Positions 1-64,000 of a stretch of 64,000 nt of DNA are shown in pieces. Under the pieces are notes generated by a model. The model did not search any database, was not told the DNA's origin, and saw only the letters and a program-made list of their open reading frames with translations. The stretch is from NCBI GenBank assembly GCA_021324165.1, contig JAJPJR010000018.1:1-64000 (forward strand), written 5' to 3'. The translations under genes and the position numbers were made by a program. The stretch comes from Armatimonadota bacterium. GTDB taxonomy: Bacteria; Armatimonadota; Fimbriimonadia; Fimbriimonadales; ATM1. Position 1 is the first letter of the stretch, and each line of letters opens with the position of its first letter.

Positions 1-1
1 G

Positions 2-2506
2 TTCGCGCCGTGGCTGCCCACCAACCTGTTCGTGCCGGATATCTCAAGCGGCGCGCTTTACAAGCTGTTCTTCCAGCCGTTTACTTTGAAAAACGACGGC
101 AACGTGAACATGCTCGATCTTCGCGTCGCCACGCGCATCGGAACGCTTGTCGGAGGAAATCCCTCCTATTACCCGGTGGCATTTTCTTCGGAAGCGAACG
201 ATCCGCTCGCGTGGATTGACGGCAACGTGAACATCGTATCCAATATCAATCCGCCTTATGCGTTCAACAACGGCGCGTTCGATGCCAGCGGTAATCCGCG
301 CGTTACGCTTCACAAAGCGCGCGTCGGCGACCGCGCTCCAACCCAGCTCACCGTTCCCGATGTACCGTATGGATTCACACCGCCCAACAACAGCAGACCC
401 GTGATCGGCGTTGCCGTTCCGCTCGGATTCCCAGCCGGCGAATATTCGCAGCTTGTGAACGTCGTCGAAGACAGTTATCTCATCGGCGGTGGAAACGACC
501 GTGCGGTGATGTTCGATTCAAACGGTCAGCCGCTCGAAGCGTTCACCGATCCAACCATGCGTGTGAAATTCATCAACCATGAAGCGCGGCTCACCGGCGG
601 CACCGTTTCGGGTTCCGTAACGCACGTTGACGATCCGCTCGCGGGTCCATCCAACTTCACTTGGACCAACACCGGCCCCGCAGGCTTCCGCGATCCGTTC
701 GGCGGATTGCATTTCACTTGGACAGCCAACCGCCCGTCCATTGTCAACACTCCAGGCGTGCCCCAGCCGCAAGACGATTGGAATCTGTTCTCGTCTTGGC
801 TTTCCGGTTCCACGCTTTCCAACACTCCCAACCAAGCAGGAACCAGCCCGCTTCGCGACTTCATGGGATGGAACCCCGCCGCAAACAATCGTTTCTTCAA
901 TCCGTTTGCAGGGCCGTATCCAACCGATGCGCCCGCGACGCTGTTTGCCGGCACCGCCGGAACGATCGTCGGCCCGCCGCACTTTTATGACCCTGCCTTC
1001 GAACTGAATGCGAACGCAGGCGCAACGCTCGGCCAGTTCACAAACTATCTGTGGATGACCGGCGAAGTGCGCAAAGATACCGACGGCGACGGCCGCGTAG
1101 ACGTGGTTGACAACCGCCTGTTCTTCAAGCAGTACGCGGTGCCTGCCAACGGCCAGCCGACTCTCGGCAACACGATGTGGATTCAAAGCGATCCCGGTTT
1201 GCGAAAACGCCGCCCGCGCGAAATCGGACTGTTTAGTCCGGGCGTCAACCCCACGCGCTTAGGCATGGTTGTCATGTGGTACACGGAAGAAAACGGCGTC
1301 AACAAGATTTATTACAACCGCCAGACCAGCGCGCTTTCCGGCGGCGGAGATCAAACGGCGAACTTCACCAAAAATCAACCGGTCAACCCCGGACGCGGAT
1401 TTACATCGGTGTGGGATCCCGTTCCGATTCTGCGCACGGGCGTCGTTCAATCAATTGATCTGGTGTTCACCGGCGCGCTCACCGACAGGTCGGTTCCCGA
1501 AGTGTTCTACACCAAATACTCCGCAAGCCTGAGCGGCGATCTCGGCAATCAACAGAACCTGCCGGAACGCAACCGCGAAAGGCTCGTTCGCGAAGGGGAC
1601 AACGGTGTGTATCGCGCCCGCGGAGTGAACTGGGATACGCAGCGGCCGATTGAAGTCTGGGTTGTGCGATCTTCGGGTTCGGCACGACTCGATATTCCGG
1701 CTTCCCGCCAAAGCGACAGCAACACCGGAGTCATCTCATTCGATTCCGAATCAGGCGGAAAAATCTATTGCGATCCGAACACAGGCGTCGTGAAGTTCTC
1801 GGAAGGCGCGCTCGGCGCCGACGCAGCGATCGAACTGCGCTACACGCCCAAAGTTTCGCGCATCAGCGAACTTGGACAAGTCGGCGGCCACACTAACCCG
1901 TCTGCGTTCCTCGACAACCGATATGCGGCCGACCGGCGGTTCTGGCTCAGGTCGAACGGTCAGCCCGCGCAGCCAAACGATCTGATTCGGCAGGGAAGAT
2001 TCTGGTACGTGTACGAACAAAGCGCCTCCGGCCCCGGTCAGTCGCGCAGGCCATACATGCGAACGCAGCGGCTCACCATCCGTTTGAATCACCCCGTGGC
2101 GCTCGATGCCAACGGCAACATTCTGCAGCCGATTACGATCACGGGCGCAACTGGATTCATTCAGATTGATCCGTTCAAAGGTTATGCCTACTTCACCATT
2201 GATAACGAAAACCGAACCGCCACAGTAACCTACAACTGGCGCGATGCGAACGGCAACATTCAAACCGACACCGTTACGGACACGATTCGGTGGCAGACCG
2301 AACTGCCCGAGCAGCCGGTGCCGATTGAAGAAGCCGTGGATGAATCGAGCGTGTTCGCGTTCCCCGATCCGTTCGATCCGATTCCGACCGTGGAGCTGAG
2401 GCCATCGCCGGTGTGGGTGTATTTCACCAGCAGCCGCAAAGGCAGCCGCGATGTGTACTACATCTCGCTGTCGCCGCGCTTCATCGCAGAAAGAAGGGGC
2501 AACTAG
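2..2506 (+). CDS. Large surface/secreted protein, 5' end outside window
   Basis: The reading frame is open from the first bases of the window, so the true start lies upstream; at least 834 residues are visible. No family was recognised. The protein is rich in Asn, Pro, Gly and aromatic residues, with beta-type repeats, as expected for an extracellular protein. At 1076-1111 it encodes DTDGDGRVDVVD, an EF-hand/dockerin-type calcium loop with Asp at alternating positions. The last 30 residues include SSRKGSRDVYYISLSP, which resembles a propeller-type closing strand. It is followed by a perfect inverted repeat and a convergent gene pair, so it is probably the last gene of its operon. Location outside the cytoplasm is inferred from composition; the signal peptide would be outside the window. 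Confidence 0.75.
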   Translation, partial: FAPWLPTNLFVPDISSGALYKLFFQPFTLKNDGNVNMLDLRVATRIGTLVGGNPSYYPVAFSSEANDPLAWIDGNVNIVSNINPPYAFNNGAFDASGNPRVTLHKARVGDRAPTQLTVPDVPYGFTPPNNSRPVIGVAVPLGFPAGEYSQLVNVVEDSYLIGGGNDRAVMFDSNGQPLEAFTDPTMRVKFINHEARLTGGTVSGSVTHVDDPLAGPSNFTWTNTGPAGFRDPFGGLHFTWTANRPSIVNTPGVPQPQDDWNLFSSWLSGSTLSNTPNQAGTSPLRDFMGWNPAANNRFFNPFAGPYPTDAPATLFAGTAGTIVGPPHFYDPAFELNANAGATLGQFTNYLWMTGEVRKDTDGDGRVDVVDNRLFFKQYAVPANGQPTLGNTMWIQSDPGLRKRRPREIGLFSPGVNPTRLGMVVMWYTEENGVNKIYYNRQTSALSGGGDQTANFTKNQPVNPGRGFTSVWDPVPILRTGVVQSIDLVFTGALTDRSVPEVFYTKYSASLSGDLGNQQNLPERNRERLVREGDNGVYRARGVNWDTQRPIEVWVVRSSGSARLDIPASRQSDSNTGVISFDSESGGKIYCDPNTGVVKFSEGALGADAAIELRYTPKVSRISELGQVGGHTNPSAFLDNRYAADRRFWLRSNGQPAQPNDLIRQGRFWYVYEQSASGPGQSRRPYMRTQRLTIRLNHPVALDANGNILQPITITGATGFIQIDPFKGYAYFTIDNENRTATVTYNWRDANGNIQTDTVTDTIRWQTELPEQPVPIEEAVDESSVFAFPDPFDPIPTVELRPSPVWVYFTSSRKGSRDVYYISLSPRFIAERRGN

Positions 2507-2512
2507 ACACAC

Positions 2513-2542
2513 GAAGTGCGCGATGCTCGCTTCGCGCACTTC
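2513..2542. terminator. Perfect 11-bp inverted repeat between convergent genes
   Basis: The arms at 2513-2523 (gaagtgcgcga) and 2532-2542 are perfectly complementary around an 8-base loop, starting 6 bases after the stop of the upstream gene. No T-run follows on either strand, so if it is a terminator it is not a classical one. The position between convergent genes supports a bidirectional terminator role. Confidence 0.45.
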
Positions 2543-2632
2543 ATAAAGTCTTCAGAACCTCCTCTGTATCTCTTCCAAATCCAAACTACCCCCTGAACAG
2601 GATGAAGAAGAGTTCATTGAATTGCCGTCAAT

Positions 2633-3811
2633 CTATTTCATCCTTCGAAGACACGCAAGCAGGTTTTTGTTCGGTTTTCCAAATTCCCTACGTCCATCTC
2701 GCTCTTTCCAAACAAGACCGGTTTTCGCATCGAATAAGCAGAAAATCATCAACGTTCCACGCCGCAGCAGCACCGGCATTCCGCCGGCAGGCTGCTTTTT
2801 TTGAGCGGGAACACTGACGACGTCCGCGCCGCTTACTTTTATCGTCTTTTTGCCTTGCGACACTTCCATAATGCCGGGGCCCAAATTCCAACCGATTGCA
2901 GGTTTTGGCTTATCTTCTTTTGCGCCGAATGCCGCCGGGACAAAGGCGCCGAGCACGGCTCCGGTGTGCGCATCCACATGCCCGAAATACCACCTTGGCA
3001 GACCTTTTCCCATCGAAGACTGCGTGGATTCCAAGTTGCACCAGTAGATCAAATAGCCCTGATTGTTCTGTTTGTAAATGTTGTAGGCCGGAGTGAGTTC
3101 GTTGTAATTCGCCGTCAAATCATCGGCATCGGGAACCCAAATCACAGGATGCATGGGGATGCGAACGATGAAGTTCGATTCGCCGGTTTTGTTGTGAATG
3201 TATTGCGTGAAATTAAACAGCGCAGTGATTGCCGAAATATCCGCGGTTGTGTTCGCGCACGGTAACGGCGGTTCGGGAATCTGAATCGATACGAGCCTTC
3301 CAGATACATGCTCGACATATAACGGAATGTCGTACTTTGTGTACAGTTCGATGCCTGACTGGCTCTGTTTCGCCACTGCGTGCCACACATTCGGCGGACC
3401 GCCCATGTCGTTATCCGCAACCATGCCGCTTACCGAAACCGTACCAACAAAACCAGCATGACTGTAGTAGGCGTTTGCGAGGGCTGTGACTTGAGCCTGT
3501 GAAAGTGCGTGTTCGTTGTCCCAGTTCACCGAAAAGCCAGTCGCGGCCGACAATGTGATACCCGTCACTCTCCCAGTCTTCTTATTCACCCAGACAAGCC
3601 CGTCCGGGTACTTCAATTCGAATTCGCCACGAGGTGGGCTGGAAGAGATCACAACCGGGCCATCCGATGGCGGAAGGCCAACTACTGCCGTACCGCCTGC
3701 GGATGCCGCGAACAGCCTGTATTCGTCGGCGATTTCTCTAGCCTGCTGCTCGCCCACATCGGGTACAGGAACCAGATAACCGAACGTGACAGCTAGAACG
3801 CTAGATACCAT
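2633..3811 (-). CDS. Secreted protein of unknown function with PepSY-like segments
   Basis: A 392-residue protein whose N-terminus (MVSSVLAVTFGYLVPVP) could be a short signal peptide. Residues roughly 65-110 (YPDGLVWVNKKTGRVTG and following) and 170-200 have the strand-turn pattern of PepSY/YpeB-type domains, in which a polypeptide with an internal conserved turn blocks a protease. This resemblance is by eye and weak. Near residues 255-290 the motif YWCNLES and the pair HVDAHTGAVLG again look like PepSY strands. The ATG lies inside the end of the upstream caspase-like gene (19-base overlap), so the two are co-transcribed and probably translationally coupled. Possible roles are inhibitor, chaperone or substrate of that protein; none is proven. 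Confidence 0.6.
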   Translation of the reverse strand: MVSSVLAVTFGYLVPVPDVGEQQAREIADEYRLFAASAGGTAVVGLPPSDGPVVISSSPPRGEFELKYPDGLVWVNKKTGRVTGITLSAATGFSVNWDNEHALSQAQVTALANAYYSHAGFVGTVSVSGMVADNDMGGPPNVWHAVAKQSQSGIELYTKYDIPLYVEHVSGRLVSIQIPEPPLPCANTTADISAITALFNFTQYIHNKTGESNFIVRIPMHPVIWVPDADDLTANYNELTPAYNIYKQNNQGYLIYWCNLESTQSSMGKGLPRWYFGHVDAHTGAVLGAFVPAAFGAKEDKPKPAIGWNLGPGIMEVSQGKKTIKVSGADVVSVPAQKKQPAGGMPVLLRRGTLMIFCLFDAKTGLVWKERDGRREFGKPNKNLLACLRRMK

Positions 3812-4941
3812 GTGAATGCTCCTTTGTAAACGTTGATGAGTCTTGTCGCCTTGTCTCCCAAAATCACTGGCCTCAATTTTGTGGTAGTTCCAGGAAGGAC
3901 TCCGGGTGCTTGAGGATTGGTTATTTTTAATGCTGCCTGAATCGCGGGCTCGACTTCATAACCTTCGTTCAGTTTGCTGAAAACCGACTGACAGAACTGA
4001 TTCAACCCCGGCGCAAGCAGTGTCGCCTTGAAACCCACAAATGCTTTATCAACAGAATATACGTTCATCCCAAATTCGTTCGCAAGTTCATCGCCTTGCG
4101 TGCCGAGCGCAGTCTGACACCCTGCAAGGAACACAAGATTGTACCCCGGTCTTCCAGTAGGCCTTCGCGCCAGCACGGCGTGCACCTTCGTTCGGTCGTA
4201 CTTCTTTTGGCTTGCCGAATCCCAAAACGCCCCAGGTTCGCCGTGCGTACACGCGAAGAACACGGTAGCGTCGATTAAACGCGCATCCAACAAACCCTCG
4301 TCAAGTCGTTGCGCTCCGGAAAACGGTTTGGGAAGCACGACGTGGCTCATCGCTTCAAGAATCGGTCCTATTGCGTTCACGCATGCTAACGCGGTTGCAG
4401 CTTCGCCGTCGCCACTATCAACGGACGTTGCAAGCAAAGCGCCCTTGTTATACGTGCGCGGCTTCACGGCAACTTCTATCGTCTGATCGCTCGAAGAGTT
4501 ATCTTGATAGATCAGATGGAAACTCGCGATGCCCTTGATTGTCAGCTGCGTGTCATGCGGAAAATGCGTGCTCGCGAAAACTACGTCAAAGTGATGCGAC
4601 GTTTGTGAATTGTCAATCGGACTCGGATTCGGGATTTCCGTGTCTTGAATCTTCGCTTTCATGTCGGTGATGATGATCTTCTTGACAGGGTTCCCGGCGG
4701 TTCCTCCTCCGCCATCTGGGTTGCCGATCACCTGAAACGCGGCTTCCACGCGAAAATGTACGTTTGTGCCGCTGATGAGGTAGTCATCGTACGGAAAATC
4801 GTACACCTGAATCGAATACATGGCGTTTTCCGGATGCTCGGTGTGCTTCCCGTACGGGTCGTCGGCAAGCGCTACATCCGTCCCAAACCCTATCGATGTC
4901 ATTGCGGCCATCATTATCCAGACGTTTCTGAACAGTTTCAT
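3793..4941 (-). CDS. Secreted CHAT/caspase-like protein
   Basis: A 382-residue protein starting at the ATG at 4941, chosen because a signal peptide follows directly (MKLFRNVWIMMAAMTSIGFG, ending near ALA at 24-26). A longer upstream reading would bury this signal. Residues about 40-165 form a beta-rich domain. Residues about 165-345 look like a clan CD peptidase of the CHAT type: hydrophobic strand plus His (VFFACTHGEPG, His233) and a second strand plus Cys (NLVFLAGCQTALGTQGDE, Cys275), then a helix-rich end with a GYEVEPAIQAAL segment where CHAT proteins have the post-catalytic helices. The His-Cys dyad is therefore present. Export of a CHAT-type protein is unusual. The next gene overlaps its stop. 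Proteolysis is inferred from the fold, not shown. Confidence 0.65.
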   Translation of the reverse strand: MKLFRNVWIMMAAMTSIGFGTDVALADDPYGKHTEHPENAMYSIQVYDFPYDDYLISGTNVHFRVEAAFQVIGNPDGGGGTAGNPVKKIIITDMKAKIQDTEIPNPSPIDNSQTSHHFDVVFASTHFPHDTQLTIKGIASFHLIYQDNSSSDQTIEVAVKPRTYNKGALLATSVDSGDGEAATALACVNAIGPILEAMSHVVLPKPFSGAQRLDEGLLDARLIDATVFFACTHGEPGAFWDSASQKKYDRTKVHAVLARRPTGRPGYNLVFLAGCQTALGTQGDELANEFGMNVYSVDKAFVGFKATLLAPGLNQFCQSVFSKLNEGYEVEPAIQAALKITNPQAPGVLPGTTTKLRPVILGDKATRLINVYKGAFTWYLAF

Positions 4942-5095
4942 CGCGTCCCAAATGGGCAAACTACGTGCCAAAGTGCGACTCCGGACGGCCAAAGAGGCCC
5001 TCTTGGCGAGAAAAGCCCATCCCGCCAAAGTCGAAAAGAACCAACCGGCCCTTGCCCCCCGTCCCTAACTCACAGGTGGAATCGCCCCCCGTGGG

Positions 5096-5125
5096 TTGAC
5101 TCTTTATCACGTTTGCTGATAAGAT
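5096..5125 (+). promoter_or_regulatory. Sigma-70 type promoter for the pil operon
   Basis: TTGACT at 5096-5101 and TAAGAT at 5120-5125 are separated by 18 bases and lie 28 bases upstream of the pilM start. This is the best -35/-10 pair seen in the window. A GAGG Shine-Dalgarno element at 5144-5147 sits 5 bases before the ATG. Confidence 0.75.
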
Positions 5126-5152
5126 CACCTGACTTGAGGGATTGAGGCAGGG

Positions 5153-6358
5153 ATGGCAAAGCGACTCACGCAAGCGTTGGGTGTAGATATCGGCACCCAG
5201 TCAATCAAAATAGCCGGCGTCAAATTGGGCGCCGATGGTCCCGCGATCACGTCGCTGGGCCTTTCGCCGACGATCGAAGGCACGCTCGATCATTCGGGAA
5301 TTTCTCAGCCGGCGCCGCTGACTGCCGCGCTCAAAGAGGCCGCAGCCATGCACGGCGGCGGCATTAAAGATGTGGTGTTCTGCATCAACGGTCAATCGGC
5401 CGTGTTGGTGCGGGTGCTGGAAGTCCCGCGGATGAGCGAATCTGAACTCCAGCAGCACATGGGATGGGAGATTCAGCGAAACATTCCGTTTGCGGAAAGC
5501 ACCGTGGTCAGCGATTACCGGCCCGTGGACAACCCCGCGCTCGCCGCAAGCCAGAATATGGAAGTGGTGATGGCCGTCTCCCCACAAAGCGCGATTGACA
5601 CTGTGCTCGCGATCTGCAAGGGCGCGGGTCTCAAGGTGGGCGCGATCGATGTAGAGCCTTTGGGAATCGGGCGGGTCTTGCACACCTGCCATGCGCACGA
5701 TGCAGGATCAAAAAACGTGTGCGTGGTGCATATCGGCCATTCCACAACCGCCATCAACATGTATCGGCAAGGGATGCTCGCGTTCCCGCGCACGGTGCTG
5801 ATGGGCGGCTCGCTTCTAACGCGGGCTATCGCCGACGCGCTGAACATTCCAGCTTACGAAGCCGAAGAGAAAAAGCGCAAAGAAGCCGTGGTTCCCGAAA
5901 CGGCTGGTCAGGTATCGCCGTTCGGGCAGCAGACCGTTCAAGCAGATTTTCAGCCTTATAATCCTTTTGACCAGTCGCAGGCGGCCGACCCCGGACAAAC
6001 CCAGGCGATGCCCGCAGCGCCTGCAGCCCAACCCTCGCCGCCAGCGTCAGCCGATGCGCGCATCACCAACGCCATCCTTCCCCAAATCGAGGAGTTCGTA
6101 GCTGAACTTCGCCGATCGGTGGACTATCACCGCGGCCGAGGCGGGCAGGTAGATGCGATTGTTTTAAGCGGCGGCGGAGCCAATCTTGTGGGGTTCGATC
6201 GGTATGTTGAACGATCCCTCGGAATCCCGGTCTCAAAAATCAATCCTTTCAACAATCTGTCGGTTTCGGTCGGTTCGGATGAAGAAGACCTTGTGAAGAA
6301 CCACGCGAGCGAGTTTGCGGTCGCGGTGGGAATGGGGTTGCACATTGCCTACGATTAG
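5153..6358 (+). CDS. pilM: Type IV pilus assembly protein PilM
   Basis: A 401-residue cytoplasmic actin-like ATPase fold that recruits PilN to the pilus alignment complex. The N-terminus (LGVDIGTQSIKIAGVKLG) is the phosphate-1 loop, GHSTTAINMYRQG the phosphate-2 region and LSGGGANLVGFDRYVE the adenosine loop, in the order expected for PilM. The length is above the usual ~350 because of a Pro/Gln/Ala-rich insertion at about residues 245-305, between the phosphate-2 region and the C-terminal part. It is first in the run pilM-pilN-pilO-pilP-like-STN-secretin and directly follows a strong promoter. PilB, PilC, PilT and pilins are not in the window. Confidence 0.93.
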   Translation: MAKRLTQALGVDIGTQSIKIAGVKLGADGPAITSLGLSPTIEGTLDHSGISQPAPLTAALKEAAAMHGGGIKDVVFCINGQSAVLVRVLEVPRMSESELQQHMGWEIQRNIPFAESTVVSDYRPVDNPALAASQNMEVVMAVSPQSAIDTVLAICKGAGLKVGAIDVEPLGIGRVLHTCHAHDAGSKNVCVVHIGHSTTAINMYRQGMLAFPRTVLMGGSLLTRAIADALNIPAYEAEEKKRKEAVVPETAGQVSPFGQQTVQADFQPYNPFDQSQAADPGQTQAMPAAPAAQPSPPASADARITNAILPQIEEFVAELRRSVDYHRGRGGQVDAIVLSGGGANLVGFDRYVERSLGIPVSKINPFNNLSVSVGSDEEDLVKNHASEFAVAVGMGLHIAYD

Positions 6359-6379
6359 TTTCGGGGGAAACATCAACTT

Positions 6380-7153
6380 ATGAAGCTCAATCTGCTTCCA
6401 AAAACAGTCTCGAAAAACGTCCAGAGCAAAACGATGCTCATGGTGATGACCATTTTGGTGCTTGTGTCGCTGGTCAGCGCGTTCATGTATAACAGAAAGC
6501 TGAACGGCGACCTGCAGAGTTATAAGGATGAATCCGCACAACTCGAAGCGAACGCCGAAAAAGTGCGCCAAACGCAAAAGCACGCCGAAGAGATCATCGC
6601 CGACGCGGCCATTGTGTTGACGAATTCAAGTCTGGTCAACAAAATTGACGAAGCGAACAAGGCGTATCCCGATCTGTACGACGAAGTGCGGAAACATATT
6701 CCGTCGTTCTATCGGCTCCGCTCGATGGAAGCCGCTTCGCACGGCGCGGAAAACTGCACGGTAACGCTCACCGGATATCTGAAAACGTTCCAACAGTACA
6801 GCGACATCATGCTCAGCCTTCTTCGCATGCCGGGCTTGGTTTCGATTGCTCGAGCAGGATACAATCCTGTGGCGCCAGGAAATGAAGGCCCGTTTGCTTA
6901 TAACCCCGACAATCCGGAGCGGGGGCCGATTCCGGGTGAATCCGAAGTGATCATCACGATGGTTGTCGCAAAAGATTTGACCGCTCCCGATGCGAGGGAA
7001 ACATTGCAAGCCGCGGCGGCAGGCGGCGGCACGGGCGGCTCCGGCGGAGGGCCCGGTGGCGGACCGGGCGGCAGAACACCAGGCGGAGGCGGCCCCGGCG
7101 GCAGAACCGGCGGCCCGACCACTCCAAAAGGCGGAGGTGGAGGAAATGGCTGA
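6380..7153 (+). CDS. pilN: Type IV pilus inner-membrane protein PilN with Gly-rich tail
   Basis: A 257-residue single-pass inner-membrane protein. It begins MKLNLLPK, matching the conserved INLLP-type PilN N-terminus that binds PilM. A transmembrane helix follows at about 20-38, then a coiled-coil segment (about 40-75) and a small ferredoxin-like domain (about 90-200) with TVTLTGYLKTFQQYSDIMLSL. The family normally ends near 200 residues. Here about 45 extra residues are almost only Gly with some Pro, Arg and Thr. The gene starts 21 bases after pilM. Identity rests on operon order and the N-terminal motif. Confidence 0.85.
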   Translation: MKLNLLPKTVSKNVQSKTMLMVMTILVLVSLVSAFMYNRKLNGDLQSYKDESAQLEANAEKVRQTQKHAEEIIADAAIVLTNSSLVNKIDEANKAYPDLYDEVRKHIPSFYRLRSMEAASHGAENCTVTLTGYLKTFQQYSDIMLSLLRMPGLVSIARAGYNPVAPGNEGPFAYNPDNPERGPIPGESEVIITMVVAKDLTAPDARETLQAAAAGGGTGGSGGGPGGGPGGRTPGGGGPGGRTGGPTTPKGGGGGNG

Positions 7154-7186
7154 TCGAGCGACTAAAGTTGACGGGAGAAAACACTG

Positions 7187-8026
7187 ATGCTGCGCCTCAA
7201 TCCGTTAACCATCTTCGTCTGCGGCCTTGTTTTGATTATCGTGGTGTGGAGCGGCTTCTGGCTGCTTTCCATGAGCAAAACGACGCAGGAGATAGACGCC
7301 TGGAAAAAACACACCGATGACCTTCGCGAAATTCAGAGCGCACCCAGTGTGAAGATCGCCCAAAAGCAGGTGGAATACGCCTTGCAGAAAGTCGCTCAGG
7401 CGAACATGGACTGGGACAAAATCGCCAAGCTGAGAACCCCTGCGCAAGGAACCATCAGCCTCACCGACAACAGGTGGCAGCTCACCGTAAAGGTGCGCGC
7501 TTGGCACGCCGTGGTGGAACGCGACCTTAGGAACTGGATTCAGAAAACCGGCGTTACGCTCGTCCCGCCCGCTCCGATGGTGCCGTTTCCAACCGATGTA
7601 CCCAACGATCTGATCGAATACTATTTCAACTATCCGGCGCTGGCGTTCCCCGTGTGCTTTTGGGATTTGGGAACGATCACAGTTCAGGGAACCTATCAGC
7701 AGATCACTAACCACGTCCGCTCCTGGAGCCAGATTCCCGGCTACATCGCGAGCGTAAAGGGCCTCAGCATTTCGGGCACGGGCCCGCGCCTCACGGGCAA
7801 ATATCAGCTCAGCGTGATCGCCTATATCAACACTCCCGAAGTCTCCGGCGGGAGCGGTGAAGGTGGAAGAGTTCCGGACACCAGCGGCGGAAGCGGCGGA
7901 GGCGGCGCCGGCCAAACCGGAAGCGGCACCATGCCTCGACCCGGCGGAGCTGGCGGGGGCGGCGGTGCAGGCGGGGGCGGCGGCTCGTTCAGCGGAGCAG
8001 GCGGAGGTGGAAGCGCTTCGAACTAA
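7187..8026 (+). CDS. pilO: Type IV pilus inner-membrane protein PilO-like, Gly-rich tail
   Basis: A 279-residue single-pass protein with a transmembrane helix at about 8-28 (IFVCGLVLIIVVWSGFWLL), a predicted coiled coil at about 35-85, and a domain (about 95-220) whose final part (TVQGTYQQITNHVRSWSQIP) matches the PilO ferredoxin-like fold. PilO pairs with PilN in the periplasm and contacts the PilP-like lipoprotein. From residue about 222 onward the chain is a Gly/Ser/Ala-rich tail of nearly 60 residues that ordinary PilO lacks. Overall sequence conservation to PilO is weak, so the call depends on topology, position after pilN and the QGTYQQI segment. Confidence 0.75.
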   Translation: MLRLNPLTIFVCGLVLIIVVWSGFWLLSMSKTTQEIDAWKKHTDDLREIQSAPSVKIAQKQVEYALQKVAQANMDWDKIAKLRTPAQGTISLTDNRWQLTVKVRAWHAVVERDLRNWIQKTGVTLVPPAPMVPFPTDVPNDLIEYYFNYPALAFPVCFWDLGTITVQGTYQQITNHVRSWSQIPGYIASVKGLSISGTGPRLTGKYQLSVIAYINTPEVSGGSGEGGRVPDTSGGSGGGGAGQTGSGTMPRPGGAGGGGGAGGGGGSFSGAGGGGSASN

Positions 8027-8110
8027 CCGGAACCGGAACCGATCGGATTCGCATCTAAATGACAGGGCTGAGGATGTTCTCAGGCCACACCGTACAATCA
8101 AGGTAACAGT

Positions 8111-8839
8111 ATGTCGAGAAAAAGTTGGATGATCTACGCTTTGGGAGCCGCAATCGCAGCGGGCTCGGGTTGCGCTTCGCGCCAGCCCGAACAGGTAACG
8201 ATGCTCGGCGACCTGTATCACAAACACGAGGCCGAAGTCAGAGCGACGTTCCCGCCGCCGCCGGAAGCCGGTAACCGAACGTCTTTGGCGGCACATTCCA
8301 TCGAGGAGATCGTCGCGAGTTCGGGCGTAAGTCCCTCGCCTCGATCCAATCCTTTTGCTATGTTTCCCGACGAAGCGGCGTTCCAGACCGGGATTCGATA
8401 CCGAATTATTCTGAGCAAACTGCCCGGCATGGCCACTGAAGTCGAGCCGCCGGCGCCGGTGACCCCGCCCGAGCTTATGCCCGTCGAAGAGCAGCCCTAT
8501 CGGCGTGTGGCCGGCATCGTTCTTGGCGATACCGTGCAGGCCGTTGTGGTGATGGAAGACGGCAGAGGCTACATTGTGAGGCCCGGAATGAGGGTTGGCA
8601 ATACCGAATGGGTCTGCCAATCCATTGATGCCGATTCGGTGGTGCTGGTGCGCCAAACCGGCCCGCTTCCGCACCAGGTAACGTTGAACCTGGAGTCGGC
8701 TCCGCCAACGGAATTCGGCGGCGGCGGCAATCAGGGCGCTGGCGACCAGGGAGGCGGCAATCAGGGCGGCGGGCAGCCCGGAGGCGGCCGCGGAGGCCGA
8801 AGAGGCGGCACTGGGAGCGGAAATTCAGGAGTCGGATAG
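8111..8839 (+). CDS. PilP-like lipoprotein with Gly-rich tail
   Basis: A 242-residue lipoprotein. Residues 1-21 form a lipoprotein signal (GAAIAAGSGC, lipidated Cys21). A linker rich in Pro and Ala is followed at about residues 125-195 by a compact beta domain: YRRVAGIVLGDTVQAVV, then GYIVRPGMRVG. This is the pattern of PilP/GspC homology-region domains that bridge PilN/PilO to the secretin. The last 45 residues are Gly/Asn/Gln/Arg-rich. It sits between pilO and the secretin genes, where pilP is expected. The 84-base gap before it holds a short GGAACC direct repeat and no clear promoter. Confidence 0.72.
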   Translation: MSRKSWMIYALGAAIAAGSGCASRQPEQVTMLGDLYHKHEAEVRATFPPPPEAGNRTSLAAHSIEEIVASSGVSPSPRSNPFAMFPDEAAFQTGIRYRIILSKLPGMATEVEPPAPVTPPELMPVEEQPYRRVAGIVLGDTVQAVVVMEDGRGYIVRPGMRVGNTEWVCQSIDADSVVLVRQTGPLPHQVTLNLESAPPTEFGGGGNQGAGDQGGGNQGGGQPGGGRGGRRGGTGSGNSGVG

Positions 8840-8895
8840 AATTCAGGATAACGAAGAAGGAAGTCAGGCGTTTGACCTGATGGAGGTAAGAACTT

Positions 8896-9438
8896 ATGAA
8901 GAATAAATGGATTGCTTTGGTGGGCGCGGTGCTGATGGGTATCACCCTGGCACGACCCGTTCTTGCGCAGCAAGGGGGTGAGGACATCCGCACGAAGATC
9001 ATCCCGTCACTTGATCTTCAGGATGCGGACATCCGGGATGCGCTGAAGCTGCTGTTCGACACGGCAGGTGTTCAGAACTTCACGGTGAAAGAAGATGTCC
9101 AGGGCCGCGTGACCGTGAAACTCACGAACGTGGCTTTCGAAACTGCTCTGCGTTACATCACCGATCAGGTCGGCGCGACCTATACGCTGGAAGGCGGTCT
9201 GATTCGGATTTTCAAGCGCGAGCAGATCAACACCGATACCGGCGGGGCGCCTGCGGCTCCACCGCCATCCAAGGTAACGCGGAAGATTATGGTTCGCGAA
9301 GCCGATCCGCTCCTGATCCTTCTTCTGTTGGCGGGCAACGCTTCGATCGGCCTTCCGCCTGAGATCAGCACCCTTTCGGGCGGCTTCGGCGGTGGACGCG
9401 GCGGCGGAATCGGCGGCGGAGGCGGTATCGGCGGATAA
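8896..9438 (+). CDS. Stand-alone secretin N-domain (STN-type) protein
   Basis: A 180-residue protein with a signal peptide (about 1-25, ending VLAQQG). Residues 33-103 form a secretin/TonB short N-terminal domain: LDLQDADIRDALKLLFDTAG, VTVKLTNVAFETALRYI and LEGGLIRIFKR. This is the same fold as residues 30-108 of the next protein, the secretin, but there is no N1, N2 or secretin pore domain here. The protein ends in an 18-residue Gly-rich tail. It probably acts in the periplasm as an accessory N0-like ring or adaptor for the downstream secretin. A paralogue by duplication of the secretin N-terminus is an inference. Confidence 0.8.
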   Translation: MKNKWIALVGAVLMGITLARPVLAQQGGEDIRTKIIPSLDLQDADIRDALKLLFDTAGVQNFTVKEDVQGRVTVKLTNVAFETALRYITDQVGATYTLEGGLIRIFKREQINTDTGGAPAAPPPSKVTRKIMVREADPLLILLLLAGNASIGLPPEISTLSGGFGGGRGGGIGGGGGIGG

Positions 9439-9498
9439 GCCGGACAGATCTGTCGGCACTCTCCACACAGGATCATTCATCAAAGGAGGACGGAGGAC

Positions 9499-11163
9499 AT
9501 GAACATACTTTTCAAGAAGGCGCTCGTGATCATCGGACTGATCGCGGCGTGCCTTCCCGCGCTGGCTCAAGGTAGCGATACCCAAGACAAGCGCTTCGAC
9601 CTAACGCTGGAGCAAGCGGACTTGCAAGCGGCGCTTCAACTGCTTTCGACGCAGGCGGGCGCAAATCTGCAGTTCGTTTTCAAGCCCGCTCCGCAGCCTT
9701 ATGCGAAAGTCACGCTGACGCTGAAGGGAAAAACCGTTGACGAGGCGATCAAGTACATCTGCGACGCGGCGGGCGCGGGCTTCCGCAAGGATCCAGGTCC
9801 TGTTTATGTCATCTTCCCCGCAAACTCGGCTGCCACCGAGGCGAATCCTCCGGTTAGCGGAGCGACGACGCCAGCCAATCCTCCGGCGGCGAAGCAGCCG
9901 CACATTGTGGCAACGATCCCGATCAAGCATGGCAACCCTCGAACGATCCTGGAAACGCTGTACGGCTACATCTCCGACCAGTTCGGCGAATGGCGGACTC
10001 TCGAGATGTTCCGAAAATGGCGCGCCGATCAGTTGGTGGGCAGGGCTTCGGGAACCCCCGTCATGGTCAACTCGGGCGCATCGTTCCAGCCGCTGAACGA
10101 AGTTCAAAACGGTTCGAACAACACGCCTCAGGGCGGCCAGGGCAACGGCATTGACCTGCCTGGCGGCTCGGGCCAGATCACTCCCGGTCGCGGCGGCCAA
10201 GGCGGCCTCGGCGGCGGCTTGGGCGGCTTTGGTCAGGGCGGTCTCGGCGGCGGGTTGGGCGGCGGCCTTGGCGGAGGCTTCGGCGGCTTCGGCCAGGGCG
10301 GAACCCAGCTGCAGGGCGGCACCGGCTTGATTCCCGATGGGATTGATCGAATCTTGTACGATCCGACGGACAACTCGTTCATCGTCCAGGGCACCGACGA
10401 CGCGATTCAGCAGCTCGAAAACCTGATCCGCCGGTTCGACAAAGCGCCCGAACAGGTGGAAATCAAAGTGGAATTCATCACCACCAGCCGTTCGAAGGAG
10501 CAGAACTTCGGCATAGACTGGCTGTATCACAAAGGCCAGATGTTTTTGGGCAACGTTCCCGGCGCGCAGGCAAGGGCGGGCGACCCGTTCTTCATCAACT
10601 GGGCAACCGGCAACTTCACAACCCGGCTTCGAACGCTGCTGTTGGAAGGCGACGGCTACGTTGTGAACGCTCCGATGGTTCGAACATTGAACAATCAGCC
10701 CGCGCTGATTCTTCAAGAAGTTGACACTTGGATCATCCTGAACCAGTTGGTGTCGGTGGGCAACGGTCAAGTGATTTCGGCACCCACGCTTCAAAGCATC
10801 TCGGTTTCGAGCGGATTGAGCGTGCAGCCGCGAATCAACGGTGACCGGTACATCACGATGACCATCAGCCCGCAGGTTGCGGAATTCGGCCAGATTCACC
10901 GCGGCCCGAACGGCGAAGAGGTGCCCGACGTGCTCACGCAAGCGATCGCGGTTACGTGCCGCGTGAAAGATGGCGAAACCATCGTGCTTGGCGGACTCAC
11001 GCGCAAACAGGAATCGTTCACGAGTCAGCGGTACCCGGTGCTCAGCGATCTGCCGATCATCGGCAATCTGTTCCGATCAACTTCGAAGGTTGTGAATAAC
11101 CAGGAGCTGTTGATCTTCATCACTCCTCGCATCATTCCGCAGGAAGAGAGCGGGGTTGGTTAG
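9499..11163 (+). CDS. pilQ: Type IV pilus secretin, PilQ-type
   Basis: A 554-residue outer-membrane secretin with a signal peptide (ending ALAQG near residue 25) and a strong Shine-Dalgarno (aaaggagg, 9481-9488). Domains in order: STN/N0 at about 30-108; an N1-like domain (ATIPIKHGNPRTILETLYGYI) from about 138; a long Gly/Leu/Phe/Gln-rich tract at about 210-275; a second N-domain strand-helix unit (ILYDPTDNSFIVQGTDDAIQ); and the secretin core from about 325, ending with IVLGGLTRKQE, PVLSDLPIIGNLF and LLIFITPRIIP. The length is below typical PilQ because it lacks AMIN repeats. It should form the gated pore through which the pilus passes. Confidence 0.92.
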   Translation: MNILFKKALVIIGLIAACLPALAQGSDTQDKRFDLTLEQADLQAALQLLSTQAGANLQFVFKPAPQPYAKVTLTLKGKTVDEAIKYICDAAGAGFRKDPGPVYVIFPANSAATEANPPVSGATTPANPPAAKQPHIVATIPIKHGNPRTILETLYGYISDQFGEWRTLEMFRKWRADQLVGRASGTPVMVNSGASFQPLNEVQNGSNNTPQGGQGNGIDLPGGSGQITPGRGGQGGLGGGLGGFGQGGLGGGLGGGLGGGFGGFGQGGTQLQGGTGLIPDGIDRILYDPTDNSFIVQGTDDAIQQLENLIRRFDKAPEQVEIKVEFITTSRSKEQNFGIDWLYHKGQMFLGNVPGAQARAGDPFFINWATGNFTTRLRTLLLEGDGYVVNAPMVRTLNNQPALILQEVDTWIILNQLVSVGNGQVISAPTLQSISVSSGLSVQPRINGDRYITMTISPQVAEFGQIHRGPNGEEVPDVLTQAIAVTCRVKDGETIVLGGLTRKQESFTSQRYPVLSDLPIIGNLFRSTSKVVNNQELLIFITPRIIPQEESGVG

Positions 11164-11191
11164 ACGCGACGATTGAAACCGTTCTCCTTTC

Positions 11192-11221
11192 ACGGGCGAC
11201 CAACAGAAGTTGGCCGCCCGT
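11192..11221 (+). terminator. Hairpin after the secretin gene
   Basis: A 13-bp stem with one A-C mismatch (acgggcgaccaac with its partner at 11209-11221) around the loop agaa lies 28 bases after the pilQ stop. Only a weak T-rich stretch (ttctaacctt) follows, so termination may be partial and aroK may be partly read from the pil promoter. Confidence 0.45.
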
Positions 11222-11231
11222 TCTAACCTTA

Positions 11232-11741
11232 ATGTCCTTGATTCTGATTGGAATGATGGGTTCTGGAAAGACGACCGTCGGGCGCGCGCTCGCCAGGCGG
11301 CTGAAAATGCGTTTTGTGGATTTGGATCGGATCATTGAAATGAACACCGGAAAGTCGGTTTCGCAGATTTTTGACACGGATGGCGAAGCGGCATTCCGCG
11401 ATTGGGAAACGGAAGCGATCCGAGAACTGATGGACGAGCAAAATATCGTGTTGAGCGTTGGGGGCGGAGCGCCTATGCGCGCAGAAAACTTCGAGATGCT
11501 CAAGAGAATCGGAAAGATCGTATTTTTGGAGGCGAGCGCAAAAACGGTTCGTGAGCGGGTGGAAAGAAAGCCGGCGAAACGCCCTCTGCTAAAACAGGAT
11601 CGAAACGATGCGATCGAACGGCTGCTCGCCGAAAGAGCGGAGGTTTATAAGAAAGCCGATTGGGTTGTGAATGTTGATGAGAAGTCGGTTCCGGCAGTAG
11701 TGCGGCAGATAGAAACGCTGATGTATGAAAACCTTAGTTGA
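11232..11741 (+). CDS. aroK: Shikimate kinase
   Basis: A 169-residue cytoplasmic enzyme that phosphorylates shikimate at O3 with ATP, step five of the pathway to chorismate. The Walker A motif GMMGSGKTT is at residues 7-15. VDLD (about 30-33) gives the shikimate-binding Asp, FRDWE the conserved Arg/Glu, and SVGGGAPMR (about 76-84) the Gly-rich substrate loop. The lid segment RKPAKRPLL has the conserved Arg. Length is typical. Its end overlaps aroB by 17 bases, so the two are translationally coupled. Confidence 0.96.
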   Translation: MSLILIGMMGSGKTTVGRALARRLKMRFVDLDRIIEMNTGKSVSQIFDTDGEAAFRDWETEAIRELMDEQNIVLSVGGGAPMRAENFEMLKRIGKIVFLEASAKTVRERVERKPAKRPLLKQDRNDAIERLLAERAEVYKKADWVVNVDEKSVPAVVRQIETLMYENLS

Positions 11742-12789
11742 TTTCGAAGCGGATGCGGCGCGCTATCAGGCGGTTTACGGCCGGGTGTGCGCATCGGATG
11801 TCGCGGAGTTTCATCAGGCGGCTTCGAGCCTTTTCATCATATCGGATTCGAATGTGTGGAGCGCGCACGGTGAAAAGTTTTCCGAATTGGGACCCGCGAT
11901 GGTCGTTCCTGCAGGAGAAGCGAGCAAATCGGTCGAGTGTTGGAGCGAAATCCAGTCTTGGCTTGCTGAATCGGGGGCGGATCGCAAATCGGCGATTCTT
12001 GCCGTGGGTGGAGGAATGATCACCGATTTGGCAGGGTTTTGTGCGGCGACGTATATGCGAGGAATCGCATACTCTTCGATTGCGGCGAGTTTGATGGCGC
12101 AGGTTGATGCGGCTCTCGGCGGAAAGACCGGAATAGATCTTCCTGAAGGGAAGAACTTGGTGGGGGCGTTTCATCATCCATCGCGCGTGTGGTGCGATCC
12201 GCAGCTTTTGAAAACGGTTCCAGAACCGGAGTTCAAAAACGGCATGGCCGAGGTGATCAAGTACGGGTTTGCGGTGGACGCTTTGATGTTGAATCTGTTG
12301 GAAAGCCGCCGCGCGGAAATCGCGAACCGCGATGAAGATGCCCTGCTCGAGATTACATCCCGCTGCGGCAGTTTGAAAGCGCAGGTGGTGCGCGAAGACC
12401 CGAAGGAAACGATCGGCCGCCGCGCCGTGTTAAACTTTGGGCACACGGTGGGACATGCGATCGAGGCCGAAAGTGGGTATCAACTTTACAGCCACGGCGA
12501 GGCCGTCTGCTTGGGAATGATTGTGGAAGCAAAGGTGGGTGAACTGGCAAAACGAACGCCAGCGGGCAGCTGCGCGCGGGTGATCGAAACCGTGCGTGAG
12601 TGGGGGCTGCCGCTTGCGCTCCGTTCCAGCATGAATGCGGAAAGGCTGATCGAACGCATGCGGCGCGACAAAAAAGCGGTGGCTGGTTCAATCGCGATGT
12701 CGCTGCTTGGCGAAGTGGGAACCTGCCGCTTGGTGCCCGACGTTCCTGAACAGATCGTGATCGAGGCGCTGAAGGTGATTGAAGCATGA
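11725..12789 (+). CDS. aroB: 3-dehydroquinate synthase
   Basis: A 354-residue NAD- and metal-dependent enzyme converting DAHP to 3-dehydroquinate, the second step of the shikimate pathway. It has the NAD-binding GGGMITDLAGFCAATYMRG segment, the active-site MAQVDAALGGKTGID, GKNLVGAFHHP, and the metal ligands in NGMAEVIKYG (Glu), FGHTVGHAIE (His) and SHGEAVCLGM (His). Length is normal. It overlaps aroK upstream and shares ATGA with the small membrane gene downstream, so it lies in a tight operon. Confidence 0.96.
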   Translation: MKTLVDFEADAARYQAVYGRVCASDVAEFHQAASSLFIISDSNVWSAHGEKFSELGPAMVVPAGEASKSVECWSEIQSWLAESGADRKSAILAVGGGMITDLAGFCAATYMRGIAYSSIAASLMAQVDAALGGKTGIDLPEGKNLVGAFHHPSRVWCDPQLLKTVPEPEFKNGMAEVIKYGFAVDALMLNLLESRRAEIANRDEDALLEITSRCGSLKAQVVREDPKETIGRRAVLNFGHTVGHAIEAESGYQLYSHGEAVCLGMIVEAKVGELAKRTPAGSCARVIETVREWGLPLALRSSMNAERLIERMRRDKKAVAGSIAMSLLGEVGTCRLVPDVPEQIVIEALKVIEA

Positions 12790-12995
12790 CGGAATCGGTT
12801 CGGCGCGTATGCCTTTATCTCATTTGGGCGGTTCTGTTTTTCGGATATGCGGGCTCGCAGCTGTCGGTGTGGACGGGCAGCGCAGATCTTTGGAATGAAC
12901 GGATCGCGGGGCCCAACATCTGGTTTGGATGGCTGGTTTTTTTGTTGAGCATTTTGGCGGCAGCCTTCAAAGGAAATGGCAGCGATGATCGGTGA
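12786..12995 (+). CDS. Small two-helix membrane protein
   Basis: A 69-residue protein whose start overlaps the aroB stop by 4 bases (ATGA) and whose end overlaps the next gene by 20 bases; this coupling supports expression. It has two hydrophobic segments, about residues 7-24 (VCLYLIWAVLFFGYAGS) and about 45-60 (WFGWLVFLLSILAAAF), joined by a short polar loop containing WTGSADLWNE. No family was recognised. Lying directly before a membrane-anchored PASTA pseudokinase, it may assist that protein, but this is only positional evidence. Confidence 0.65.
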   Translation: MTESVRRVCLYLIWAVLFFGYAGSQLSVWTGSADLWNERIAGPNIWFGWLVFLLSILAAAFKGNGSDDR

Positions 12996-14793
12996 GTTGA
13001 TCCGGCTTCGATATGAAGTGTTGGAACAGCTGCCTTCTTCGGCGATTTTCGATAACTTTGCGGCGCGCGATAAGGTGCGCAACTGTGATGTGTGCCTTCG
13101 AATGGTTCGAAAGCCGTTCAGCGATGAAGCGGACTTCGTTCAATCGCTTGCGCGCCTGGTTGCCGAAGTGAGCAAGCTGGAGCATCCGAACATTGCGCGT
13201 GTGTATGAGATTGACGAGCACGACTATCGGCCTTTCGTTGTGTGCGAACTTGTGCGGGGGACGACGCTCGCCGAACGGATTCGAAGAGTTGCGCCGCTTT
13301 CGCCTGCTGTGGCCGTCGAATTGACTGTAGGGATTTTGGAAGCGTTGGAAAGCGCTGCGAGCCAAGGAACGCTGCATGGGGATTTGTGTTCGGATCATGT
13401 GCTCACGACTCTTGATTGGCGGGTGTCGGTGATTGATTTCGGTTTGTGGCAATGTTATGGCGCAAGCGCAACCGCGGGGGCGGTGGTGCTTTCCAGAATG
13501 GCGCCCTATCTTGCGCCGGAGATCATCGAAGGAGAAATCCCATCCGGCGCATCGGATGTTTACGCCGTGGGTGTGATTCTTTTCGAACTGCTCACGGGAA
13601 GGGCTCCGTTTGTGGGACAAACAGCCGCCGCCACGCTCGCCAAACATTCTACGCAGGAGCCGCCGAATCTCAGGGTGCTGAATCCGGCAGTGCCGAAAGT
13701 GCTGGAAGAGATCGTAAAGAAATCTTTGAGCAAAGAAAAAACTGCTCGTTATCAATCGGCAAGCGAAATGTTGAGCGATCTGCGCCAGCTGCTGGATGCG
13801 CTGCGGTTTGGAAGGGCGATCAGCTGGCCGATTTCTGAATCAGCGCGGGCTGAGGAATCCGATTCGAACGTCGTAAAGACTTACGCCGAAAAGAAACGGG
13901 ACACGAAGCTTGGCGCTGCCGTGCACGCTGCGACGTTTATCAAAAAGAAACCGGAAAAACCGAAGCCAAAGATCGAACAGCGTGTGAGTGCGGCGAGCGA
14001 TCCTCCGCCCGATGTGCCAACGTGGATGCTGGCAGTTTTTTACACACTGATAGGAATCTTCGTTTGCGGTGTCGGCATCTGGATCAACTATAACCTTCAT
14101 GCTCCTCGAAGCGTGGAGCTGCCGAATCTCATCGGTCTTTCGATTGTGGATGGAAGGAAGGCCGCTCACGATCTTCACATTTCGTTGGTCGAGTCGGGAA
14201 GGCAGCTGAGCGATCAGTATCCGCAGCCTGAGACGATCGTTTCGATGGATCCATCGCCGCACACTCCGGTGCGCGAGGGCGCCGAAGTGCACGTGATTTT
14301 GAGCGCCGGAAGCCGAATGGTGGAAGTTCCGGTTTTGAAAGGTCGAACGCTCACAGAAGCGCGCACCGTGTTGGAATCGGCAGGGTTGAAGCTGGATCCA
14401 AGTCCGCGTTATGAATCCAGCCGCGACACGCCGGCGGGGCAAGTGATAAAGCAGCGTCCGCTGGGGCGGGATCGCGTGGAACGCGGCACGAAAGTTACGG
14501 TTACCGTGAGCACCGGCAGCATCGCTCCTACCGAAACTTCGAATCCCGAGGATTTGATGCCGAACACGTTTACGATCACGTTTAAAGTGAAGGATTCGAA
14601 AGATGAGGTTGCGGTGAGAATCGAAATGACCGACGGAAAGAACGAGCGCAAGGTGGTTTTCGAAGAGATGGTGCAGCCGGGAACGACCCTTACGCGAACG
14701 TTCGAAGGCTACGGCAAAGAAGCATCGTTCGACATCTATTTTGATGGCTACGAAGACAAAACGATTGTGCAAAAGGGGAACGACCGCGGATGA
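12976..14793 (+). CDS. Membrane-anchored PASTA pseudokinase (PknB-like)
   Basis: A 605-residue protein with a cytoplasmic kinase-like domain (1-275), a linker, one transmembrane helix (about 350-370), two PASTA domains (about 379-447 and 448-516) and a C-terminal beta domain (about 525-605). PASTA domains bind peptidoglycan fragments or lipid II. The catalytic signature is degraded: the glycine loop reads LEQLPSSAIFDNF, the VAIK lysine is Arg42 (VCLR), HRD is HGD (134-136), the catalytic-loop Lys is Cys138 and the metal-binding Asn is His141. DFG (154-156) and the APE motif (180-182) remain. It is probably inactive or very weak and acts as a sensor or scaffold. The downstream ATG at 12985 is an alternative start with better Shine-Dalgarno spacing. 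Confidence 0.88.
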   Translation: MAAMIGELIRLRYEVLEQLPSSAIFDNFAARDKVRNCDVCLRMVRKPFSDEADFVQSLARLVAEVSKLEHPNIARVYEIDEHDYRPFVVCELVRGTTLAERIRRVAPLSPAVAVELTVGILEALESAASQGTLHGDLCSDHVLTTLDWRVSVIDFGLWQCYGASATAGAVVLSRMAPYLAPEIIEGEIPSGASDVYAVGVILFELLTGRAPFVGQTAAATLAKHSTQEPPNLRVLNPAVPKVLEEIVKKSLSKEKTARYQSASEMLSDLRQLLDALRFGRAISWPISESARAEESDSNVVKTYAEKKRDTKLGAAVHAATFIKKKPEKPKPKIEQRVSAASDPPPDVPTWMLAVFYTLIGIFVCGVGIWINYNLHAPRSVELPNLIGLSIVDGRKAAHDLHISLVESGRQLSDQYPQPETIVSMDPSPHTPVREGAEVHVILSAGSRMVEVPVLKGRTLTEARTVLESAGLKLDPSPRYESSRDTPAGQVIKQRPLGRDRVERGTKVTVTVSTGSIAPTETSNPEDLMPNTFTITFKVKDSKDEVAVRIEMTDGKNERKVVFEEMVQPGTTLTRTFEGYGKEASFDIYFDGYEDKTIVQKGNDRG

Positions 14794-15446
14794 AAACTGT
14801 GTTGGCACCTTCGATTCTTTCCGCCGATTTTGCCGCATTGGGCGATGCCGTTGCTAAGCTTGACGCGGCCGATTGCGATTGGATTCACTTGGATGTGATG
14901 GATGGAACGTTTGTGCCTCCGATAACGTTTGGCGCACAAATGGCTTCGGCGCTTCGCCCGTTTTCGCGCAAGCCGTTCGACTGCCATCTGATGGTCGCGC
15001 ATCCCGAAACGCAGGTGGAGCAGTTCGCCAGCGCCGGAGCCGACCGCATTACCATTCACGTGGAAGCGACGCAGCATCTACATCGGGCGTTGGAATCCAT
15101 TCGCGAACATGGATGCGCCGCCGGAGTAGCGATCAATCCCGCAACGCCGGTTTCGATGGTGTTCGATGTGCTCGATCTGGTGGATCTGGTGTTGGTGATG
15201 ACGGTCAACCCAGGTTGGGGCGGCCAAAAACTCATCGAACCGTGTTTGGAAAAAGTGCGGACGCTTCGGGCCAGAACTTCAACCCATCATATCGAAGTGG
15301 ATGGAGGAATCAACGACGTTACCGCGCCTGCCGCGGTGAGGGCGGGAGCCGATGTGCTGGTTGCGGGAAGTTTCGCGTTTTCGGGCGAGCCGAAAGAGAG
15401 GCTTGCAAAACTGAGGAGGGCCGCGTGCGCCGTGTTCGAAGTGTAA
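14790..15446 (+). CDS. rpe: Ribulose-phosphate 3-epimerase
   Basis: A 218-residue TIM-barrel enzyme interconverting ribulose-5-phosphate and xylulose-5-phosphate in the pentose phosphate pathway. Metal and catalytic residues are in IHLDVMDG, DCHLMVAHPE and EVDGGIN; the phosphate-binding loop is MTVNPGWGGQK. Length is typical. It overlaps the pseudokinase gene by 4 bases (ATGA) and its 3' end overlaps the next small gene. Ribulose-5-phosphate is also a riboflavin precursor, which makes the position before ribD and ribE sensible. Confidence 0.96.
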   Translation: MKTVLAPSILSADFAALGDAVAKLDAADCDWIHLDVMDGTFVPPITFGAQMASALRPFSRKPFDCHLMVAHPETQVEQFASAGADRITIHVEATQHLHRALESIREHGCAAGVAINPATPVSMVFDVLDLVDLVLVMTVNPGWGGQKLIEPCLEKVRTLRARTSTHHIEVDGGINDVTAPAAVRAGADVLVAGSFAFSGEPKERLAKLRRAACAVFEV

Positions 15447-15727
15447 CCAGTGCGCTGCTGACATTCAGCATTTTGGTCATGTTGAGTTATCCGTTCACGG
15501 TTGGGAAATCTCCTGCATCCGGCTCTTCTCGGCACGAAGTCGCCGAATTTGCGGTTCGAATGATTCTGTTCGTTGTGATCGCAGTGCTTGCGTGGCTGGC
15601 GACGGGGATTTCGGCTTACATGTTGTTTAGAAGAATTCGAAGCGAATACGAGAACGAGGTTGTCAAAAACCTTACGACGCTGGTTGCACCGGAAGCGGGA
15701 AAGCGGGGTGACGCCGATTCAGACTGA
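15425..15727 (+). CDS. Small two-helix membrane protein before ribD
   Basis: A 100-residue protein starting at GTG 15425, chosen because GAGGAGGG lies just upstream inside the end of rpe. It has two hydrophobic segments, about 6-25 (SVTSALLTFSILVMLSYPF) and about 42-65 (AVRMILFVVIAVLAWLATGI), and a charged C-terminal tail (RRIRSEYENEVV and following). It overlaps rpe by 22 bases and ribD by 20 bases. No family was recognised. Coupling at both ends argues that it is a real gene. Confidence 0.7.
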   Translation: MRRVRSVTSALLTFSILVMLSYPFTVGKSPASGSSRHEVAEFAVRMILFVVIAVLAWLATGISAYMLFRRIRSEYENEVVKNLTTLVAPEAGKRGDADSD

Positions 15728-16781
15728 AACCTGGATGATGCGGGCCGTTGAACTTTCACGAAATGGGTTCCCCGCACTAAACCCGCGCGTCGGCGCTGTG
15801 ATTGTCAAAGATGGGCGCATCATCGGCGAAGGGTTTCATGAAGCGGCGGGATGCGATCATGCCGAAATCGCGGCTTTGCGTCAGGCCGGTGGGAATGCGC
15901 GCGGCGCCGATCTTTTTGTAACTTTGGAGCCGTGTTCGCACTTCGGCCGCACACCGCCGTGCACCCAGGCGATTATCGAAGCGGGAATCGCACGGGTTTT
16001 CATTGCGATAACCGATCCTAATCCGGCCGCGGCGGGTGGAGCGCACGCGCTTCAAGAAGCGGGGATCGAAACTCACACCGGAATCTGCGCAGAGGAAGCC
16101 GCAACGGTGAATTACCGCTTTTTGCAAAGGTTTCGCATGAATCGGCCGTGGGTCGCCGTAAAGGCTGCATGCAGTTTGGATGGCCGCATCGCAACCCGAA
16201 CCGGCGAGAGCAGATGGATCAGCGACGAACACGCACGAAGGCGCGCGCACGAACTGCGAGCCGAAGCGGGATGCGTTCTTGTCGGCGCGGGAACCGTTGC
16301 ACAAGATGATCCTTCGCTCACCGTGCGGCATGTTCAAGTCAAAAATCAACCTTTGCGGGTGATTCTCGATTTCGATGGTTCGCTTCCTTTGGGCTCAAAC
16401 GTGTTTAGCGATGATTCCGCGCCAACCTTGTGGGTGAGCGGTGTGCCTTTGTCTGCTCCGCCTCACAGCCGCGTGTCGGTGTTTCAATGTCCCACCGCGC
16501 AAGATGGATGGTTGAATCTTTCGGAGCTGCTGAGCGAATTGGCGCGGAGGGGACAGATTTCGGTGTTGGTGGAAGGCGGCGGAAACACAATCGAGCGGTT
16601 CTTTCGTGCAGGTTTGGTGGACGAAGTCGAGCTTCACGTTGCGCCGATCGTTTTGGGTGCGGGGCGGAGTTGGGCGGAAGGCGATGGCGTGGAACGGCTC
16701 GCGGATGCGTGGAAACTCACCGACCTTATGTGCGAACCGCTTGGGAATGGGGTTAGAATCAACGCAAGGACGGTGCGATAA
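15708..16781 (+). CDS. ribD: Riboflavin biosynthesis deaminase/reductase RibD
   Basis: A bifunctional enzyme of about 357 residues. The N-terminal cytidine-deaminase-type domain deaminates the pyrimidinone intermediate, with zinc motif DHAEIAAL and PCSHFGRTPPC. The C-terminal DHFR-like domain reduces the ribosyl chain, with AVKAACSLDGRIATRTGESR and VLVEGGGNTIERFF. I place the start at GTG 15708, because the conserved region begins soon after (TWMMRAVELSRNG); ATG 15735 is an alternative. An in-frame extension further upstream lies within the previous gene and lacks conservation. The stop overlaps the ribE start by one base (TAATG). Confidence 0.94.
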   Translation: MTPIQTETWMMRAVELSRNGFPALNPRVGAVIVKDGRIIGEGFHEAAGCDHAEIAALRQAGGNARGADLFVTLEPCSHFGRTPPCTQAIIEAGIARVFIAITDPNPAAAGGAHALQEAGIETHTGICAEEAATVNYRFLQRFRMNRPWVAVKAACSLDGRIATRTGESRWISDEHARRRAHELRAEAGCVLVGAGTVAQDDPSLTVRHVQVKNQPLRVILDFDGSLPLGSNVFSDDSAPTLWVSGVPLSAPPHSRVSVFQCPTAQDGWLNLSELLSELARRGQISVLVEGGGNTIERFFRAGLVDEVELHVAPIVLGAGRSWAEGDGVERLADAWKLTDLMCEPLGNGVRINARTVR

Positions 16782-17371
16782 TGTTCACCGGAATCATCAA
16801 AGCGGTCGGCGAAATCGTCGCCATAGGCGCTCGGCTGAAGGTCGAGGCCGATCTGCAGCCGATGCCTGAAGCCGGTGCGAGCGTGTGCGTTGACGGGTGC
16901 TGTCTTTCGCATATCGGCGGCGAACTGTTGGAATTCGATTTGAGCGATGAAACGTTGCGACGCACACGGTTTTCCGACCTGCGGCCTGGCGACAAAGTAA
17001 ACATCGAACCGTCGCTGAACGCAGGAGATCCTTTAGACGGCCACTTCGTTTTGGGGCACGTGGATGAAGCGGTCGAATTCGAAGGTATGACGCAGGGGGA
17101 TGTTGGAGCGGAATACCGTTTTAAGATGCCCAGGCAGAACGCGAATCTCATTGCGGAAAAAGGGTGTGTGGCGATCAACGGCGTGAGTCTCACGGTCGCT
17201 GCGTTGGATCACCATGCGTTCAAAGTTTGGCTTGTGCCGATCACGCTGCGACAAACCAATCTTGGTTTGCTGGTGCCGGGTGAACGTGTGAATTTGGAGT
17301 TCGACGTGCTTGCGCGCTATGCGGCCCGCAGCTTGACGAAAACTTTCGAGGACGACCCGATCGCGAGTTAA
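16781..17371 (+). CDS. ribE: Riboflavin synthase alpha subunit
   Basis: A 196-residue enzyme that dismutates two 6,7-dimethyl-8-ribityllumazine molecules into riboflavin. It has the two tandem lumazine-binding barrels and begins with the invariant MFTGI. The first repeat contains VCVDGCCLS and the second [10 protein letters not shown]; these loops bind the ribityl chain. Length is typical. The gene is coupled to ribD. Its TAA overlaps the stop of the convergent rpmA gene by 4 bases. Lumazine synthase (ribH) and ribBA are not in the window. Confidence 0.95.
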
Positions 17372-17622
17372 ACTTTTGGACGGACGGCGATTCTGCGGCG
17401 GTCTTTAGGACCTTCGAAGCACACAACGCCTTCGGCAAGAGCGTACAGTGTGTGGTCGTTGCCAATTCCAACATTCACTCCAGGAAAAAACTTTGTTCCG
17501 CGCTGGCGCACAAGGATGTTGCCCGCTTTCACGGTTTCTCCGCCAAATTTCTTTACGCCGAGCCGCTGCGATGCACTTTCGCGGCCGTTTCTCGATGATC
17601 CTACACCTTTTTTGTGCGCCAT
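17368..17622 (-). CDS. rpmA: 50S ribosomal protein L27
   Basis: An 84-residue ribosomal protein near the peptidyl-transferase centre. It begins [16 protein letters not shown], the conserved N-terminal arm with no N-terminal cleavable extension of the Firmicutes type. [21 protein letters not shown] and [12 protein letters not shown] are also conserved. It lies 4 bases downstream of rplU, the usual L21-L27 pair, and its stop overlaps that of convergent ribE. Confidence 0.98.
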
Positions 17623-17626
17623 GGTT

Positions 17627-17941
17627 TTATTTTCCGGAGTGGATTTTCGTGACCAGAAGTTCGGTCAACCGCTGACGATGGCCCCACCGCTTGCGCACGT
17701 TTTTCTTCGCCTTATAGTTGAAGGCGTTCACTTTTTGGCCCAAGTGGTGCCGCACGATTTTCGCCTCCACTTTGGCGCCGGCGACAAACGGCGTACCCAC
17801 CTTCGGTTCGCTGCCGCCCACCAGAAGCACCTGGTCGAGGGTTACAGCGTCTCCCACCTGCCCGGCCATACGGTTGGTGGTCAGGCGGTCGTTTTCCTTT
17901 ACGGTGAACTGCTGGCCATGGGTCTTGATGACGGCGTACAT
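17627..17941 (-). CDS. rplU: 50S ribosomal protein L21
   Basis: A 104-residue ribosomal protein beginning [12 protein letters not shown], with the conserved VLLVGG and [12 protein letters not shown] segments and the basic C-terminal [12 protein letters not shown] region that binds 23S rRNA. A GGAG Shine-Dalgarno element precedes the ATG. It is the first gene of the rplU-rpmA pair; a CATAAT box on the minus strand at 17969-17974 could be its -10 element, without a clear -35. Confidence 0.98.
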
Positions 17942-17995
17942 CTGGGCTCCTGATTGGTGCGAACCGGCATTATGACAGATTTGGGTGTGATTTCG

Positions 17996-18745
17996 CTATT
18001 GGGTTTTCGGCGAAATCACCACTCTTCGGCTGGGTTCTTCGCCTTCGCTGTACGTTTCGACCCCTTCGAAGTCGGCCAAAGCCCGGTGGACGATGCGGCG
18101 TTCGTGGGCGGGCAGGGCGTCCAGCACAGCCTCCTGCTTGCGGCTCACAACCTGTTCGGCCACCTGCTGAGCAAGCTTTTCCAGCGCCTCAGTGCGCTTT
18201 TGGCGGTACTCCTTGGCGTCGAGTGTAATTCTGGTGCCCCCGGGCCTCAGGCGGCTGTACATCGCGTTGCAAAGGTATTGAAGCGAATCCAGCACCGGGT
18301 TGCGGGGAGAGACGAACAGGCCGGTATCGGGGCCGGTGAGCCGCAGATTGATGTATCTTCCAGTAAGGCTCGCGATTTCGGCGTCCACCTCGACGTCGGC
18401 GGCGTCGAAAACGCCTTGCACCATGGCGGCGGCGGCTTGGGCGTCCTCGTCATTGGCGGCGACTTCTTCGGCGGGTTCGGGTTCGGCGTCAGCCTGACCG
18501 TCGTTGCGAGGATCGGGCGTTTTGACGGGAACTTCGACAGCGGCCATTTCGGGGTGCGATTCGTCGGCGGGTTCGGCCGTGCGGGCTGTCGCTCTCACTT
18601 TGTAGTTCGCTTTGGCGAACAGGCCTTTCGCGCCCGACTCGAGCAGTTCGAAGTCGCACTGTTCGGGCGGAACGCCAAGCGCGGCAGCGGCGGCACGCTT
18701 GGCTTCATCCAGGGTTCGGCCGGTGGCCTCAACAGATTCAGACAT
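17996..18745 (-). CDS. jag: Jag/EloR (KhpB) RNA-binding protein
   Basis: A 249-residue cytoplasmic RNA-binding protein. The start at 18745 was chosen because GGGAGGT sits 6 bases upstream. Domains: Jag_N (about 1-50, VEATGRTLDEAKRAAAAALG and GAKGLFAK), an acidic Ala/Pro/Glu-rich linker (about 55-105), a KH domain (about 110-185, NPVLDSLQYLCNAM) and an R3H domain at the end (LPAHERRIVHRALADF, SEGEEPSRRVVI). Jag/KhpB controls cell elongation and division in Gram-positive bacteria. It follows yidC, as in most genomes. Confidence 0.94.
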   Translation of the reverse strand: MSESVEATGRTLDEAKRAAAAALGVPPEQCDFELLESGAKGLFAKANYKVRATARTAEPADESHPEMAAVEVPVKTPDPRNDGQADAEPEPAEEVAANDEDAQAAAAMVQGVFDAADVEVDAEIASLTGRYINLRLTGPDTGLFVSPRNPVLDSLQYLCNAMYSRLRPGGTRITLDAKEYRQKRTEALEKLAQQVAEQVVSRKQEAVLDALPAHERRIVHRALADFEGVETYSEGEEPSRRVVISPKTQ

Positions 18746-18778
18746 TCCTATACCTCCCATATCAATTCGCATTTGCGG

Positions 18779-20371
18779 CTATTTTTTCCTCTTTTTTGGC
18801 TGCTTGCCCGATTTGGATTTGTGCAGAACCGGCGCGCCAGTTTTGGTTGACGTTTTGATCGGAGCCGGCTGTCCCGAAGGTCCTTCCTGCGGTGCAAGCA
18901 GTTTAAAGAAACCGTTTTTTCCGCCTCCTTGCACTTCTTCAAGCGGGGGAATCGGCAGCTTTGCGAATCTTAGATTCTGCGCAGTGGCAACGACGTTCAC
19001 GCACACCCAATAAATGATAAACGCGCTCGGCAGCGGCCAAAAAAACATCATGGTGCTGAACATCACCGCCATCAGAAGCCCCATCATTTTGGCTTGTCGT
19101 CCGTGCGTAGGATCGGTGGGGGTGAGCATTGTGGTGATGATCATCGAGATGCCATACAAAATGATGATCGGCACATCGCGTTCTCCCATGCTCGCGCCGA
19201 ACATGCTTGACATCTTGTGCATCGCCGGGTTGATCCACAAGAACGTGCCTTTTAAAAACTCGGGCTGGTACGCATACACGCACTGATAGATCCAAAGGAA
19301 GAACGGAATCTGAATGATCGCCGGCAGGCAGCCCGCCATCGGATTGATTCCGTACTTTTGATACAGTTTCATTGTGCGGGTTTGCAGCTCCTGGCCCTGG
19401 TATTTCGATTGCAGTTCTTTCATCATGGGCTGCAGAAGCGCCATCCGTTTGAATCCGATGTACTGTTTCACCGCGAGCGGCCAGGCGATCGTGCGGACGG
19501 CAATGGCGAGAACGAGCATCGCAAACCAGTACGAAAACCAGCCGACCGAGCCTGTCATGCGCACCAAAAAATCCACGAAGTGATATCCGGTTGCAATGAA
19601 CGGATGCTGCGAAAAATCTTTTGAAAGCCTGGCGACGGCGACGGTTGTGGGTTCGAGCTGGCGAGCGGCCTCCTGCGAAACCCACGGCCGCGGGTCTTTG
19701 GAAAGGTTATGAAACGTCTGCCATTCGCTCAGGACTTCGCGGTAGTTGTTGTCGCTGGTGTTAACGTCCCGCTTCAAAACCGCCAGCATAAGCGTTACGG
19801 CAGTGGGGCTGTCGAAAAGCGCATCCGGATGTTCAGGCTCTGCGATTCGGGAGTTGAGCAGCATCACGAGTTCATCGCCGGCGGCGATGGCTTTGTGGGC
19901 GTCGGGCTTGCCAAAAACCTGAAATCCTGTTCGAAACTGCTCGGCGAAAAGCAGCGCACCCAGCGACTGTTCAGAAATGGTGTAGGTAATCGGCGCACCG
20001 ATCGGCGGAAACATTTCAGTAACTGCCACGAGTTTTTTGGGGATGATCGCGGCGGTGACAAGGTTCGCTCCAGATTCGGCTTGCGCATCGGCCACGAGCC
20101 GTTCCACATCCATGCCTTCCGGCTTTGACTGTCTGAATTCTGCGGCGGCTCTTTTCAGAAGGGAGGTTTGAAAATCCGGGGCGCTTTGAGGAGCCGGCTG
20201 CCGCTGAGAGTTTTGAACTCCCTCGCGAAAAACGGCTTTCAGCATGTCGAGGTCGGGCGGCGCTTGATTAGCTCGTTGTCCGAAAAACAGGTTGTAGCCG
20301 ATGACCATCATCATGACCAGCATCAGCGTTTGCAGGAAGTTTGAGCGCGGCTGTTGGGATTGTGTACTCAT
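18779..20371 (-). CDS. yidC: Membrane protein insertase YidC
   Basis: A 530-residue YidC/Oxa1 insertase. The first membrane helix is at about 17-32, followed by an extracytoplasmic domain of roughly 230 residues, which is the diderm layout though shorter than in E. coli. The insertase core starts near residue 270 (VGWFSYWFAMLVLAIAVRTI), with the cytoplasmic coiled-coil pair (KRMALLQPMMKELQSKYQGQ) and four more helices; the conserved Arg of the hydrophilic groove is in AVRTIAWPLAVKQ. The tail is basic (KSGKQPKKRKK) and could contact the ribosome. It lies 9 bases downstream of yidD. Confidence 0.95.
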   Translation of the reverse strand: MSTQSQQPRSNFLQTLMLVMMMVIGYNLFFGQRANQAPPDLDMLKAVFREGVQNSQRQPAPQSAPDFQTSLLKRAAAEFRQSKPEGMDVERLVADAQAESGANLVTAAIIPKKLVAVTEMFPPIGAPITYTISEQSLGALLFAEQFRTGFQVFGKPDAHKAIAAGDELVMLLNSRIAEPEHPDALFDSPTAVTLMLAVLKRDVNTSDNNYREVLSEWQTFHNLSKDPRPWVSQEAARQLEPTTVAVARLSKDFSQHPFIATGYHFVDFLVRMTGSVGWFSYWFAMLVLAIAVRTIAWPLAVKQYIGFKRMALLQPMMKELQSKYQGQELQTRTMKLYQKYGINPMAGCLPAIIQIPFFLWIYQCVYAYQPEFLKGTFLWINPAMHKMSSMFGASMGERDVPIIILYGISMIITTMLTPTDPTHGRQAKMMGLLMAVMFSTMMFFWPLPSAFIIYWVCVNVVATAQNLRFAKLPIPPLEEVQGGGKNGFFKLLAPQEGPSGQPAPIKTSTKTGAPVLHKSKSGKQPKKRKK

Positions 20372-20380
20372 GATGGTGAA

Positions 20381-20599
20381 TCAGGGAACCGGATCGTATC
20401 CGCCGGGGCGGAACGGATGGCATCGGCAGATCCGTTTGATTCCGAGCCAGGAACCTTTGATCAGGCCGTACTTTTCGATCGCTTGCGATGTGTACTGCGA
20501 GCAGGAAGGCGTATATCGGCACGATGGGGGCATCCACCTGGTGCTTTTTTGATAAAGGCGGATGAGGCCCGTTCCCAAAGAGACGCCGATTCTGTTCAC
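20381..20599 (-). CDS. yidD: Membrane protein insertion efficiency factor YidD
   Basis: A 72-residue protein with the diagnostic [19 protein letters not shown] and the terminal [14 protein letters not shown] signature, and an amphipathic N-terminal helix. It aids YidC-dependent insertion at the inner membrane. Its start overlaps the rnpA end by 4 bases and yidC follows, the standard order. Confidence 0.95.
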
Positions 20600-20919
20600 G
20601 CTTTCATTCCTTCCAAAACTTCTAACAAAAACTTTTCGATCTTATCGCCTCGCAGCGACTCGGCTCCCGGCTTCAAGACGATAACCATATCGAGCTTGTC
20701 GAGCGGCTCGGCTCCCAGTTTTCCAAGCGCATCCCTCCACCTTCGACGGATTGCGTTTCGCCTTGCGATCGAACCGAGCGATTTTGCCGCCACCACCGCC
20801 GCTCTTCCTTCACCGCTTTTGTAAACGATTCTGACAAGAGCATCGTTGCGCACGCGCCCGAACTGGAACAAGGTGTCGAAATCTGCTCGCTTGACAATGC
20901 GGTGCGCCTTAGGCAGCAA
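20596..20919 (-). CDS. rnpA: Ribonuclease P protein component
   Basis: A 107-residue basic protein that binds the RNase P RNA and helps mature tRNA 5' ends. It starts [20 protein letters not shown] and carries the RNR-type motif [18 protein letters not shown]. The start is an unusual TTG at 20919, giving the conserved beginning; it lies inside the rpmH reading frame and overlaps it by 11 bases. Coupling of rpmH and rnpA translation is common, and in Thermus the two genes overlap much more. Confidence 0.92.
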
Positions 20920-21043
20920 GCCGGTGCCGGCCCTTCTTGCGGCGGCGTTTCAGCACGTTTTGCCCGTCCTTGGTTTTCATCCGCACGCGGAAGCCGTGCG
21001 TTTTCTTTCGGTGCCTTTTGTTGGGTTGATAGGTCCTTTTCAT
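20909..21043 (-). CDS. rpmH: 50S ribosomal protein L34
   Basis: A 44-residue ribosomal protein read directly from the minus strand: it begins [18 protein letters not shown] and ends [13 protein letters not shown], the complete L34 signature. AGGGGT lies 7 bases before the ATG. It opens the rpmH-rnpA-yidD-yidC-jag run and overlaps rnpA by 11 bases in another frame. Confidence 0.97.
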
Positions 21044-21070
21044 GGTCTGACCCCTGGATGGTAGGGGCAG

Positions 21071-21076
21071 ATTATA
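21071..21076 (-). promoter_or_regulatory. Candidate -10 box of the rpmH promoter
   Basis: The minus strand reads TATAAT here, 28 bases before the rpmH start. No convincing -35 is seen at 16-18 bases further upstream; the adjacent CCCCGcgcCGGGG small hairpin may instead end glmS transcripts. Placement just ahead of rpmH is the main support. Confidence 0.45.
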
Positions 21077-21090
21077 CCCCCGGCGCGGGG

Positions 21091-22920
21091 CTACTCCACG
21101 GTAACCGACTTGGCGAGGTTCCTGGGCTGATCAATTTCGCACCCCTTGAGGCGGGCGACATGATAGGCGAGCAGCTGCATCGGCAGAACCGACAGCGCCG
21201 CTCCGATCGGGGGCGAATCAACGTGCGGAATTCTGATCACGAAGTCGGCTTCGTGAGCCGTCTGCTCATCGCTGTCGAATATGATCGCCGCGACGGTGCC
21301 GCCTCGCGCTTTGATCTCTTTGATGTTGCTGATGACTTTCTCGCGCGTGAGCGGATTGGTGCTCGCGAAAACCGCGACGACTCCCGATTCGACAAGCGCG
21401 AGCGGCCCGTGCTTCATTTCGCCAGCGGGAGATTCCTGCGTTGGAATGTAAGCGATCTCTTTCATTTTGAGCGCGCCTTCCATGCACGCCGCGACATCGG
21501 CGCCGCGCCCCAAAAAGAACATCAGCGGCGCACGATGAATCTGGTTTGCGATCTCTGCAATTTGGCTTTCACGTTCCAGACAGGTTTCCATCAGGTTCGG
21601 GAGCCGCTGAAGTTCACGGGTCAGGTTAAAGATTTTTTCTTGATCGGCGGCAGATTTGCGCGCCATTTGCAGACAGACGAGCGCAAGTGTGGCAACCTGC
21701 GCCGAATACGCCTTGGTGCTTGCAACGCAGATTTCTGGACCAGCCTGAATGTAAAGCACTTCGTCGCACTCGCGCGCGATGCTGCTGCCAACGACGTTCA
21801 CGATCCCGAGGGTTTTCGCGCGGTGCTCCTTGGCAAGTTTCAGGGCGACCAGAGTGTCAATTGTTTCTCCGCTTTGACTAATGACAATGACCAGATCGGC
21901 AGGCCGCAGAATCGGATTGTTATAGCGGAATTCGCTCGCATAAATCACTTCGACAGGCACACGCAGCACACTTTCGATCATCTGTTTGCCCATCAGTCCG
22001 GCATGATAGGCCGTTCCACACGCAATGACCACAACTCTTTCGAACGACTTCCATTCTTCATCGGAAAAGCAGTTGAGCAGCTGCACGCCGCCGTCTTTTA
22101 ACAGCCTGCCGCTTAGGCATTGTCGAATCGCATCCGGCTGTTCGTGAATCTCTTTCAACATGAAATGTTCAAATCCGCCTTTTTCGGCGCTTTCGATATT
22201 CCAATCCACGTGCATCGGCTGGATCAGTTTTTCTTTGCCCTGCGCATCCTCCAATCGGATGCGATCTCGCGTCATCACCGCCAGATCGCCTTCTTCCATC
22301 ACAACAACCTCGCGCGTGTAAGGAAGGAGCGCGGGAATGTCGCTCGCTAAAAAGTTTTCGCCGCTGCCGATTCCCAAAATCAGCGGACTGGCATTGCGCA
22401 CGGCCACAAGCGTGTCCGGTTCGTTTTTGCAGATTGCCACCATGGCGAACGCGCCCCGCAGCCGCTTCACGCCTCTTCGAACCGCATCCGCGAGCGATCC
22501 GGTGATTTCGTACTCTTCGCCGATCACATGCGCGGCGATTTCGGTATCGGTTTCGCTTTTGAAGGTGTGCCCTCGGGCTTTGAGTTCCTGCGCGAGTTCG
22601 TAGTAATTCTCGATGATTCCGTTGTGAATCACTGCGATGAGTTCGTGTTGATCGAAATGCGGATGCGCGTTTTGATCGGTGGGCCCGCCGTGAGTCGCCC
22701 ACCTGCTGTGCGCGATCGCCATTTGCGCTTTGGGCTTTTCCGAATCCAACAGCTGCTTTAGATTTGAAAGTTTTCCGGCGCGCTTCAGGACTTTGATTCC
22801 GTCGCCGTTTTTATATGCCACGCCGGCACTATCATATCCACGATATTCCAATCGCGTGATCTGATCGAACACGACCGTAACGGCTTCTCTTGGCCCTACA
22901 TATCCCGCGATTCCACACAT
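21091..22920 (-). CDS. glmS: Glutamine-fructose-6-phosphate aminotransferase (isomerizing)
   Basis: A 609-residue cytoplasmic enzyme making glucosamine-6-phosphate from fructose-6-phosphate and glutamine, the first step to UDP-GlcNAc. The N-terminal nucleophile is Cys2 (MCGIAGYVG). The glutaminase domain covers about 1-240 with RWATHGGPT and NGIIENY. Two SIS domains follow, with ACGTAYHAG and [11 protein letters not shown] and then [19 protein letters not shown], and the terminus is [11 protein letters not shown]. The 9-base gap after ispG leaves no room for a glmS ribozyme. It supplies the substrate used later by murA. Confidence 0.97.
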
Positions 22921-22929
22921 AGAAGTCTA

Positions 22930-24090
22930 TTATGACCGAGGCGATGGATCCATCCAAACTCCGTCGGCTTTTAAAAGCGAAACGAGTTCTTCAACGCCTT
23001 TTTCCTGCGGAACCGTTTTCACCGGCTCTTTCTTTCGATACAGCGTGATCTGGCCTCCGGCCTTTCCCACATAACCGTAATCTGCATCGGCCATTTCGCC
23101 TGGGCCGTTCACGATGCACCCCATGACCGCGATGTCCAACCCGGTCAGATGTTTCGTGGCTTCACGAACTTGATCGAGGACGGTTGGAAGATTGAATTTT
23201 GTTCGTCCGCACGAAGGGCATGCAATGAACTCGGTTTTGGTTCTTCTTAGTCCAAGCGCTTGCAGAATTTCGTAACAGACTGAAATCTCGTTGACCGGAT
23301 CTTCGGCAAGAGAAACGCGGATCGTATCGCCGATCCCTTCCGCAAGAAGCGTCGCGATTCCGGCGGTAGATTTCACGCGCGCGTATTGGCCGTCGCCTGC
23401 TTCCGTGACTCCCAAGTGCAACGGATAGCCGCATCGTTCGGCAAGGAGACGGTTTGCCGCAATCATGATCGGAACGCGCGATGCCTTTGCGCTGATGTTG
23501 ATGTTGAAAAAGTCGTGCTTTTCGCAAATCGCGGCGTATTCCAAAGCCGATTCCACCATCCCGAGCGGAGTGTCGCCGAACGTGACGAGCATTCTTTCGG
23601 CAAGCGAACCGTGATTAACGCCGATGCGCATCGCGATACCGCGTTTTTTGCACGCTTCGATAACCGGCACCAAACTTTGTTCGATCGCCTCGCGCTCTTC
23701 GGCGTGCTCGGCTTCGGTGTACTCCTCTTTATTCTTCGGCTTTCGAAAGACGAACAGGCCGGGATTGATGCGCACTTCGTCTACCCATTTAGCGGCTTCT
23801 ACCGCAATCGGGCTGCCTTGGTGATGAACGTCGGCGGTCAGCGGCACCGGCCCGTGTTTTTCGCGCACCTTAGCGCCGATCTCTTCCAGGCACTCCGCTT
23901 CGGCGAGCGTTGGAGTGGTGACCCGAACGAGTTCGCAGCCCGCTTTTGCAAGGGCGATGATCTGTTCGACGCACGCTTGGATGTTCCGCGTCTCTTCGGT
24001 GATCATGCTCTGCACGAGGATCGGGTGGTTTCCGCCCATCCATTTATCGCCGACCCTAACGGCGCGGGCCTTGCGGCGCTGGTACTGCAT
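22930..24090 (-). CDS. ispG: 4-hydroxy-3-methylbut-2-en-1-yl diphosphate synthase
   Basis: A 386-residue iron-sulfur enzyme of the MEP isoprenoid pathway that converts MEcPP to HMBPP. The start at 24090 was chosen because the conserved N-terminus ([16 protein letters not shown]) begins there and it avoids overlap with mpg. The TIM-barrel part has [16 protein letters not shown] and RIGVNHGSL. The [4Fe-4S] ligands are in [10 protein letters not shown] and [12 protein letters not shown]. There is no large extra domain of the plant type. It sits between mpg and glmS in one direction. Confidence 0.95.
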
Positions 24091-24103
24091 GAGAACGTTA
24101 AGT

Positions 24104-24703
24104 TTACTGCAGGCTTGGTTCGTTCCCTTGCTCCCACGGGACGCCTTTCCGAGAGCGGCTGACGAACTGGGAGTCGGCATCGAAAAACCGCCACAAAACG
24201 CCGTTGGAAGTCACTCCGACCCTTTTCGACCGCTGGATTTTCGCCGGAGGGTCTCCGGGAAGCAGCCGCACTCTCGAGCCGAGTTTCAGGCCGGAATCGC
24301 GGCCGCTCAGGCCGAGCGCCTTTGCAGCGTTTCCTGGGCCGCGGCAGAGCGCGTGCAGAGGGATTCCCGGCCCGCGACGGCGCCGCATTATGGGAACGCC
24401 CTCCAACGGTTCGAGCGCGCGGATCAGAACGGCCTCGCCCGACCCTTCGGCGCCCGTTACGAGGTTTGCGCACCAGTGAACGCCGTAGGAACGGTACACA
24501 TAAAGGTGTCCAGCCGGCAGAAACATCGGCAGATTGCGACCGCGGGGCCCTCGGAAAGAGTGGCTTGCCGGGTCGTCCTGGGTGTATGCCTCGGCCTCGA
24601 CGATCCGTCCCGAGACTCCCTGAACCTGGATGATCCAGCCGAGGACCATGCGGGCGGCCTCGGGGGCGGGGAAACTTAGGACGTTCAGTATCTCGTCTTT
24701 CAT
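24104..24703 (-). CDS. mpg: 3-methyladenine DNA glycosylase, Mpg/AAG family
   Basis: A 199-residue base-excision-repair enzyme that removes alkylated purines. The ATG at 24703 starts the conserved part; a longer open frame upstream belongs to the antisense of the sigma gene and is not used. Motifs: [19 protein letters not shown] with the catalytic Glu, [33 protein letters not shown] and [14 protein letters not shown]. Length is typical. A divergent gap of 57 bases separates it from the sigma-factor gene. A second, unrelated alkylation glycosylase lies at 54808. Confidence 0.93.
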
Positions 24704-24760
24704 GTTTGGGTCGTTCGGAGATACGCAAGGTAACCGAAATTGGCCTGAGGCGTCAAGACT

Positions 24761-25399
24761 GTGGATCGAAAGGAACGGAACAGACCGATGGAAGCCGCAG
24801 CTGCAGCGACCCGAATGCCCGTCATGGCCACGGACGAAGCGTTGATCAACCAAGCCCGCACCGGCGATTACGCGGGGTTCGAGCGTCTGTATGAACTGTA
24901 TCGGGACACGGTGTACCGATTCGCGTACCAGATGACCCATTCGCGTGATGAGGCCGAAGATATCACCCAGGAGACTTTTGTCCGGGCGTTCGAAAACCTG
25001 CACCGATTTCGGAAGGAAGCGAAGTTTACGACTTGGATATTGCGGATCGCAACGAATCTGTGCACCGACCGGGCGAGGATGCACACCCGGCGGACGGCCC
25101 TCGAGGAGCAGGAGGCTGGGGGAGGCTTGGAATGGATGACCATCGGCGCTGTCGCGAATCCGGTGGAGGAGTTGGAGCAGGAACGAAGGGCTGGATTGGT
25201 GCGGAAAGCGGTCAATGCGCTGCCAGCGCACCACAGAACGGTGTTGATTTTGCGAGATTTTGAGGAACGAAACTATGAAGAGATCGCTGCGATTTTGAAC
25301 TGCACGGTTGGCGGAGCCAAGCTTCGAGTGCTCCGCGCCCGCCGCGCGTTGAGAGATCGTCTCGTTCCTTTGCTTCGCGATTCGGAGCCAAAAAAATGA
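24761..25399 (+). CDS. ECF-type RNA polymerase sigma factor
   Basis: A 212-residue sigma-70 family protein with only regions 2 and 4. Region 2 (about 45-105) reads YRFAYQMTHSRDEAEDITQE followed by TWILRIATNLCTDRAR. Region 4 (about 150-205) is a helix-turn-helix, LPAHHRTVLILRDFEERNYE and VGGAKLRVLRARRAL. The GTG start at 24761 is provisional; ATG 24788 is an alternative. It overlaps the anti-sigma candidate by 4 bases. The promoter recognised is unknown and no matching -35/-10 pair was identified upstream. Confidence 0.92.
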   Translation: MDRKERNRPMEAAAAATRMPVMATDEALINQARTGDYAGFERLYELYRDTVYRFAYQMTHSRDEAEDITQETFVRAFENLHRFRKEAKFTTWILRIATNLCTDRARMHTRRTALEEQEAGGGLEWMTIGAVANPVEELEQERRAGLVRKAVNALPAHHRTVLILRDFEERNYEEIAAILNCTVGGAKLRVLRARRALRDRLVPLLRDSEPKK

Positions 25400-26115
25400 A
25401 CAGCAAACAGTTGGAAGAAAAGATCATCGCGTTAGCCTATGGCGAACTTGATTCGAACGAAATCGAACAGGTGCGCAGTACGATTGCGAACTCAGCAGAT
25501 GCGGCGCAGTTGTTCGAGGAGTTTAAGTCGTGCCGGGATGCTATGTCGCTGCTGCCCGCAGCGCCCAGTGCATCGCTTGGCACCGAGCGGCTTCGTCAGC
25601 GCATTCTTTCTCGAACGCTTCGCCGTCCGGCTTTGCGTTGGGGATGGGCAGGCGGCGCAGCCGCGCTGGCCGCTTCGGTGTTTGCGGCGTTCTATTTTGT
25701 GAACCGAACTCAAACGTCTCCCTATGCGCCGATGCCTGTTTCGAACCCTGGCATCGTGGCAGACAACTCGCACCGAGCAGCGCCGACTCCCGCAATCGAA
25801 AAGACCGTGGAACCCACGGCGCCTATTGAAAAGCCGACGGTGACGAAGCGCGTGAACCGCTCGCATCGCGTGCTGCGATCACGATCTGAAGATGTGATAA
25901 CCGCCGCCAGCGATTCTGCGGCGGTGAATGCGAGTTCGCTCGTTCCGCCGGCCGCGGACAAGGGCGCTTCGTTCGACGCGGCGGTTGCGACGAACGTTCC
26001 GAACAGTCCGAACGACTCGACGATCGTGTTAATTTCTTCGGGTGAGCGCGGCGTTGCGGGAACCAGCCGCGCAGTTGAAACGGATAGTGACAATGGCATT
26101 ACTATCGGCGGTTAG
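25396..26115 (+). CDS. Membrane anti-sigma factor candidate
   Basis: A 239-residue single-pass membrane protein whose ATGA start overlaps the sigma gene. Residues 1-75 are helical and cytoplasmic, beginning MNSKQLEEKIIALAYGELDS, a layout typical of anti-sigma N-domains, but the zinc-binding HxxxCxxC motif is absent. A transmembrane helix lies at about 77-98 (WGWAGGAAALAASVFAAFYF). The extracytoplasmic part is long, Ala/Pro/Thr/Ser-rich and probably disordered. Position and topology suggest that it holds the sigma factor at the membrane and is released on envelope signals; no direct sequence match supports this. Confidence 0.7.
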   Translation: MNSKQLEEKIIALAYGELDSNEIEQVRSTIANSADAAQLFEEFKSCRDAMSLLPAAPSASLGTERLRQRILSRTLRRPALRWGWAGGAAALAASVFAAFYFVNRTQTSPYAPMPVSNPGIVADNSHRAAPTPAIEKTVEPTAPIEKPTVTKRVNRSHRVLRSRSEDVITAASDSAAVNASSLVPPAADKGASFDAAVATNVPNSPNDSTIVLISSGERGVAGTSRAVETDSDNGITIGG

Positions 26116-27130
26116 TTTCGCGCTCGCGCTCGGTGCTTTGAACGATCAAACAGGGTTGACCGCTCCGCTCAGCAGCGCGGCAGCCGAAAAGGTCGAGCAG
26201 ACAACGATTTCCATTCGCCAGGGCGGCTCGATTATCGGGCGCGCGGTGATTGTAAGCCCGCAGGGACTCGCGATCACCACCGGCGAAGTGGCGTTTGGGG
26301 ATGACGGACTGCCGAAAACCAATCTACAAGCCGTTCGGGGAGCGGAAACGATCGGGCCGATTTCGGTTGCGGGATTCGATTCTGTTACCGATTTGGCTTT
26401 GGTCAAGTTTGCTGCTTCCGGAGTGCCGTTTGCAACTGTGGCGAAGGAAGACTCGAACCGGGTTGTGATGGCGAGCCTTGCGGCGGGAATGGTGCGCGCC
26501 GAGGTTTCGCGCCGGGGCGTTGTTGGCGTGATGCAGCTCACGCAGCGGTTCGTTCCTTTGGTGGAGCTTCGCATGGAAGGCGGTGCGATCGTGATGGGCG
26601 GAGCGCCGGTTTTTTCACCCGATGGTCAGCTTGTGGGAATTCTGCAAGCCTCGTTGAACGCCGATCAGAACAAAGCGAACGCCGACGAGATGGGCGGAAT
26701 TGCTGCAAAAAGTTTGGTGCAGCCGACGCTGGGGCCGCGGACGGCGGTGACGGGCTACACCATTTCGCTTCCGGTGCTGCGGCGCGTGGTGGAAGGTTTT
26801 ACTTCGGGTGAACAGATTGTGCGGCATCCGTACATAGGCATGTATTTCGGGAACTATAACGGGGGCGGCGCGCTTGTTGGAGACGTAACCAAAGGCGGGC
26901 CTTCGGATGCGGCCGGATTATTGAAAGGCGATGTGATCGTGCAGGCAGGCGACCGTCCGATTATCACGGCGGTGGATTTTGCTTCGTTTCTTTTCGATGT
27001 GAAAATCGGAGACACGATTGCGCTGACGGTTCGGCGCGCTTATCAGGAGTTCATCGCGAAAGTGAATGTGATCGCCGATCCGAACGCCGTTGCGGGCGCG
27101 AAACTGGTTCGTAAGCCCGTAAGGCGCTGA
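26093..27130 (+). CDS. HtrA-like PDZ protein lacking catalytic His and Ser
   Basis: A 345-residue exported protein. The ATG at 26093 gives a signal-like N-terminus (MALLSAVSFALALGA) and overlaps the anti-sigma gene by 23 bases. Residues 35-235 align by eye to HtrA/DegS trypsin-like domains: SPQGLAITTGEV has Glu65 where the catalytic His of the TNNHV motif should be, DSVTDLALVKF keeps Asp100, and IVMGGAPVFSPDGQLVGI lacks the Ser of GNSGGP. A PDZ domain follows at about 250-328 (GGPSDAAGLLKGDVIVQAGD). It is likely a non-proteolytic sensor or binding protein working with the anti-sigma factor in the envelope. Sequence alignment beyond visual comparison was not possible. Confidence 0.82.
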   Translation: MALLSAVSFALALGALNDQTGLTAPLSSAAAEKVEQTTISIRQGGSIIGRAVIVSPQGLAITTGEVAFGDDGLPKTNLQAVRGAETIGPISVAGFDSVTDLALVKFAASGVPFATVAKEDSNRVVMASLAAGMVRAEVSRRGVVGVMQLTQRFVPLVELRMEGGAIVMGGAPVFSPDGQLVGILQASLNADQNKANADEMGGIAAKSLVQPTLGPRTAVTGYTISLPVLRRVVEGFTSGEQIVRHPYIGMYFGNYNGGGALVGDVTKGGPSDAAGLLKGDVIVQAGDRPIITAVDFASFLFDVKIGDTIALTVRRAYQEFIAKVNVIADPNAVAGAKLVRKPVRR

Positions 27131-27136
27131 GCGCCG

Positions 27137-28852
27137 TCATGAGAAATCTTTCAGCTCGACCTGCACTCTTTTGCGCCCGTTCCACTCATTGAGTTCCAGG
27201 GCGATGAGCAGGTCCATATCTGCGGGGCATTCGCGCTTGAGCAGTTCGTTGCCGATGCCGAACGCAACTCCGCGAATCACAGTTTGGTCTTCTAGTTCGA
27301 ACATCGCGTGATCGGGGTTGCGCGTTGGCATCACGCGGGAAACGCGGGCGGATCGCATGATAAACAGCGGACTTGGATTCGCCTCGCCATAAGGAGCAAA
27401 GCTGCTGAGTTCGGCAACCGAATCGAAATCCAGTTCGTCGAATCCGATTTCGGCGTCGGCAAGCACAGTGGGAATGAGCATGTCGCGATCCATGCGCTCG
27501 CGCGAGTAGGTGAGAAGTTCTTCGCGGGCTTCTTCCAGGCGGTCGGCTGCAATCGAAAATCCAGCGGCCATGGCGTGACCTCCATAGCCGTGAAACAGCG
27601 AGGCGTTTGCATGAAGGGCGTCGTAAAGATGAAACATCGGCGTGCTTCTTGCCGAACCTTTGGCGATGCCCGTCTGCTCGTCAACGGACGCAACCAGCAC
27701 GGGGCGGAAGTAGCGATCTTTCAGTTTTCCAGCGACGATTCCGATGACGCCCACGTGCCAATCGGGTGCAAAAACGAACAGAAGCGGATCGTCCAGGAAT
27801 CCGTTTTCACGAATGATCTGATCGGCATGTTCAAGAATTCGGTTTTGTTCATCTTTGCGCTGCTGGTTGTGTGCATCGAGCGATTTTGCAAGGCGTTCGG
27901 CTTCCTGCGGATCGTCGGTAAGAAGAATCTGCAGCGATTCGTCGGCATCGGCGATTCGGCCTGCGGCGTTCAGGCGGGGGCAGATTTGAAATCCAACATT
28001 CCGGCTGGTGATGGGCACTCCCGGCTTGATTTCCGCCACGGCCAGCAGCGCGCGCAGCCCCACTTTGTTGGTTTCGGCGAGCCGTTCGAGGCCGAACTTT
28101 GCCAGCACGCGGTTCTCGCCGATGAGAGGCACAACGTCGGCGATCGTTCCAAGACATACCAAGTCAAGATACGCGCGTTGAAACGATTTGGCAGAAACGC
28201 CGCACGCTTCGGAAACCGCCTGAGCCATTTTAAACGTGACTCCGGCGCCCGAAAGAAAAGGAAACGGATATGTTGAATCTTTTCGGTGCGGGTTGACGAT
28301 GGCATCGGCCGCCGGCATCTGTTCTCCGAGTTGGTGATGGTCGGTTACAACGACTTTCATTCCGAGGCTTTTTGCTAAAGCGACCGTTTCATAGGCCGAC
28401 GATCCGCAATCGCAGGTCAAAAACAGTTTTGCGCCTGCTTTGTGCGCTTCGCGCACAGCGATTTCATGAATGCCGTATCCTTCGTTCAACCGATGGGGAA
28501 CATGAGGAACAACATCGAAGCCGAGTTTGCGTAAAGAGCGCGTCCAGATTGCGGCGCTGGTAACGCCGTCAACGTCGTAATCGCCGTGAACATACACGGT
28601 TTCGCTCCGCTTCTTTGCTGCCATGATCAGATCGAGAGCCGAGTGAAAATCGGGAAGGAGGCGCGCGTCGTGAAGATGCTCGATCTGGGGGTGCAGAAAC
28701 GCATGGGCTTCTTCGGTATCGGTATAACCTCGCGCCGCGAGCACAGCGGCGGCAAGCGAATGAATTCCGAGGGCCTCTTTCAGGGCGGCTTCGAGTTCAA
28801 GGTTGCGGCGCTCGTATTTCCATCGCAATCTGCGCGCCGAGGTGATCGTCAT
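27137..28852 (-). CDS. recJ: Single-strand DNA exonuclease RecJ
   Basis: A 571-residue 5'-3' exonuclease of recombination and repair. DHH-family motifs are complete: VHGDYDVDGVTS (Asp91, 93, 95), LTCDCGSS, VVVTDHHQLGEQ and the DHHA1 domain GYGGHAMAAGFS. The C-terminal OB-like domain ends RKRVQVELKDFS. Length is typical. Its start is close to a small upstream membrane gene in the same direction, and its 3' end faces the HtrA-like gene with a 6-base gap. Confidence 0.96.
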   Translation of the reverse strand: MTITSARRLRWKYERRNLELEAALKEALGIHSLAAAVLAARGYTDTEEAHAFLHPQIEHLHDARLLPDFHSALDLIMAAKKRSETVYVHGDYDVDGVTSAAIWTRSLRKLGFDVVPHVPHRLNEGYGIHEIAVREAHKAGAKLFLTCDCGSSAYETVALAKSLGMKVVVTDHHQLGEQMPAADAIVNPHRKDSTYPFPFLSGAGVTFKMAQAVSEACGVSAKSFQRAYLDLVCLGTIADVVPLIGENRVLAKFGLERLAETNKVGLRALLAVAEIKPGVPITSRNVGFQICPRLNAAGRIADADESLQILLTDDPQEAERLAKSLDAHNQQRKDEQNRILEHADQIIRENGFLDDPLLFVFAPDWHVGVIGIVAGKLKDRYFRPVLVASVDEQTGIAKGSARSTPMFHLYDALHANASLFHGYGGHAMAAGFSIAADRLEEAREELLTYSRERMDRDMLIPTVLADAEIGFDELDFDSVAELSSFAPYGEANPSPLFIMRSARVSRVMPTRNPDHAMFELEDQTVIRGVAFGIGNELLKRECPADMDLLIALELNEWNGRKRVQVELKDFS

Positions 28853-28874
28853 GAAAATCCATTATATCGGAATC

Positions 28875-29375
28875 TTATAAAAGCCGAGGGCCGACCTTGC
28901 GTGACAGCCTGAGCCAAGAATAAAGAATCAGTCCGGCATATAGAGCGATGGTCAGAACGGTCGCAACGAAAACAAACTTTGTTGCCGATTCGATTTGGGA
29001 TTCGGTCATTTTGGGGCTCGATACCTTGGCCATTTCGGCCACAACGATGTCAACGATTGTAAGCGAATAGATTGCGATGACGACATTGATGAATGCGGCG
29101 ATCAATGCAAGCAGAAAGCCCCATTTTTTGCTGAGCGAAATGCCTATTCCTGATATCACGATTCCCAACAGCGCCACCAGCGCGACGAAACTTACTGCTC
29201 CTTCAACGGGATTCTCAGGCTGTGGACTGCGCGCAAGGTTCACCGACGACATCGCCAAGCAGCATCCAAAAACCACCAAAACGCAAACGCCAACGATCAG
29301 ATCGCCGGGGAATCTATCGAGCAGAGATTGCGGCTGATGGGGCGGCCGAGCGTTGGGTTCAGGCGGCAGGTGCAT
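28875..29375 (-). CDS. Four-helix membrane protein of unknown function
   Basis: A 166-residue integral membrane protein. The ATG at 29375 was chosen because an upstream extension would run into the divergent promoter region. A Pro-rich cytoplasmic N-terminus (MHLPPEPNARPPHQPQ) precedes four hydrophobic helices: about 26-45, 60-80, 84-106 and 135-156. The segment between helices 3 and 4 is polar (KVSSPKMTESQIESATK). No family was recognised. It lies 22 bases upstream of recJ and may share a transcript with it. Confidence 0.65.
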   Translation of the reverse strand: MHLPPEPNARPPHQPQSLLDRFPGDLIVGVCVLVVFGCCLAMSSVNLARSPQPENPVEGAVSFVALVALLGIVISGIGISLSKKWGFLLALIAAFINVVIAIYSLTIVDIVVAEMAKVSSPKMTESQIESATKFVFVATVLTIALYAGLILYSWLRLSRKVGPRLL

Positions 29376-29434
29376 TTTTAGCAAAGACTGCGCAATCAAC
29401 GCGAACGATTCCGGTTGGTACACTGTAAATTGCG

Positions 29435-30394
29435 ATGGAGTACCGAGCGTTAGGCGAGTCTGGCCTGAAAGTGAGCACCGTGGCATTGGGCGGGTGGCTC
29501 ACGCAGGGCCGAACGATTTCGAACGAGGACACAAAACGCCTTGTGATGCGCGCGCAGGAGCTCGGCGTGAATCTTTTTGATACTGCCGACGTTTATTCCC
29601 GCGGCGAATCCGAACGCGCGCTCGGCGAGGCGATCAAAGGATTGCGAAGACAGGAGTTCGTTGTTGCAACCAAATGCTTTTGGCCCATCAGCGAAGCCGT
29701 CAACGATCGAGGGCTCAGCCGCAAGCATATCATCGAATCTGTAAACGAGAGTTTCAAGAGGCTGCAGGTTGATTATATTGACCTGTTTCAGTGCCATCGG
29801 CATGATCCTGAAACTCCGGTCGAGGAGACCGTGCGCACAATCCACGGTTTGATTCAGCAGGGAAAGATTTTGTATTGGGGCGTGAGCGAATGGACGGAGA
29901 CGCAGATTTTGGAAGCGTGCGAAACTGCGCGCGCCCTGAACTGCATCCGCCCGATCAGCAATCAGCCTGAATACAACATGCTTCAACGAAAAATCGAAAG
30001 CGCGGTTGCGCCGATGTGTGTGAAGCAGGGGATGGGGATGATCGTCTGGTCGCCGCTTGCGCAAGGCGTGCTCACGGGAAAATATAAACCGGGATTGCCG
30101 CCTCCGCCGCATTCGCGCGCGGCAGACGAAAAAACGTCAACGTTCATGAGCGAATATCTGTCGGAAAAAGTTCTGCAAGCAGTGCACAAACTGGAGCCGA
30201 TCGCGGCGGATGCGGGTTGTTCGCTCGCTCAATTTGCGCTGGCTTGGTGCCTGCGGCTTCGCGGTGTCAGTTCGGTTATCGTTGGGGCGCGCAGCGTGGA
30301 GCAGCTGGAGGAGAACGTCCGCGCGGCTGAGGTTACGATCCGTCCCGCACTGTTCGCACGGGCGGAAGAACTGCTTGCCGAAGCGTTGGCGTAA
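29435..30394 (+). CDS. Aldo/keto reductase (K+ channel beta-subunit-like)
   Basis: A 319-residue TIM-barrel NADPH oxidoreductase. The catalytic tetrad is complete: Asp49 and Tyr54 (FDTADVYSRGESE), Lys80 (VATKCFW) and His121 (FQCHRHDPETP). NADP-binding features are in YWGVSEWT, VWSPLAQGVLTGKY and VIVGARSVEQLEENV. The sequence is closest in pattern to the YghZ/Kv-beta group that reduces aldehydes such as methylglyoxal; the natural substrate is not known. It is divergent from the small membrane gene and converges on the SOD-like gene. Confidence 0.92.
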   Translation: MEYRALGESGLKVSTVALGGWLTQGRTISNEDTKRLVMRAQELGVNLFDTADVYSRGESERALGEAIKGLRRQEFVVATKCFWPISEAVNDRGLSRKHIIESVNESFKRLQVDYIDLFQCHRHDPETPVEETVRTIHGLIQQGKILYWGVSEWTETQILEACETARALNCIRPISNQPEYNMLQRKIESAVAPMCVKQGMGMIVWSPLAQGVLTGKYKPGLPPPPHSRAADEKTSTFMSEYLSEKVLQAVHKLEPIAADAGCSLAQFALAWCLRLRGVSSVIVGARSVEQLEENVRAAEVTIRPALFARAEELLAEALA

Positions 30395-30401
30395 GAAAAA
30401 G

Positions 30402-31118
30402 TTAGATCGCGGCTGCGAGCCTGGCGTTCACAGCCTGCCAATCAATCACTTTCATATAGGCATCAATGTATGCGGCGCGCTTCTCTGCGAAATCCATAAA
30501 GTAAGCGTGCTCATAAACATCCATCGCAAGAATGCAGGTGTGATTCCAAAGCGGATAGGTGTTTTGCGAATCTCCTACGTAGTTGAACAGGCGCTTTTCG
30601 GCATGATCGTAAGCCAAAAACACCCAGCCCCTCGCGGCGATTCCCGATGATTTGAAATCCTCTGCCCAAACCTGATGCGACCCGAACCCCGCACGGATCA
30701 GGTCAGATGCCTTTCCCGTGGGTGGGCCGCCTGAGCCTCCAAGCGTATCGAAATAGATGTTGTGATTGATCAATCCTTGATACGCGAACGAGTATTCGAC
30801 CTTCAACGAACGAATCAGACTGTAAACCTGGTTCGCTTTCGATGAGTCGGCAGTCAGTTCGGCGAGCGCTTTTCGAATCTCGTTCGTCTTTTTCGCGTAG
30901 CCTTGCCACAGCTTGAGATGCGCCTCGTGAGTCGCGCGTTTGATGCCCACAGCCTCGGTGGCAGTCAGTTTTTCGGGCAGCGACGGCATAGGGATTTCGA
31001 CTACGGACGTCAGGCTTCCCGGTTGCTGCTGGGCCGCAAACGAGGATGCATCGAGCAGCGTGGACGCTCCCGCCGCTGCGGTCGCCGCGATGAGTTCTCT
31101 GCGAGTAAGGTTTTTCAT
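30402..31118 (-). CDS. Exported Fe/Mn superoxide dismutase-like protein
   Basis: A 238-residue protein with a Tat-like signal (NLTRRELIAATAAAG, cleavage near SFAAQ at 27-30). Four metal ligands can be placed: His67 (HEAHLKLWQGY), His119 (GLINHNIYF), Asp200 and His204 (AMDVYEHAY). In the first helix the ligand-to-Tyr spacing is 7 residues instead of the 8 of E. coli SodB, and the His30 equivalent is Trp71; this resembles a divergent bacterial SOD subfamily (TNEIRKAL follows). Superoxide removal in the periplasm is likely but not assured. AGGAGA precedes the start. The SDR gene lies 50 bases upstream. Confidence 0.83.
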   Translation of the reverse strand: MKNLTRRELIAATAAAGASTLLDASSFAAQQQPGSLTSVVEIPMPSLPEKLTATEAVGIKRATHEAHLKLWQGYAKKTNEIRKALAELTADSSKANQVYSLIRSLKVEYSFAYQGLINHNIYFDTLGGSGGPPTGKASDLIRAGFGSHQVWAEDFKSSGIAARGWVFLAYDHAEKRLFNYVGDSQNTYPLWNHTCILAMDVYEHAYFMDFAEKRAAYIDAYMKVIDWQAVNARLAAAI

Positions 31119-31167
31119 GTTGGTTCTCCTTTTTGAGCCGGCCTGCCTAAGACTGTTTGAAACCGCG

Positions 31168-31944
31168 TTACGAAATCAGCAGGCCTCGGATCGGATCGGT
31201 TCCGTTCGACAACGCAACGTACCTATCGGCCATCACAGTGGCTATCTCCTCTCGAGTATACGCCTCGTCGCGCGGGTTTTCCAACACGTTGAAAATCGTT
31301 TCGGCAACTTGCGCGCTTGTTTGGGGGATCGCCCCCGGCGAAGGAGAACGACCGAAGTTCAGCCGCGGCAGGGGCTTGCCTTCGGGATTCGCTGTTTGTT
31401 GAAACTCGGTGTCGGTAAGGCCTGGATTGACGACGCAAACCTGAATTCCGAGGGGCAGCAGCTGCTGGCGGCAGGACGCAGCAAGCGAAAGCAGCGCGGC
31501 CTTTGCGGCACTGTAGGCTGCCCTCCACGGAGCGTAAGGAACCCTGCCGAGGATGCTTCCGACGATCAAAATCGTGCCTTTTCCGGCGCTCATCATTTCG
31601 GGCAGGGCGCCCCGCAGGGTGTGCATGACGGTGATCACGTTCGCCTGCACCATATCGTGGATATGGCGGGTCTCGAGGTCCAAAGGCATGATTGTGGAGC
31701 CTCTACCCGCATTTGCCACAACCGCGTCGAACCGTCCCAAGCTGCGGATGAGGGTTTCGGATTCGGGGAGCTCGAGGTCGGCAGCGCAAGGCTCGAACCT
31801 CGGGCCGAGTTGATCGCGCAGGTCTTCGAGCCGGTGCTTTCTTCGTGCGAGCCCCACGACGGCGTATTCATTTTGGACCGCAAGCCGCGCGAGGGCCTCG
31901 CCGATTCCGCTGCTTGCCCCGGTGATGAGAATGCGTTTTGCCAT
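31168..31944 (-). CDS. SDR-family oxidoreductase
   Basis: A 258-residue classical short-chain dehydrogenase/reductase. The cofactor motif GASSGIG is at residues 8-14, NAG near 78-80, the catalytic Ser in ILIVGSILG and the Tyr/Lys pair in YSAAKAAL; NPGLTDTEF is the post-catalytic Pro-Gly turn. Arg residues after the second strand (LARRKHR) suggest NADPH. Substrate unknown. The gene is upstream of the SOD-like gene in the same direction and divergent from the cyclase-like gene. Confidence 0.92.
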   Translation of the reverse strand: MAKRILITGASSGIGEALARLAVQNEYAVVGLARRKHRLEDLRDQLGPRFEPCAADLELPESETLIRSLGRFDAVVANAGRGSTIMPLDLETRHIHDMVQANVITVMHTLRGALPEMMSAGKGTILIVGSILGRVPYAPWRAAYSAAKAALLSLAASCRQQLLPLGIQVCVVNPGLTDTEFQQTANPEGKPLPRLNFGRSPSPGAIPQTSAQVAETIFNVLENPRDEAYTREEIATVMADRYVALSNGTDPIRGLLIS

Positions 31945-32001
31945 TGGTTTGAAGTTACCTATGACACGAGGGCAACCTGGGGGAGGTCGAACTCAGTAGA
32001 T

Positions 32002-33756
32002 ATGGCGGAGGTACCGATTGTGGAACAGGTGCAGGCTGTAGATCCCCCGCCGGAAGGCGCCGCCGCCGATGCGATGCTGAAGTTTGCGGCGTATCTTCGA
32101 GACGTTCCGAGCGCGCTCGAAGAGCGTCCGCACGATCTGGCCCGCCGGTTTGGAGTGCCTCTCGAAATCGTCGAAGAGGCGATGACCGCTGCCCGGGTAA
32201 CCCGCACGCGATATTCGGCGCGGTTTGATTCGGAAGAACGCGGCCCTTTGATCAGGTTTTGGCGAATCGTGCAGGGGATTCCTGCGTTTTTGGGGAAGCA
32301 GATTTTGGCTGTGTGTGCGCTGTGCGGAATCGGTCTTGCCTACAGTCTGTTTTCAAGTTTGCGATATCACTCGAGCGGCGCATTGCTTACGGGATCGTTG
32401 ATTATTGTGACCAGTTTGTTCGCTTTGTCCACGGCTTCGTTCATGCGCGCGCGATTAAGGTTTGCGGTGCTTGGAGCGGCGATCGCTGCGGTGAGTTTTG
32501 TGGCGTTTACGCTGTATCTTCGCGAGCAGCCGCCGGGCGAGACGTTTTGGAGCAGAGGCTTGAATGCGTTCAGGTTGGCGACGGTGATGACGTTTTTGGG
32601 AAGCGTGTTTACCGTGTCGTGGTCCATCGTCGGCTCGCTGTATCGGATTCGCCAAGAGGATTACGCCGAACGGCAGATGGACAGGCTTCAGCTGCTGCAG
32701 CGGATTTTCGTTTTGCAGGATCGGCTTGGCGGAAGCGAGGCGGGCCGCGCAAAGCCGATTCGGCTTGTAACGTGGATGCGCCGGGCAAACGAATATTGGA
32801 TTTGGATTGCGCTGGGCATCGGGGTGTGTTTGGAACTTGCCGAGATAGCGGGCCGAAGCCTTTTGGGCGGCGTAAGACCGACGGGGCCGCAGGCGTGGCA
32901 GCAGATCATCGTGGAACTGATTTTGTTGGCGGTTACGATGGTGGGTTATCCGCTGGCGGGGTTTATCGGCGGCAACTGGTGGCGCGGGGCGGTTGCGGGA
33001 TTGATCGTGTTGGGAAGCGGGATTTTGATCACGGTTCTTCCGATATCGGGGGTGGGGTTCGAAGCGATGATGCAGCAGGGCCGCGGCGCATGGGTTTCGA
33101 TCGCTCTGAGCGATGCTCTGTTGGTTTTTTTGGCGGTTCTCGCTGGGGTGGGCGCGACCGTGGAAAAGCATCTGAGGCACAAACAGCGTCTTCACGAGGC
33201 TGATCAGGCGGCGCTGCTCAGCGAGATCGTGCGGTATCAGCAGCTGCTGGCAACGGGCGCAACCGTGGTGTGTGTGATGGCGGTGGACTGCGTGGGGAGC
33301 ACAAAAATGAAATCGAATGCCGATCCTTATGCGGTGGAGTTTTCGTTCCGCGAGTACCACGAGTTCGTCGAGCGGATTGTGCTGCGCAACGGCGGAGTTG
33401 TGCGATCCAAAGTGGGCGACATGTCAATATCGGAGTTTCAAAAGTCAGAAGACGCTTATGCCGCTGCAAGAACGGTTCAAAAACAGATGCAGGAGTTCAA
33501 CCAAGTTTCGAACAAACTTGCGGTGCCGTTTCGGGTGCGCATCGGGCTGCATTGCGGCGAGGTTGTCGGAGCGCTGGATGAGGTTCAGTTCAGCCGGGTG
33601 ATTGACGTGGCCGCTCATTTGGAAAAGGCCGCTCCGGCGGGTGGAATTGCGCTTTCGGATGAGGCCGCGGCGCCGCTGAAAACCGAGTCGTTCATCGAAC
33701 TTGCCCAGGAAGTGGACGGCCACAAAGTGTATCTATCCACCGATCCTACAAACTGA
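32002..33756 (+). CDS. Membrane class III adenylate/guanylate cyclase homologue
   Basis: A 584-residue protein starting at ATG 32002, with GGGAGG about 15 bases upstream; the long open frame before it is antisense to the SDR gene. Residues 25-70 are soluble and helical. About eight hydrophobic segments follow between 95 and 385. The cyclase homology domain is residues 418-575: Asp429 (MAVDCVGSTK) and Asp473 (SKVGDMSISEF) would bind the two metals, and RVRIGLHCGEVV matches the dimer strand. The Asn and Arg that stabilise the transition state are replaced by Asp535 and His539 (VIDVAAHLEKA). It may be inactive, weak, or act on another nucleotide. Confidence 0.85.
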   Translation: MAEVPIVEQVQAVDPPPEGAAADAMLKFAAYLRDVPSALEERPHDLARRFGVPLEIVEEAMTAARVTRTRYSARFDSEERGPLIRFWRIVQGIPAFLGKQILAVCALCGIGLAYSLFSSLRYHSSGALLTGSLIIVTSLFALSTASFMRARLRFAVLGAAIAAVSFVAFTLYLREQPPGETFWSRGLNAFRLATVMTFLGSVFTVSWSIVGSLYRIRQEDYAERQMDRLQLLQRIFVLQDRLGGSEAGRAKPIRLVTWMRRANEYWIWIALGIGVCLELAEIAGRSLLGGVRPTGPQAWQQIIVELILLAVTMVGYPLAGFIGGNWWRGAVAGLIVLGSGILITVLPISGVGFEAMMQQGRGAWVSIALSDALLVFLAVLAGVGATVEKHLRHKQRLHEADQAALLSEIVRYQQLLATGATVVCVMAVDCVGSTKMKSNADPYAVEFSFREYHEFVERIVLRNGGVVRSKVGDMSISEFQKSEDAYAAARTVQKQMQEFNQVSNKLAVPFRVRIGLHCGEVVGALDEVQFSRVIDVAAHLEKAAPAGGIALSDEAAAPLKTESFIELAQEVDGHKVYLSTDPTN

Positions 33757-33773
33757 CGGTAAAGTATCGCGTC

Positions 33774-34811
33774 GTGTTGTGGAATTTCGACTTGGGGGCG
33801 CTGGCTGTTTTTCTGGCTGCCGCTGCAGGAGTGGCGGTGGCGTCTACCCGGTTGAACGCGGTAGGGAAAAAGGGAGTTGTTTGGTTCGGCCGGATTCCTT
33901 TGATCAGTGCTCTTCTGCTGGTTGCCGCATATTCGGGAATCCAATTGATTCGCGACCTGAATCCTGAGTTGGTCAAAGATTGGCCGTGGGCAGCGATTGA
34001 CAAAATGTTTCAGGCAGGCGTCGTGATCGTGTTTTTTTATGCGGTTTTCGGCGGAATGTCGTGGTGGATTGAAAGTCGCTCGCGCAGGGCAGACGGCACG
34101 TATTCCGATTTGACTCTGCTGAAAAAAGTGCTGAGCGTTGGGGTGCTGGCGCTGTGTGTGATCTCTCTGCTGGAGCTGTTTGGGGTGCAGCTGAGCGCGG
34201 TGATCGCATCGCTCGGAGTTGTGGGAATTGCGCTTGCGCTGGCGCTTCAAGACACGTTGGTGAACTACTTTGCGGGCGTTACGCTGAGTGCGGACAAGCC
34301 TTTCGAAGTCGGCGATCGCATCGCTTTGGATAACGAGGTTTCGGGAGTGGTGGAATCCATTGGGTGGCGGAGCACGCGGATGAAACAGGCCGAGGGGCTG
34401 TTTATCACGGTTCCGAATTCGAAGCTGCTTTCGGTGCCAGTCATTCAAAAAACCGGCGCGGCGGCGTTATTCGATGCGGTTGTGAACGGATGCGTGGCCT
34501 ATGAATCGCAGCTGGATCATGTGGAGCAGGTTCTGATTGAATTGGGAACTGAACTGTGCAAAACCGTGGAAGGCGCGAAAGCCGAGATCAAACCGGTTGT
34601 GAGGTTTCAGAAGTTTGCCGATGGAAACATTCAGTTTGTGGTGAGAATGAAGTGCGAGAGCGCCGCGTCGGCGGATCAGTTGGCGCACGAATATTATAAA
34701 GCGATGCACAGAACGTTTTTCGAACTTGGGGTGCCGGTGAACTTTCCGATGCGCATGCCTCCGCCCATGAGCGCGAGCGAAGAGCACGCGCCGCCGCGCG
34801 ATGTGATTTAG
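33774..34811 (+). CDS. Small-conductance mechanosensitive channel, MscS family
   Basis: A 345-residue channel protein starting at GTG 33774, 17 bases after the cyclase-like gene. It has transmembrane helices at about 4-22, 40-62, 78-98 and 118-140. The pore-lining TM3 is IASLGVVGIALALALQDTLV with the Gly/Ala ridge typical of MscS. The beta domain (DKPFEVGDRIAL, SIGWRSTRMKQAEG, FITVPNSKL) follows, then an alpha/beta C-terminal domain. It releases solutes on hypo-osmotic shock. The last 4 bases overlap the convergent psd-like gene. Confidence 0.93.
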   Translation: MLWNFDLGALAVFLAAAAGVAVASTRLNAVGKKGVVWFGRIPLISALLLVAAYSGIQLIRDLNPELVKDWPWAAIDKMFQAGVVIVFFYAVFGGMSWWIESRSRRADGTYSDLTLLKKVLSVGVLALCVISLLELFGVQLSAVIASLGVVGIALALALQDTLVNYFAGVTLSADKPFEVGDRIALDNEVSGVVESIGWRSTRMKQAEGLFITVPNSKLLSVPVIQKTGAAALFDAVVNGCVAYESQLDHVEQVLIELGTELCKTVEGAKAEIKPVVRFQKFADGNIQFVVRMKCESAASADQLAHEYYKAMHRTFFELGVPVNFPMRMPPPMSASEEHAPPRDVI

Positions 34812-35518
34812 GAAAGTTCGGCGAGCACCGTTTTGGGGCCGTGCACGGCGTCGCCTTCTTTGACAGTTATGCGCAGATCGGGGTGGCCGCAGATCACGAC
34901 ATCCACCTGGCTTCCGCGGCCGATGAAACTTAGTTTTTCGCCCGCCTGCACGCGGCACCCAACTTGTGCGAACGTGGTGATTTTCGAAACGAACTTATCG
35001 GCGATAAGCACGAGCGCGATTTTTGTGTGGTCGTTCTCGATCCACATGGTTTGTCTTTCGTTTTCTAAAGTGTATTTGCGGGCGAACAGTTGAACGCCCT
35101 TCCGAAACCATGTGATGCGGACATATTCCCATAGGTCGAACATCGGAAGATTGCGGTTGTGCTGAACGTGATCAATGGACACCAAGCTGCCTGGAATCGG
35201 CGCGTACTGGTAGTGAACATCCAACGCGGTCATGGCGATGCCGATCAGCCATCCATCGCCGTTCGGAGCCGACGGGGGCCAATCGGATTTCACGATTTCG
35301 TTGATTTCGATCCGTTCGCCGATCTTTTCCGAAACAACCTTGCCGTTTTCGATTCGTTTGATGTAAGCCACGATGCCATAGACAGGCGAAAAAACTTTGG
35401 CGCCCTGTTGATCAATCGCGCCGTGATCGGGGTCTCGAAAGAACCAGATTTTTCGCGTGAACCAGACGAAACAGAGCGCCAACAACACGAGCGACGCGGC
35501 GATGATCAGGGCAATCAT
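34808..35518 (-). CDS. psd: Phosphatidylserine decarboxylase-related protein
   Basis: A 236-residue protein starting at ATG 35518, right after the stop of the upstream ligase. A membrane helix (about 2-20) is followed by FFRDPDHG, FSPVYGIVAYI and IGIAMTALDVHYQYAPIPG, the Psd pattern (RDP, SP-DG, MSPLDVH). The self-cleavage site that forms the pyruvoyl group is Gly202-Ser203 (FIGRGSQVDVVI), as in the short Psd-A type. It would decarboxylate phosphatidylserine, or an archaetidylserine-like lipid, to the ethanolamine form. No phosphatidylserine synthase is adjacent. Some consensus positions differ, so substrate is uncertain. Confidence 0.8.
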   Translation of the reverse strand: MIALIIAASLVLLALCFVWFTRKIWFFRDPDHGAIDQQGAKVFSPVYGIVAYIKRIENGKVVSEKIGERIEINEIVKSDWPPSAPNGDGWLIGIAMTALDVHYQYAPIPGSLVSIDHVQHNRNLPMFDLWEYVRITWFRKGVQLFARKYTLENERQTMWIENDHTKIALVLIADKFVSKITTFAQVGCRVQAGEKLSFIGRGSQVDVVICGHPDLRITVKEGDAVHGPKTVLAELS

Positions 35519-35519
35519 G

Positions 35520-36551
35520 TCAAGTTTTTCCGTACCACTCTTTGTAGCCTTTGTAGGCGATGTAAGGGAGTCGGATCGCGTAATAGCCCGCAAGCCCGGT
35601 GATCGTACGCAAGGGCGAGTGCGGCTTTTGAATTGCGATGGTTTGCGTGGGTTCGCGCCAAAGGGAATCAAGTTCGGCATACGCTTCTTCAATGGAGCGG
35701 GTTCTTGCGATTGCATCCAGATACGCGCTGAGCGGGTTTTCGATCAACTCCCAACTTAGCGGATGCACGGCCTGCAACTCTTTCCAGCGGGTTTCGATGA
35801 CAGTGCAGACGCCTTCATGCGCCCACTGTTTGCGCTCGCGGTTATACCGTTCGCGGTCGAACGGAAACTGTTCGGGTGAAGCCGCTATGGCCGCAATCGC
35901 CCGAAGTATCGCTTCCAACCGCCAAATCTCAGGAATCGGATCAAAAACCCGCAATTCGATGGTTCCCAAACGTTTGCTGATGATCACATCTTGAAAACGA
36001 TATTCGCGGTCTTCTCTCAGCGGCCCGAGCAGCCCCTCGACCGCCATGCGATAGCTTGCGCCAAACGGCTTGCCGCCAGCCCACGGACTGTTTGCCGCCG
36101 CGACTGCAAGCACCGGCACGAAGTAGCAAAGGTTTTCATAAACGCGGCTGCGTTCGGATTTCGGAACACCCACATGAATATGGGTAGATGCCGTGTTGGA
36201 TGGTGACGATAATGTAAACAGTCCGCCTGTTGCAACGACCACGCCTCCTCTTGCGGCGTGTGCAAATTCGGTCCTTCGATGAACGATGTCTTGAATGAGT
36301 GCGTCAATATCGTGGTGCTTTTCGGTAGCGATCTCTATGCTGCCCATAAAACATTCGCGCCGGTCATCGCTTTTGGCGAAATTCGAAGCGGAATGTCTGC
36401 GATATCGCTTCGGGTTTTTCCAAAACAGTTTTCGCAGATAATCGAGCGATTGGAGCGTGGGCGTGAGCCTCCCTTGTTCTAAAACGAACACCTCTTCCTC
36501 CACGCCGAACGTTGCCTCGTATTTTATTGGGCTCATGATTTTAGGGGACAT
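35520..36551 (-). CDS. Glutamate-cysteine ligase family 2 (YbdK-like)
   Basis: A 343-residue ATP-dependent carboxylate-amine ligase. It begins near YEATFGVEEEVFVL, the GVEEE motif at the GCS2 N-terminus, and has ASTHIHVGVPKSE (catalytic His region), AANSPWAGG and LGTIELRVFDPIPEIW, all diagnostic. Family members make gamma-glutamyl-cysteine or have weak activity of unknown purpose; no glutathione synthetase is nearby. The start may be at 36551 or at the second Met (36536). It ends 1 base before the psd-like start, so the two probably share a transcript. Confidence 0.88.
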   Translation of the reverse strand: MSPKIMSPIKYEATFGVEEEVFVLEQGRLTPTLQSLDYLRKLFWKNPKRYRRHSASNFAKSDDRRECFMGSIEIATEKHHDIDALIQDIVHRRTEFAHAARGGVVVATGGLFTLSSPSNTASTHIHVGVPKSERSRVYENLCYFVPVLAVAAANSPWAGGKPFGASYRMAVEGLLGPLREDREYRFQDVIISKRLGTIELRVFDPIPEIWRLEAILRAIAAIAASPEQFPFDRERYNRERKQWAHEGVCTVIETRWKELQAVHPLSWELIENPLSAYLDAIARTRSIEEAYAELDSLWREPTQTIAIQKPHSPLRTITGLAGYYAIRLPYIAYKGYKEWYGKT

Positions 36552-36783
36552 GGACGCGATTCGATCACTTCAACCCGTCTCCCGGTGCAGATTTTAACGC
36601 GAGACCGCATTTCCTCGCAATTCCACGGATAACGAACCCCGCGCAAGCGGGAACCATCACCTTCGGCAACCAGTTTTGGCCGCTCAATCAATGTTAGGGA
36701 AAGCCACCTTCGCCGCTTCATGAGCCGGTGAAATGCCTACCAAAAGACGACCGCCCACAGGGCAATTATGGAGTGATTCGAAG

Positions 36784-38691
36784 ATGTCAAGGAAATTTCT
36801 GCTTGCAATCATCTTAGCATTGCCGGCAATGGCACACACACAGGACCCCAACGCGTGTTCCTACCTTTATGAAGATTATGTCATCGGAAGTTGGAGCGAC
36901 TGGTCGGGCGCACCTCGCGACATGGCGTGCACCTCACCCGTGAAAACTTTCGACAAGTCAATCCGCGTGGACATGCGGCCGTGGGATTTCATCTGGCTGC
37001 ATCACGATCGCGGAGGCTTGGATACTACCAACTACAGCCATCTGTCTTTTTGGATTCACGGCGGCACGACTGGAAACCAGAATCTTTCGGTTTATGCAAA
37101 CGTAGATAACGAAGACATGCCTCCGGTTTTGCTGATGAACTACGCAAGGCCGCGGGCGAACCAATGGGTGCTTGTAAAAATCCCGCTTGCTGATCTGCAT
37201 GCGGCGAACGTTCAGCATCTCACGGGCATTTGGATTCGCGATCTGCAAGGAACGGGTATGCCGACGTTTTACTTGGACGGAATCCGGCTGATTTATCCGC
37301 CGAGCGTTACCCGACTTCCGCAAGTTTCGGTCAATGCCAATGATCAAAAAGTTACGCTCGCCAAAACCAATTTCGGCGTTAACACCGCGTTTTGGGATTG
37401 GCACTTCGATCAGCTCGATACCCAATCATTGCTTTCCGACGGCGGGTTCCAACTTCTTAGATATCCCGGCGGAATGGCTTCGGAATACGATTGGAAAACC
37501 AACACCGACACCAAAGACGGCCGCATGGGCGGCACCAACACCGATCAGTTCGTTAGAAATGCACGGACGTTGGGCGCCGAAATGTTGTTTACCGTCAACT
37601 ACGGCTCGGGCACGCCGCAGTCCGCCGCTGAATGGGTTCAATACGTGAACCAAACGCTCGGCGCATCCGCGAAATATTGGTGCATCGGAAACGAACCTTA
37701 CGGCTCTTGGGAATACGACATGCAGCCCGTGGGACATAACGCTGCCCGCTACGCTCAATTCACGAAGGATGCGATGACTTTGATGAAAGGCGTTGACCCG
37801 ACGATAAAAATCGGCGTCGCCGGAACTCTGAATGAAACCGACTTTCCGCAAGATGAGAGCGTGTTGAATCCGCGCACTGGTCAGATGGTGAACGGTTGGA
37901 TGCCCGTGATGCTGCAAAAACTGAAGCAGCTGAACGCGAAGCCCGACTTTGTGGAGATTCACTATTACGCCGGTGGCGACGGCCGCGAAAACGACTCGTT
38001 CTTGATGCAAGTCGGCGGCGAGATGAGCGCCGTGATGGCCCGAGTCAGACAGATGCTGCTCGATCATTGGGGTTCGGATGGAGACACCATCAAGGTGTAC
38101 ATCACAGAGATCAACAACGTGTGGCAGAATCCTGGCAAGCAGGCCACCAGCATCACCAACGGGCTGTATCTTGCCGATATGTTTGCGCAAGCCGCGCTCG
38201 AAGGCATCGAAACGTTCGCCTGGTTCGACCTGCATCACAGCGCGACCAACCAGTACAACAACAGCCGCACTTTGTATGGCTGGCGGCCGTTCGGCGACGT
38301 GGGAATCTTGTCGGCAGGAGTGCCTTCGAATATCGCTCCGCCTCTCAACACGCCTTATCCAACATTCTACGCCTGGAAGATGATCAAGGCGTTCGCAAGG
38401 CCAGGCGACGTAATGGTGGATGCTCATTCCACATCGCCGCTGCTTTCAGCCTACGCAGTGAAAACCACCACGGGCAAACTGCGGCTGATGTTGATCAACA
38501 AGTCTCAGATGTCGCCGGTCTCGGTTCCGATTCAACTGACTGGCTATACCGCCGGCACAACCATCAAAACCTGGAAATACGGGATGTTGGAAGACCTGCG
38601 CGGGAACGACATCCTTGTAAAACAGATGTCAATGGGAAGCTATCTGAGATTCGGAGTCCCTGCCTACTCGATACTCGTGGTTGAACTGTAG
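36784..38691 (+). CDS. Secreted clan-A glycoside hydrolase, arabinofuranosidase-like
   Basis: A 635-residue exported enzyme. The start at 36784 has GGAG 9 bases upstream and opens a signal peptide (MSRKFLLAIILALPAMAHTQ). Residues 25-180 form a jelly-roll carbohydrate-binding-like domain (VKIPLADLHAANVQHLTGIW, FYLDGIRL). A (beta/alpha)8 barrel spans about 200-530, with the acid/base Glu in YWCIGNEPYG and the nucleophile Glu in VYITEINNVW. A C-terminal beta domain follows. The pattern resembles GH51-type alpha-L-arabinofuranosidases; family assignment needs profile comparison. It probably degrades plant or algal polysaccharides outside the cell. Confidence 0.83.
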   Translation: MSRKFLLAIILALPAMAHTQDPNACSYLYEDYVIGSWSDWSGAPRDMACTSPVKTFDKSIRVDMRPWDFIWLHHDRGGLDTTNYSHLSFWIHGGTTGNQNLSVYANVDNEDMPPVLLMNYARPRANQWVLVKIPLADLHAANVQHLTGIWIRDLQGTGMPTFYLDGIRLIYPPSVTRLPQVSVNANDQKVTLAKTNFGVNTAFWDWHFDQLDTQSLLSDGGFQLLRYPGGMASEYDWKTNTDTKDGRMGGTNTDQFVRNARTLGAEMLFTVNYGSGTPQSAAEWVQYVNQTLGASAKYWCIGNEPYGSWEYDMQPVGHNAARYAQFTKDAMTLMKGVDPTIKIGVAGTLNETDFPQDESVLNPRTGQMVNGWMPVMLQKLKQLNAKPDFVEIHYYAGGDGRENDSFLMQVGGEMSAVMARVRQMLLDHWGSDGDTIKVYITEINNVWQNPGKQATSITNGLYLADMFAQAALEGIETFAWFDLHHSATNQYNNSRTLYGWRPFGDVGILSAGVPSNIAPPLNTPYPTFYAWKMIKAFARPGDVMVDAHSTSPLLSAYAVKTTTGKLRLMLINKSQMSPVSVPIQLTGYTAGTTIKTWKYGMLEDLRGNDILVKQMSMGSYLRFGVPAYSILVVEL

Positions 38692-38713
38692 GCGCCCCGA
38701 GGCCATCAAATAC

Positions 38714-38749
38714 ACGCCCGCCTATCAGGTGATGCTGATTGGCGGGCGT
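38714..38749. terminator. Bidirectional hairpin after the glycosidase gene
   Basis: A two-part perfect stem: acgcccgcc (38714-38722) pairs with 38741-38749, and inside it atcag pairs with ctgat around the loop gtgatg. It starts 22 bases after the glycosidase stop and 13 bases before the stop of the opposing small gene. T-runs on either side are short, so strength is uncertain. Confidence 0.55.
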
Positions 38750-38761
38750 TTGATCGCTGCG

Positions 38762-38851
38762 TTAAGCGCACCTCCAGTACACCAAAAACGCGACGATCAC
38801 TATGGCTGCTATGATCACCCAGAACATGACTGGCGAAACTTCATTCTTCAT
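38762..38851 (-). CDS. 29-residue single-helix membrane protein
   Basis: A very short gene read directly from the minus strand: it begins MKNEVSPVMFWVIIAAIVIV and ends AFLVYWRCA. AGAGGA lies 7 bases before the ATG. Residues 8-25 form one transmembrane helix with a short charged N-terminus and a Trp-Arg-Cys end. It is flanked by hairpins on both sides in an otherwise non-coding convergent region. No family was assigned. The good ribosome site and clean hydrophobic helix argue that it is real. Confidence 0.58.
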   Translation of the reverse strand: MKNEVSPVMFWVIIAAIVIVAFLVYWRCA

Positions 38852-38871
38852 TCAAATTCCTCTCCGTTCCC

Positions 38872-38901
38872 GGCGCCGCGCGTCAAAGCGGCGCCTTTTT
38901 T
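38872..38901 (+). terminator. Rho-independent terminator
   Basis: An 8-bp perfect GC stem (ggcggcgcc-type: 38872-38879 with 38888-38895) around the loop gcgtcaaa is followed by six T residues (38896-38901). It is oriented to stop plus-strand transcripts, probably readthrough from the glycosidase gene, and protects the minus-strand dehydrogenase gene. Confidence 0.78.
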
Positions 38902-38946
38902 CGGTTGCGTTTTTACCACGAATCCGGGCCGGGATGCACCCCCTTG

Positions 38947-40107
38947 CTACCGTTCGGTCTCGCGAATCAGAATCCCTCTTGCTTTCAACGCTTCCACCAC
39001 GACGGTTCCAGGTACGGCGAGTTCGTACCGGATGCATCCCGGCTCGACCCTGCCCGAAGCGATCTCGATAGCATAAATGGCGGAGGGGAAGCCCGTCATC
39101 CTCTCCATTGCGCTGAAACCGGTTGCCGGATCCTGCTTATCATGAATATCTATTTGGTACCGCTTATTCACGCCATCTTTCGTTCCGCTGACGACGGCCC
39201 TTACCAGAATCTGATCGGTGTCTTTGTCGTCTCTCAGCGCGGCTCCCATGATCTTGTGAAACACCTCGATCGGTTTTACTTTCACGCTGTCCACTTCGAT
39301 CGGCTGTTTGTTCCAAAACCCGAAGTCCATAAACATTTTCATGAGGGCGCAGTGGCCGGGAAAACGGATCGTTTTGTATTCGTAGGTTCGCAGTTTGCCT
39401 TCGAAGGTGTAAGGCGCGGTGCTTGTTCCTCCGCTGGTAACGAACGCTTCCATTTCGCCAAGGCCGTCCCAATAAATCTGCTCGAGATCGCATAACGTGC
39501 CGAGCCGAACGAGTTTATAATCTCGAATCGCGAAAGCCTCGTCGGTGTATTCCGCAACAAGTCCTTCGATGTTGAAAACCAGTTTGTAATTGAACGGCGG
39601 CTTGGGATGTTGTGGCAGCCCTCCGCAATATAGGCGCACTTCGTCCACTTCATCGAACTTCGTCATCAAGTGCGTTGCCAAGCTGTTCACCAAGCCGGGA
39701 GCAAGACCGGTGTCAGGAACGATGCTGACGCGGGCTGCTTTTGCCGCTTCGTCAAGTTTCATGGTTTCAAGCGTTACTTCGGTGTCGCCGCCCATGTCAA
39801 TCATGTTGGTTGCGGTGTGAATGGCGATCGGCGCAACGTATGGGTGCATCCAATACGGAATGCAGCTGAGCACCACGTCGGCGGGTTGCAGAAACTCGGC
39901 AAGTTCGCCTTCGTCGAGGGCGTTCACGCGTTTGGGCTGGGCGACGGCGGCGCCCACAAGTTCGTTCACGCGCCGCGCGGCGTGTTGAGCCTGCTCAAGG
40001 CTCTGGTCGCCCATGAAGATCGTATCGGCTTCGCCGTGCTTGGCAAGGTCATAAGCGGCGGCAGTGCCCTGCATTCCTGAGCCCAAAATCGCGTAGTTGT
40101 GTCCCAT
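38947..40107 (-). CDS. Saccharopine/lysine dehydrogenase-like oxidoreductase
   Basis: A 386-residue cytoplasmic enzyme. The Rossmann NAD(P) motif is GSGMQGTAAAYDLAKHG near residues 9-25. DVVLSCIPYWMHP, DMGGDT and VPDTGLAPGLVNSLA are the conserved parts of the saccharopine-dehydrogenase family, seen in lysine 6-dehydrogenases and related carboxy-amine enzymes. The C-terminal domain has GFPSAIYAIEIASGRV near the end. It could act in lysine catabolism or in polyamine metabolism; nothing in the neighbourhood decides this. It is divergent from murA across a 180-base region with no clear promoter. Confidence 0.85.
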   Translation of the reverse strand: MGHNYAILGSGMQGTAAAYDLAKHGEADTIFMGDQSLEQAQHAARRVNELVGAAVAQPKRVNALDEGELAEFLQPADVVLSCIPYWMHPYVAPIAIHTATNMIDMGGDTEVTLETMKLDEAAKAARVSIVPDTGLAPGLVNSLATHLMTKFDEVDEVRLYCGGLPQHPKPPFNYKLVFNIEGLVAEYTDEAFAIRDYKLVRLGTLCDLEQIYWDGLGEMEAFVTSGGTSTAPYTFEGKLRTYEYKTIRFPGHCALMKMFMDFGFWNKQPIEVDSVKVKPIEVFHKIMGAALRDDKDTDQILVRAVVSGTKDGVNKRYQIDIHDKQDPATGFSAMERMTGFPSAIYAIEIASGRVEPGCIRYELAVPGTVVVEALKARGILIRETER

Positions 40108-40287
40108 GTGTCGTGTCCCTAAAACTGATTATTGCGGCTTCAGCCGGCAAAAAAAGGGCGGCCTTTGCGGGCTTTTCGGTCCGCCGACCGCGGATACGCA
40201 TAATACCCGAAAAGGTAAACTATCCGCTTTACGGTGGTTCATGAGAGTTGAGTTGTCGAGAGAAGCATCCAAGGAGGGAAGTTTTCT

Positions 40288-41565
40288 ATGACGCTGCTCA
40301 AAATTCAAGGCGGAACGCAGCTTTGCGGTTCCGTTGAAGTTAAGGGAAGCAAAAACGCTTCGCTTGCGATTCTTTCTGGCGTGCTGCTTGCGACCGAACC
40401 TGTTACGGTTCGAAATCTTCCCAACGTTTCCGACATCCGCACCAAACTCAGACTGTTGGAACAGTTGGGATGCAGGATTTTTGAAAGCAGCGAATCCATC
40501 ACGATTGACGCATCGAATTTGAGACGCGCCGCGTTGGATGACGAGATGGTGCGTTCGATCAGAACCAGTTTTTATCTTTTGGGCCCGATGCTCGCAAGGC
40601 TTGGAAGCGCCAAAATTCCGCAGCCCGGCGGATGCAAAATCGGCGCGCGTCCCGTTGATTTTCATTTGAAAGGTTTGGCCGCGTTGGGTGCCCAAATCGG
40701 CCTCACTGGCGGATACTTCGATGCAACGACCACCGGATTGACGGGCGCAGAAATCTATCTGGATTTTCCGAGTGCGGGCGCAACGCAGCACCTGATGACT
40801 TCGGCATGCATGGCGCAAGGTTTCACAGTGCTGAAAAACGCCGCGATGGAACCCGAAGTCGTGGCGCTTGCGGATTTCTTGAACAGAATCGGTGCCCGCG
40901 TCGAAGGCGCGGGAACCAGCACCATCACAATTCATGGAGTCGAGAAACTGCAGGGCGGCGATTATTCGATTCCTGCCGATCGTCTTCAGGCAGGCACCTA
41001 TCTTTTGGCAGGTGCGGTTACGAAAGGCGAAGTTACGGTGGAGGGCGTGCTGCCCGAGCACCAGGTGCCGATTGCCAGCAAACTGCTCGAAATGGGCGCC
41101 GATGTGGACCTCGGCCCCGACTGGGTTCGCGTGCGCGGCACCAAGTATCCGCAGGCGGTTTCGATCAAAACGATGCCGTATCCGGGCTTTCCTACCGACA
41201 TTCAACAGCCGATGGCAGCGGTGCTTGCAACCGCTCATGGGGTGAGCACCGTGGAGGAGACGATTTATGAAAGCCGCATCGGCCACATCAGCGAACTGAA
41301 TCGCATGGGCGCAAAAATCCGGCTGGAAGGGCGAACCAGCGTGATTACGGGCGTGGATCATCTGCAAGGATGCGTTGTTGAAGCCACCGACCTGCGTGCC
41401 GGCGCGGCTCTTGTGATCGCGGGCCTTGCCGCGCAGGGCGAAACGATTGTGCGCAACGTTCATCACATTGATCGAGGTTACGAAAACCTGGAAGATGCAT
41501 TAAGATTGCTCGGCGCAAACATCGAACGGATCGGCGTTCAGGAGTGGGAAGCCGCAAACCGATGA
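40288..41565 (+). CDS. murA: UDP-N-acetylglucosamine 1-carboxyvinyltransferase
   Basis: A 425-residue cytoplasmic enzyme transferring enolpyruvate to UDP-GlcNAc, the first committed step of peptidoglycan synthesis. The catalytic Cys116 is in PQPGGCKIGARPVDFH, so the enzyme should be of the fosfomycin-sensitive Cys type. VKGSKNASLAILSG is the N-terminal substrate loop, and FPTDIQQPMAAV and ATDLRAGAALVIAG are conserved. AAGGAGGG precedes the ATG by 9 bases. The stop overlaps the mreB start. Confidence 0.97.
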   Translation: MTLLKIQGGTQLCGSVEVKGSKNASLAILSGVLLATEPVTVRNLPNVSDIRTKLRLLEQLGCRIFESSESITIDASNLRRAALDDEMVRSIRTSFYLLGPMLARLGSAKIPQPGGCKIGARPVDFHLKGLAALGAQIGLTGGYFDATTTGLTGAEIYLDFPSAGATQHLMTSACMAQGFTVLKNAAMEPEVVALADFLNRIGARVEGAGTSTITIHGVEKLQGGDYSIPADRLQAGTYLLAGAVTKGEVTVEGVLPEHQVPIASKLLEMGADVDLGPDWVRVRGTKYPQAVSIKTMPYPGFPTDIQQPMAAVLATAHGVSTVEETIYESRIGHISELNRMGAKIRLEGRTSVITGVDHLQGCVVEATDLRAGAALVIAGLAAQGETIVRNVHHIDRGYENLEDALRLLGANIERIGVQEWEAANR

Positions 41566-42575
41566 TCAAATTTGCGCACGAACTCGGCATTGATCTGGGC
41601 ACTTCCAACATCCTTGTTTTTCGACGCGATCAAGGTATCGTGCTGGAAGAGCCGACAGTGGTTGCGCTCGACAAACAGACGCGCAAAGTGCTGGAAGTCG
41701 GCGAAGCGGCGCGCGAAATGATCGGACGAACGCCGGGCAACATCGTGGCGATTCGGCCGCTGCGCGACGGTGTGATCGCCGATTACACACACACATTGAA
41801 AATGCTGGAGTTTCTGATTAATCGGGTTTGCGGCAAGCGCAGACTGTTCAGCCCGAAACTGATGATGTCGGTGCCGAGCGGCTGCACCAACGTCGAACGC
41901 CGCGCGGTGGTTCTTGCGGCGCGCGAAGCGGGCGCCGGCGAGTGCTACACCATCGAAGAACCGATGGCGGCAGCGATCGGCGCCGGTCTGCCGATCGGTT
42001 CTCCCAGCGGCAACATGGTCGTTGACATCGGCGGTGGAACGTGCGATATCGCGGTGATTTCGCTGGGAGGGATCGTACTTTCCGAAAGCATTCGAATTGC
42101 GGGAAACAAATTCGACGAAGCGATCGTGCGGCATATGAAAAACGCTTATAACCTGATGATAGGAGAGCGCACCGCCGAAGAGATCAAAATCAAAATCGGT
42201 TCGGGATATCCGCTCGAGCAGGAACTGAGATTGGAAGTGCGTGGACGCGATCTGCTTGCAGGTTTGCCGAGGACGTTTGAAGTGAGCAGCGAGGAGATTC
42301 GCGAGGCTTTGTCCGACACGCTGCGCGGCATTACCGAAAAGGTGTGCGCGGTTTTGGAACAGACGCCGCCCGAACTGAGCAGCGACATCATCGGTCGTGG
42401 CATTGTGGTAACGGGCGGAGGCGCGCTGCTTAGGGGCATTGACCGGCTTTTGTCTGCTGTTACCGAAATCCCTGTCCGCGTTGCGGATAACGCCCTGCAC
42501 TGCGTGGCGTTGGGAACGGGCAGGGCGTTGGAAAACCTTTCCACAATGCGCAAACTGGTATCGTCCAAATACTAA
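41562..42575 (+). CDS. mreB: Rod-shape determining protein MreB
   Basis: A 337-residue bacterial actin homologue. The start at ATG 41562 overlaps the murA stop by 4 bases. Nucleotide-binding motifs are intact: GIDLGTSNILVF (phosphate 1), VVDIGGGTCDIAVI (phosphate 2) and VTGGGALLRGIDRL (adenosine). EEPTVVALD and SVPSGCTNVERRAV are typical of MreB rather than of PilM or FtsA. It polymerises under the inner membrane and directs side-wall synthesis. MreC and MreD do not follow, which is unusual, and murA precedes it. Confidence 0.95.
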   Translation: MIKFAHELGIDLGTSNILVFRRDQGIVLEEPTVVALDKQTRKVLEVGEAAREMIGRTPGNIVAIRPLRDGVIADYTHTLKMLEFLINRVCGKRRLFSPKLMMSVPSGCTNVERRAVVLAAREAGAGECYTIEEPMAAAIGAGLPIGSPSGNMVVDIGGGTCDIAVISLGGIVLSESIRIAGNKFDEAIVRHMKNAYNLMIGERTAEEIKIKIGSGYPLEQELRLEVRGRDLLAGLPRTFEVSSEEIREALSDTLRGITEKVCAVLEQTPPELSSDIIGRGIVVTGGGALLRGIDRLLSAVTEIPVRVADNALHCVALGTGRALENLSTMRKLVSSKY

Positions 42576-42606
42576 TAGGGCTTTTTTTGGCCAAGGAGAA
42601 TCTGAA

Positions 42607-43119
42607 ATGAGTTTGGCAATGATGTTGCTTTCGGCTGCTATCACGGCGCAGAGCGGTGGTTATTCCGATGTTCCGCGAACGCATTGGGCTTCGCAGGCGG
42701 TGGGGAACCTGGTCGCCGCGGGCTATTTGCAAAAGGGTGGCGGCAAGCCCTTTCAGGGCGAACAACCCGTTACGCGATACGAGTTCGCGGTGATGATGGA
42801 TCGGTTTATCACCGACATGAGCAGGGCTTTCCTAAGAAAGCCGGCCGTGAAAACGATCAACACGCGCAAAATCAAAGGGCGCGCGGCGGATGGGTCGTTA
42901 GCCGCGATGATCCGGCTGGCGTCCGAAGGGTATCTGCCTTACTATTCGCCGATTTTTCAGGGGCCCAAAGACACCATCACTCCCGAACAGATGGCTGTGG
43001 CGTTCGCACAGGTTTCTCAAAGGCTCGCGTACAGTTTTCGCACCCAAGACGATGGCGATGCGCCGGTGATTGGTCAGCCGAAAAAGAAAAAGTCCGGCGC
43101 GGGGGGCGGCGGAAACTGA
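42607..43119 (+). CDS. Exported S-layer-homology (SLH) domain protein
   Basis: A 170-residue protein starting at ATG 42607 (AAGGAG 9 bases upstream) with a signal peptide (about 1-19, LSAAITAQSGG). One clear SLH domain occupies about 21-70: YSDVPRTHWASQAVGNLVAA and QPVTRYEFAVMMDRF. A second, weaker SLH-like unit follows at about 95-145 (LAAMIRLASEGYL, TITPEQMAVAF). SLH domains bind secondary cell-wall polymers or pyruvylated peptidoglycan. The tail is Lys-rich then Gly-rich. Its place after mreB suggests a link to cell-envelope organisation. Confidence 0.8.
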   Translation: MSLAMMLLSAAITAQSGGYSDVPRTHWASQAVGNLVAAGYLQKGGGKPFQGEQPVTRYEFAVMMDRFITDMSRAFLRKPAVKTINTRKIKGRAADGSLAAMIRLASEGYLPYYSPIFQGPKDTITPEQMAVAFAQVSQRLAYSFRTQDDGDAPVIGQPKKKKSGAGGGGN

Positions 43120-43148
43120 CTCGCTGGCAGCTTCATGCACTCCAACTT

Positions 43149-44855
43149 TCAGCCGCCGTTTAGGACCGACTGGGTCAACTGCTGCCAGCTGGAGGCTTCC
43201 TCTTCGGACATCGGGACCATCGCATAGGTTTCATCCATAATTCTCGCGGCTTCCGTCTTCTGTCCGGCGGCTGTCAGTTCCACCGCTTCCCGCACCGTGG
43301 CATCCTCGAACTGTTTTTTGCACTCTTCGTTCAGCGCCGATCCAGCGGCGCAGGTGTACGCCTTCATATACGCGTCTCGGCTTTTTGCGAACCAATCGAG
43401 ACGCTCCGAAACCGATTGTGATTTTCTGCCCGCTTCGCGCGCGGCATCTCCGGCAGAAAGATAAAGTTCCGGATCGGACTTTGCCGCATCTGCCGCGGCG
43501 ATGAAGTTTGCGTACGCTTCGTCAAAGTTGCGGGCTGACATCTGCGATTCGGCCCGCGGCGACTTTTTCTCGCTGCCTGAACCGGCTTTCGATGCCGTTT
43601 TGTCTCCGCCCTGAACAGGCGCCGCTTGGCTCGCATGCTGCTTTTCAGAAATCGCATTGATCGCATACACTGCCGCGAAACCCAGGCCGACGATCATCAG
43701 CCCTATGAAAATCACCCACAGCGTCCGCACAATGAAATCCGATGCGGCGGGCGACAAAATCGGGCGGTGCGGAGGCGGCAGCCAGGCTGGCGGATAGGGA
43801 GCGGGATTGTACGGCTGCGATGTTGGCACTCCCGGCTGCCCATACGCCTGTCCATAGGGCTGAGCATAGGGTTGACCGTAAGGCTGACCATAGGCCGGAG
43901 GCACCTGCTGATGCGGCGGCGGTTGGGGCGGATAGGGTGTTTGAATCGGCGGAGCGTAAGGATCGAGAGGCGGCCCCCAAGGCGCTGCGGTTGGACTCAA
44001 CATCGTGGGAGATTGGGCAAGCTGAGGATCGCTTCGAAGCGCGGATATCGCATCGCTCAACGCTTGTGCCATCGCTTTGGCGCTGTTAAATCGTAGTTCG
44101 GGAGATTTGTCCAGAGCCTTGCGAATCACTTGCGCCACCGAAAAACTTGCCTGCTGCGGGTCGGGCGGATCGTAGTGCATGATGGCGTGCGAAATCGAAA
44201 CCACGCTGTCGCCGGTGAACGGTTTTTTCCCCGCGATCGCTTCGTACAAAACGACGCCGGTGCTGAAAATGTCGGTGCGGGCGTCAATGTCGCGTCCGAC
44301 GATCTGTTCGGGCGACATATAACTCGGAGTGCCGAACACCTGACCGTCCATCGTAAGACTTGGTTCGAACGTCAGCCGTGCGATTCCAAAGTCGGTGAGT
44401 TTGACCCGCCCTTCGGGAAGCAGTTGGATGTTGTCGGGCTTCACGTCGCGGTGAATGATTCCGTGTTCGTGCGCATAAGACAGGCCTGCGAGCACTTCGC
44501 CGATAATCCGCGCGGCTTCGTCTTGGGGAATCAAACCTTCCGCATCGAGTTTCTGCCTGAGGGTTTGGCCCTCCAGGTATTCCATCGCAATGTAATGGCG
44601 GCCGTTGTCCTCGCCGACTTCATAAATGGTAACGATGTTCGCATGCGCCAGCGAGCCTGCGGCTTTCGCTTCCCGCAGGAAGCGGGCCATGCGCTCTCCC
44701 CTAAGCTTGTCGGTGGCGCCCGAAGGAAGGTTGAGCTCTTTCAGGGCGACGCGGCGGTTCATCGCGGGATCGTACGCTTCGTAAACGATGTCGTTGCTTC
44801 GCGCGATCTCCCGGATGATCTGGTATTTGCCAAGGGTTCCGCTGCCGGCGCTCAT
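43149..44855 (-). CDS. Membrane Ser/Thr protein kinase
   Basis: A 568-residue PknB-type kinase. The kinase domain (about 10-270) keeps Lys39 (VALKEL), HRDVKPDN (135-142), DFG (155-157) and GTPSYMSPEQ, so it should be active. The glycine loop is degenerate (IREIARSNDIVYEAYD). A linker (about 295-370) is dominated by Pro/Tyr/Gln/Gly repeats (YGQPYGQPYAQPYGQ). A transmembrane helix follows (about 378-402, TLWVIFIGLMIVGLGFAAVY), then an extracytoplasmic helical domain of TPR-like composition. No PASTA domains. It is the only kinase in the window with a full catalytic set and might phosphorylate neighbours, including PASTA or MshEN pseudokinases; that is speculation. Confidence 0.92.
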   Translation of the reverse strand: MSAGSGTLGKYQIIREIARSNDIVYEAYDPAMNRRVALKELNLPSGATDKLRGERMARFLREAKAAGSLAHANIVTIYEVGEDNGRHYIAMEYLEGQTLRQKLDAEGLIPQDEAARIIGEVLAGLSYAHEHGIIHRDVKPDNIQLLPEGRVKLTDFGIARLTFEPSLTMDGQVFGTPSYMSPEQIVGRDIDARTDIFSTGVVLYEAIAGKKPFTGDSVVSISHAIMHYDPPDPQQASFSVAQVIRKALDKSPELRFNSAKAMAQALSDAISALRSDPQLAQSPTMLSPTAAPWGPPLDPYAPPIQTPYPPQPPPHQQVPPAYGQPYGQPYAQPYGQAYGQPGVPTSQPYNPAPYPPAWLPPPHRPILSPAASDFIVRTLWVIFIGLMIVGLGFAAVYAINAISEKQHASQAAPVQGGDKTASKAGSGSEKKSPRAESQMSARNFDEAYANFIAAADAAKSDPELYLSAGDAAREAGRKSQSVSERLDWFAKSRDAYMKAYTCAAGSALNEECKKQFEDATVREAVELTAAGQKTEAARIMDETYAMVPMSEEEASSWQQLTQSVLNGG

Positions 44856-44906
44856 ATAAGGGCGTGTTTAACTATTATGGTTTGACGGGCGGATTGGGCA
44901 TGCAGG

Positions 44907-45572
44907 TTGCAGCCGAGCCGTCGCTGGCTTGCAAACCGTCTTGAGGGCATCGTGCTGTTCCGATGGTTCTTGTATCCGATCGGCAAACTGGTCTTGGGGA
45001 TTCTGTTCACCTTGTTTGGGCCGACGGTCGTGCGGGGCCGCAAAAACGTTCCCCGCAAGGGCGGATTGCTGGTGTTGGCAAACCACACGTCAGACGCCGA
45101 CCCGCCGCTGATGGGGCTCGCGACGCCGCGGCCGGTGTATTTCATGGCTAAGCACGAACTGTTTGGGATTCCGGTGCTGGGTGCTTTGATGCGGTGGTAT
45201 CGGGCGTTTCCGATTAGGCGGGGCACCGCCGACCGAGCGGCTTTGCGCCGCGCGATCGAACTGCTCCAAAACGGTCAATGCGTGGTGATGTTTCCCGAAG
45301 GCGAGTGCAGCGAAACGGGCAGGTTGTTGCGGATTCTTCCGGGTGCGGCGCTGGTGATTCGACAGTCGGGCGCGCCGGTCATCTGCTGCGGCATCCGAAA
45401 CAACCGCCGGCTTCTGCCCTATGGGAAGCTGATTCCGAGACCGGCGTTTGCGGTGATTCGCGTGGAGTTCGGCTTGCCGAGAACGTTTGAGCGCAGCGCA
45501 ACCGAACAGGAGATTTCTGGATGGATCGAATCTGAGCTTCGCAGACTGTCTCACCAAGAGCAGGTTATTTGA
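44907..45572 (+). CDS. plsC: 1-acyl-glycerol-3-phosphate acyltransferase
   Basis: A 221-residue PlsC-type acyltransferase that adds the second acyl chain to lysophosphatidate. The HX4D motif is His60-Asp65 (LANHTSDADPP), and FPEGECSETGRL is the glycerophosphate-binding loop. A hydrophobic helix precedes the active site (about 15-40). The TTG at 44907 is a weak start; GTG 44952 with GAGG upstream is a plausible alternative and would shorten the protein by 15 residues. The 3' end overlaps the convergent ABC permease gene by 8 bases. Confidence 0.9.
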   Translation: MQPSRRWLANRLEGIVLFRWFLYPIGKLVLGILFTLFGPTVVRGRKNVPRKGGLLVLANHTSDADPPLMGLATPRPVYFMAKHELFGIPVLGALMRWYRAFPIRRGTADRAALRRAIELLQNGQCVVMFPEGECSETGRLLRILPGAALVIRQSGAPVICCGIRNNRRLLPYGKLIPRPAFAVIRVEFGLPRTFERSATEQEISGWIESELRRLSHQEQVI

Positions 45573-46335
45573 CGGCCTTTTGGAACGACGCGAGCGTGAT
45601 AGAGATCATCACGAAGAACATCGCGCCCGCAATCAGGAATCCTTTATACACCGATGGGTTCGAAAAATCGGTGAGCACCAAAGCGCGCACGCCTTCGATC
45701 ACATAGGTAACAGGGTTATAGGTGGCGATGGCGGCGAAGGTGCCGGGAAGCAGGTTTTTGGGGGCTTGAGATGTGGTGAGATAAAGAAACGGAAACACGA
45801 TCACAAACATGGACTGCACCAAACGCGCGTTTTGGGTGCGCAGGGCGAAGATCATGCTCACACAGCTCCACCCCATTGAAAACAGAATCAGCAGCGCGAA
45901 GATTGCAAGCAGGCCGAAGAATCCTGAATGAATTCGCACTCCCACGGCCATAAGCAGCACCAGCACGATCATCCCTTGGAACACAGCATGAACGGCGACT
46001 TCGGTGAGTTTTCCCAAAATGATCGTCAGCCGGTGGATCGGCATGATGATGAGTTTTTTGAAGTATCCGTTTGAGATGTCTTGAACCAGTTCGATGCCCG
46101 CATTGCCCGATGAGAAGAAGACCGCCGAGAACAACGCGATCGGCGCGATGAAATCCCGATACGAAACGTTGGCCGGGAATCCAGGAACCCGCGCGAAGGA
46201 ACTGAGCGATGCCGAGTTGACCAAAAAGAAGAAGATCGGAATGAACAAAGAAGGGATCAGCGCAAGCAGCGGACGCCAGATCTGTTTGATGCTGCGAATC
46301 GAAAGATAGTACCAGTCAGAAAAGAATGTCGTCAT
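45565..46335 (-). CDS. ABC-2 type transporter permease
   Basis: A 256-residue integral membrane protein with six predicted helices, the first near 25-45 (LLALIPSLFIPIFFFLVNSA). The ABC-2 signature (TYNPVTYVIEGVRALVL) is near residue 205. The start at 46335 follows the ATPase stop after one base. Together with the ATPase it forms an export-type ABC transporter, of the class that includes DrrAB and polysaccharide or lipid exporters. Substrate unknown. Confidence 0.9.
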   Translation of the reverse strand: MTTFFSDWYYLSIRSIKQIWRPLLALIPSLFIPIFFFLVNSASLSSFARVPGFPANVSYRDFIAPIALFSAVFFSSGNAGIELVQDISNGYFKKLIIMPIHRLTIILGKLTEVAVHAVFQGMIVLVLLMAVGVRIHSGFFGLLAIFALLILFSMGWSCVSMIFALRTQNARLVQSMFVIVFPFLYLTTSQAPKNLLPGTFAAIATYNPVTYVIEGVRALVLTDFSNPSVYKGFLIAGAMFFVMISITLASFQKAVK

Positions 46336-46336
46336 C

Positions 46337-47128
46337 TTACATCCGCGACCTCGCATAAGGGTCTACCGCGTTCGCAATCACGTCTTCCTCGCCAAGCGTG
46401 CTGCCGGTGGTTTTTAGGAACACGTCTTCCAGATTCTTTGCCTGATGTTGGGTCACAAGCTCCTCGACTGTGCCTTCGGCGACGATCAGCCCTTTGTCCA
46501 TGATCGCGACGCGTTGGCACAACGCTTCAGCTTCCTCCATAAAGTGCGTCGTAAGAAAAATCGTCATTCCGGCGGCGTTGAGCTGGCGCAGATGGTTCCA
46601 AATGAGCTGCCTCGCGTGCGGGTCGAGGCCTTGGGTGGGCTCATCCAAAAACAGAATCTTCGGTTCGTGGATGAGGGAAAGCGCCAGATCGAACCTGCGC
46701 CGCATCCCTCCGGAATAGGTGTGCGTATATCTGTCGGCCACTTTTTCCAACTCCACCAGTTTCAGAAGTTTGGCAACCTGTTGTTCGATTCTTTCGGGCG
46801 GCAGGTGATACAGCCTGCCGTGCAGTTGGAGCATTTCGCGCGCTGTTGCGGTCTCGTCCAGACCCACTTCCTGCATCGCAAACCCAACGCGTTGATAGAT
46901 CTCCCTTGCGTTCTTTTCGAGAGTCAAACCGTCAATGATGATCTCGCCGCTGGTTCTCTTCACAAGGTTCACCAGCATGTTGATGGTTGTGGTTTTGCCA
47001 GCGCCATTCGGGCCAAGAAAACCGAAAAACTCTCCGGGTGCAACCTCGAAGCTCACTCCGCGCACGGCTTCGGTGCCGCCCGGATAGGTCTTCTTTAGGT
47101 TTTTGACCGAAATGATGGGTTCAGGCAT
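46337..47128 (-). CDS. ABC transporter ATP-binding protein (DrrA-like)
   Basis: A 263-residue ATPase. Walker A is GPNGAGKTTT (39-48), the signature is YSGGMRRRFDLALSL, Walker B ILFLDEPTQGLDP, and the switch His is in FLTTHFMEEAE. The C-terminal extension (ALCQRVAIMDKGLIVAEGT, LEDVFLKTTG) is the DrrA/daunorubicin-resistance type. It pairs with the permease gene 1 base downstream. Possibly drug, lipid or glycan export. Confidence 0.94.
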   Translation of the reverse strand: MPEPIISVKNLKKTYPGGTEAVRGVSFEVAPGEFFGFLGPNGAGKTTTINMLVNLVKRTSGEIIIDGLTLEKNAREIYQRVGFAMQEVGLDETATAREMLQLHGRLYHLPPERIEQQVAKLLKLVELEKVADRYTHTYSGGMRRRFDLALSLIHEPKILFLDEPTQGLDPHARQLIWNHLRQLNAAGMTIFLTTHFMEEAEALCQRVAIMDKGLIVAEGTVEELVTQHQAKNLEDVFLKTTGSTLGEEDVIANAVDPYARSRM

Positions 47129-47142
47129 TAGTAATCGCTAAT

Positions 47143-47907
47143 CTAATTTACACTACCAGATGATCGCTTCTTCTTCGCTTCGGCAGCTAAGTCGTGTCCG
47201 GTTCGCAAAAGTTTGAAAGATTCAATCGTGACAATGGACTGCTTCGTTTGAACGGCCGCTTTAATGTTTTCGCCGCCTTCGCCGAAATTTTTCACCCACT
47301 GTTCGGTGGTCTGCGGCGTTCCGACCATTTCCAACTCGGCGGAATCCAACAGATGTTTGATTCGGGCGGCGGCGGACCGGGCCGCATCGAGCAGCCGCTG
47401 GTTTGTTGGATTATCCAAAAACGTGTCGGATTGATCGGTTCCCAAGCCGTATTCGGCAGAAAGCGGTTTTGTGGGAAAAAGCCCCCATGCCAAAACACCG
47501 GGGGCCGTTTCCTCCTGTTTCAGCATGGCCGAAAACGCGCCCGCAGTCGTTGCGCAGCGGTTGAATTTCGCGACGATGGCGGCTGATGCAGAAGCATCGG
47601 GCTTGGCTGCCTGCAGAGATTTGACCAACTGGCCGCACTCTTCTTCGGCATCGCCGATTTTTCCCCAATCCACCTTGGGCTCCGGCACCAGAATCAGGAA
47701 GTATTTCGGCTGGTCGCCGGTCGCCTCGTAGCTGTCCCCTTCGCTCAGAACCCAAGCCCGAAAGCGCACCCTTTGGCCGTTGTGCGCGGCCAAATCGAGG
47801 TATTGCACACTGGCTGCGGGGCCGGTAGGGGGATTGTCGGCGGTCTTTTTGGCCGCGCAGCCGAAAAGCGCAGCGAGAACCGCGGCTGATAGGGGGAAAG
47901 CGCGCAT
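47143..47907 (-). CDS. Lipoprotein of unknown function
   Basis: A 254-residue lipoprotein; the ATG at 47907 gives a lipoprotein signal, MRAFPLSAAVLAALFGC, with lipidated Cys17. An upstream open extension lies antisense to other coding and lacks support. A beta-strand domain follows (VRFRAWVLSEGDSYEATG, YFLILVPEPKVDW), then a helical part with many charged residues and a basic end (AEAKKKRSSGSVN). No family was recognised. It lies 14 bases upstream of the ABC ATPase gene in the same direction and could be part of the exporter system. Confidence 0.7.
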   Translation of the reverse strand: MRAFPLSAAVLAALFGCAAKKTADNPPTGPAASVQYLDLAAHNGQRVRFRAWVLSEGDSYEATGDQPKYFLILVPEPKVDWGKIGDAEEECGQLVKSLQAAKPDASASAAIVAKFNRCATTAGAFSAMLKQEETAPGVLAWGLFPTKPLSAEYGLGTDQSDTFLDNPTNQRLLDAARSAAARIKHLLDSAELEMVGTPQTTEQWVKNFGEGGENIKAAVQTKQSIVTIESFKLLRTGHDLAAEAKKKRSSGSVN

Positions 47908-47970
47908 GGGTGAAACTATGGCCCGAACCAGCGCCGAAGCGCAAGCCGCATGTGAGCCAAAATAGGGAAT

Positions 47971-49053
47971 ATGGCTGTGGTGATCGGCAAAGACAAGGAT
48001 CGGATTGCAAAAGCGCTCGGCAGCGAGGCCGAGAGTCTTTTGAGGCATAAGGCGAAGGTTTCGAAAGACCTGCTTCACCTGCCCGGGCCCGATTTCATAG
48101 ATCGGGTCGTGGCTGGCTCGGATCGAACCGTTCGGGCGATCGGTTCGCTGCAGCAGATTTTCGGCCACGGCCGGCTTGCAAACACCGGTTATGTGAGCAT
48201 TCTGCCCGTTGACCAAGGCGTGGAACACAGCGCGGGCGCGAGTTTCGCAAAAAACCCAGCATATTTTGATCCTGAAAAGATTGTGGAGTTGGCGATTGAA
48301 GGAGGGTGCAACGCGGTGGCGTCAACGGTTGGTGTGCTTGGAGCCTGCTCGCGCAAATACGCGCACAAGATTCCGTTCATCGCCAAGATCAATCACAACG
48401 AACTTTTGACGTATCCCAACAAGTTCGATCAGATTATGTTCGGCGGCGTGGAACAGGCGTGGGATATGGGTGCGGCAGCCATCGGCGCGACGATCTATTT
48501 TGGAAGCGAAGAAAGCGCAAGGCAGATTCAAGAAGTTTCGCAGGCGTTCCGCCACGCGCACGAACTTGGCATGGCCACCGTTCTTTGGTGCTATCTGCAC
48601 AATTCGGAATTCAAAAAGGATAAGGACTACCACGTGTCTGCGGATTTGACAGGACAAGCGAACCATTTGGGTGTTACGATCGAAGCGGACATCATCAAAC
48701 AGAAACTTCCTGAAAACAACGGCGGGTATTTGGCATTGAACATGGATGGCGGAAGTTATGGAAAAACCGACAAGCGGATTTATAGTGAACTTTGCAGCGA
48801 TCACCCGATAGATTTGTGCAGGTATCAGGTGTTGAACTGTTATTCGGGCCGTGCCGGATTGATCAATTCAGGCGGCGCATCTGGCGAGAACGATTTTGCC
48901 GAGGCGATTCGCACCGCGGTGATCAACAAACGCGCCGGAGGCACGGGTTTAATCAGCGGCAGGAAGGCGTTTCAAAGACCGATGAATGAAGGCGTGGAAC
49001 TTTTGAACGCGATTCAAGATGTGTATTTGTGCGAAGATGTAACGATCGCCTAA
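47971..49053 (+). CDS. fbaB: Class I fructose-bisphosphate aldolase
   Basis: A 360-residue Schiff-base aldolase of the FbaB/DhnA type that splits fructose-1,6-bisphosphate. Characteristic segments are [44 protein letters not shown] and [13 protein letters not shown], and near the end [18 protein letters not shown] with the phosphate-binding [14 protein letters not shown]. Length is typical. The gene is divergent from the lipoprotein and ABC genes (63-base gap). The stop overlaps the convergent dedA end by 4 bases. Confidence 0.93.
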
Positions 49054-49670
49054 GCATCATTTGTTGCACGCCGTTTCTTGAAAATCCAGTACGCAACCAA
49101 TCCGATGATAAGAAGAATCACCGCAATATCGGCGATTTTCATGGCGGGCCTGAGCTGTTCCCGGAACGACTGAAACGCAAATCCCAAATATGCCCAACCG
49201 TAGCACCAAACTGCGCTTCCTGCCAACGACAGCGCAATGAACGGAACAAACCGCACGCGGTAAATGCCCATGGGCAAGGATATGAAAGCGTGACCCACGG
49301 GAATGAGTCTGCCGATGAATGCGGATGCCATTCCGTATTTGGCAAACCATTTGTCGGCATGATCAATCTCTTTCTTTCGAATGAGCAGAAACCTGCCATA
49401 TTTTTCCAGGAACGGCCTGCCGCCATATTTTCCTGCTGCGTAGGCGATCGCGCTGCCAACCCCGCTTCCCAAAACACCGGCCAAAACCGCTAAGTGCAAA
49501 CTGAAAAAGTTTTGGCGTGCGAGCATTCCCGAAGTGGACATGACGAGTTCGCTGCCCGCAGGAATGCACATCGAATCAATGCACAAAAGAGTTGCCACCG
49601 CAAAGTAGCCCGCGTGATCAACGAAAGATCGAATGAGCGATTCGAACCAGGTTACGAATCCGTCAAGCAT
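49050..49670 (-). CDS. DedA family membrane protein
   Basis: A 206-residue polytopic protein with the SNARE-associated/VTT domain: [34 protein letters not shown] and [18 protein letters not shown], with the conserved Arg of the re-entrant loops. DedA proteins move lipids such as undecaprenyl phosphate or phosphatidylethanolamine across the inner membrane. The start overlaps the DUF1385 gene by 8 bases; it is last in the M48-GT2-TIGR03790-DUF1385-dedA run. Confidence 0.93.
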
Positions 49671-50652
49671 TCTGCGCTGCGGGTTCCAACGGCGTTTCTG
49701 ATTTTGTATCTACCACCGCGCGAAGTGCGGTAAGCGCGACCTCGACCTGGGAGGCATCGGGCTCTCGCGTTGTGAGAAACTGTGTTGCCAAACCCGGAGC
49801 GAACGCAATTTTCACCCAAACCTGATTGCGGAATTTGCCGGCAAGCCTCAGCGCTTCATAAGCGATGCCTGCCACAATCGGGAGCAGTGCGATTTCCACC
49901 AGAACGCGCACGCCGACATTTGCGATTTTGAGGGTTTGCTCTCCGAGTGGATAGCGTGGTACCCATGTGAAAATCAACAAAGTCAGCAGCAAAACGATGA
50001 TGGCGAAACTTGTGCCGCAGCGTGGATGCAGCCGCGTTTGCTTCAGTGCGTTTTCGGTCGTCAACGGAATATCGTTCTCAAGGCAGTTGATGGATTTGTG
50101 CTCGGCGCCGTGATATTGAAAGACGCGCCGAATGTCGGGCATCAGGCCGATGAGTCCCACATATCCGATAAAAAACACGATCTTGACGATTTCGGATATC
50201 AGGTTTTTCAGGTTTTGCGATTTGATTCCGGTCAGTTCGGCGATGTAGTTCGGCCCGACGCTGAACAACAGCACGCCGATGATGATCGCCACGATCATGG
50301 TGGATGTGATCGCCGCGCTCGACGCTTTTGCCATGTTTTCGGGCGGGCGGACGGTCACCTGCCCGTTGGAATCGGCTGGCGAGGAAAACGTTTCTTCCAA
50401 CTGCACATGCGAGGCGAACTTCATCGCTTTGGTGCCAAGGGTAAGCGCATCGAGAATGCCAAAAGATCCGCGGAGAAAGGGAAGCTTCAGCCACTTTTGT
50501 CTGCCGATCCAAGTTTTTTCCATCGGTTCTGAGTGCAGAACCATCTGACCGTTGGGCGCTCGGCACGCGATTGCATAAGATTTTGGGGAGCGCATCATGA
50601 CGCCTTCGATCAGCGCCTGTCCTCCGTATTGCAGATATTCGCCTTTTGGCAT
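49663..50652 (-). CDS. DUF1385 (YqhQ-type) membrane protein
   Basis: A 329-residue protein of the DUF1385 family, recognised by LQYGGQALIEGVMMRSP at the N-terminus, EHKSINCLEND, TRLHPRCGTSFAIIVLLLTL and PIVAGIAYEALRLAGKF. It has about four transmembrane helices. The family is widespread in Gram-positive and Armatimonadota-like bacteria, with unknown biochemical role. It is translated in overlap with dedA. The adjacent TIGR03790 and GT2 genes share its direction. Confidence 0.9.
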   Translation of the reverse strand: MPKGEYLQYGGQALIEGVMMRSPKSYAIACRAPNGQMVLHSEPMEKTWIGRQKWLKLPFLRGSFGILDALTLGTKAMKFASHVQLEETFSSPADSNGQVTVRPPENMAKASSAAITSTMIVAIIIGVLLFSVGPNYIAELTGIKSQNLKNLISEIVKIVFFIGYVGLIGLMPDIRRVFQYHGAEHKSINCLENDIPLTTENALKQTRLHPRCGTSFAIIVLLLTLLIFTWVPRYPLGEQTLKIANVGVRVLVEIALLPIVAGIAYEALRLAGKFRNQVWVKIAFAPGLATQFLTTREPDASQVEVALTALRAVVDTKSETPLEPAAQNA

Positions 50653-50675
50653 TGGTTAATTATAGATCGTTTGGA

Positions 50676-51782
50676 TTATTTTTTGGAGTAAGGCGAACAA
50701 AGGGGGTCGCCCACCACAATGTCTTTCCACTTCAGCAACGGCGATGCGGCATAAAAACTTTCTGCGAGGTTCAGCCCGTTCGTGTACCTGTCGAACAGAA
50801 TGTCAATGTGCGCAAGCGCGAGCGTATAAGGCTCGCTCACATAACCTTTCACTCCCGTAACGCCTTGTGCAATGAGATCGGCGATCAAGCTTTGGCCGCC
50901 CGTTGTGCGCCTGAAAGTTCGCGCGCTGGTTGAAACGAACGTTTCGGCAATCGCGCCGGGGCGGAAACGCAATGAGTTATAAAGCGACTGTTGAAAACTC
51001 GCGTCGTTGCTTCCCCAACTTGCATATCCCATCAAATCCACTTCGCCTCCGATGAACTTTTGAGTGTTGTCGAACATCACGTCGAACTTTTTGTGCTCCA
51101 GAATATCGTTTGCGGCGATTAACGTTTTTTGCGTTTGGCCATATCCTCCATTCGAAGCGTTTGGCGATGCATCGAGCAGAAACTTTCCTTTGGCGTTGGT
51201 CGCTTTCAGGCTTCGACCAATGAGCGCCATCGCGTCCTCTTTTGTGTAACCATCCAGCCGAGTTACAAGATAGAACCCGTATTTATCGCTTGAAAAAGGT
51301 TCGTTGCCGCCGAAGTACGGATTGGTGCAACGCCTGAGCTGCGCCTCATCCAACTGCATTTTCATCGGTTCAAGGGGTTTGGCGTGCCATTTTGGATGCG
51401 CGTCGAGCATCAGCGTGGCGTCAACACTGTATCCTTCGTTCACCGCTAGCCGAATCGGTATTCCCCGGCACAGCACAATGAAGTCAATTTTCAGTTTGTC
51501 TTTGGCTATTTTTTGAAAAACCGCGTCGCAAATCTGTGTTTGAAACTCTGCGAACGAGATATCGTCGTCAGTTTGCGTTCGAATGGCCAGCAGATTGTTA
51601 TCGGGCACGCCGCGCGCCGATGCATACAGTTTAGCGATTTCCAAACTTTCGGGGGCAAACACGTTGTAAACCACCAAAACGTGCGATGCGCGCGGATCGG
51701 GCGCTTCGCGCGCCGCCAAGGTCGGCCCGCACCCCCAAAAAGCGATGCCGAGGAATACCGGTAAAAAGCCCACCCTGTTCAA
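50676..51782 (-). CDS. TIGR03790-type secreted protein
   Basis: A 368-residue exported protein with a signal peptide (about 1-23, LGIAFWGCGPTLAA). The N-terminal region HVLVVYNVFAPESLEIAKLY and YASARGVPDNNLLAI, then IDFIVLCRGIPIRL, and the late TTGGQSLIADLIAQGVTG match the TIGR03790 family pattern, in which a hydrolase-like alpha/beta core is likely but function is unknown. The stop is followed after 23 bases by the DUF1385 start. It overlaps the GT2 gene by 4 bases. Extracytoplasmic location is supported by the signal. Confidence 0.85.
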   Translation of the reverse strand: MNRVGFLPVFLGIAFWGCGPTLAAREAPDPRASHVLVVYNVFAPESLEIAKLYASARGVPDNNLLAIRTQTDDDISFAEFQTQICDAVFQKIAKDKLKIDFIVLCRGIPIRLAVNEGYSVDATLMLDAHPKWHAKPLEPMKMQLDEAQLRRCTNPYFGGNEPFSSDKYGFYLVTRLDGYTKEDAMALIGRSLKATNAKGKFLLDASPNASNGGYGQTQKTLIAANDILEHKKFDVMFDNTQKFIGGEVDLMGYASWGSNDASFQQSLYNSLRFRPGAIAETFVSTSARTFRRTTGGQSLIADLIAQGVTGVKGYVSEPYTLALAHIDILFDRYTNGLNLAESFYAASPLLKWKDIVVGDPLCSPYSKK

Positions 51783-52435
51783 CTCATATATCGCCGAGAG
51801 GTGTAGCGGCGCGAGCGCACCATCGCCCGCCCGATTTCGGCATACATTTTCGCGCGATGAGCGGTGCCTTTCACAAACCCGAGTTTCCGCTCCTTTGCGG
51901 TGTGCGTCACTCCATGAATCACCACTCTGCGGATGATCATGTGACGCTTTCGCGCAACGTGATTGATCGTTACTTCAACACCCATGCGCACTTCCGGAAG
52001 CCACGGAATCATTTCGATCAGCTCTCTTTTCATGGCGCGCTGGCCCGAAATGTAAGGCGAAATCACCTGCGCCGCGTCTGACCACAATTTGCCCCGCCTG
52101 AACACTCCGATGCACATGTCGGCGCCTTCGAGCACAGGCGTTACGATCTGATCAATGTGCAAAGGTCTTAGACCCACAAGATCGGCATCAATAAACGCGA
52201 TGATTTCCGATTCGGCGGCAAGCACTCCCGCGCACATGGCGGCTCCTTTTCCCATGTTGCGTTTGAGTTCGATCACCTTCACTCCCGGGAACGTTTTTGC
52301 GACGCCGACGGTTCGATCGCGCGATCCGTCGCTCACAACGATGACTTCGTCCACCCCTGCGTTCGTAACTGCGGCCAGCACGCTTCCGATGCGCGCTTCC
52401 TCGTTATAGGCGGGAATCACAACGGCGACCTTCAA
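51779..52435 (-). CDS. Glycosyltransferase family 2
   Basis: A 218-residue soluble GT-A glycosyltransferase. VVIPAYNEEARIG and VSDGSRDRTVGVA bind the nucleotide sugar, and FIDADLVGLRPLHI holds the metal-binding Asp-x-Asp. No C-terminal membrane helix is seen; the tail is very basic (MVRSRRYTSRRYMS). Acceptor is unknown, perhaps a dolichol/undecaprenyl-linked sugar as in short DPM-type enzymes. It is coupled to the TIGR03790 gene downstream and the M48 gene upstream by 4-base overlaps on both sides. Confidence 0.9.
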   Translation of the reverse strand: MKVAVVIPAYNEEARIGSVLAAVTNAGVDEVIVVSDGSRDRTVGVAKTFPGVKVIELKRNMGKGAAMCAGVLAAESEIIAFIDADLVGLRPLHIDQIVTPVLEGADMCIGVFRRGKLWSDAAQVISPYISGQRAMKRELIEMIPWLPEVRMGVEVTINHVARKRHMIIRRVVIHGVTHTAKERKLGFVKGTAHRAKMYAEIGRAMVRSRRYTSRRYMS

Positions 52436-53184
52436 TTCTTTCTCCCTTCGGCGGCTTTGATCGCAAGCTGCATATTCACCGAATGAATCACTCTTGCGAT
52501 CTCTTTTTTTGCGGCCTCGATGCGGGCGTCGGTCAACGGGTGCGTGCGCAGGTTGTTTTGAACAATGTCCCCTTTGCCGCCTTTTTCAAGCTTTTTCATT
52601 TTCTGAAAGAAACTGATCATGGCGTTCGGGTTATAACCGGCTTTGTAGGAGTACAAAATCCCGCAGCGATCGGCTTCGTATTCGTTATCGCGGCTGAAGC
52701 GCATTTCGCCCAGGGCCTGAACGATGCGCGCGGCGTCATACACCGCGCCGTGAGTGGCAAACACAATAAAAATGTCTGCGGCCAATCCTTTCGTATACAT
52801 CTGATTGATATGCCGCTTTTCGGTGTGCCCCATTTCGTGGCCGATGACGGTTGCGAGTTCATCTTCATCGCCCTCGGTAAGGTCCAACAAACCGCGCGTG
52901 ATATACACTGGGCCGCCGGGCAGCGAAAACGCGTTCACTTCGCGCAGCTCGAGCACTTTGAATGTGAAAGGCCATTTTAAACCGTTGGCAATCGCAAGTT
53001 TTTGACCGATCTTTTCTACGAGCGTATTGTCCGTCGGATTCTTGCTCACTTGCACCTGGCTTTCCAGCCTCGCCGCCGCATCGCGCCCAATGCGAATCTC
53101 TTCCTCTTTGCTCCAGACTTTGCCTCCGCAGCCCACAGTTGCCAGAGCCATAACGAGAACGGCTGCAAAAAGCGATTTAAACAT
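52432..53184 (-). CDS. Lipoprotein M48-family metalloprotease
   Basis: A 250-residue zinc protease. The start at 53184 was selected because it yields a lipoprotein signal (MFKSLFAAVLVMALATVGC, Cys19). The catalytic motif is ATVIGHEMGHTEKRH with HEMGH, and the third ligand is the Glu in NEYEADRCGI. Length and lack of TPRs fit the BepA/YcaL-like Loi group rather than HtpX. It may process or remove misfolded outer-membrane proteins. It heads a five-gene operon. Confidence 0.92.
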   Translation of the reverse strand: MFKSLFAAVLVMALATVGCGGKVWSKEEEIRIGRDAAARLESQVQVSKNPTDNTLVEKIGQKLAIANGLKWPFTFKVLELREVNAFSLPGGPVYITRGLLDLTEGDEDELATVIGHEMGHTEKRHINQMYTKGLAADIFIVFATHGAVYDAARIVQALGEMRFSRDNEYEADRCGILYSYKAGYNPNAMISFFQKMKKLEKGGKGDIVQNNLRTHPLTDARIEAAKKEIARVIHSVNMQLAIKAAEGRKN

Positions 53185-53301
53185 CCAACGATCCTTCGGC
53201 TTGCAAAGCACAACCCATTTTAACCCGCAAAACGGCTCGATGATTCCATGATAAACGACTCCCGGCGATGCCAAACCGGTTCAATCGGTAAACTCCCGGG
53301 C

Positions 53302-54807
53302 ATGTCCGCCGTGAAAAACCTCAAGTCTAAACTCAGTCATATCGTGTACTTAGGTCATGCAAGAGCCGTCCTCGATTGGGACCAACAGACCCAAATGCCC
53401 CCCGGCGCCGCCGAGGCGAGGGCCGAACAGTCGGCCGCCCTCGAAAAAGTTATCCACAATTTGAGCACCGACCGCGAGCTGGGCGAACTCATCGAACAAG
53501 CCGGCTCAGAACTGAACGGCGCCACGATCGATAACGACGACAAAGCGATGCTTAGGGTGGCGAAGCGCAACTTTGATCGGGCTATGAAGATTCCCGAAGC
53601 GTTGGCCGTCGAAGAGGTGCGGGTTACTTCTCTTGCGCACGAAGTGTGGGTGAACGCCAGAAAAAACAACGACTTCAAAAGTTTTCTGCCGTCGCTGCAA
53701 AAAATCGTCGAGATTCAGCAAAAAAAGGCGGAGTGTGTGGGCTATGAAGATCATCCCTATGATGCCCTTATGGACCCGTTCGAACCCGGAATGAAATCAG
53801 CCGAAGTGGATGAAATCTTCGGCAAACTCCGGCCCGAGCTTGTGAGGCTGGTGCGCGAGATCAAAGATTCGGGCGTGAAAGTTGATGATGAAATCATGAA
53901 GCGGTCTTATCCGGTTGAGACGCAAAAGAAAGTAACCGACGATCTTGTCCGGCGCATCGGTTATGATTTTTCTCACGGCAGGCAGGATCAGGCCGCGCAT
54001 CCGTTTTGCACGAGTTTTTCTTCGTTGGATGTGCGCATCACCACGCGGTTCAATGAACATCATCTTCCTGGAAGCGTGTTTGCTTCGATGCACGAAACGG
54101 GACATGCGCTTTATGAGCTCGGTTTTCCGCGCGAATGGGTGGGGTCGGTGCTTGCAGGCGGAGCATCGCTTGGGTTTCACGAAAGCCAATCGCGCATGTG
54201 GGAAAACCAGGTCGGCAGATCGCGCGAGTTCATCCAGTATTATTTTCCAACCCTTCAGAAAGCGTTTCCCGATGCGCTTGGCGATGTGAATGTCGAACAG
54301 TTCTATCGCGCGGCCAACTGCGTGAAGCCTTCGCTGATTCGCGTGGAAGCCGACGAAGTAACCTATGCGCTGCACATTATGCTTCGCTACGAACTTGAAA
54401 AAGGGATGATCGCCGGCACCGTGGAGCTGGCAAAACTTCCTGAAATTTGGAATGCGAAAATGGAAGAGTATCTGGGAATTGTTCCGGATTCAGATGCCAA
54501 CGGTGTGCTGCAAGACGTGCACTGGTCAGCAGGAATTTTGGGATACTTTCCAACCTATGCGCTCGGCAACTTGATCGCCGCGCAGCTGTGGGAAAAAATC
54601 TTGGTCGCAATTCCTGATTTGTATGACCAGATCAGCCGCGGTGAGTTTACGGACCTGTTGAACTGGCTCAGAAAAAATGTTCATGCGCACGGCTGCAAAT
54701 ATTTCCCCGGCGAACTGATCAAAAAGATAACGGGACAGCCGATTGATCCGATGAAGCATGTGGCGTATCTCCGCAAAAAGTTCGGCGAAGTCTACGGGTT
54801 GAACTAA
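53302..54807 (+). CDS. Carboxypeptidase Taq-type, M32 family
   Basis: A 501-residue zinc carboxypeptidase. The ATG at 53302 starts the conserved region (SKLSHIVYLGHARAVLDWDQ). The HEXXH motif is in FASMHETGHALYELG, the third ligand Glu in GFHESQSRMWEN, and family signatures are HPFCTSFSSLDVRITTRF and RVEADEVTYALHIMLRYELE. Length is typical. It acts in cytoplasmic peptide turnover. It is followed without a gap by the glycosylase gene. Confidence 0.95.
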   Translation: MSAVKNLKSKLSHIVYLGHARAVLDWDQQTQMPPGAAEARAEQSAALEKVIHNLSTDRELGELIEQAGSELNGATIDNDDKAMLRVAKRNFDRAMKIPEALAVEEVRVTSLAHEVWVNARKNNDFKSFLPSLQKIVEIQQKKAECVGYEDHPYDALMDPFEPGMKSAEVDEIFGKLRPELVRLVREIKDSGVKVDDEIMKRSYPVETQKKVTDDLVRRIGYDFSHGRQDQAAHPFCTSFSSLDVRITTRFNEHHLPGSVFASMHETGHALYELGFPREWVGSVLAGGASLGFHESQSRMWENQVGRSREFIQYYFPTLQKAFPDALGDVNVEQFYRAANCVKPSLIRVEADEVTYALHIMLRYELEKGMIAGTVELAKLPEIWNAKMEEYLGIVPDSDANGVLQDVHWSAGILGYFPTYALGNLIAAQLWEKILVAIPDLYDQISRGEFTDLLNWLRKNVHAHGCKYFPGELIKKITGQPIDPMKHVAYLRKKFGEVYGLN

Positions 54808-55431
54808 GTGCCGCAAAGAAGGCTTGTGCCGTGGACCGATGAGGCCTTCAAAAGCCTGCGGGCTGACAAACGGCTCGGAAAATATGTGCAGGAGATCGGC
54901 CCGCCGCGTCTTTATGTGGCCGCCGACCCGTTCCGCGCGCTCGTTATGACGGTGGTGAGCCAGCAGCTCAGCGGCAAAGCGGCGGAGTCCATTTTCAACC
55001 GGCTGGATCATCAGGTAGGAGTCTCGCCGAATGCGATCTGCGTTGCGTGTGAACAGGATTTGCGCGCGGCGGGACTTTCGACCTCAAAATCGCGCACTTT
55101 GATCACGCTTGCGCAAGCGGTTTCTGACGGTTTTAGTTTTTCAAGGTTGAAAAGGCTGCCCGATGAACAGTTATATCGTGAACTGATCGCTTTCAAAGGC
55201 CTCGGCCCATGGTCGGTCGAGATGTATATGATGTTCTGTTTGGGAAGACCGGATGTGCATTCGCCGGGTGATTTGGGTCTGCGCAAAGGTTTGAAAATCG
55301 TTTACAAACTTCGCGAACTGCCGGAGAAGGAGGATTGTGACCGATTGTACAAACGTTGGATTCCGTGGCGAACCGCCGCAAGCTGGTATCTGTGGAGAAT
55401 CGTGGAGGGCACGGACAATGGGGCGTGGTGA
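54808..55431 (+). CDS. DNA-3-methyladenine glycosylase II-like (HhH-GPD)
   Basis: A 207-residue AlkA-type base-excision enzyme starting at GTG 54808, immediately after the previous stop. The helix-hairpin-helix is in FKGLGPWSVEMYMMF and the catalytic Asp in HSPGDLGLRKG. ALVMTVVSQQLSGKAAESIF is the family N-terminal helix. It lacks the N-terminal TBP-like domain of E. coli AlkA. It removes alkylated bases and complements the unrelated Mpg at 24104. Confidence 0.93.
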   Translation: MPQRRLVPWTDEAFKSLRADKRLGKYVQEIGPPRLYVAADPFRALVMTVVSQQLSGKAAESIFNRLDHQVGVSPNAICVACEQDLRAAGLSTSKSRTLITLAQAVSDGFSFSRLKRLPDEQLYRELIAFKGLGPWSVEMYMMFCLGRPDVHSPGDLGLRKGLKIVYKLRELPEKEDCDRLYKRWIPWRTAASWYLWRIVEGTDNGAW

Positions 55432-55486
55432 GCAATCGAGACTGAACCTGATCTTCCTGGATTGGGAGGCAAGGTAGAATGCTGAT

Positions 55487-56677
55487 ATGTCCTGTACATC
55501 GAGCTATGGGAACTACGATGCGCACAAAGAAGCGTCTCAAACCGTTGGGGATAAGCCAGGCTCGGCGTCGAGCACCGGCGGCAAGAAGCTGATCGTTTCC
55601 GATTCACTTGAGACGATCACGGCGATACCGATGCAAGACAAATGGGATGGCACCGGGGGCACAACCTACAACCTATGGACTGTCCAAATAAGTGTGTCCT
55701 CAACGCCGCTGGGAGTCAGACTCTTCGGTTGGCACGTGAATAAGCTTGCCAGTGGCGGGGATATGTACATTCTCGTCGCGGCCAGCGTGGATTCCGGAAC
55801 GTGCGAGATTCAGGATTTCGTCGTTCGAGACGATGCGACGAGCGATATCGGAACGATGGGAACCTGTTTGGCGAAGGCGCAGCTGTTCCAAGATTTCCCT
55901 TCGCCGATTTCGAAATCCGACATTACGACTACCGAGGCGATCATCTGGTCGAAGAGAGCGTCGATCAATCAAACCGTCGGAGTCGTGATGCAGTTTACGC
56001 TTGTATCGGATGCTCCGAGGGTGGTCAAGTTGCGCGTACTCGCAAACACAAGCGATTCGCTTCAAGGTTCGTTTGCCGACGCATTGGCTGCTTTTGATCC
56101 GCTGAAGCCCCATGTTCATGGCACCTGGGATGTTTCGCAAGCGAACTTTCCGTGGTCGCCCCCGTTCGATGCAGTTCCGCCGTCTCCGGAGCCCAGAGTG
56201 CTGCGCGTTGGAATCTGCAAGGGCGGCGGCCCAGAAGAGGATGTTTGGCCAGCTGGTGGGGATAATCTCGTGAACAAGGGTGAATACGGCGCAAACCTGT
56301 TTTACGACTTTACAATCACCAATTCGAATGAAACTGGGCCAAGCTTGCCTGTGTACGTGTACTTAGAATCCACTTCGAACACTGTGCCCAAGTATTTCGG
56401 GGCGGCCAATGCCAAGGTTGTTTGGCCTGATGATTCCGTTACAACGTTCACTCCTCGGGGCGTGCCAGTTCTCGAGCATGTCGCCGGTCCTGGGTCTACT
56501 GCTTCCGATCATTTTGTTCGCTTGACTTCGACGCCGGGTCCACCGGAAGCCGAAGCGCCGATTTACTTGGCACCGGGAGTGACAGCCCACCTTACAGTGC
56601 AAATTGCAAATGCCGGCGGCGCCGCGCTGCCCGCGAATATCGTTCTTTCGACAGCCGCAATCACGCCCTTAGAGTGA
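55487..56677 (+). CDS. Protein of unknown function with beta-sandwich-like C-terminus
   Basis: A 396-residue protein. No signal peptide is evident from the ATG at 55487, whose N-terminus is Ser/Thr/Gly-rich (MSCTSSYGNYDAHKEASQ). Residues 30-220 form a beta-rich region containing VQISVSSTPLGVRLFGWHVN. From about 235 a second region has LVNKGEYGANLFYDFTITNS and PGVTAHLTVQIANAGG, the pattern of extracellular DUF11/CARDB-type sandwiches. The family is unknown. It is followed after 14 bases by another unknown secreted protein. The low conservation and position suggest accessory genes. Confidence 0.6.
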   Translation: MSCTSSYGNYDAHKEASQTVGDKPGSASSTGGKKLIVSDSLETITAIPMQDKWDGTGGTTYNLWTVQISVSSTPLGVRLFGWHVNKLASGGDMYILVAASVDSGTCEIQDFVVRDDATSDIGTMGTCLAKAQLFQDFPSPISKSDITTTEAIIWSKRASINQTVGVVMQFTLVSDAPRVVKLRVLANTSDSLQGSFADALAAFDPLKPHVHGTWDVSQANFPWSPPFDAVPPSPEPRVLRVGICKGGGPEEDVWPAGGDNLVNKGEYGANLFYDFTITNSNETGPSLPVYVYLESTSNTVPKYFGAANAKVVWPDDSVTTFTPRGVPVLEHVAGPGSTASDHFVRLTSTPGPPEAEAPIYLAPGVTAHLTVQIANAGGAALPANIVLSTAAITPLE

Positions 56678-56691
56678 GTTGAGGAGCCAAT

Positions 56692-57900
56692 ATGATTCTG
56701 CAATCGCTTTCATTCTTGTTTCTCTTTTCTCAGTTCGATCTAACTCAAATTAGCTCCGATCTCAAACCGCTGGTCGATTTGTCCAAGATTCGGCAAGAGG
56801 GCGAAAACCTGCCGCTTTCAGGATTTGGACGGGGAACAGAATCTCAACGCTTTACGGCATGGGGACGAATCATTGTTTCGGATCGTGGTAACGCACTTAT
56901 TCGCGCTTCTGACCCTCGCAGTTCAATTTACATCAGGCCTGGACTTCCCTTTGAGACCCCCAGCGATCTGGTCGAGTACATTTTGTACAAGGGGCCGCCG
57001 GTTCGGCTGGTGGTGCGAATGGAGTGGACCGGGGATCCAGTCAGCGAAAAGTATCGTCTGTTTCCTCGAGAGCCCCGTTGGAACGGATTGATTCCGACAT
57101 TCCTCTACAAGTTCTGGCTTGGAGACATTTACTCCGAAATCTGCCTCGGAGCCGCTGCGCCCGATCCCGATCCACGCCTGCGGCACCCGACAGGAACCGG
57201 ATATCTGCTTGCCGGCAGCGTCGACGTCTACGCAAGAAGAACGTTCTGGTCGTGCTTCACCCCGTTCAATTCGGACAAGTGGGCATATTGGCCGCTGGCC
57301 GTTTCCTGTGTGGAGTTGAAAGGAGGCATGAGAGATTTCTATGCGGTCTTTCGGAAGGCGGGCAAGCAATCGAACGCATTGGCGATTGAAATCTACAAGT
57401 TCGCCTTCAAACTGGTGGAAGACTCTTTGCAGGCGGATTTCGTGTATGCGAACTCGATTCCCTTGCCGGATAGTAAAGGCAACCAAACTGCTTACTATCC
57501 GAACCCAACTCCGATGGATGTGACGACGTTCGTTGACGTTCTCAACCAGAAACTGTTGATTGCTCCAACAAGAGACAACAATCCGATGCTGTTGATCGAC
57601 AAAGCAGGAAAGCGCACCGAGTACCCGCTGGAACGAGGATTATTCGCGGACCTCGGCCCCAGTGCGAGCCAGAAGATAGATTACGTATATCTGTACAACG
57701 GCAAGCCGGTCATCTCTGTGCTAGGCGACGTGAGAGGCAAAACGCTCTCCGAGAAAAAGCCGGAGATTCGGATCTATGATTCACCGACGCATCATTCGAC
57801 GATTCCAGGCTATGCGCTGATCGGCCACAGCGCTAACGGAAAGTACTTGCTTATCGCAAGGGCCGCGGACGAGACGTATTGGGTCGTGAAAGTTAAATGA
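56692..57900 (+). CDS. Secreted protein of unknown function
   Basis: A 402-residue protein with a hydrophobic N-terminus (MILQSLSFLFLFSQFDLTQ) that may be a signal peptide. The middle contains many aromatic residues and a fairly conserved-looking PIHACGTRQ-free beta pattern, with VDVYARRTFWSCFTPFNSDK at about 180-200. The C-terminal third (IDYVYLYNGKPVISVLGDVR, GHSANGKYLLIARAADE) resembles beta-propeller blades by eye. No domain name is secure. It starts 14 bases after the previous gene with GAGGAG upstream and is therefore probably co-transcribed. Confidence 0.6.
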   Translation: MILQSLSFLFLFSQFDLTQISSDLKPLVDLSKIRQEGENLPLSGFGRGTESQRFTAWGRIIVSDRGNALIRASDPRSSIYIRPGLPFETPSDLVEYILYKGPPVRLVVRMEWTGDPVSEKYRLFPREPRWNGLIPTFLYKFWLGDIYSEICLGAAAPDPDPRLRHPTGTGYLLAGSVDVYARRTFWSCFTPFNSDKWAYWPLAVSCVELKGGMRDFYAVFRKAGKQSNALAIEIYKFAFKLVEDSLQADFVYANSIPLPDSKGNQTAYYPNPTPMDVTTFVDVLNQKLLIAPTRDNNPMLLIDKAGKRTEYPLERGLFADLGPSASQKIDYVYLYNGKPVISVLGDVRGKTLSEKKPEIRIYDSPTHHSTIPGYALIGHSANGKYLLIARAADETYWVVKVK

Positions 57901-57902
57901 AA

Positions 57903-57962
57903 AAGGCCGGGGGCGTCCTTGCCCCGTCCTCCGTTACCACCTGATCCTTGGTGACTGGCCTT
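57903..57962. other. Three-way-junction hairpin element
   Basis: An outer stem aaggcc (57903-57908) with ggcctt (57957-57962) encloses two hairpins: ggggc/gcccc with loop gtcctt (57910-57925) and a 7-bp stem 57933-57939 with 57949-57955 (one G-T pair) around a 9-base loop. On the minus strand the element ends in CCTTTTT, so it could terminate the minus-strand gene at 58006; on the plus strand it starts 3 bases after a stop. It may be only a terminator, or a structured RNA. Confidence 0.5.
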
Positions 57963-58005
57963 CAGTAATTATAGACGGCAAACCTAAGCCAAAGCAACAC
58001 GGTTT

Positions 58006-58500
58006 TTAGGCTGTTTGACCCACAAAGAGGGCATCAGAGCCTTTTGGCTGCTTGGCATGAACCACGCCGAGCAGCTTGAGCTTGCCCACCGCCGGGAACC
58101 AGACCGAGGAGCGCCGGTTCCAATACTGGTAATACACCAAGCTCCCGTCTCTACTTCGGCCCCATTCGGAGGTTCCCGAACCCGAGATGAGCATCACAAA
58201 TGCAGACGCAGGAATCATGATTTCGTCGGAAAATGCGTACACACGTCTACAGTCCAGTGCGCCCTGATCCAAAATCGCGTCTTCATCCAGCAGCAGATAG
58301 CCTTTCAGGTTGTCCTTCAAAATGGATTGGTTTTGCAGCAAAACGAACTCTTGCTGCGGGTCGCTGTGCGGTTGGATTCCCACAATGCGCATCATTTTTT
58401 GGTTGAAAGGACGAATCCATCGCAAAATATGCCGCTCCGATCCGGGCGAAAAAGTTAGCCTACAAAAATATTGCCGGCAGTAATGCCGTTGTTTTGCCAT
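58006..58500 (-). CDS. Lamin-tail-like (LTD) domain protein
   Basis: A protein of up to 190 residues depending on start. ATG 58500 has GGTGGA upstream and gives 164 residues; ATG 58395 would give 129 residues, and 58578 the longest form. Residues IVGIQPHSDPQQEFVLLQNQ and DNLKGYLLLDEDAIL, then PASAFVMLISGSGTSEWG, match the lamin-tail (LTD) immunoglobulin-like strand pattern (FVELYNPSG...VDLSGW). No signal peptide is clear from these starts. Such domains bind polymers or DNA outside or inside cells; function unknown. The gene is divergent from divIVA. Confidence 0.6.
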   Translation of the reverse strand: MAKQRHYCRQYFCRLTFSPGSERHILRWIRPFNQKMMRIVGIQPHSDPQQEFVLLQNQSILKDNLKGYLLLDEDAILDQGALDCRRVYAFSDEIMIPASAFVMLISGSGTSEWGRSRDGSLVYYQYWNRRSSVWFPAVGKLKLLGVVHAKQPKGSDALFVGQTA

Positions 58501-58636
58501 AGATTTCCACCAGGTTTTAGTCCGTTTTTCCCACTTTTCAGCCGAATTTGGTGGTTTGCATGCGGGCAGATCGGCCATGAACGTCTAAGCCTCAGTCTGA
58601 TGGCACAAAATGTGCCCTATGACCATTGGAACTCCT

Positions 58637-59203
58637 ATGTCCGCGAACGACAAGCACAGCGCCGAGCATGATCCGAAGACATTCGGCAAGCAGTTTCTCG
58701 GGGGTTATTCGCCCGCCGACGTGGATGCGTTCGTCGAGCAAGCGGTAAAGGAGTTGAATTCGGTGCGTTTGGAGTTGAGTTCGGTTCGGGCCGAGCGGGA
58801 TCGGCTTGCCGCGGAACTGGCCGAAGAGCGCAGCAAGTGCAATGACCTCTCCGACAAGCTGAAATCCGACAGTCACTTGATTCAGATTCTCACGGACAGA
58901 GTGGACGAGCTGAACAAGGCGGCTGCTCAGTTTCAAGAGAACCAACAATCGGTCGAGGGCATTTTGAAAATTGCGCACGCGGCGGCCGAACAGTTGAAAG
59001 CCGATGCCCAAAAAGAGTGCGATGAAATGGTGCGAAGCGCCGAACGCCGCGCCGATAGAATTCTGGATGAGATGCGCGAACGGATGGCTAGCTTGCAGTC
59101 GGAATTTGAAAAGGCCAAACGGGAATACGCCGAGTTTTTGAGTTCGGTGCGCGCAACTGCACAGGCGTTCGTTCGTCAGGTGGACGAAAAAGAGCTTCCC
59201 TGA
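58637..59203 (+). CDS. DivIVA-domain coiled-coil protein
   Basis: A 188-residue protein; the ATG at 58637 has a weak GGA ribosome site, and ATG 58619 is an alternative. The N-terminal DivIVA signature is KTFGKQFLGGYSPADVDAFV, the membrane-curvature-binding part. A long coiled coil follows (about 35-180), with heptads such as LNSVRLELSSVRAERDRLA. DivIVA proteins mark poles and division sites and recruit Min or cell-wall enzymes. It ends one base before the stop of the MinD/FlhG-like gene on the other strand, a suggestive neighbour. Confidence 0.87.
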   Translation: MSANDKHSAEHDPKTFGKQFLGGYSPADVDAFVEQAVKELNSVRLELSSVRAERDRLAAELAEERSKCNDLSDKLKSDSHLIQILTDRVDELNKAAAQFQENQQSVEGILKIAHAAAEQLKADAQKECDEMVRSAERRADRILDEMRERMASLQSEFEKAKREYAEFLSSVRATAQAFVRQVDEKELP

Positions 59204-60019
59204 TCAGGCGGTTTTTCGATCTCTGGACGGCGAGAAAGCCGATCGGAGCCGGTCGAACAATGATGTCTTTTGATCTCCGGTAGAGAGTCCGAGCACGCGC
59301 TTAGCAATGTCTGCCACGTCGCGTGCGGCAGGGCAGTTCGGATTCGCCAAAAGGAACGGCTTTCTGCTGCGGATCAGCAATTGGGCTTCGCGGTCGAACC
59401 GCACGAACCCGATATATTTGACGCTTTTTGAAAGAAACTGTTTGCAGATCGAATAGATGCGCGCATACACCTGTTTTGCATGGGCTTCGTCGTTCACCAT
59501 GTTCATCACCACTCCGATTGTTTTGTTCGGATCGCGGTTGAACAGCGTTTTGGCGATGGCATAGGCATCTGCCAGGCTGGCGGGTTCGGGAGTGATGACA
59601 AGAATCACTTCATCCGACGCTTCGCAGAACATGAGAACGTCTTCGCCCAGGCCTGCTCCGGTATCAAAAATCAGATAGTCGGTAAACGATTCAAGATTTG
59701 AAAGCTCAGCCAAAAACGCTTCGAGCTGCGGGCCGGTCATCCGCGCGAGCGCTTCGATTCCCGATCCGCCCGCAACGTAGTTGATTCCGCCTGGGCCGCG
59801 CTGCACAACTTCGGTCATCCGCTTTTCGCCGATGATCACGTCGTGAAGGGTGAATTCGGGACGAACTCCGAGCACCACATCCAGATTGGCCAATCCCAAA
59901 TCGGCATCGAACACCGTGGTGCGTTTGCCGTTGTCGGCAAGAGCGATGGCAAGATTTGCGGAGAGGTTGGATTTGCCGACTCCGCCTTTGCCGCTTGTGA
60001 TCGCAAGAGTTTTCATCAT
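59204..60019 (-). CDS. MinD/FlhG-like deviant Walker ATPase
   Basis: A 271-residue ParA/MinD-family ATPase. The start at ATG 60019 lies 2 bases after the upstream gene's stop, and GGAGGG is 11 bases upstream. The deviant Walker A is GKGGVGKS (10-17), DADLGLANLDVVLG is the switch I region, and YLIFDTGAGLGEDVLMF is switch II. LSNLESFTDYLIF and the closing region resemble FlhG/YlxH more than MinD. There is no obvious C-terminal membrane amphipathic helix; the tail is basic (SPSRDRKTA). It is probably a positioning ATPase for a polar or membrane machine, paired with the MshEN-pseudokinase gene. Confidence 0.88.
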   Translation of the reverse strand: MMKTLAITSGKGGVGKSNLSANLAIALADNGKRTTVFDADLGLANLDVVLGVRPEFTLHDVIIGEKRMTEVVQRGPGGINYVAGGSGIEALARMTGPQLEAFLAELSNLESFTDYLIFDTGAGLGEDVLMFCEASDEVILVITPEPASLADAYAIAKTLFNRDPNKTIGVVMNMVNDEAHAKQVYARIYSICKQFLSKSVKYIGFVRFDREAQLLIRSRKPFLLANPNCPAARDVADIAKRVLGLSTGDQKTSLFDRLRSAFSPSRDRKTA

Positions 60020-60021
60020 GA

Positions 60022-61311
60022 TTATGCGGCCCTCCGGCCAAGCAGCCGATCCCACAACGATGATTTCTGCGGCACCGTGAAATCGCCGATATTGCGAAGA
60101 AGTTCGTCGCGGTCGCGCGTGGTGTGTTCGGTTGCGGTCTTTGGCGCCGAGTTGAGTGCAGACCAGTTCACCGCTTTCAATTCCGAAATCAAAGCATCGA
60201 GGTTTTCGTATCGCTGCACCGAATTTTCGCTTGTTGCGCGCGCAACCAGAAGCTGCAGCGCAGGAGACGGTATCAGCGCGTCCTCTTTCGGATTGGCGCC
60301 AAAAAGACACGCCTTTGCCAACGTTCCAAGCGCGAACACGTCGCTTTGAACGGAACGAAACTCCCTGCCGCGTTCTTCGGGTGCTCGATATTTTTCGACT
60401 GACGTTGACAACGGGCACAGCAGAGGCTTGCCTTCGCGTGTCACGACGATGTTATCGGGGCAGAGGAATCCGAACGCGCCGTTTGTAACATAGTCTTGCG
60501 AAAGAGTTTCGGCGATTTGCGTGAGCAAGGTGGCGGTCTGCGACACCGACCGTGTTCCAGCCGTTTCGATGATGTGCCGCAAGGTTTCGCCATCGAATTT
60601 TGAAACAGCGAGCCACGCGTTCGAACCGTTTGTTTGATGACATTCGAAAACTTGCGCGAAGTGCGAAGCGTTGGATTTTGCAAACCTGCGCACCATCTCG
60701 AGCGCAGTGGAGTCGTTGGATTCGGATTGAAACTGAATCAAAGTGATTTCTCGATCCAAATGGAGGTCGAGAGCATCGTACACGCCTGGACCAAAACCCG
60801 ATTTCACACGAGCCGATGCATATCGTTCAGGTGCACCGACGAGCTGGGAGGCTTCATTGTGTACGCCGCGTGAAGTAGCCAACCCGTAGGCCTTGTGAAT
60901 CGCTTCGGCAAGCTTGGATGTCGGGGCCAGCGAAAAGTTGGGCTTCAAATGCGTGGTGGCCGCCAGCCAATCGGCAGTAACGATGTCAATCGGGTCGGCA
61001 ATGACGCAATCGAGCATGCCGTTTTCGATGCGAACAGGCAGAGCCAACGATTGGATCGCCTTTTCATAACTGACAAGTTCCAAGGCGCTTTTTTCTGGTT
61101 GAATCTGCGCTAAGTCGGCGATCGGAAAGCCGTACTGTTCGGCAAGGAGTTTGGTGATCTGCTCCTCGGTGGCGAACCCTTTGGCAACCACGATCTGCCC
61201 CATGCGCTGGTTGGAGGTGCGCTGCGCAGCCAAAACTAAAGAAAGTTGTAAATTTGTGATAATCCCGCTCGCGACCAGGGCATCCCCGAGCCGCTGATAT
61301 CGTTCTGCCAT
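60022..61311 (-). CDS. MshEN domain fused to a pseudokinase
   Basis: A 429-residue protein. Residues 1-150 form an MshEN/GspE N-terminal domain, LGDALVASGIITNLQLSLVL, LLAEQYGFPIADLAQI and LPVRIENGMLDCVIADP, as in pilus ATPases and c-di-GMP receptors. Residues 170-390 resemble a Ser/Thr kinase: GVYDALDLHLDREITLIQF, then FGFLCPDNIVV in place of HRDLKPDN (His and Asp both Phe, Lys now Cys284), PLLCPLST in place of DFG, and YRAPEERGREFRSVQSDVFALG as the retained APE region. Catalysis is therefore very unlikely. The gene is upstream of the MinD-like ATPase with a 2-base gap. It should act as a nucleotide- or partner-sensing scaffold, perhaps for type IV pili. Confidence 0.86.
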   Translation of the reverse strand: MAERYQRLGDALVASGIITNLQLSLVLAAQRTSNQRMGQIVVAKGFATEEQITKLLAEQYGFPIADLAQIQPEKSALELVSYEKAIQSLALPVRIENGMLDCVIADPIDIVTADWLAATTHLKPNFSLAPTSKLAEAIHKAYGLATSRGVHNEASQLVGAPERYASARVKSGFGPGVYDALDLHLDREITLIQFQSESNDSTALEMVRRFAKSNASHFAQVFECHQTNGSNAWLAVSKFDGETLRHIIETAGTRSVSQTATLLTQIAETLSQDYVTNGAFGFLCPDNIVVTREGKPLLCPLSTSVEKYRAPEERGREFRSVQSDVFALGTLAKACLFGANPKEDALIPSPALQLLVARATSENSVQRYENLDALISELKAVNWSALNSAPKTATEHTTRDRDELLRNIGDFTVPQKSSLWDRLLGRRAA

Positions 61312-61406
61312 ATTGGGGCCTCCGCGAATCCGCTAAACGGATTTTCGGAATGCCGGCGGCGGTTTTTTACCGCGTTTCGGCGCGGGCGCTGGGCTTTTGG
61401 CCCAAA

Positions 61407-61826
61407 ATGGGTGGCGTGAAGGTCACGTTCTGCCACTTCTGCGATTATGCGAACATCTGCGCCGATGGCGCGGTGAACATCATGGGGGTGCGCAATGCGG
61501 TGACTTTTTCAACCCTGCCGATTCTGTTTCCTGACTTCAGCATCGTGCTCGGTTTGGTTTCCGAGCCCGACGATGTGGGTGCCACGCGGGTCGTGGAAGT
61601 GCGGCTGATTGATCCCGATGGAAAGCCGCTGCTGGGGGGCCGGTTCGAGTTCATAACGCAGCTGCCGAACCAGCGGGTTGCCCAGCGGATGTCGTTCATG
61701 AACCAGAAGCTCGAAAAGGCGGGTCGGCACGAGCTGAACACTTACGTGGACGGCAAGCTTGTGCTGAGCGACGTTTTGGAGGTTTTGGTCGCCCCGGCTC
61801 CGCCTTCCACCGGCCCGATGGGATGA
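61407..61826 (+). CDS. Small protein of the DUF6941-like group
   Basis: A 139-residue protein; the start at ATG 61407 (MGGVKVTFCHFCDYA) was chosen because the conserved part begins there. FCDYANICADGAVNIMGVRN is a recognisable family-type N-terminus, followed by a beta-sandwich pattern (RVVEVRLIDPDGKPLLGGRF, GRHELNTYVDGKLVL). No signal peptide. Function unknown; proteins of this kind are often encoded singly. A Cys pair at residues 9 and 12 might bind metal. It is divergent from the MshEN gene. Confidence 0.75.
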   Translation: MGGVKVTFCHFCDYANICADGAVNIMGVRNAVTFSTLPILFPDFSIVLGLVSEPDDVGATRVVEVRLIDPDGKPLLGGRFEFITQLPNQRVAQRMSFMNQKLEKAGRHELNTYVDGKLVLSDVLEVLVAPAPPSTGPMG

Positions 61827-61884
61827 TGCAGGAAGGAGATGGGCTGGGAGGTGCAGAACCTATATTGTAGGGAGAGGTGAAACG

Positions 61885-62532
61885 ATGTTGACTTCGATGC
61901 TGTTTGGATTGACGGTTGCGGCACAGGATGTGAAAGTTCCAACCGTGGCGATTTATCCGTGGACATATGCCGAGAACGAGCGGGGCACAAGCGAAACCGC
62001 CGTTGCGACCGCCGAAGACACGCTCAGAAAACTGTTTGAAAAGCGCGCTTCGTTTGAAGTTATTTCGGAAGCCAAATGCAAAGCCGCCTGGAATGAGCTG
62101 GGATTTGACGAGGTTCAGCAGACGGTGGAAGAACTTGGCCAACTTCCCAAGTTAACCGAACCGAAAAAACTGTTGGAATTTGGCGAAAAGTTGCACGCAG
62201 ATTATGTGTGCACAGGAACGCTGGGATGGACAGTCAAATCCATTTGGGTTTCTTTGGGGCCAAAAACGAAGGCCACTGCCAACGTGAACGTTTACGTCAT
62301 TGATGTGAAAAAGAAGGAAGTGGCTTTGGAAGTGCGCGATTTTAAATCGGACAGTACGAAGGCAGAGAAGTGGTACGAGTCGGCGGGCGCTTTGTTCGTT
62401 ACGTGGGGAATTACTTTGTTCAGCGGCGGGCCGAAAACTCCGCACATGCAAAACGCCGCGATCAAAGGAATCGGCGCCGCCACCGACCCGTTCTTCGTTT
62501 CGATTGGAAAGAAGATTAGGGCCGAGTGGTAA
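61885..62532 (+). CDS. Secreted CsgG/DUF4136-like protein of unknown function
   Basis: A 215-residue protein with a short signal (MLTSMLFGLTVAAQ). The following pattern, VPTVAIYPWTYAENERG, ETAVATAEDTLRKLFEKR, FEVISEAKCKAAWNELG, LLEFGEKLHADYVCTGTLG and ATANVNVYVIDVKKKEVALE, matches the CsgG/FlgT-type fold in which a helical pair alternates with beta strands. No lipobox. It is likely periplasmic and of unknown purpose. GGAGAGG lies upstream of the ATG. Downstream is a 150-base region with no terminator of note. Confidence 0.65.
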   Translation: MLTSMLFGLTVAAQDVKVPTVAIYPWTYAENERGTSETAVATAEDTLRKLFEKRASFEVISEAKCKAAWNELGFDEVQQTVEELGQLPKLTEPKKLLEFGEKLHADYVCTGTLGWTVKSIWVSLGPKTKATANVNVYVIDVKKKEVALEVRDFKSDSTKAEKWYESAGALFVTWGITLFSGGPKTPHMQNAAIKGIGAATDPFFVSIGKKIRAEW

Positions 62533-62682
62533 CGTTGAGCTGGTTTTCGGCGAAATCCGCCACAGTTTAACTTGATGAGATCGGGTTGAATGATGGGCGG
62601 CACGGGTCACTTGTGCGATGGTGACCGCTCGTGAAGCCCGGCAATTAGAAAGAGTTTCCCCAGTTACGAGAAAATCCACGCC

Positions 62683-64000
62683 TCACAACGTATGGATACT
62701 CTTCCCATGCGCGGCGGATTCGAACGCCTCCAGCAAAGGCTCGGCCAGAGTCGGGTGCGCGTGAATCGTGTCGGTCATATAGTCTAACGTCGCTTCCAAC
62801 TTGATCGCCGTAACGCCCTCGTGAATCAGATCGGTGGCGTGAGGGCCGATGATGTGCAAACCTAAAACCTCTCCATACCGCTTCTCCGCGACCACTTTCG
62901 CAAACCCTTCGGTTTCGGCGTTCGCCATCGCTTTGCCGTTAGCCAAAAACCGATATTTGCCAACCACAACGTCGTGCCCCGCCGCGCGCGCTTCGGCTTC
63001 GGTCAAGCCCACCGAAGCAACTTCGGGAATCGTATACACGCAGTTCGGAACGGCTTTGTAATCCATGTGCCGCGTTGGGCCGTGCACGCAGTTTTCTGCG
63101 GCGACGATGCCCTCCATGCTCGCCACGTGCGCAAGTTGAATTTTGGCGATCACGTCGCCAACGGCGTAAATGTTCGGCGCGGCGGTCTGCATCATGTCGT
63201 TGGCCACTTCGATACCGCGCTTGCCCAGCCGAACGCCCGCTTTCTCCACGTTCATGCCTTCGAAGTTCGCCTTGCGGCCCACGCCGATCATCACCACCTG
63301 CGCTTCAATCTCTTGCACCGAACCGCCAACCTTCACAAAGCATTTCCACCCGTCTTTCGTTTTTTCGGCTTTTTCAACCATCGCGCCGCAAATCACCTCG
63401 ATGCCTTGTTTTTTGAACGAGCGTCCCAACTCCACGCCCAGCTCCTCATCGAACATCGGAATGAGATTCGGCATCATCTCCACAACAGTGGTTTTTGAAC
63501 CCAAGCCGTTGAACACGTATGCGAACTCGACTCCGACCGCGCCGCCGCCGATCACCAAAACCGATTTGGGGATGAACGGCATGAACACCGAATCGTCGCT
63601 CGTCCAGATGTTCTCCTTCACCCCACCTTTCAGGCCTGGTATGGGAAGATCCATAACCGAAGAGCCGCCAGCGATGATAAAGTTTCGCGCGCGGAGCGTC
63701 TGCTTCGAACCGTCTTTCTCAACTTGAATGGTGTTTTTGTCAACGAACGATGCAAACCCTTGGACATGTTTCACGCCGTTCTTTTTGAAAAGCATTTCTA
63801 CGCCGCCGCGCTGCGTTTTGACGATCTTTTCCACGCGCGCCTTCATCGCGTCGAAATCGGGTTCAACTTTGCCCTCGATTTTCACACCCAAATCCGCGGC
63901 GTGCCGCACATGCTGCAATCGTTCCACGCTCGCAATCCAAACTTTCGAAGGGATGCAGCCCACATTCAAACAGGTTCCGCCCAAAAAACTTTTCTCCACG
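62683..64000 (-). CDS. lpd: Dihydrolipoyl dehydrogenase, 5' end outside window
   Basis: The frame is open at the window edge, so the N-terminal FAD-binding GxGxxG region is missing; at least 438 residues are seen. The redox-active pair lies in GGTCLNVGCIPSK. NAD is bound by GGGAVGVEFAYVFNGLG, FAD by NIYAVGDVIAKIQLAHVASME, and the catalytic His-Glu dyad is in HAHPTLAEPLLEAFE near the C-terminus. It re-oxidises lipoamide for pyruvate or 2-oxoglutarate dehydrogenase or the glycine cleavage system. Which complex it serves cannot be told. Confidence 0.93.
   Translation of the reverse strand, partial: VEKSFLGGTCLNVGCIPSKVWIASVERLQHVRHAADLGVKIEGKVEPDFDAMKARVEKIVKTQRGGVEMLFKKNGVKHVQGFASFVDKNTIQVEKDGSKQTLRARNFIIAGGSSVMDLPIPGLKGGVKENIWTSDDSVFMPFIPKSVLVIGGGAVGVEFAYVFNGLGSKTTVVEMMPNLIPMFDEELGVELGRSFKKQGIEVICGAMVEKAEKTKDGWKCFVKVGGSVQEIEAQVVMIGVGRKANFEGMNVEKAGVRLGKRGIEVANDMMQTAAPNIYAVGDVIAKIQLAHVASMEGIVAAENCVHGPTRHMDYKAVPNCVYTIPEVASVGLTEAEARAAGHDVVVGKYRFLANGKAMANAETEGFAKVVAEKRYGEVLGLHIIGPHATDLIHEGVTAIKLEATLDYMTDTIHAHPTLAEPLLEAFESAAHGKSIHTL

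Follow-up and report, generated by a model that had tools for sequence, protein, structure and literature searches.

An MshEN-pseudokinase encoded beside a FlhG-type ATPase in the Fimbriimonadales

Introduction

FlhG is an ATPase that sets the number and position of flagella, and it is understood as a regulator of the GTPase FlhF. The flhG gene is consistently found immediately downstream of flhF, and the DQAxxLR element is what stimulates FlhF (2025 FlhF/FlhG review, PMC12826062). Fusions of MshEN to Ser/Thr kinases are among the architectures listed by Wang et al. 2016 (PMC5013675); the domain order MshEN plus kinase is therefore by itself already known, and the original prediction's statement that no standard family has this order is not borne out. 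The locus described here, in which such a fusion has a catalytically dead kinase domain and a FlhG-type neighbor, lies in a 64,000-nucleotide stretch of an Armatimonadota genome of the order Fimbriimonadales (the window).

Results

The fusion is encoded by an uninterrupted reading frame of 429 codons, whose boundaries are exactly 60022-61311 on the minus strand. Its features are as follows.

60022..61311, minus strand: MshEN-pseudokinase gene P0001, 429 aa; stop codon at 60022-60024
61135..61293, minus strand: c-di-GMP motif (MshEN_N), residues 7-59; NF053729, 54.4 bits (cut-off 38)
within 61135..61293, minus strand: motif halves RLGDALVASGIITNLQLSLVLAAQ and RMGQIVVAKGFATEEQITKLLAEQ, separated by a 5-residue spacer; 11/11 and 8/11 strict matches to the published 24-residue motif
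60874..61134, minus strand: MshEN_C subdomain, residues 60-146; Pfam PF05157, E=1.2e-13
60148..60831, minus strand: pseudokinase domain, residues ~161-388, lacking the VAIK Lys, the HRD Asp and DFG; activation loop deleted
60088..60114, minus strand: DRxxLL motif DRDELLRNI, residues 400-408; conserved and common to the kinase-less form
60025..60066, minus strand: basic/aromatic C-terminal tail KSSLWDRLLGRRAA; family form FWxRLFGRxAA

The N-terminal part is an MshEN domain. It carries the two 24-residue RLGxx-type motifs with a 5-residue spacer and a family score above cut-off that mark this receptor domain, and a PDB search with the N-terminus returned PilF, PilB and MshE at 1.5e-22 to 4e-13. 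Compared with the 24-residue motif published for VcMshE (PMC5013675), the first half matches strictly at 11/11 positions and the second at 8/11, with a spacing of exactly 5 residues. Similar motif scores are found in the other kinase-bearing members of the order, except for the divergent paralogue in genome G009 and, to some extent, for G098; the kinase-less proteins described below often have a weaker motif. From the near-complete motif of the protein described here, the MshEN half is predicted to bind c-di-GMP. The genome contains five GGDEF matches.

The kinase relationship is weak when this sequence is searched singly (Pfam Pkinase E=0.017, below the cut-off; PDB PknA 2.6e-4). A profile built from the kinase regions of nine members matches PknE at 1.6e-25, PknA at 1e-23, PknB at 1e-22 and many other kinases, and covers both the N- and C-lobes of the fold; the second G009 member, a paralogue, matches kinases on its own at 1.6e-23. 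A single-sequence AlphaFold2 model of the MshEN-pseudokinase had a pLDDT of 34.8, too low for the model to bear on the fold. PADLOC matches of the kinase region (PD-T4-6 and others) were rejected as a sign of defence: they reflect the generic kinase fold, and no defence context was seen.

Catalytic positions were tabulated against an active-looking kinase of the same window.

43149-44855, minus strand: PknB-type Ser/Thr kinase in which VALK, HRD and DFG are all intact

In the MshEN-pseudokinase, ITLIQF stands at the VAIK position and FGFLCPDN at HRDxKPxN, and DFG plus the activation loop has shrunk to about 10 residues (CPLSTSVEK) ahead of YRAPE. The VAIK Lys, HRD Asp and DFG Asp expected of an active Ser/Thr kinase are thus all missing, while the catalytic-loop Asn, YxxPE and SDVFALG are kept. 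The VAIK Lys is lost in 15/15 tabulated members of the order; the HRD Asp and DFG are each lost in 16/16 when G208, from outside the order, is added. Since none of the 15 tabulated order members retains the Lys, HRD Asp or DFG, catalytic death is family-wide. By contrast, 15/16 members still have the catalytic-loop Asn, and the activation loop is deleted in all tabulated members except the G009 paralogue and G208.

The original prediction had placed an MshEN module at residues 1-150 and a kinase-like fold stripped of Lys, HRD and DFG at 170-390. Pfam, NCBIfam and PDB matches within residues 7-146 bear out the former, the family profile over residues ~161-388 bears out the latter, and the catalytic losses prove to be common to the tabulated members of the order.

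The architecture recurs in 15 of the order's 113 genomes, namely 14 tabulated genomes (G009 with two copies) and G027, whose fusion is a near-copy of that in G025; it is therefore neither chance nor recent decay. The G009 second copy (L051:5925-8123) forms a paralogous pair with its neighbor, both members of which look dead: the pseudokinase reads VYKALSPSN and THLG, and the Walker A of the adjacent FlhG-like protein reads RTGLGRT. Elsewhere in the 291 genomes of the phylum, at least one clear fusion, in G208 (L097:263-3552), was present among the best five candidates per genome. The G208 protein contains a transmembrane segment, is extended at its C-terminus, keeps the Lys and has HGA in place of HRD; a FlhG-like gene lies directly upstream of it, and the genome holds two further FlhG-like genes.

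Immediately downstream of the MshEN-pseudokinase gene lies the gene of a FlhG-type ATPase.

59204..60019, minus strand: FlhG-type (MinD-family) ATPase, 270-271 aa; intact KGGVGKS, no N-terminal DQAxxLR
59207..59272, minus strand: MTS-like amphipathic C-terminal tail of this ATPase, SLFDRLRSAFSPSRDRKTA, recognized from its sequence pattern

Its ATG lies 2-5 nt past the MshEN-pseudokinase stop codon, so the two genes are very probably co-transcribed. An MshEN gene followed by the ATPase gene on the same strand was found at 37 loci in 36/113 genomes, the two genes usually lying only a few nucleotides apart, and further genomes show the same order by coordinates. At 22 of the 37 loci the MshEN protein is ~177-248 aa long and has no kinase domain; this sister form keeps DRxxLL except in G094. 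One gain or loss of the pseudokinase suffices on the ATPase tree (support 97/97; 98/95). The position of G208 on the pseudokinase side of that tree suggests a loss, but G208 is unplaced in the wider tree.

The best solved relatives of the ATPase are FleN (7.9e-51) and Geobacillus FlhG (4e-47), compared with 1.2e-35 for archaeal MinD and 7e-16 for E. coli MinD. In the tree, the ATPases of the pair branch among FlhG homologues from other classes of the phylum, and they are closer to FlhG/FleN than to MinD by both measures; on sequence grounds, the ATPase is FlhG. Among these nearest homologues, DQAxxLR is present in 8/9 examined FlhG-like proteins, and in G116, G249 and G241 the FlhG homologue adjoins FlhA and an FlhF-like gene, the latter labeled by position and N-terminal sequence rather than by family search. 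Within the order, DQAxxLR was found in 0/37 members checked. FlhF is nearly absent, exceeding the cut-off in 18/113 genomes, and the pair's ATPase gene does not lie directly downstream of flhF. FlhF and the pair overlap only in G011, where FlhF is present, yet the ATPase lacks DQAxxLR. A stretch resembling FlhF (80 bits, below the cut-off) lies beside FlhA at G009:C20:63470-66138 and is perhaps a decaying flhF. In G045 (L112:5161-7691), a second FlhG-like gene is preceded by that of a protein of 560 aa, which contains an extended acidic region and matches MshEN at its C-terminus (2.4e-11).

DRxxLL occurs in 34/37 partner proteins. It is absent from G094, which is kinase-less, and from the kinase-bearing G009 second copy and G098, and the ATPases of the last two form the longest branches of the tree. 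The motif may be the peptide that docks onto FlhG; one might even guess that it mimics the EIDAL peptide of FliM, but contig C81 showed no EIDAL, and FliM was not found either. The FWxRLFGRxAA tail, present in most kinase-bearing members, resembles the membrane-targeting tail GFLKRLFGG of E. coli MinD, an analogy by which the MshEN-pseudokinase might be targeted to the membrane. The ATPase tail is likewise MTS-like and could have the same function.

The ATPase is associated with flagellar genes. All 57 ATPase-bearing genomes have FlhA or FliG (FlhA only in G095), and the 15 genomes with neither are all without the ATPase (Fisher p=9e-6; p=0.028 at genus level; both uncorrected for phylogeny). 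The association is one-sided, with 41 flagellated genomes lacking the ATPase at the threshold used. Among the genera of the family to which the window belongs, the six with flagella carry the pair, and the one without flagellar genes, represented by two genomes that are 73-86% complete, lacks it. No flagellar gene was recognized beside the pair in the order.

Discussion

We lean slightly towards the view that the MshEN-pseudokinase is a dedicated partner of an FlhF-less FlhG and couples flagellar number or placement to c-di-GMP. The protein would then be the co-transcribed partner of a FlhG-type ATPase whose FlhF has been lost. The MshEN half would bind c-di-GMP, the DRxxLL peptide and the basic MTS-like tail would contact FlhG and the membrane, and the dead kinase domain would be a dispensable protein-interaction scaffold between MshEN and the C-terminal end. 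Binding of c-di-GMP would alter the cycling of FlhG on and off the membrane, or its meeting with the flagellar C-ring, with the result that flagellar number or placement would be tied to c-di-GMP. Binding of c-di-GMP, contact between the two proteins and the flagellar role of the pair are what we infer. Against this view stand the one-sided flagellar association, the lack of recognized flagellar genes beside the pair in the order, G011 with FlhF but an ATPase devoid of DQAxxLR, and the ATPase partners of G023 and G054/G055, in which no c-di-GMP motif is recognizable. Put as a partner swap, in which FlhG lost FlhF and DQAxxLR and gained a co-encoded MshEN-dead-kinase c-di-GMP receptor controlling flagella, the proposal is tentative, its chances lying a little short of balanced.

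The pair might instead regulate type IV pili, the MshEN-pseudokinase mimicking the N-terminus of PilB and the ATPase placing the pilus apparatus, a task that TadZ/CpaE performs for Tad pili. In favor of this, MshEN is a module known chiefly from the ATPases of pili and secretion systems, and type IV pilus genes occur in nearly all genomes of the order; PilM, present in 112/113, is so near-universal that co-occurrence offers no contrast between pilus and non-pilus genomes except in G054/G055. These two small genomes have little or no PilM signal and retain the ATPase. Their partner (L102:6873-9070 in G054, L101:5764-7800 in G055) is Lys-rich, has no Pfam match and ends in a DRxxLI-like sequence; like that of G023, it has no recognizable c-di-GMP motif. 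The joint absence of a type IV pilus signal and of the c-di-GMP half favors a pilus role, but the ATPase persists there, as does a partner ending in a DRxxLL-like sequence, despite the loss or near loss of PilM. Moreover, similarity and tree both identify the ATPase as FlhG, many pilus-bearing genomes lack the pair, and no pilus gene was recognized beside it in the mapped loci, so a pilus role appears unlikely.

A role at division or growth sites, with the ATPase as the order's substitute for MinD, is brought to mind by the next gene of the window.

58610..59203, plus strand: DivIVA/GpsB-family gene (PF05103, 2.2e-18), convergent with flhG and abutting it

GpsB, a relative of DivIVA, binds FlhG in B. 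subtilis (PMC12327844), and G003 and G006 likewise have a DivIVA-family gene in the vicinity of the pair. From synteny, a link between this protein and FlhG may be suspected here. Against a division role, the synteny was seen only within one family, about half of the genomes, complete ones included, have no ATPase, and MinC exceeds the cut-off in 0/113 genomes of the order with positive controls, which rules out the Min system as the ATPase's context; we judge such a role distinctly unlikely. That the kinase-like domain is still enzymatic through an unusual mechanism, as in SelO or SidJ, is highly improbable. The catalytic-loop Asn is indeed conserved although HRD and DFG are lost, but in the order the VAIK Lys, HRD Asp, DFG and activation loop have gone together, save that the G009 paralogue, alone among them, still has the loop. 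The kinase-less sister form also keeps the operon, and kinase activity is therefore not needed for the core function.

No close homologue with an intact catalytic set was among the homologues found, and reading the protein as a regulatory scaffold is therefore the right kind of interpretation. In this respect the original prediction, a scaffold that reads a nucleotide and signals to a partner, stands; it missed the partner itself, the FlhG-type ATPase of the operon, and did not include the strand, the DRxxLL motif, the MTS-like tail, the kinase-less sister form or the context, which is more likely that of flagella than of pili.

Because FlhG here is without FlhF and beside a protein with a c-di-GMP-receptor domain, FlhF-independent FlhG action becomes testable, as does direct c-di-GMP action on flagellar patterning versus action via transcription. 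The locus also provides a family of bacterial pseudokinases whose operon partner is defined and for which the kinase-less form is a natural control. A partner swap, if true, would place the number or positioning of flagella under the direct control of a second messenger. A literature search on FlhG with MshEN and on pseudokinases with MinD and pili, conducted mostly outside subscription journals and preprints, returned no paper on the pairing.

Among known systems, the FlhF-FlhG switch (FleN/YlxH) shares with this locus a FlhG-type ATPase with a Walker A motif and an MTS-like tail, and a single dedicated partner gene directly upstream. The partner here is an MshEN-pseudokinase instead of the SRP-GTPase FlhF, the DQAxxLR enhancer helix is absent, and the pair lies outside the flagellar operon. 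MshE, PilB and GspE, the ATPases of type IV pili and type II secretion, have the same N-terminal c-di-GMP-type MshEN domain, whereas here it is followed by a dead kinase and, by Pfam, no T2SSE ATPase domain. The fusions of Wang et al. 2016 (PMC5013675) combine the same two domains, but the accessible portion of that paper mentions neither catalytic death nor a FlhG partner. In the FleN-FleQ system of Pseudomonas, as described in the literature, a partner protein likewise links FlhG/FleN to c-di-GMP; that partner, FleQ, is a sigma54 enhancer-binding protein and not an MshEN protein.
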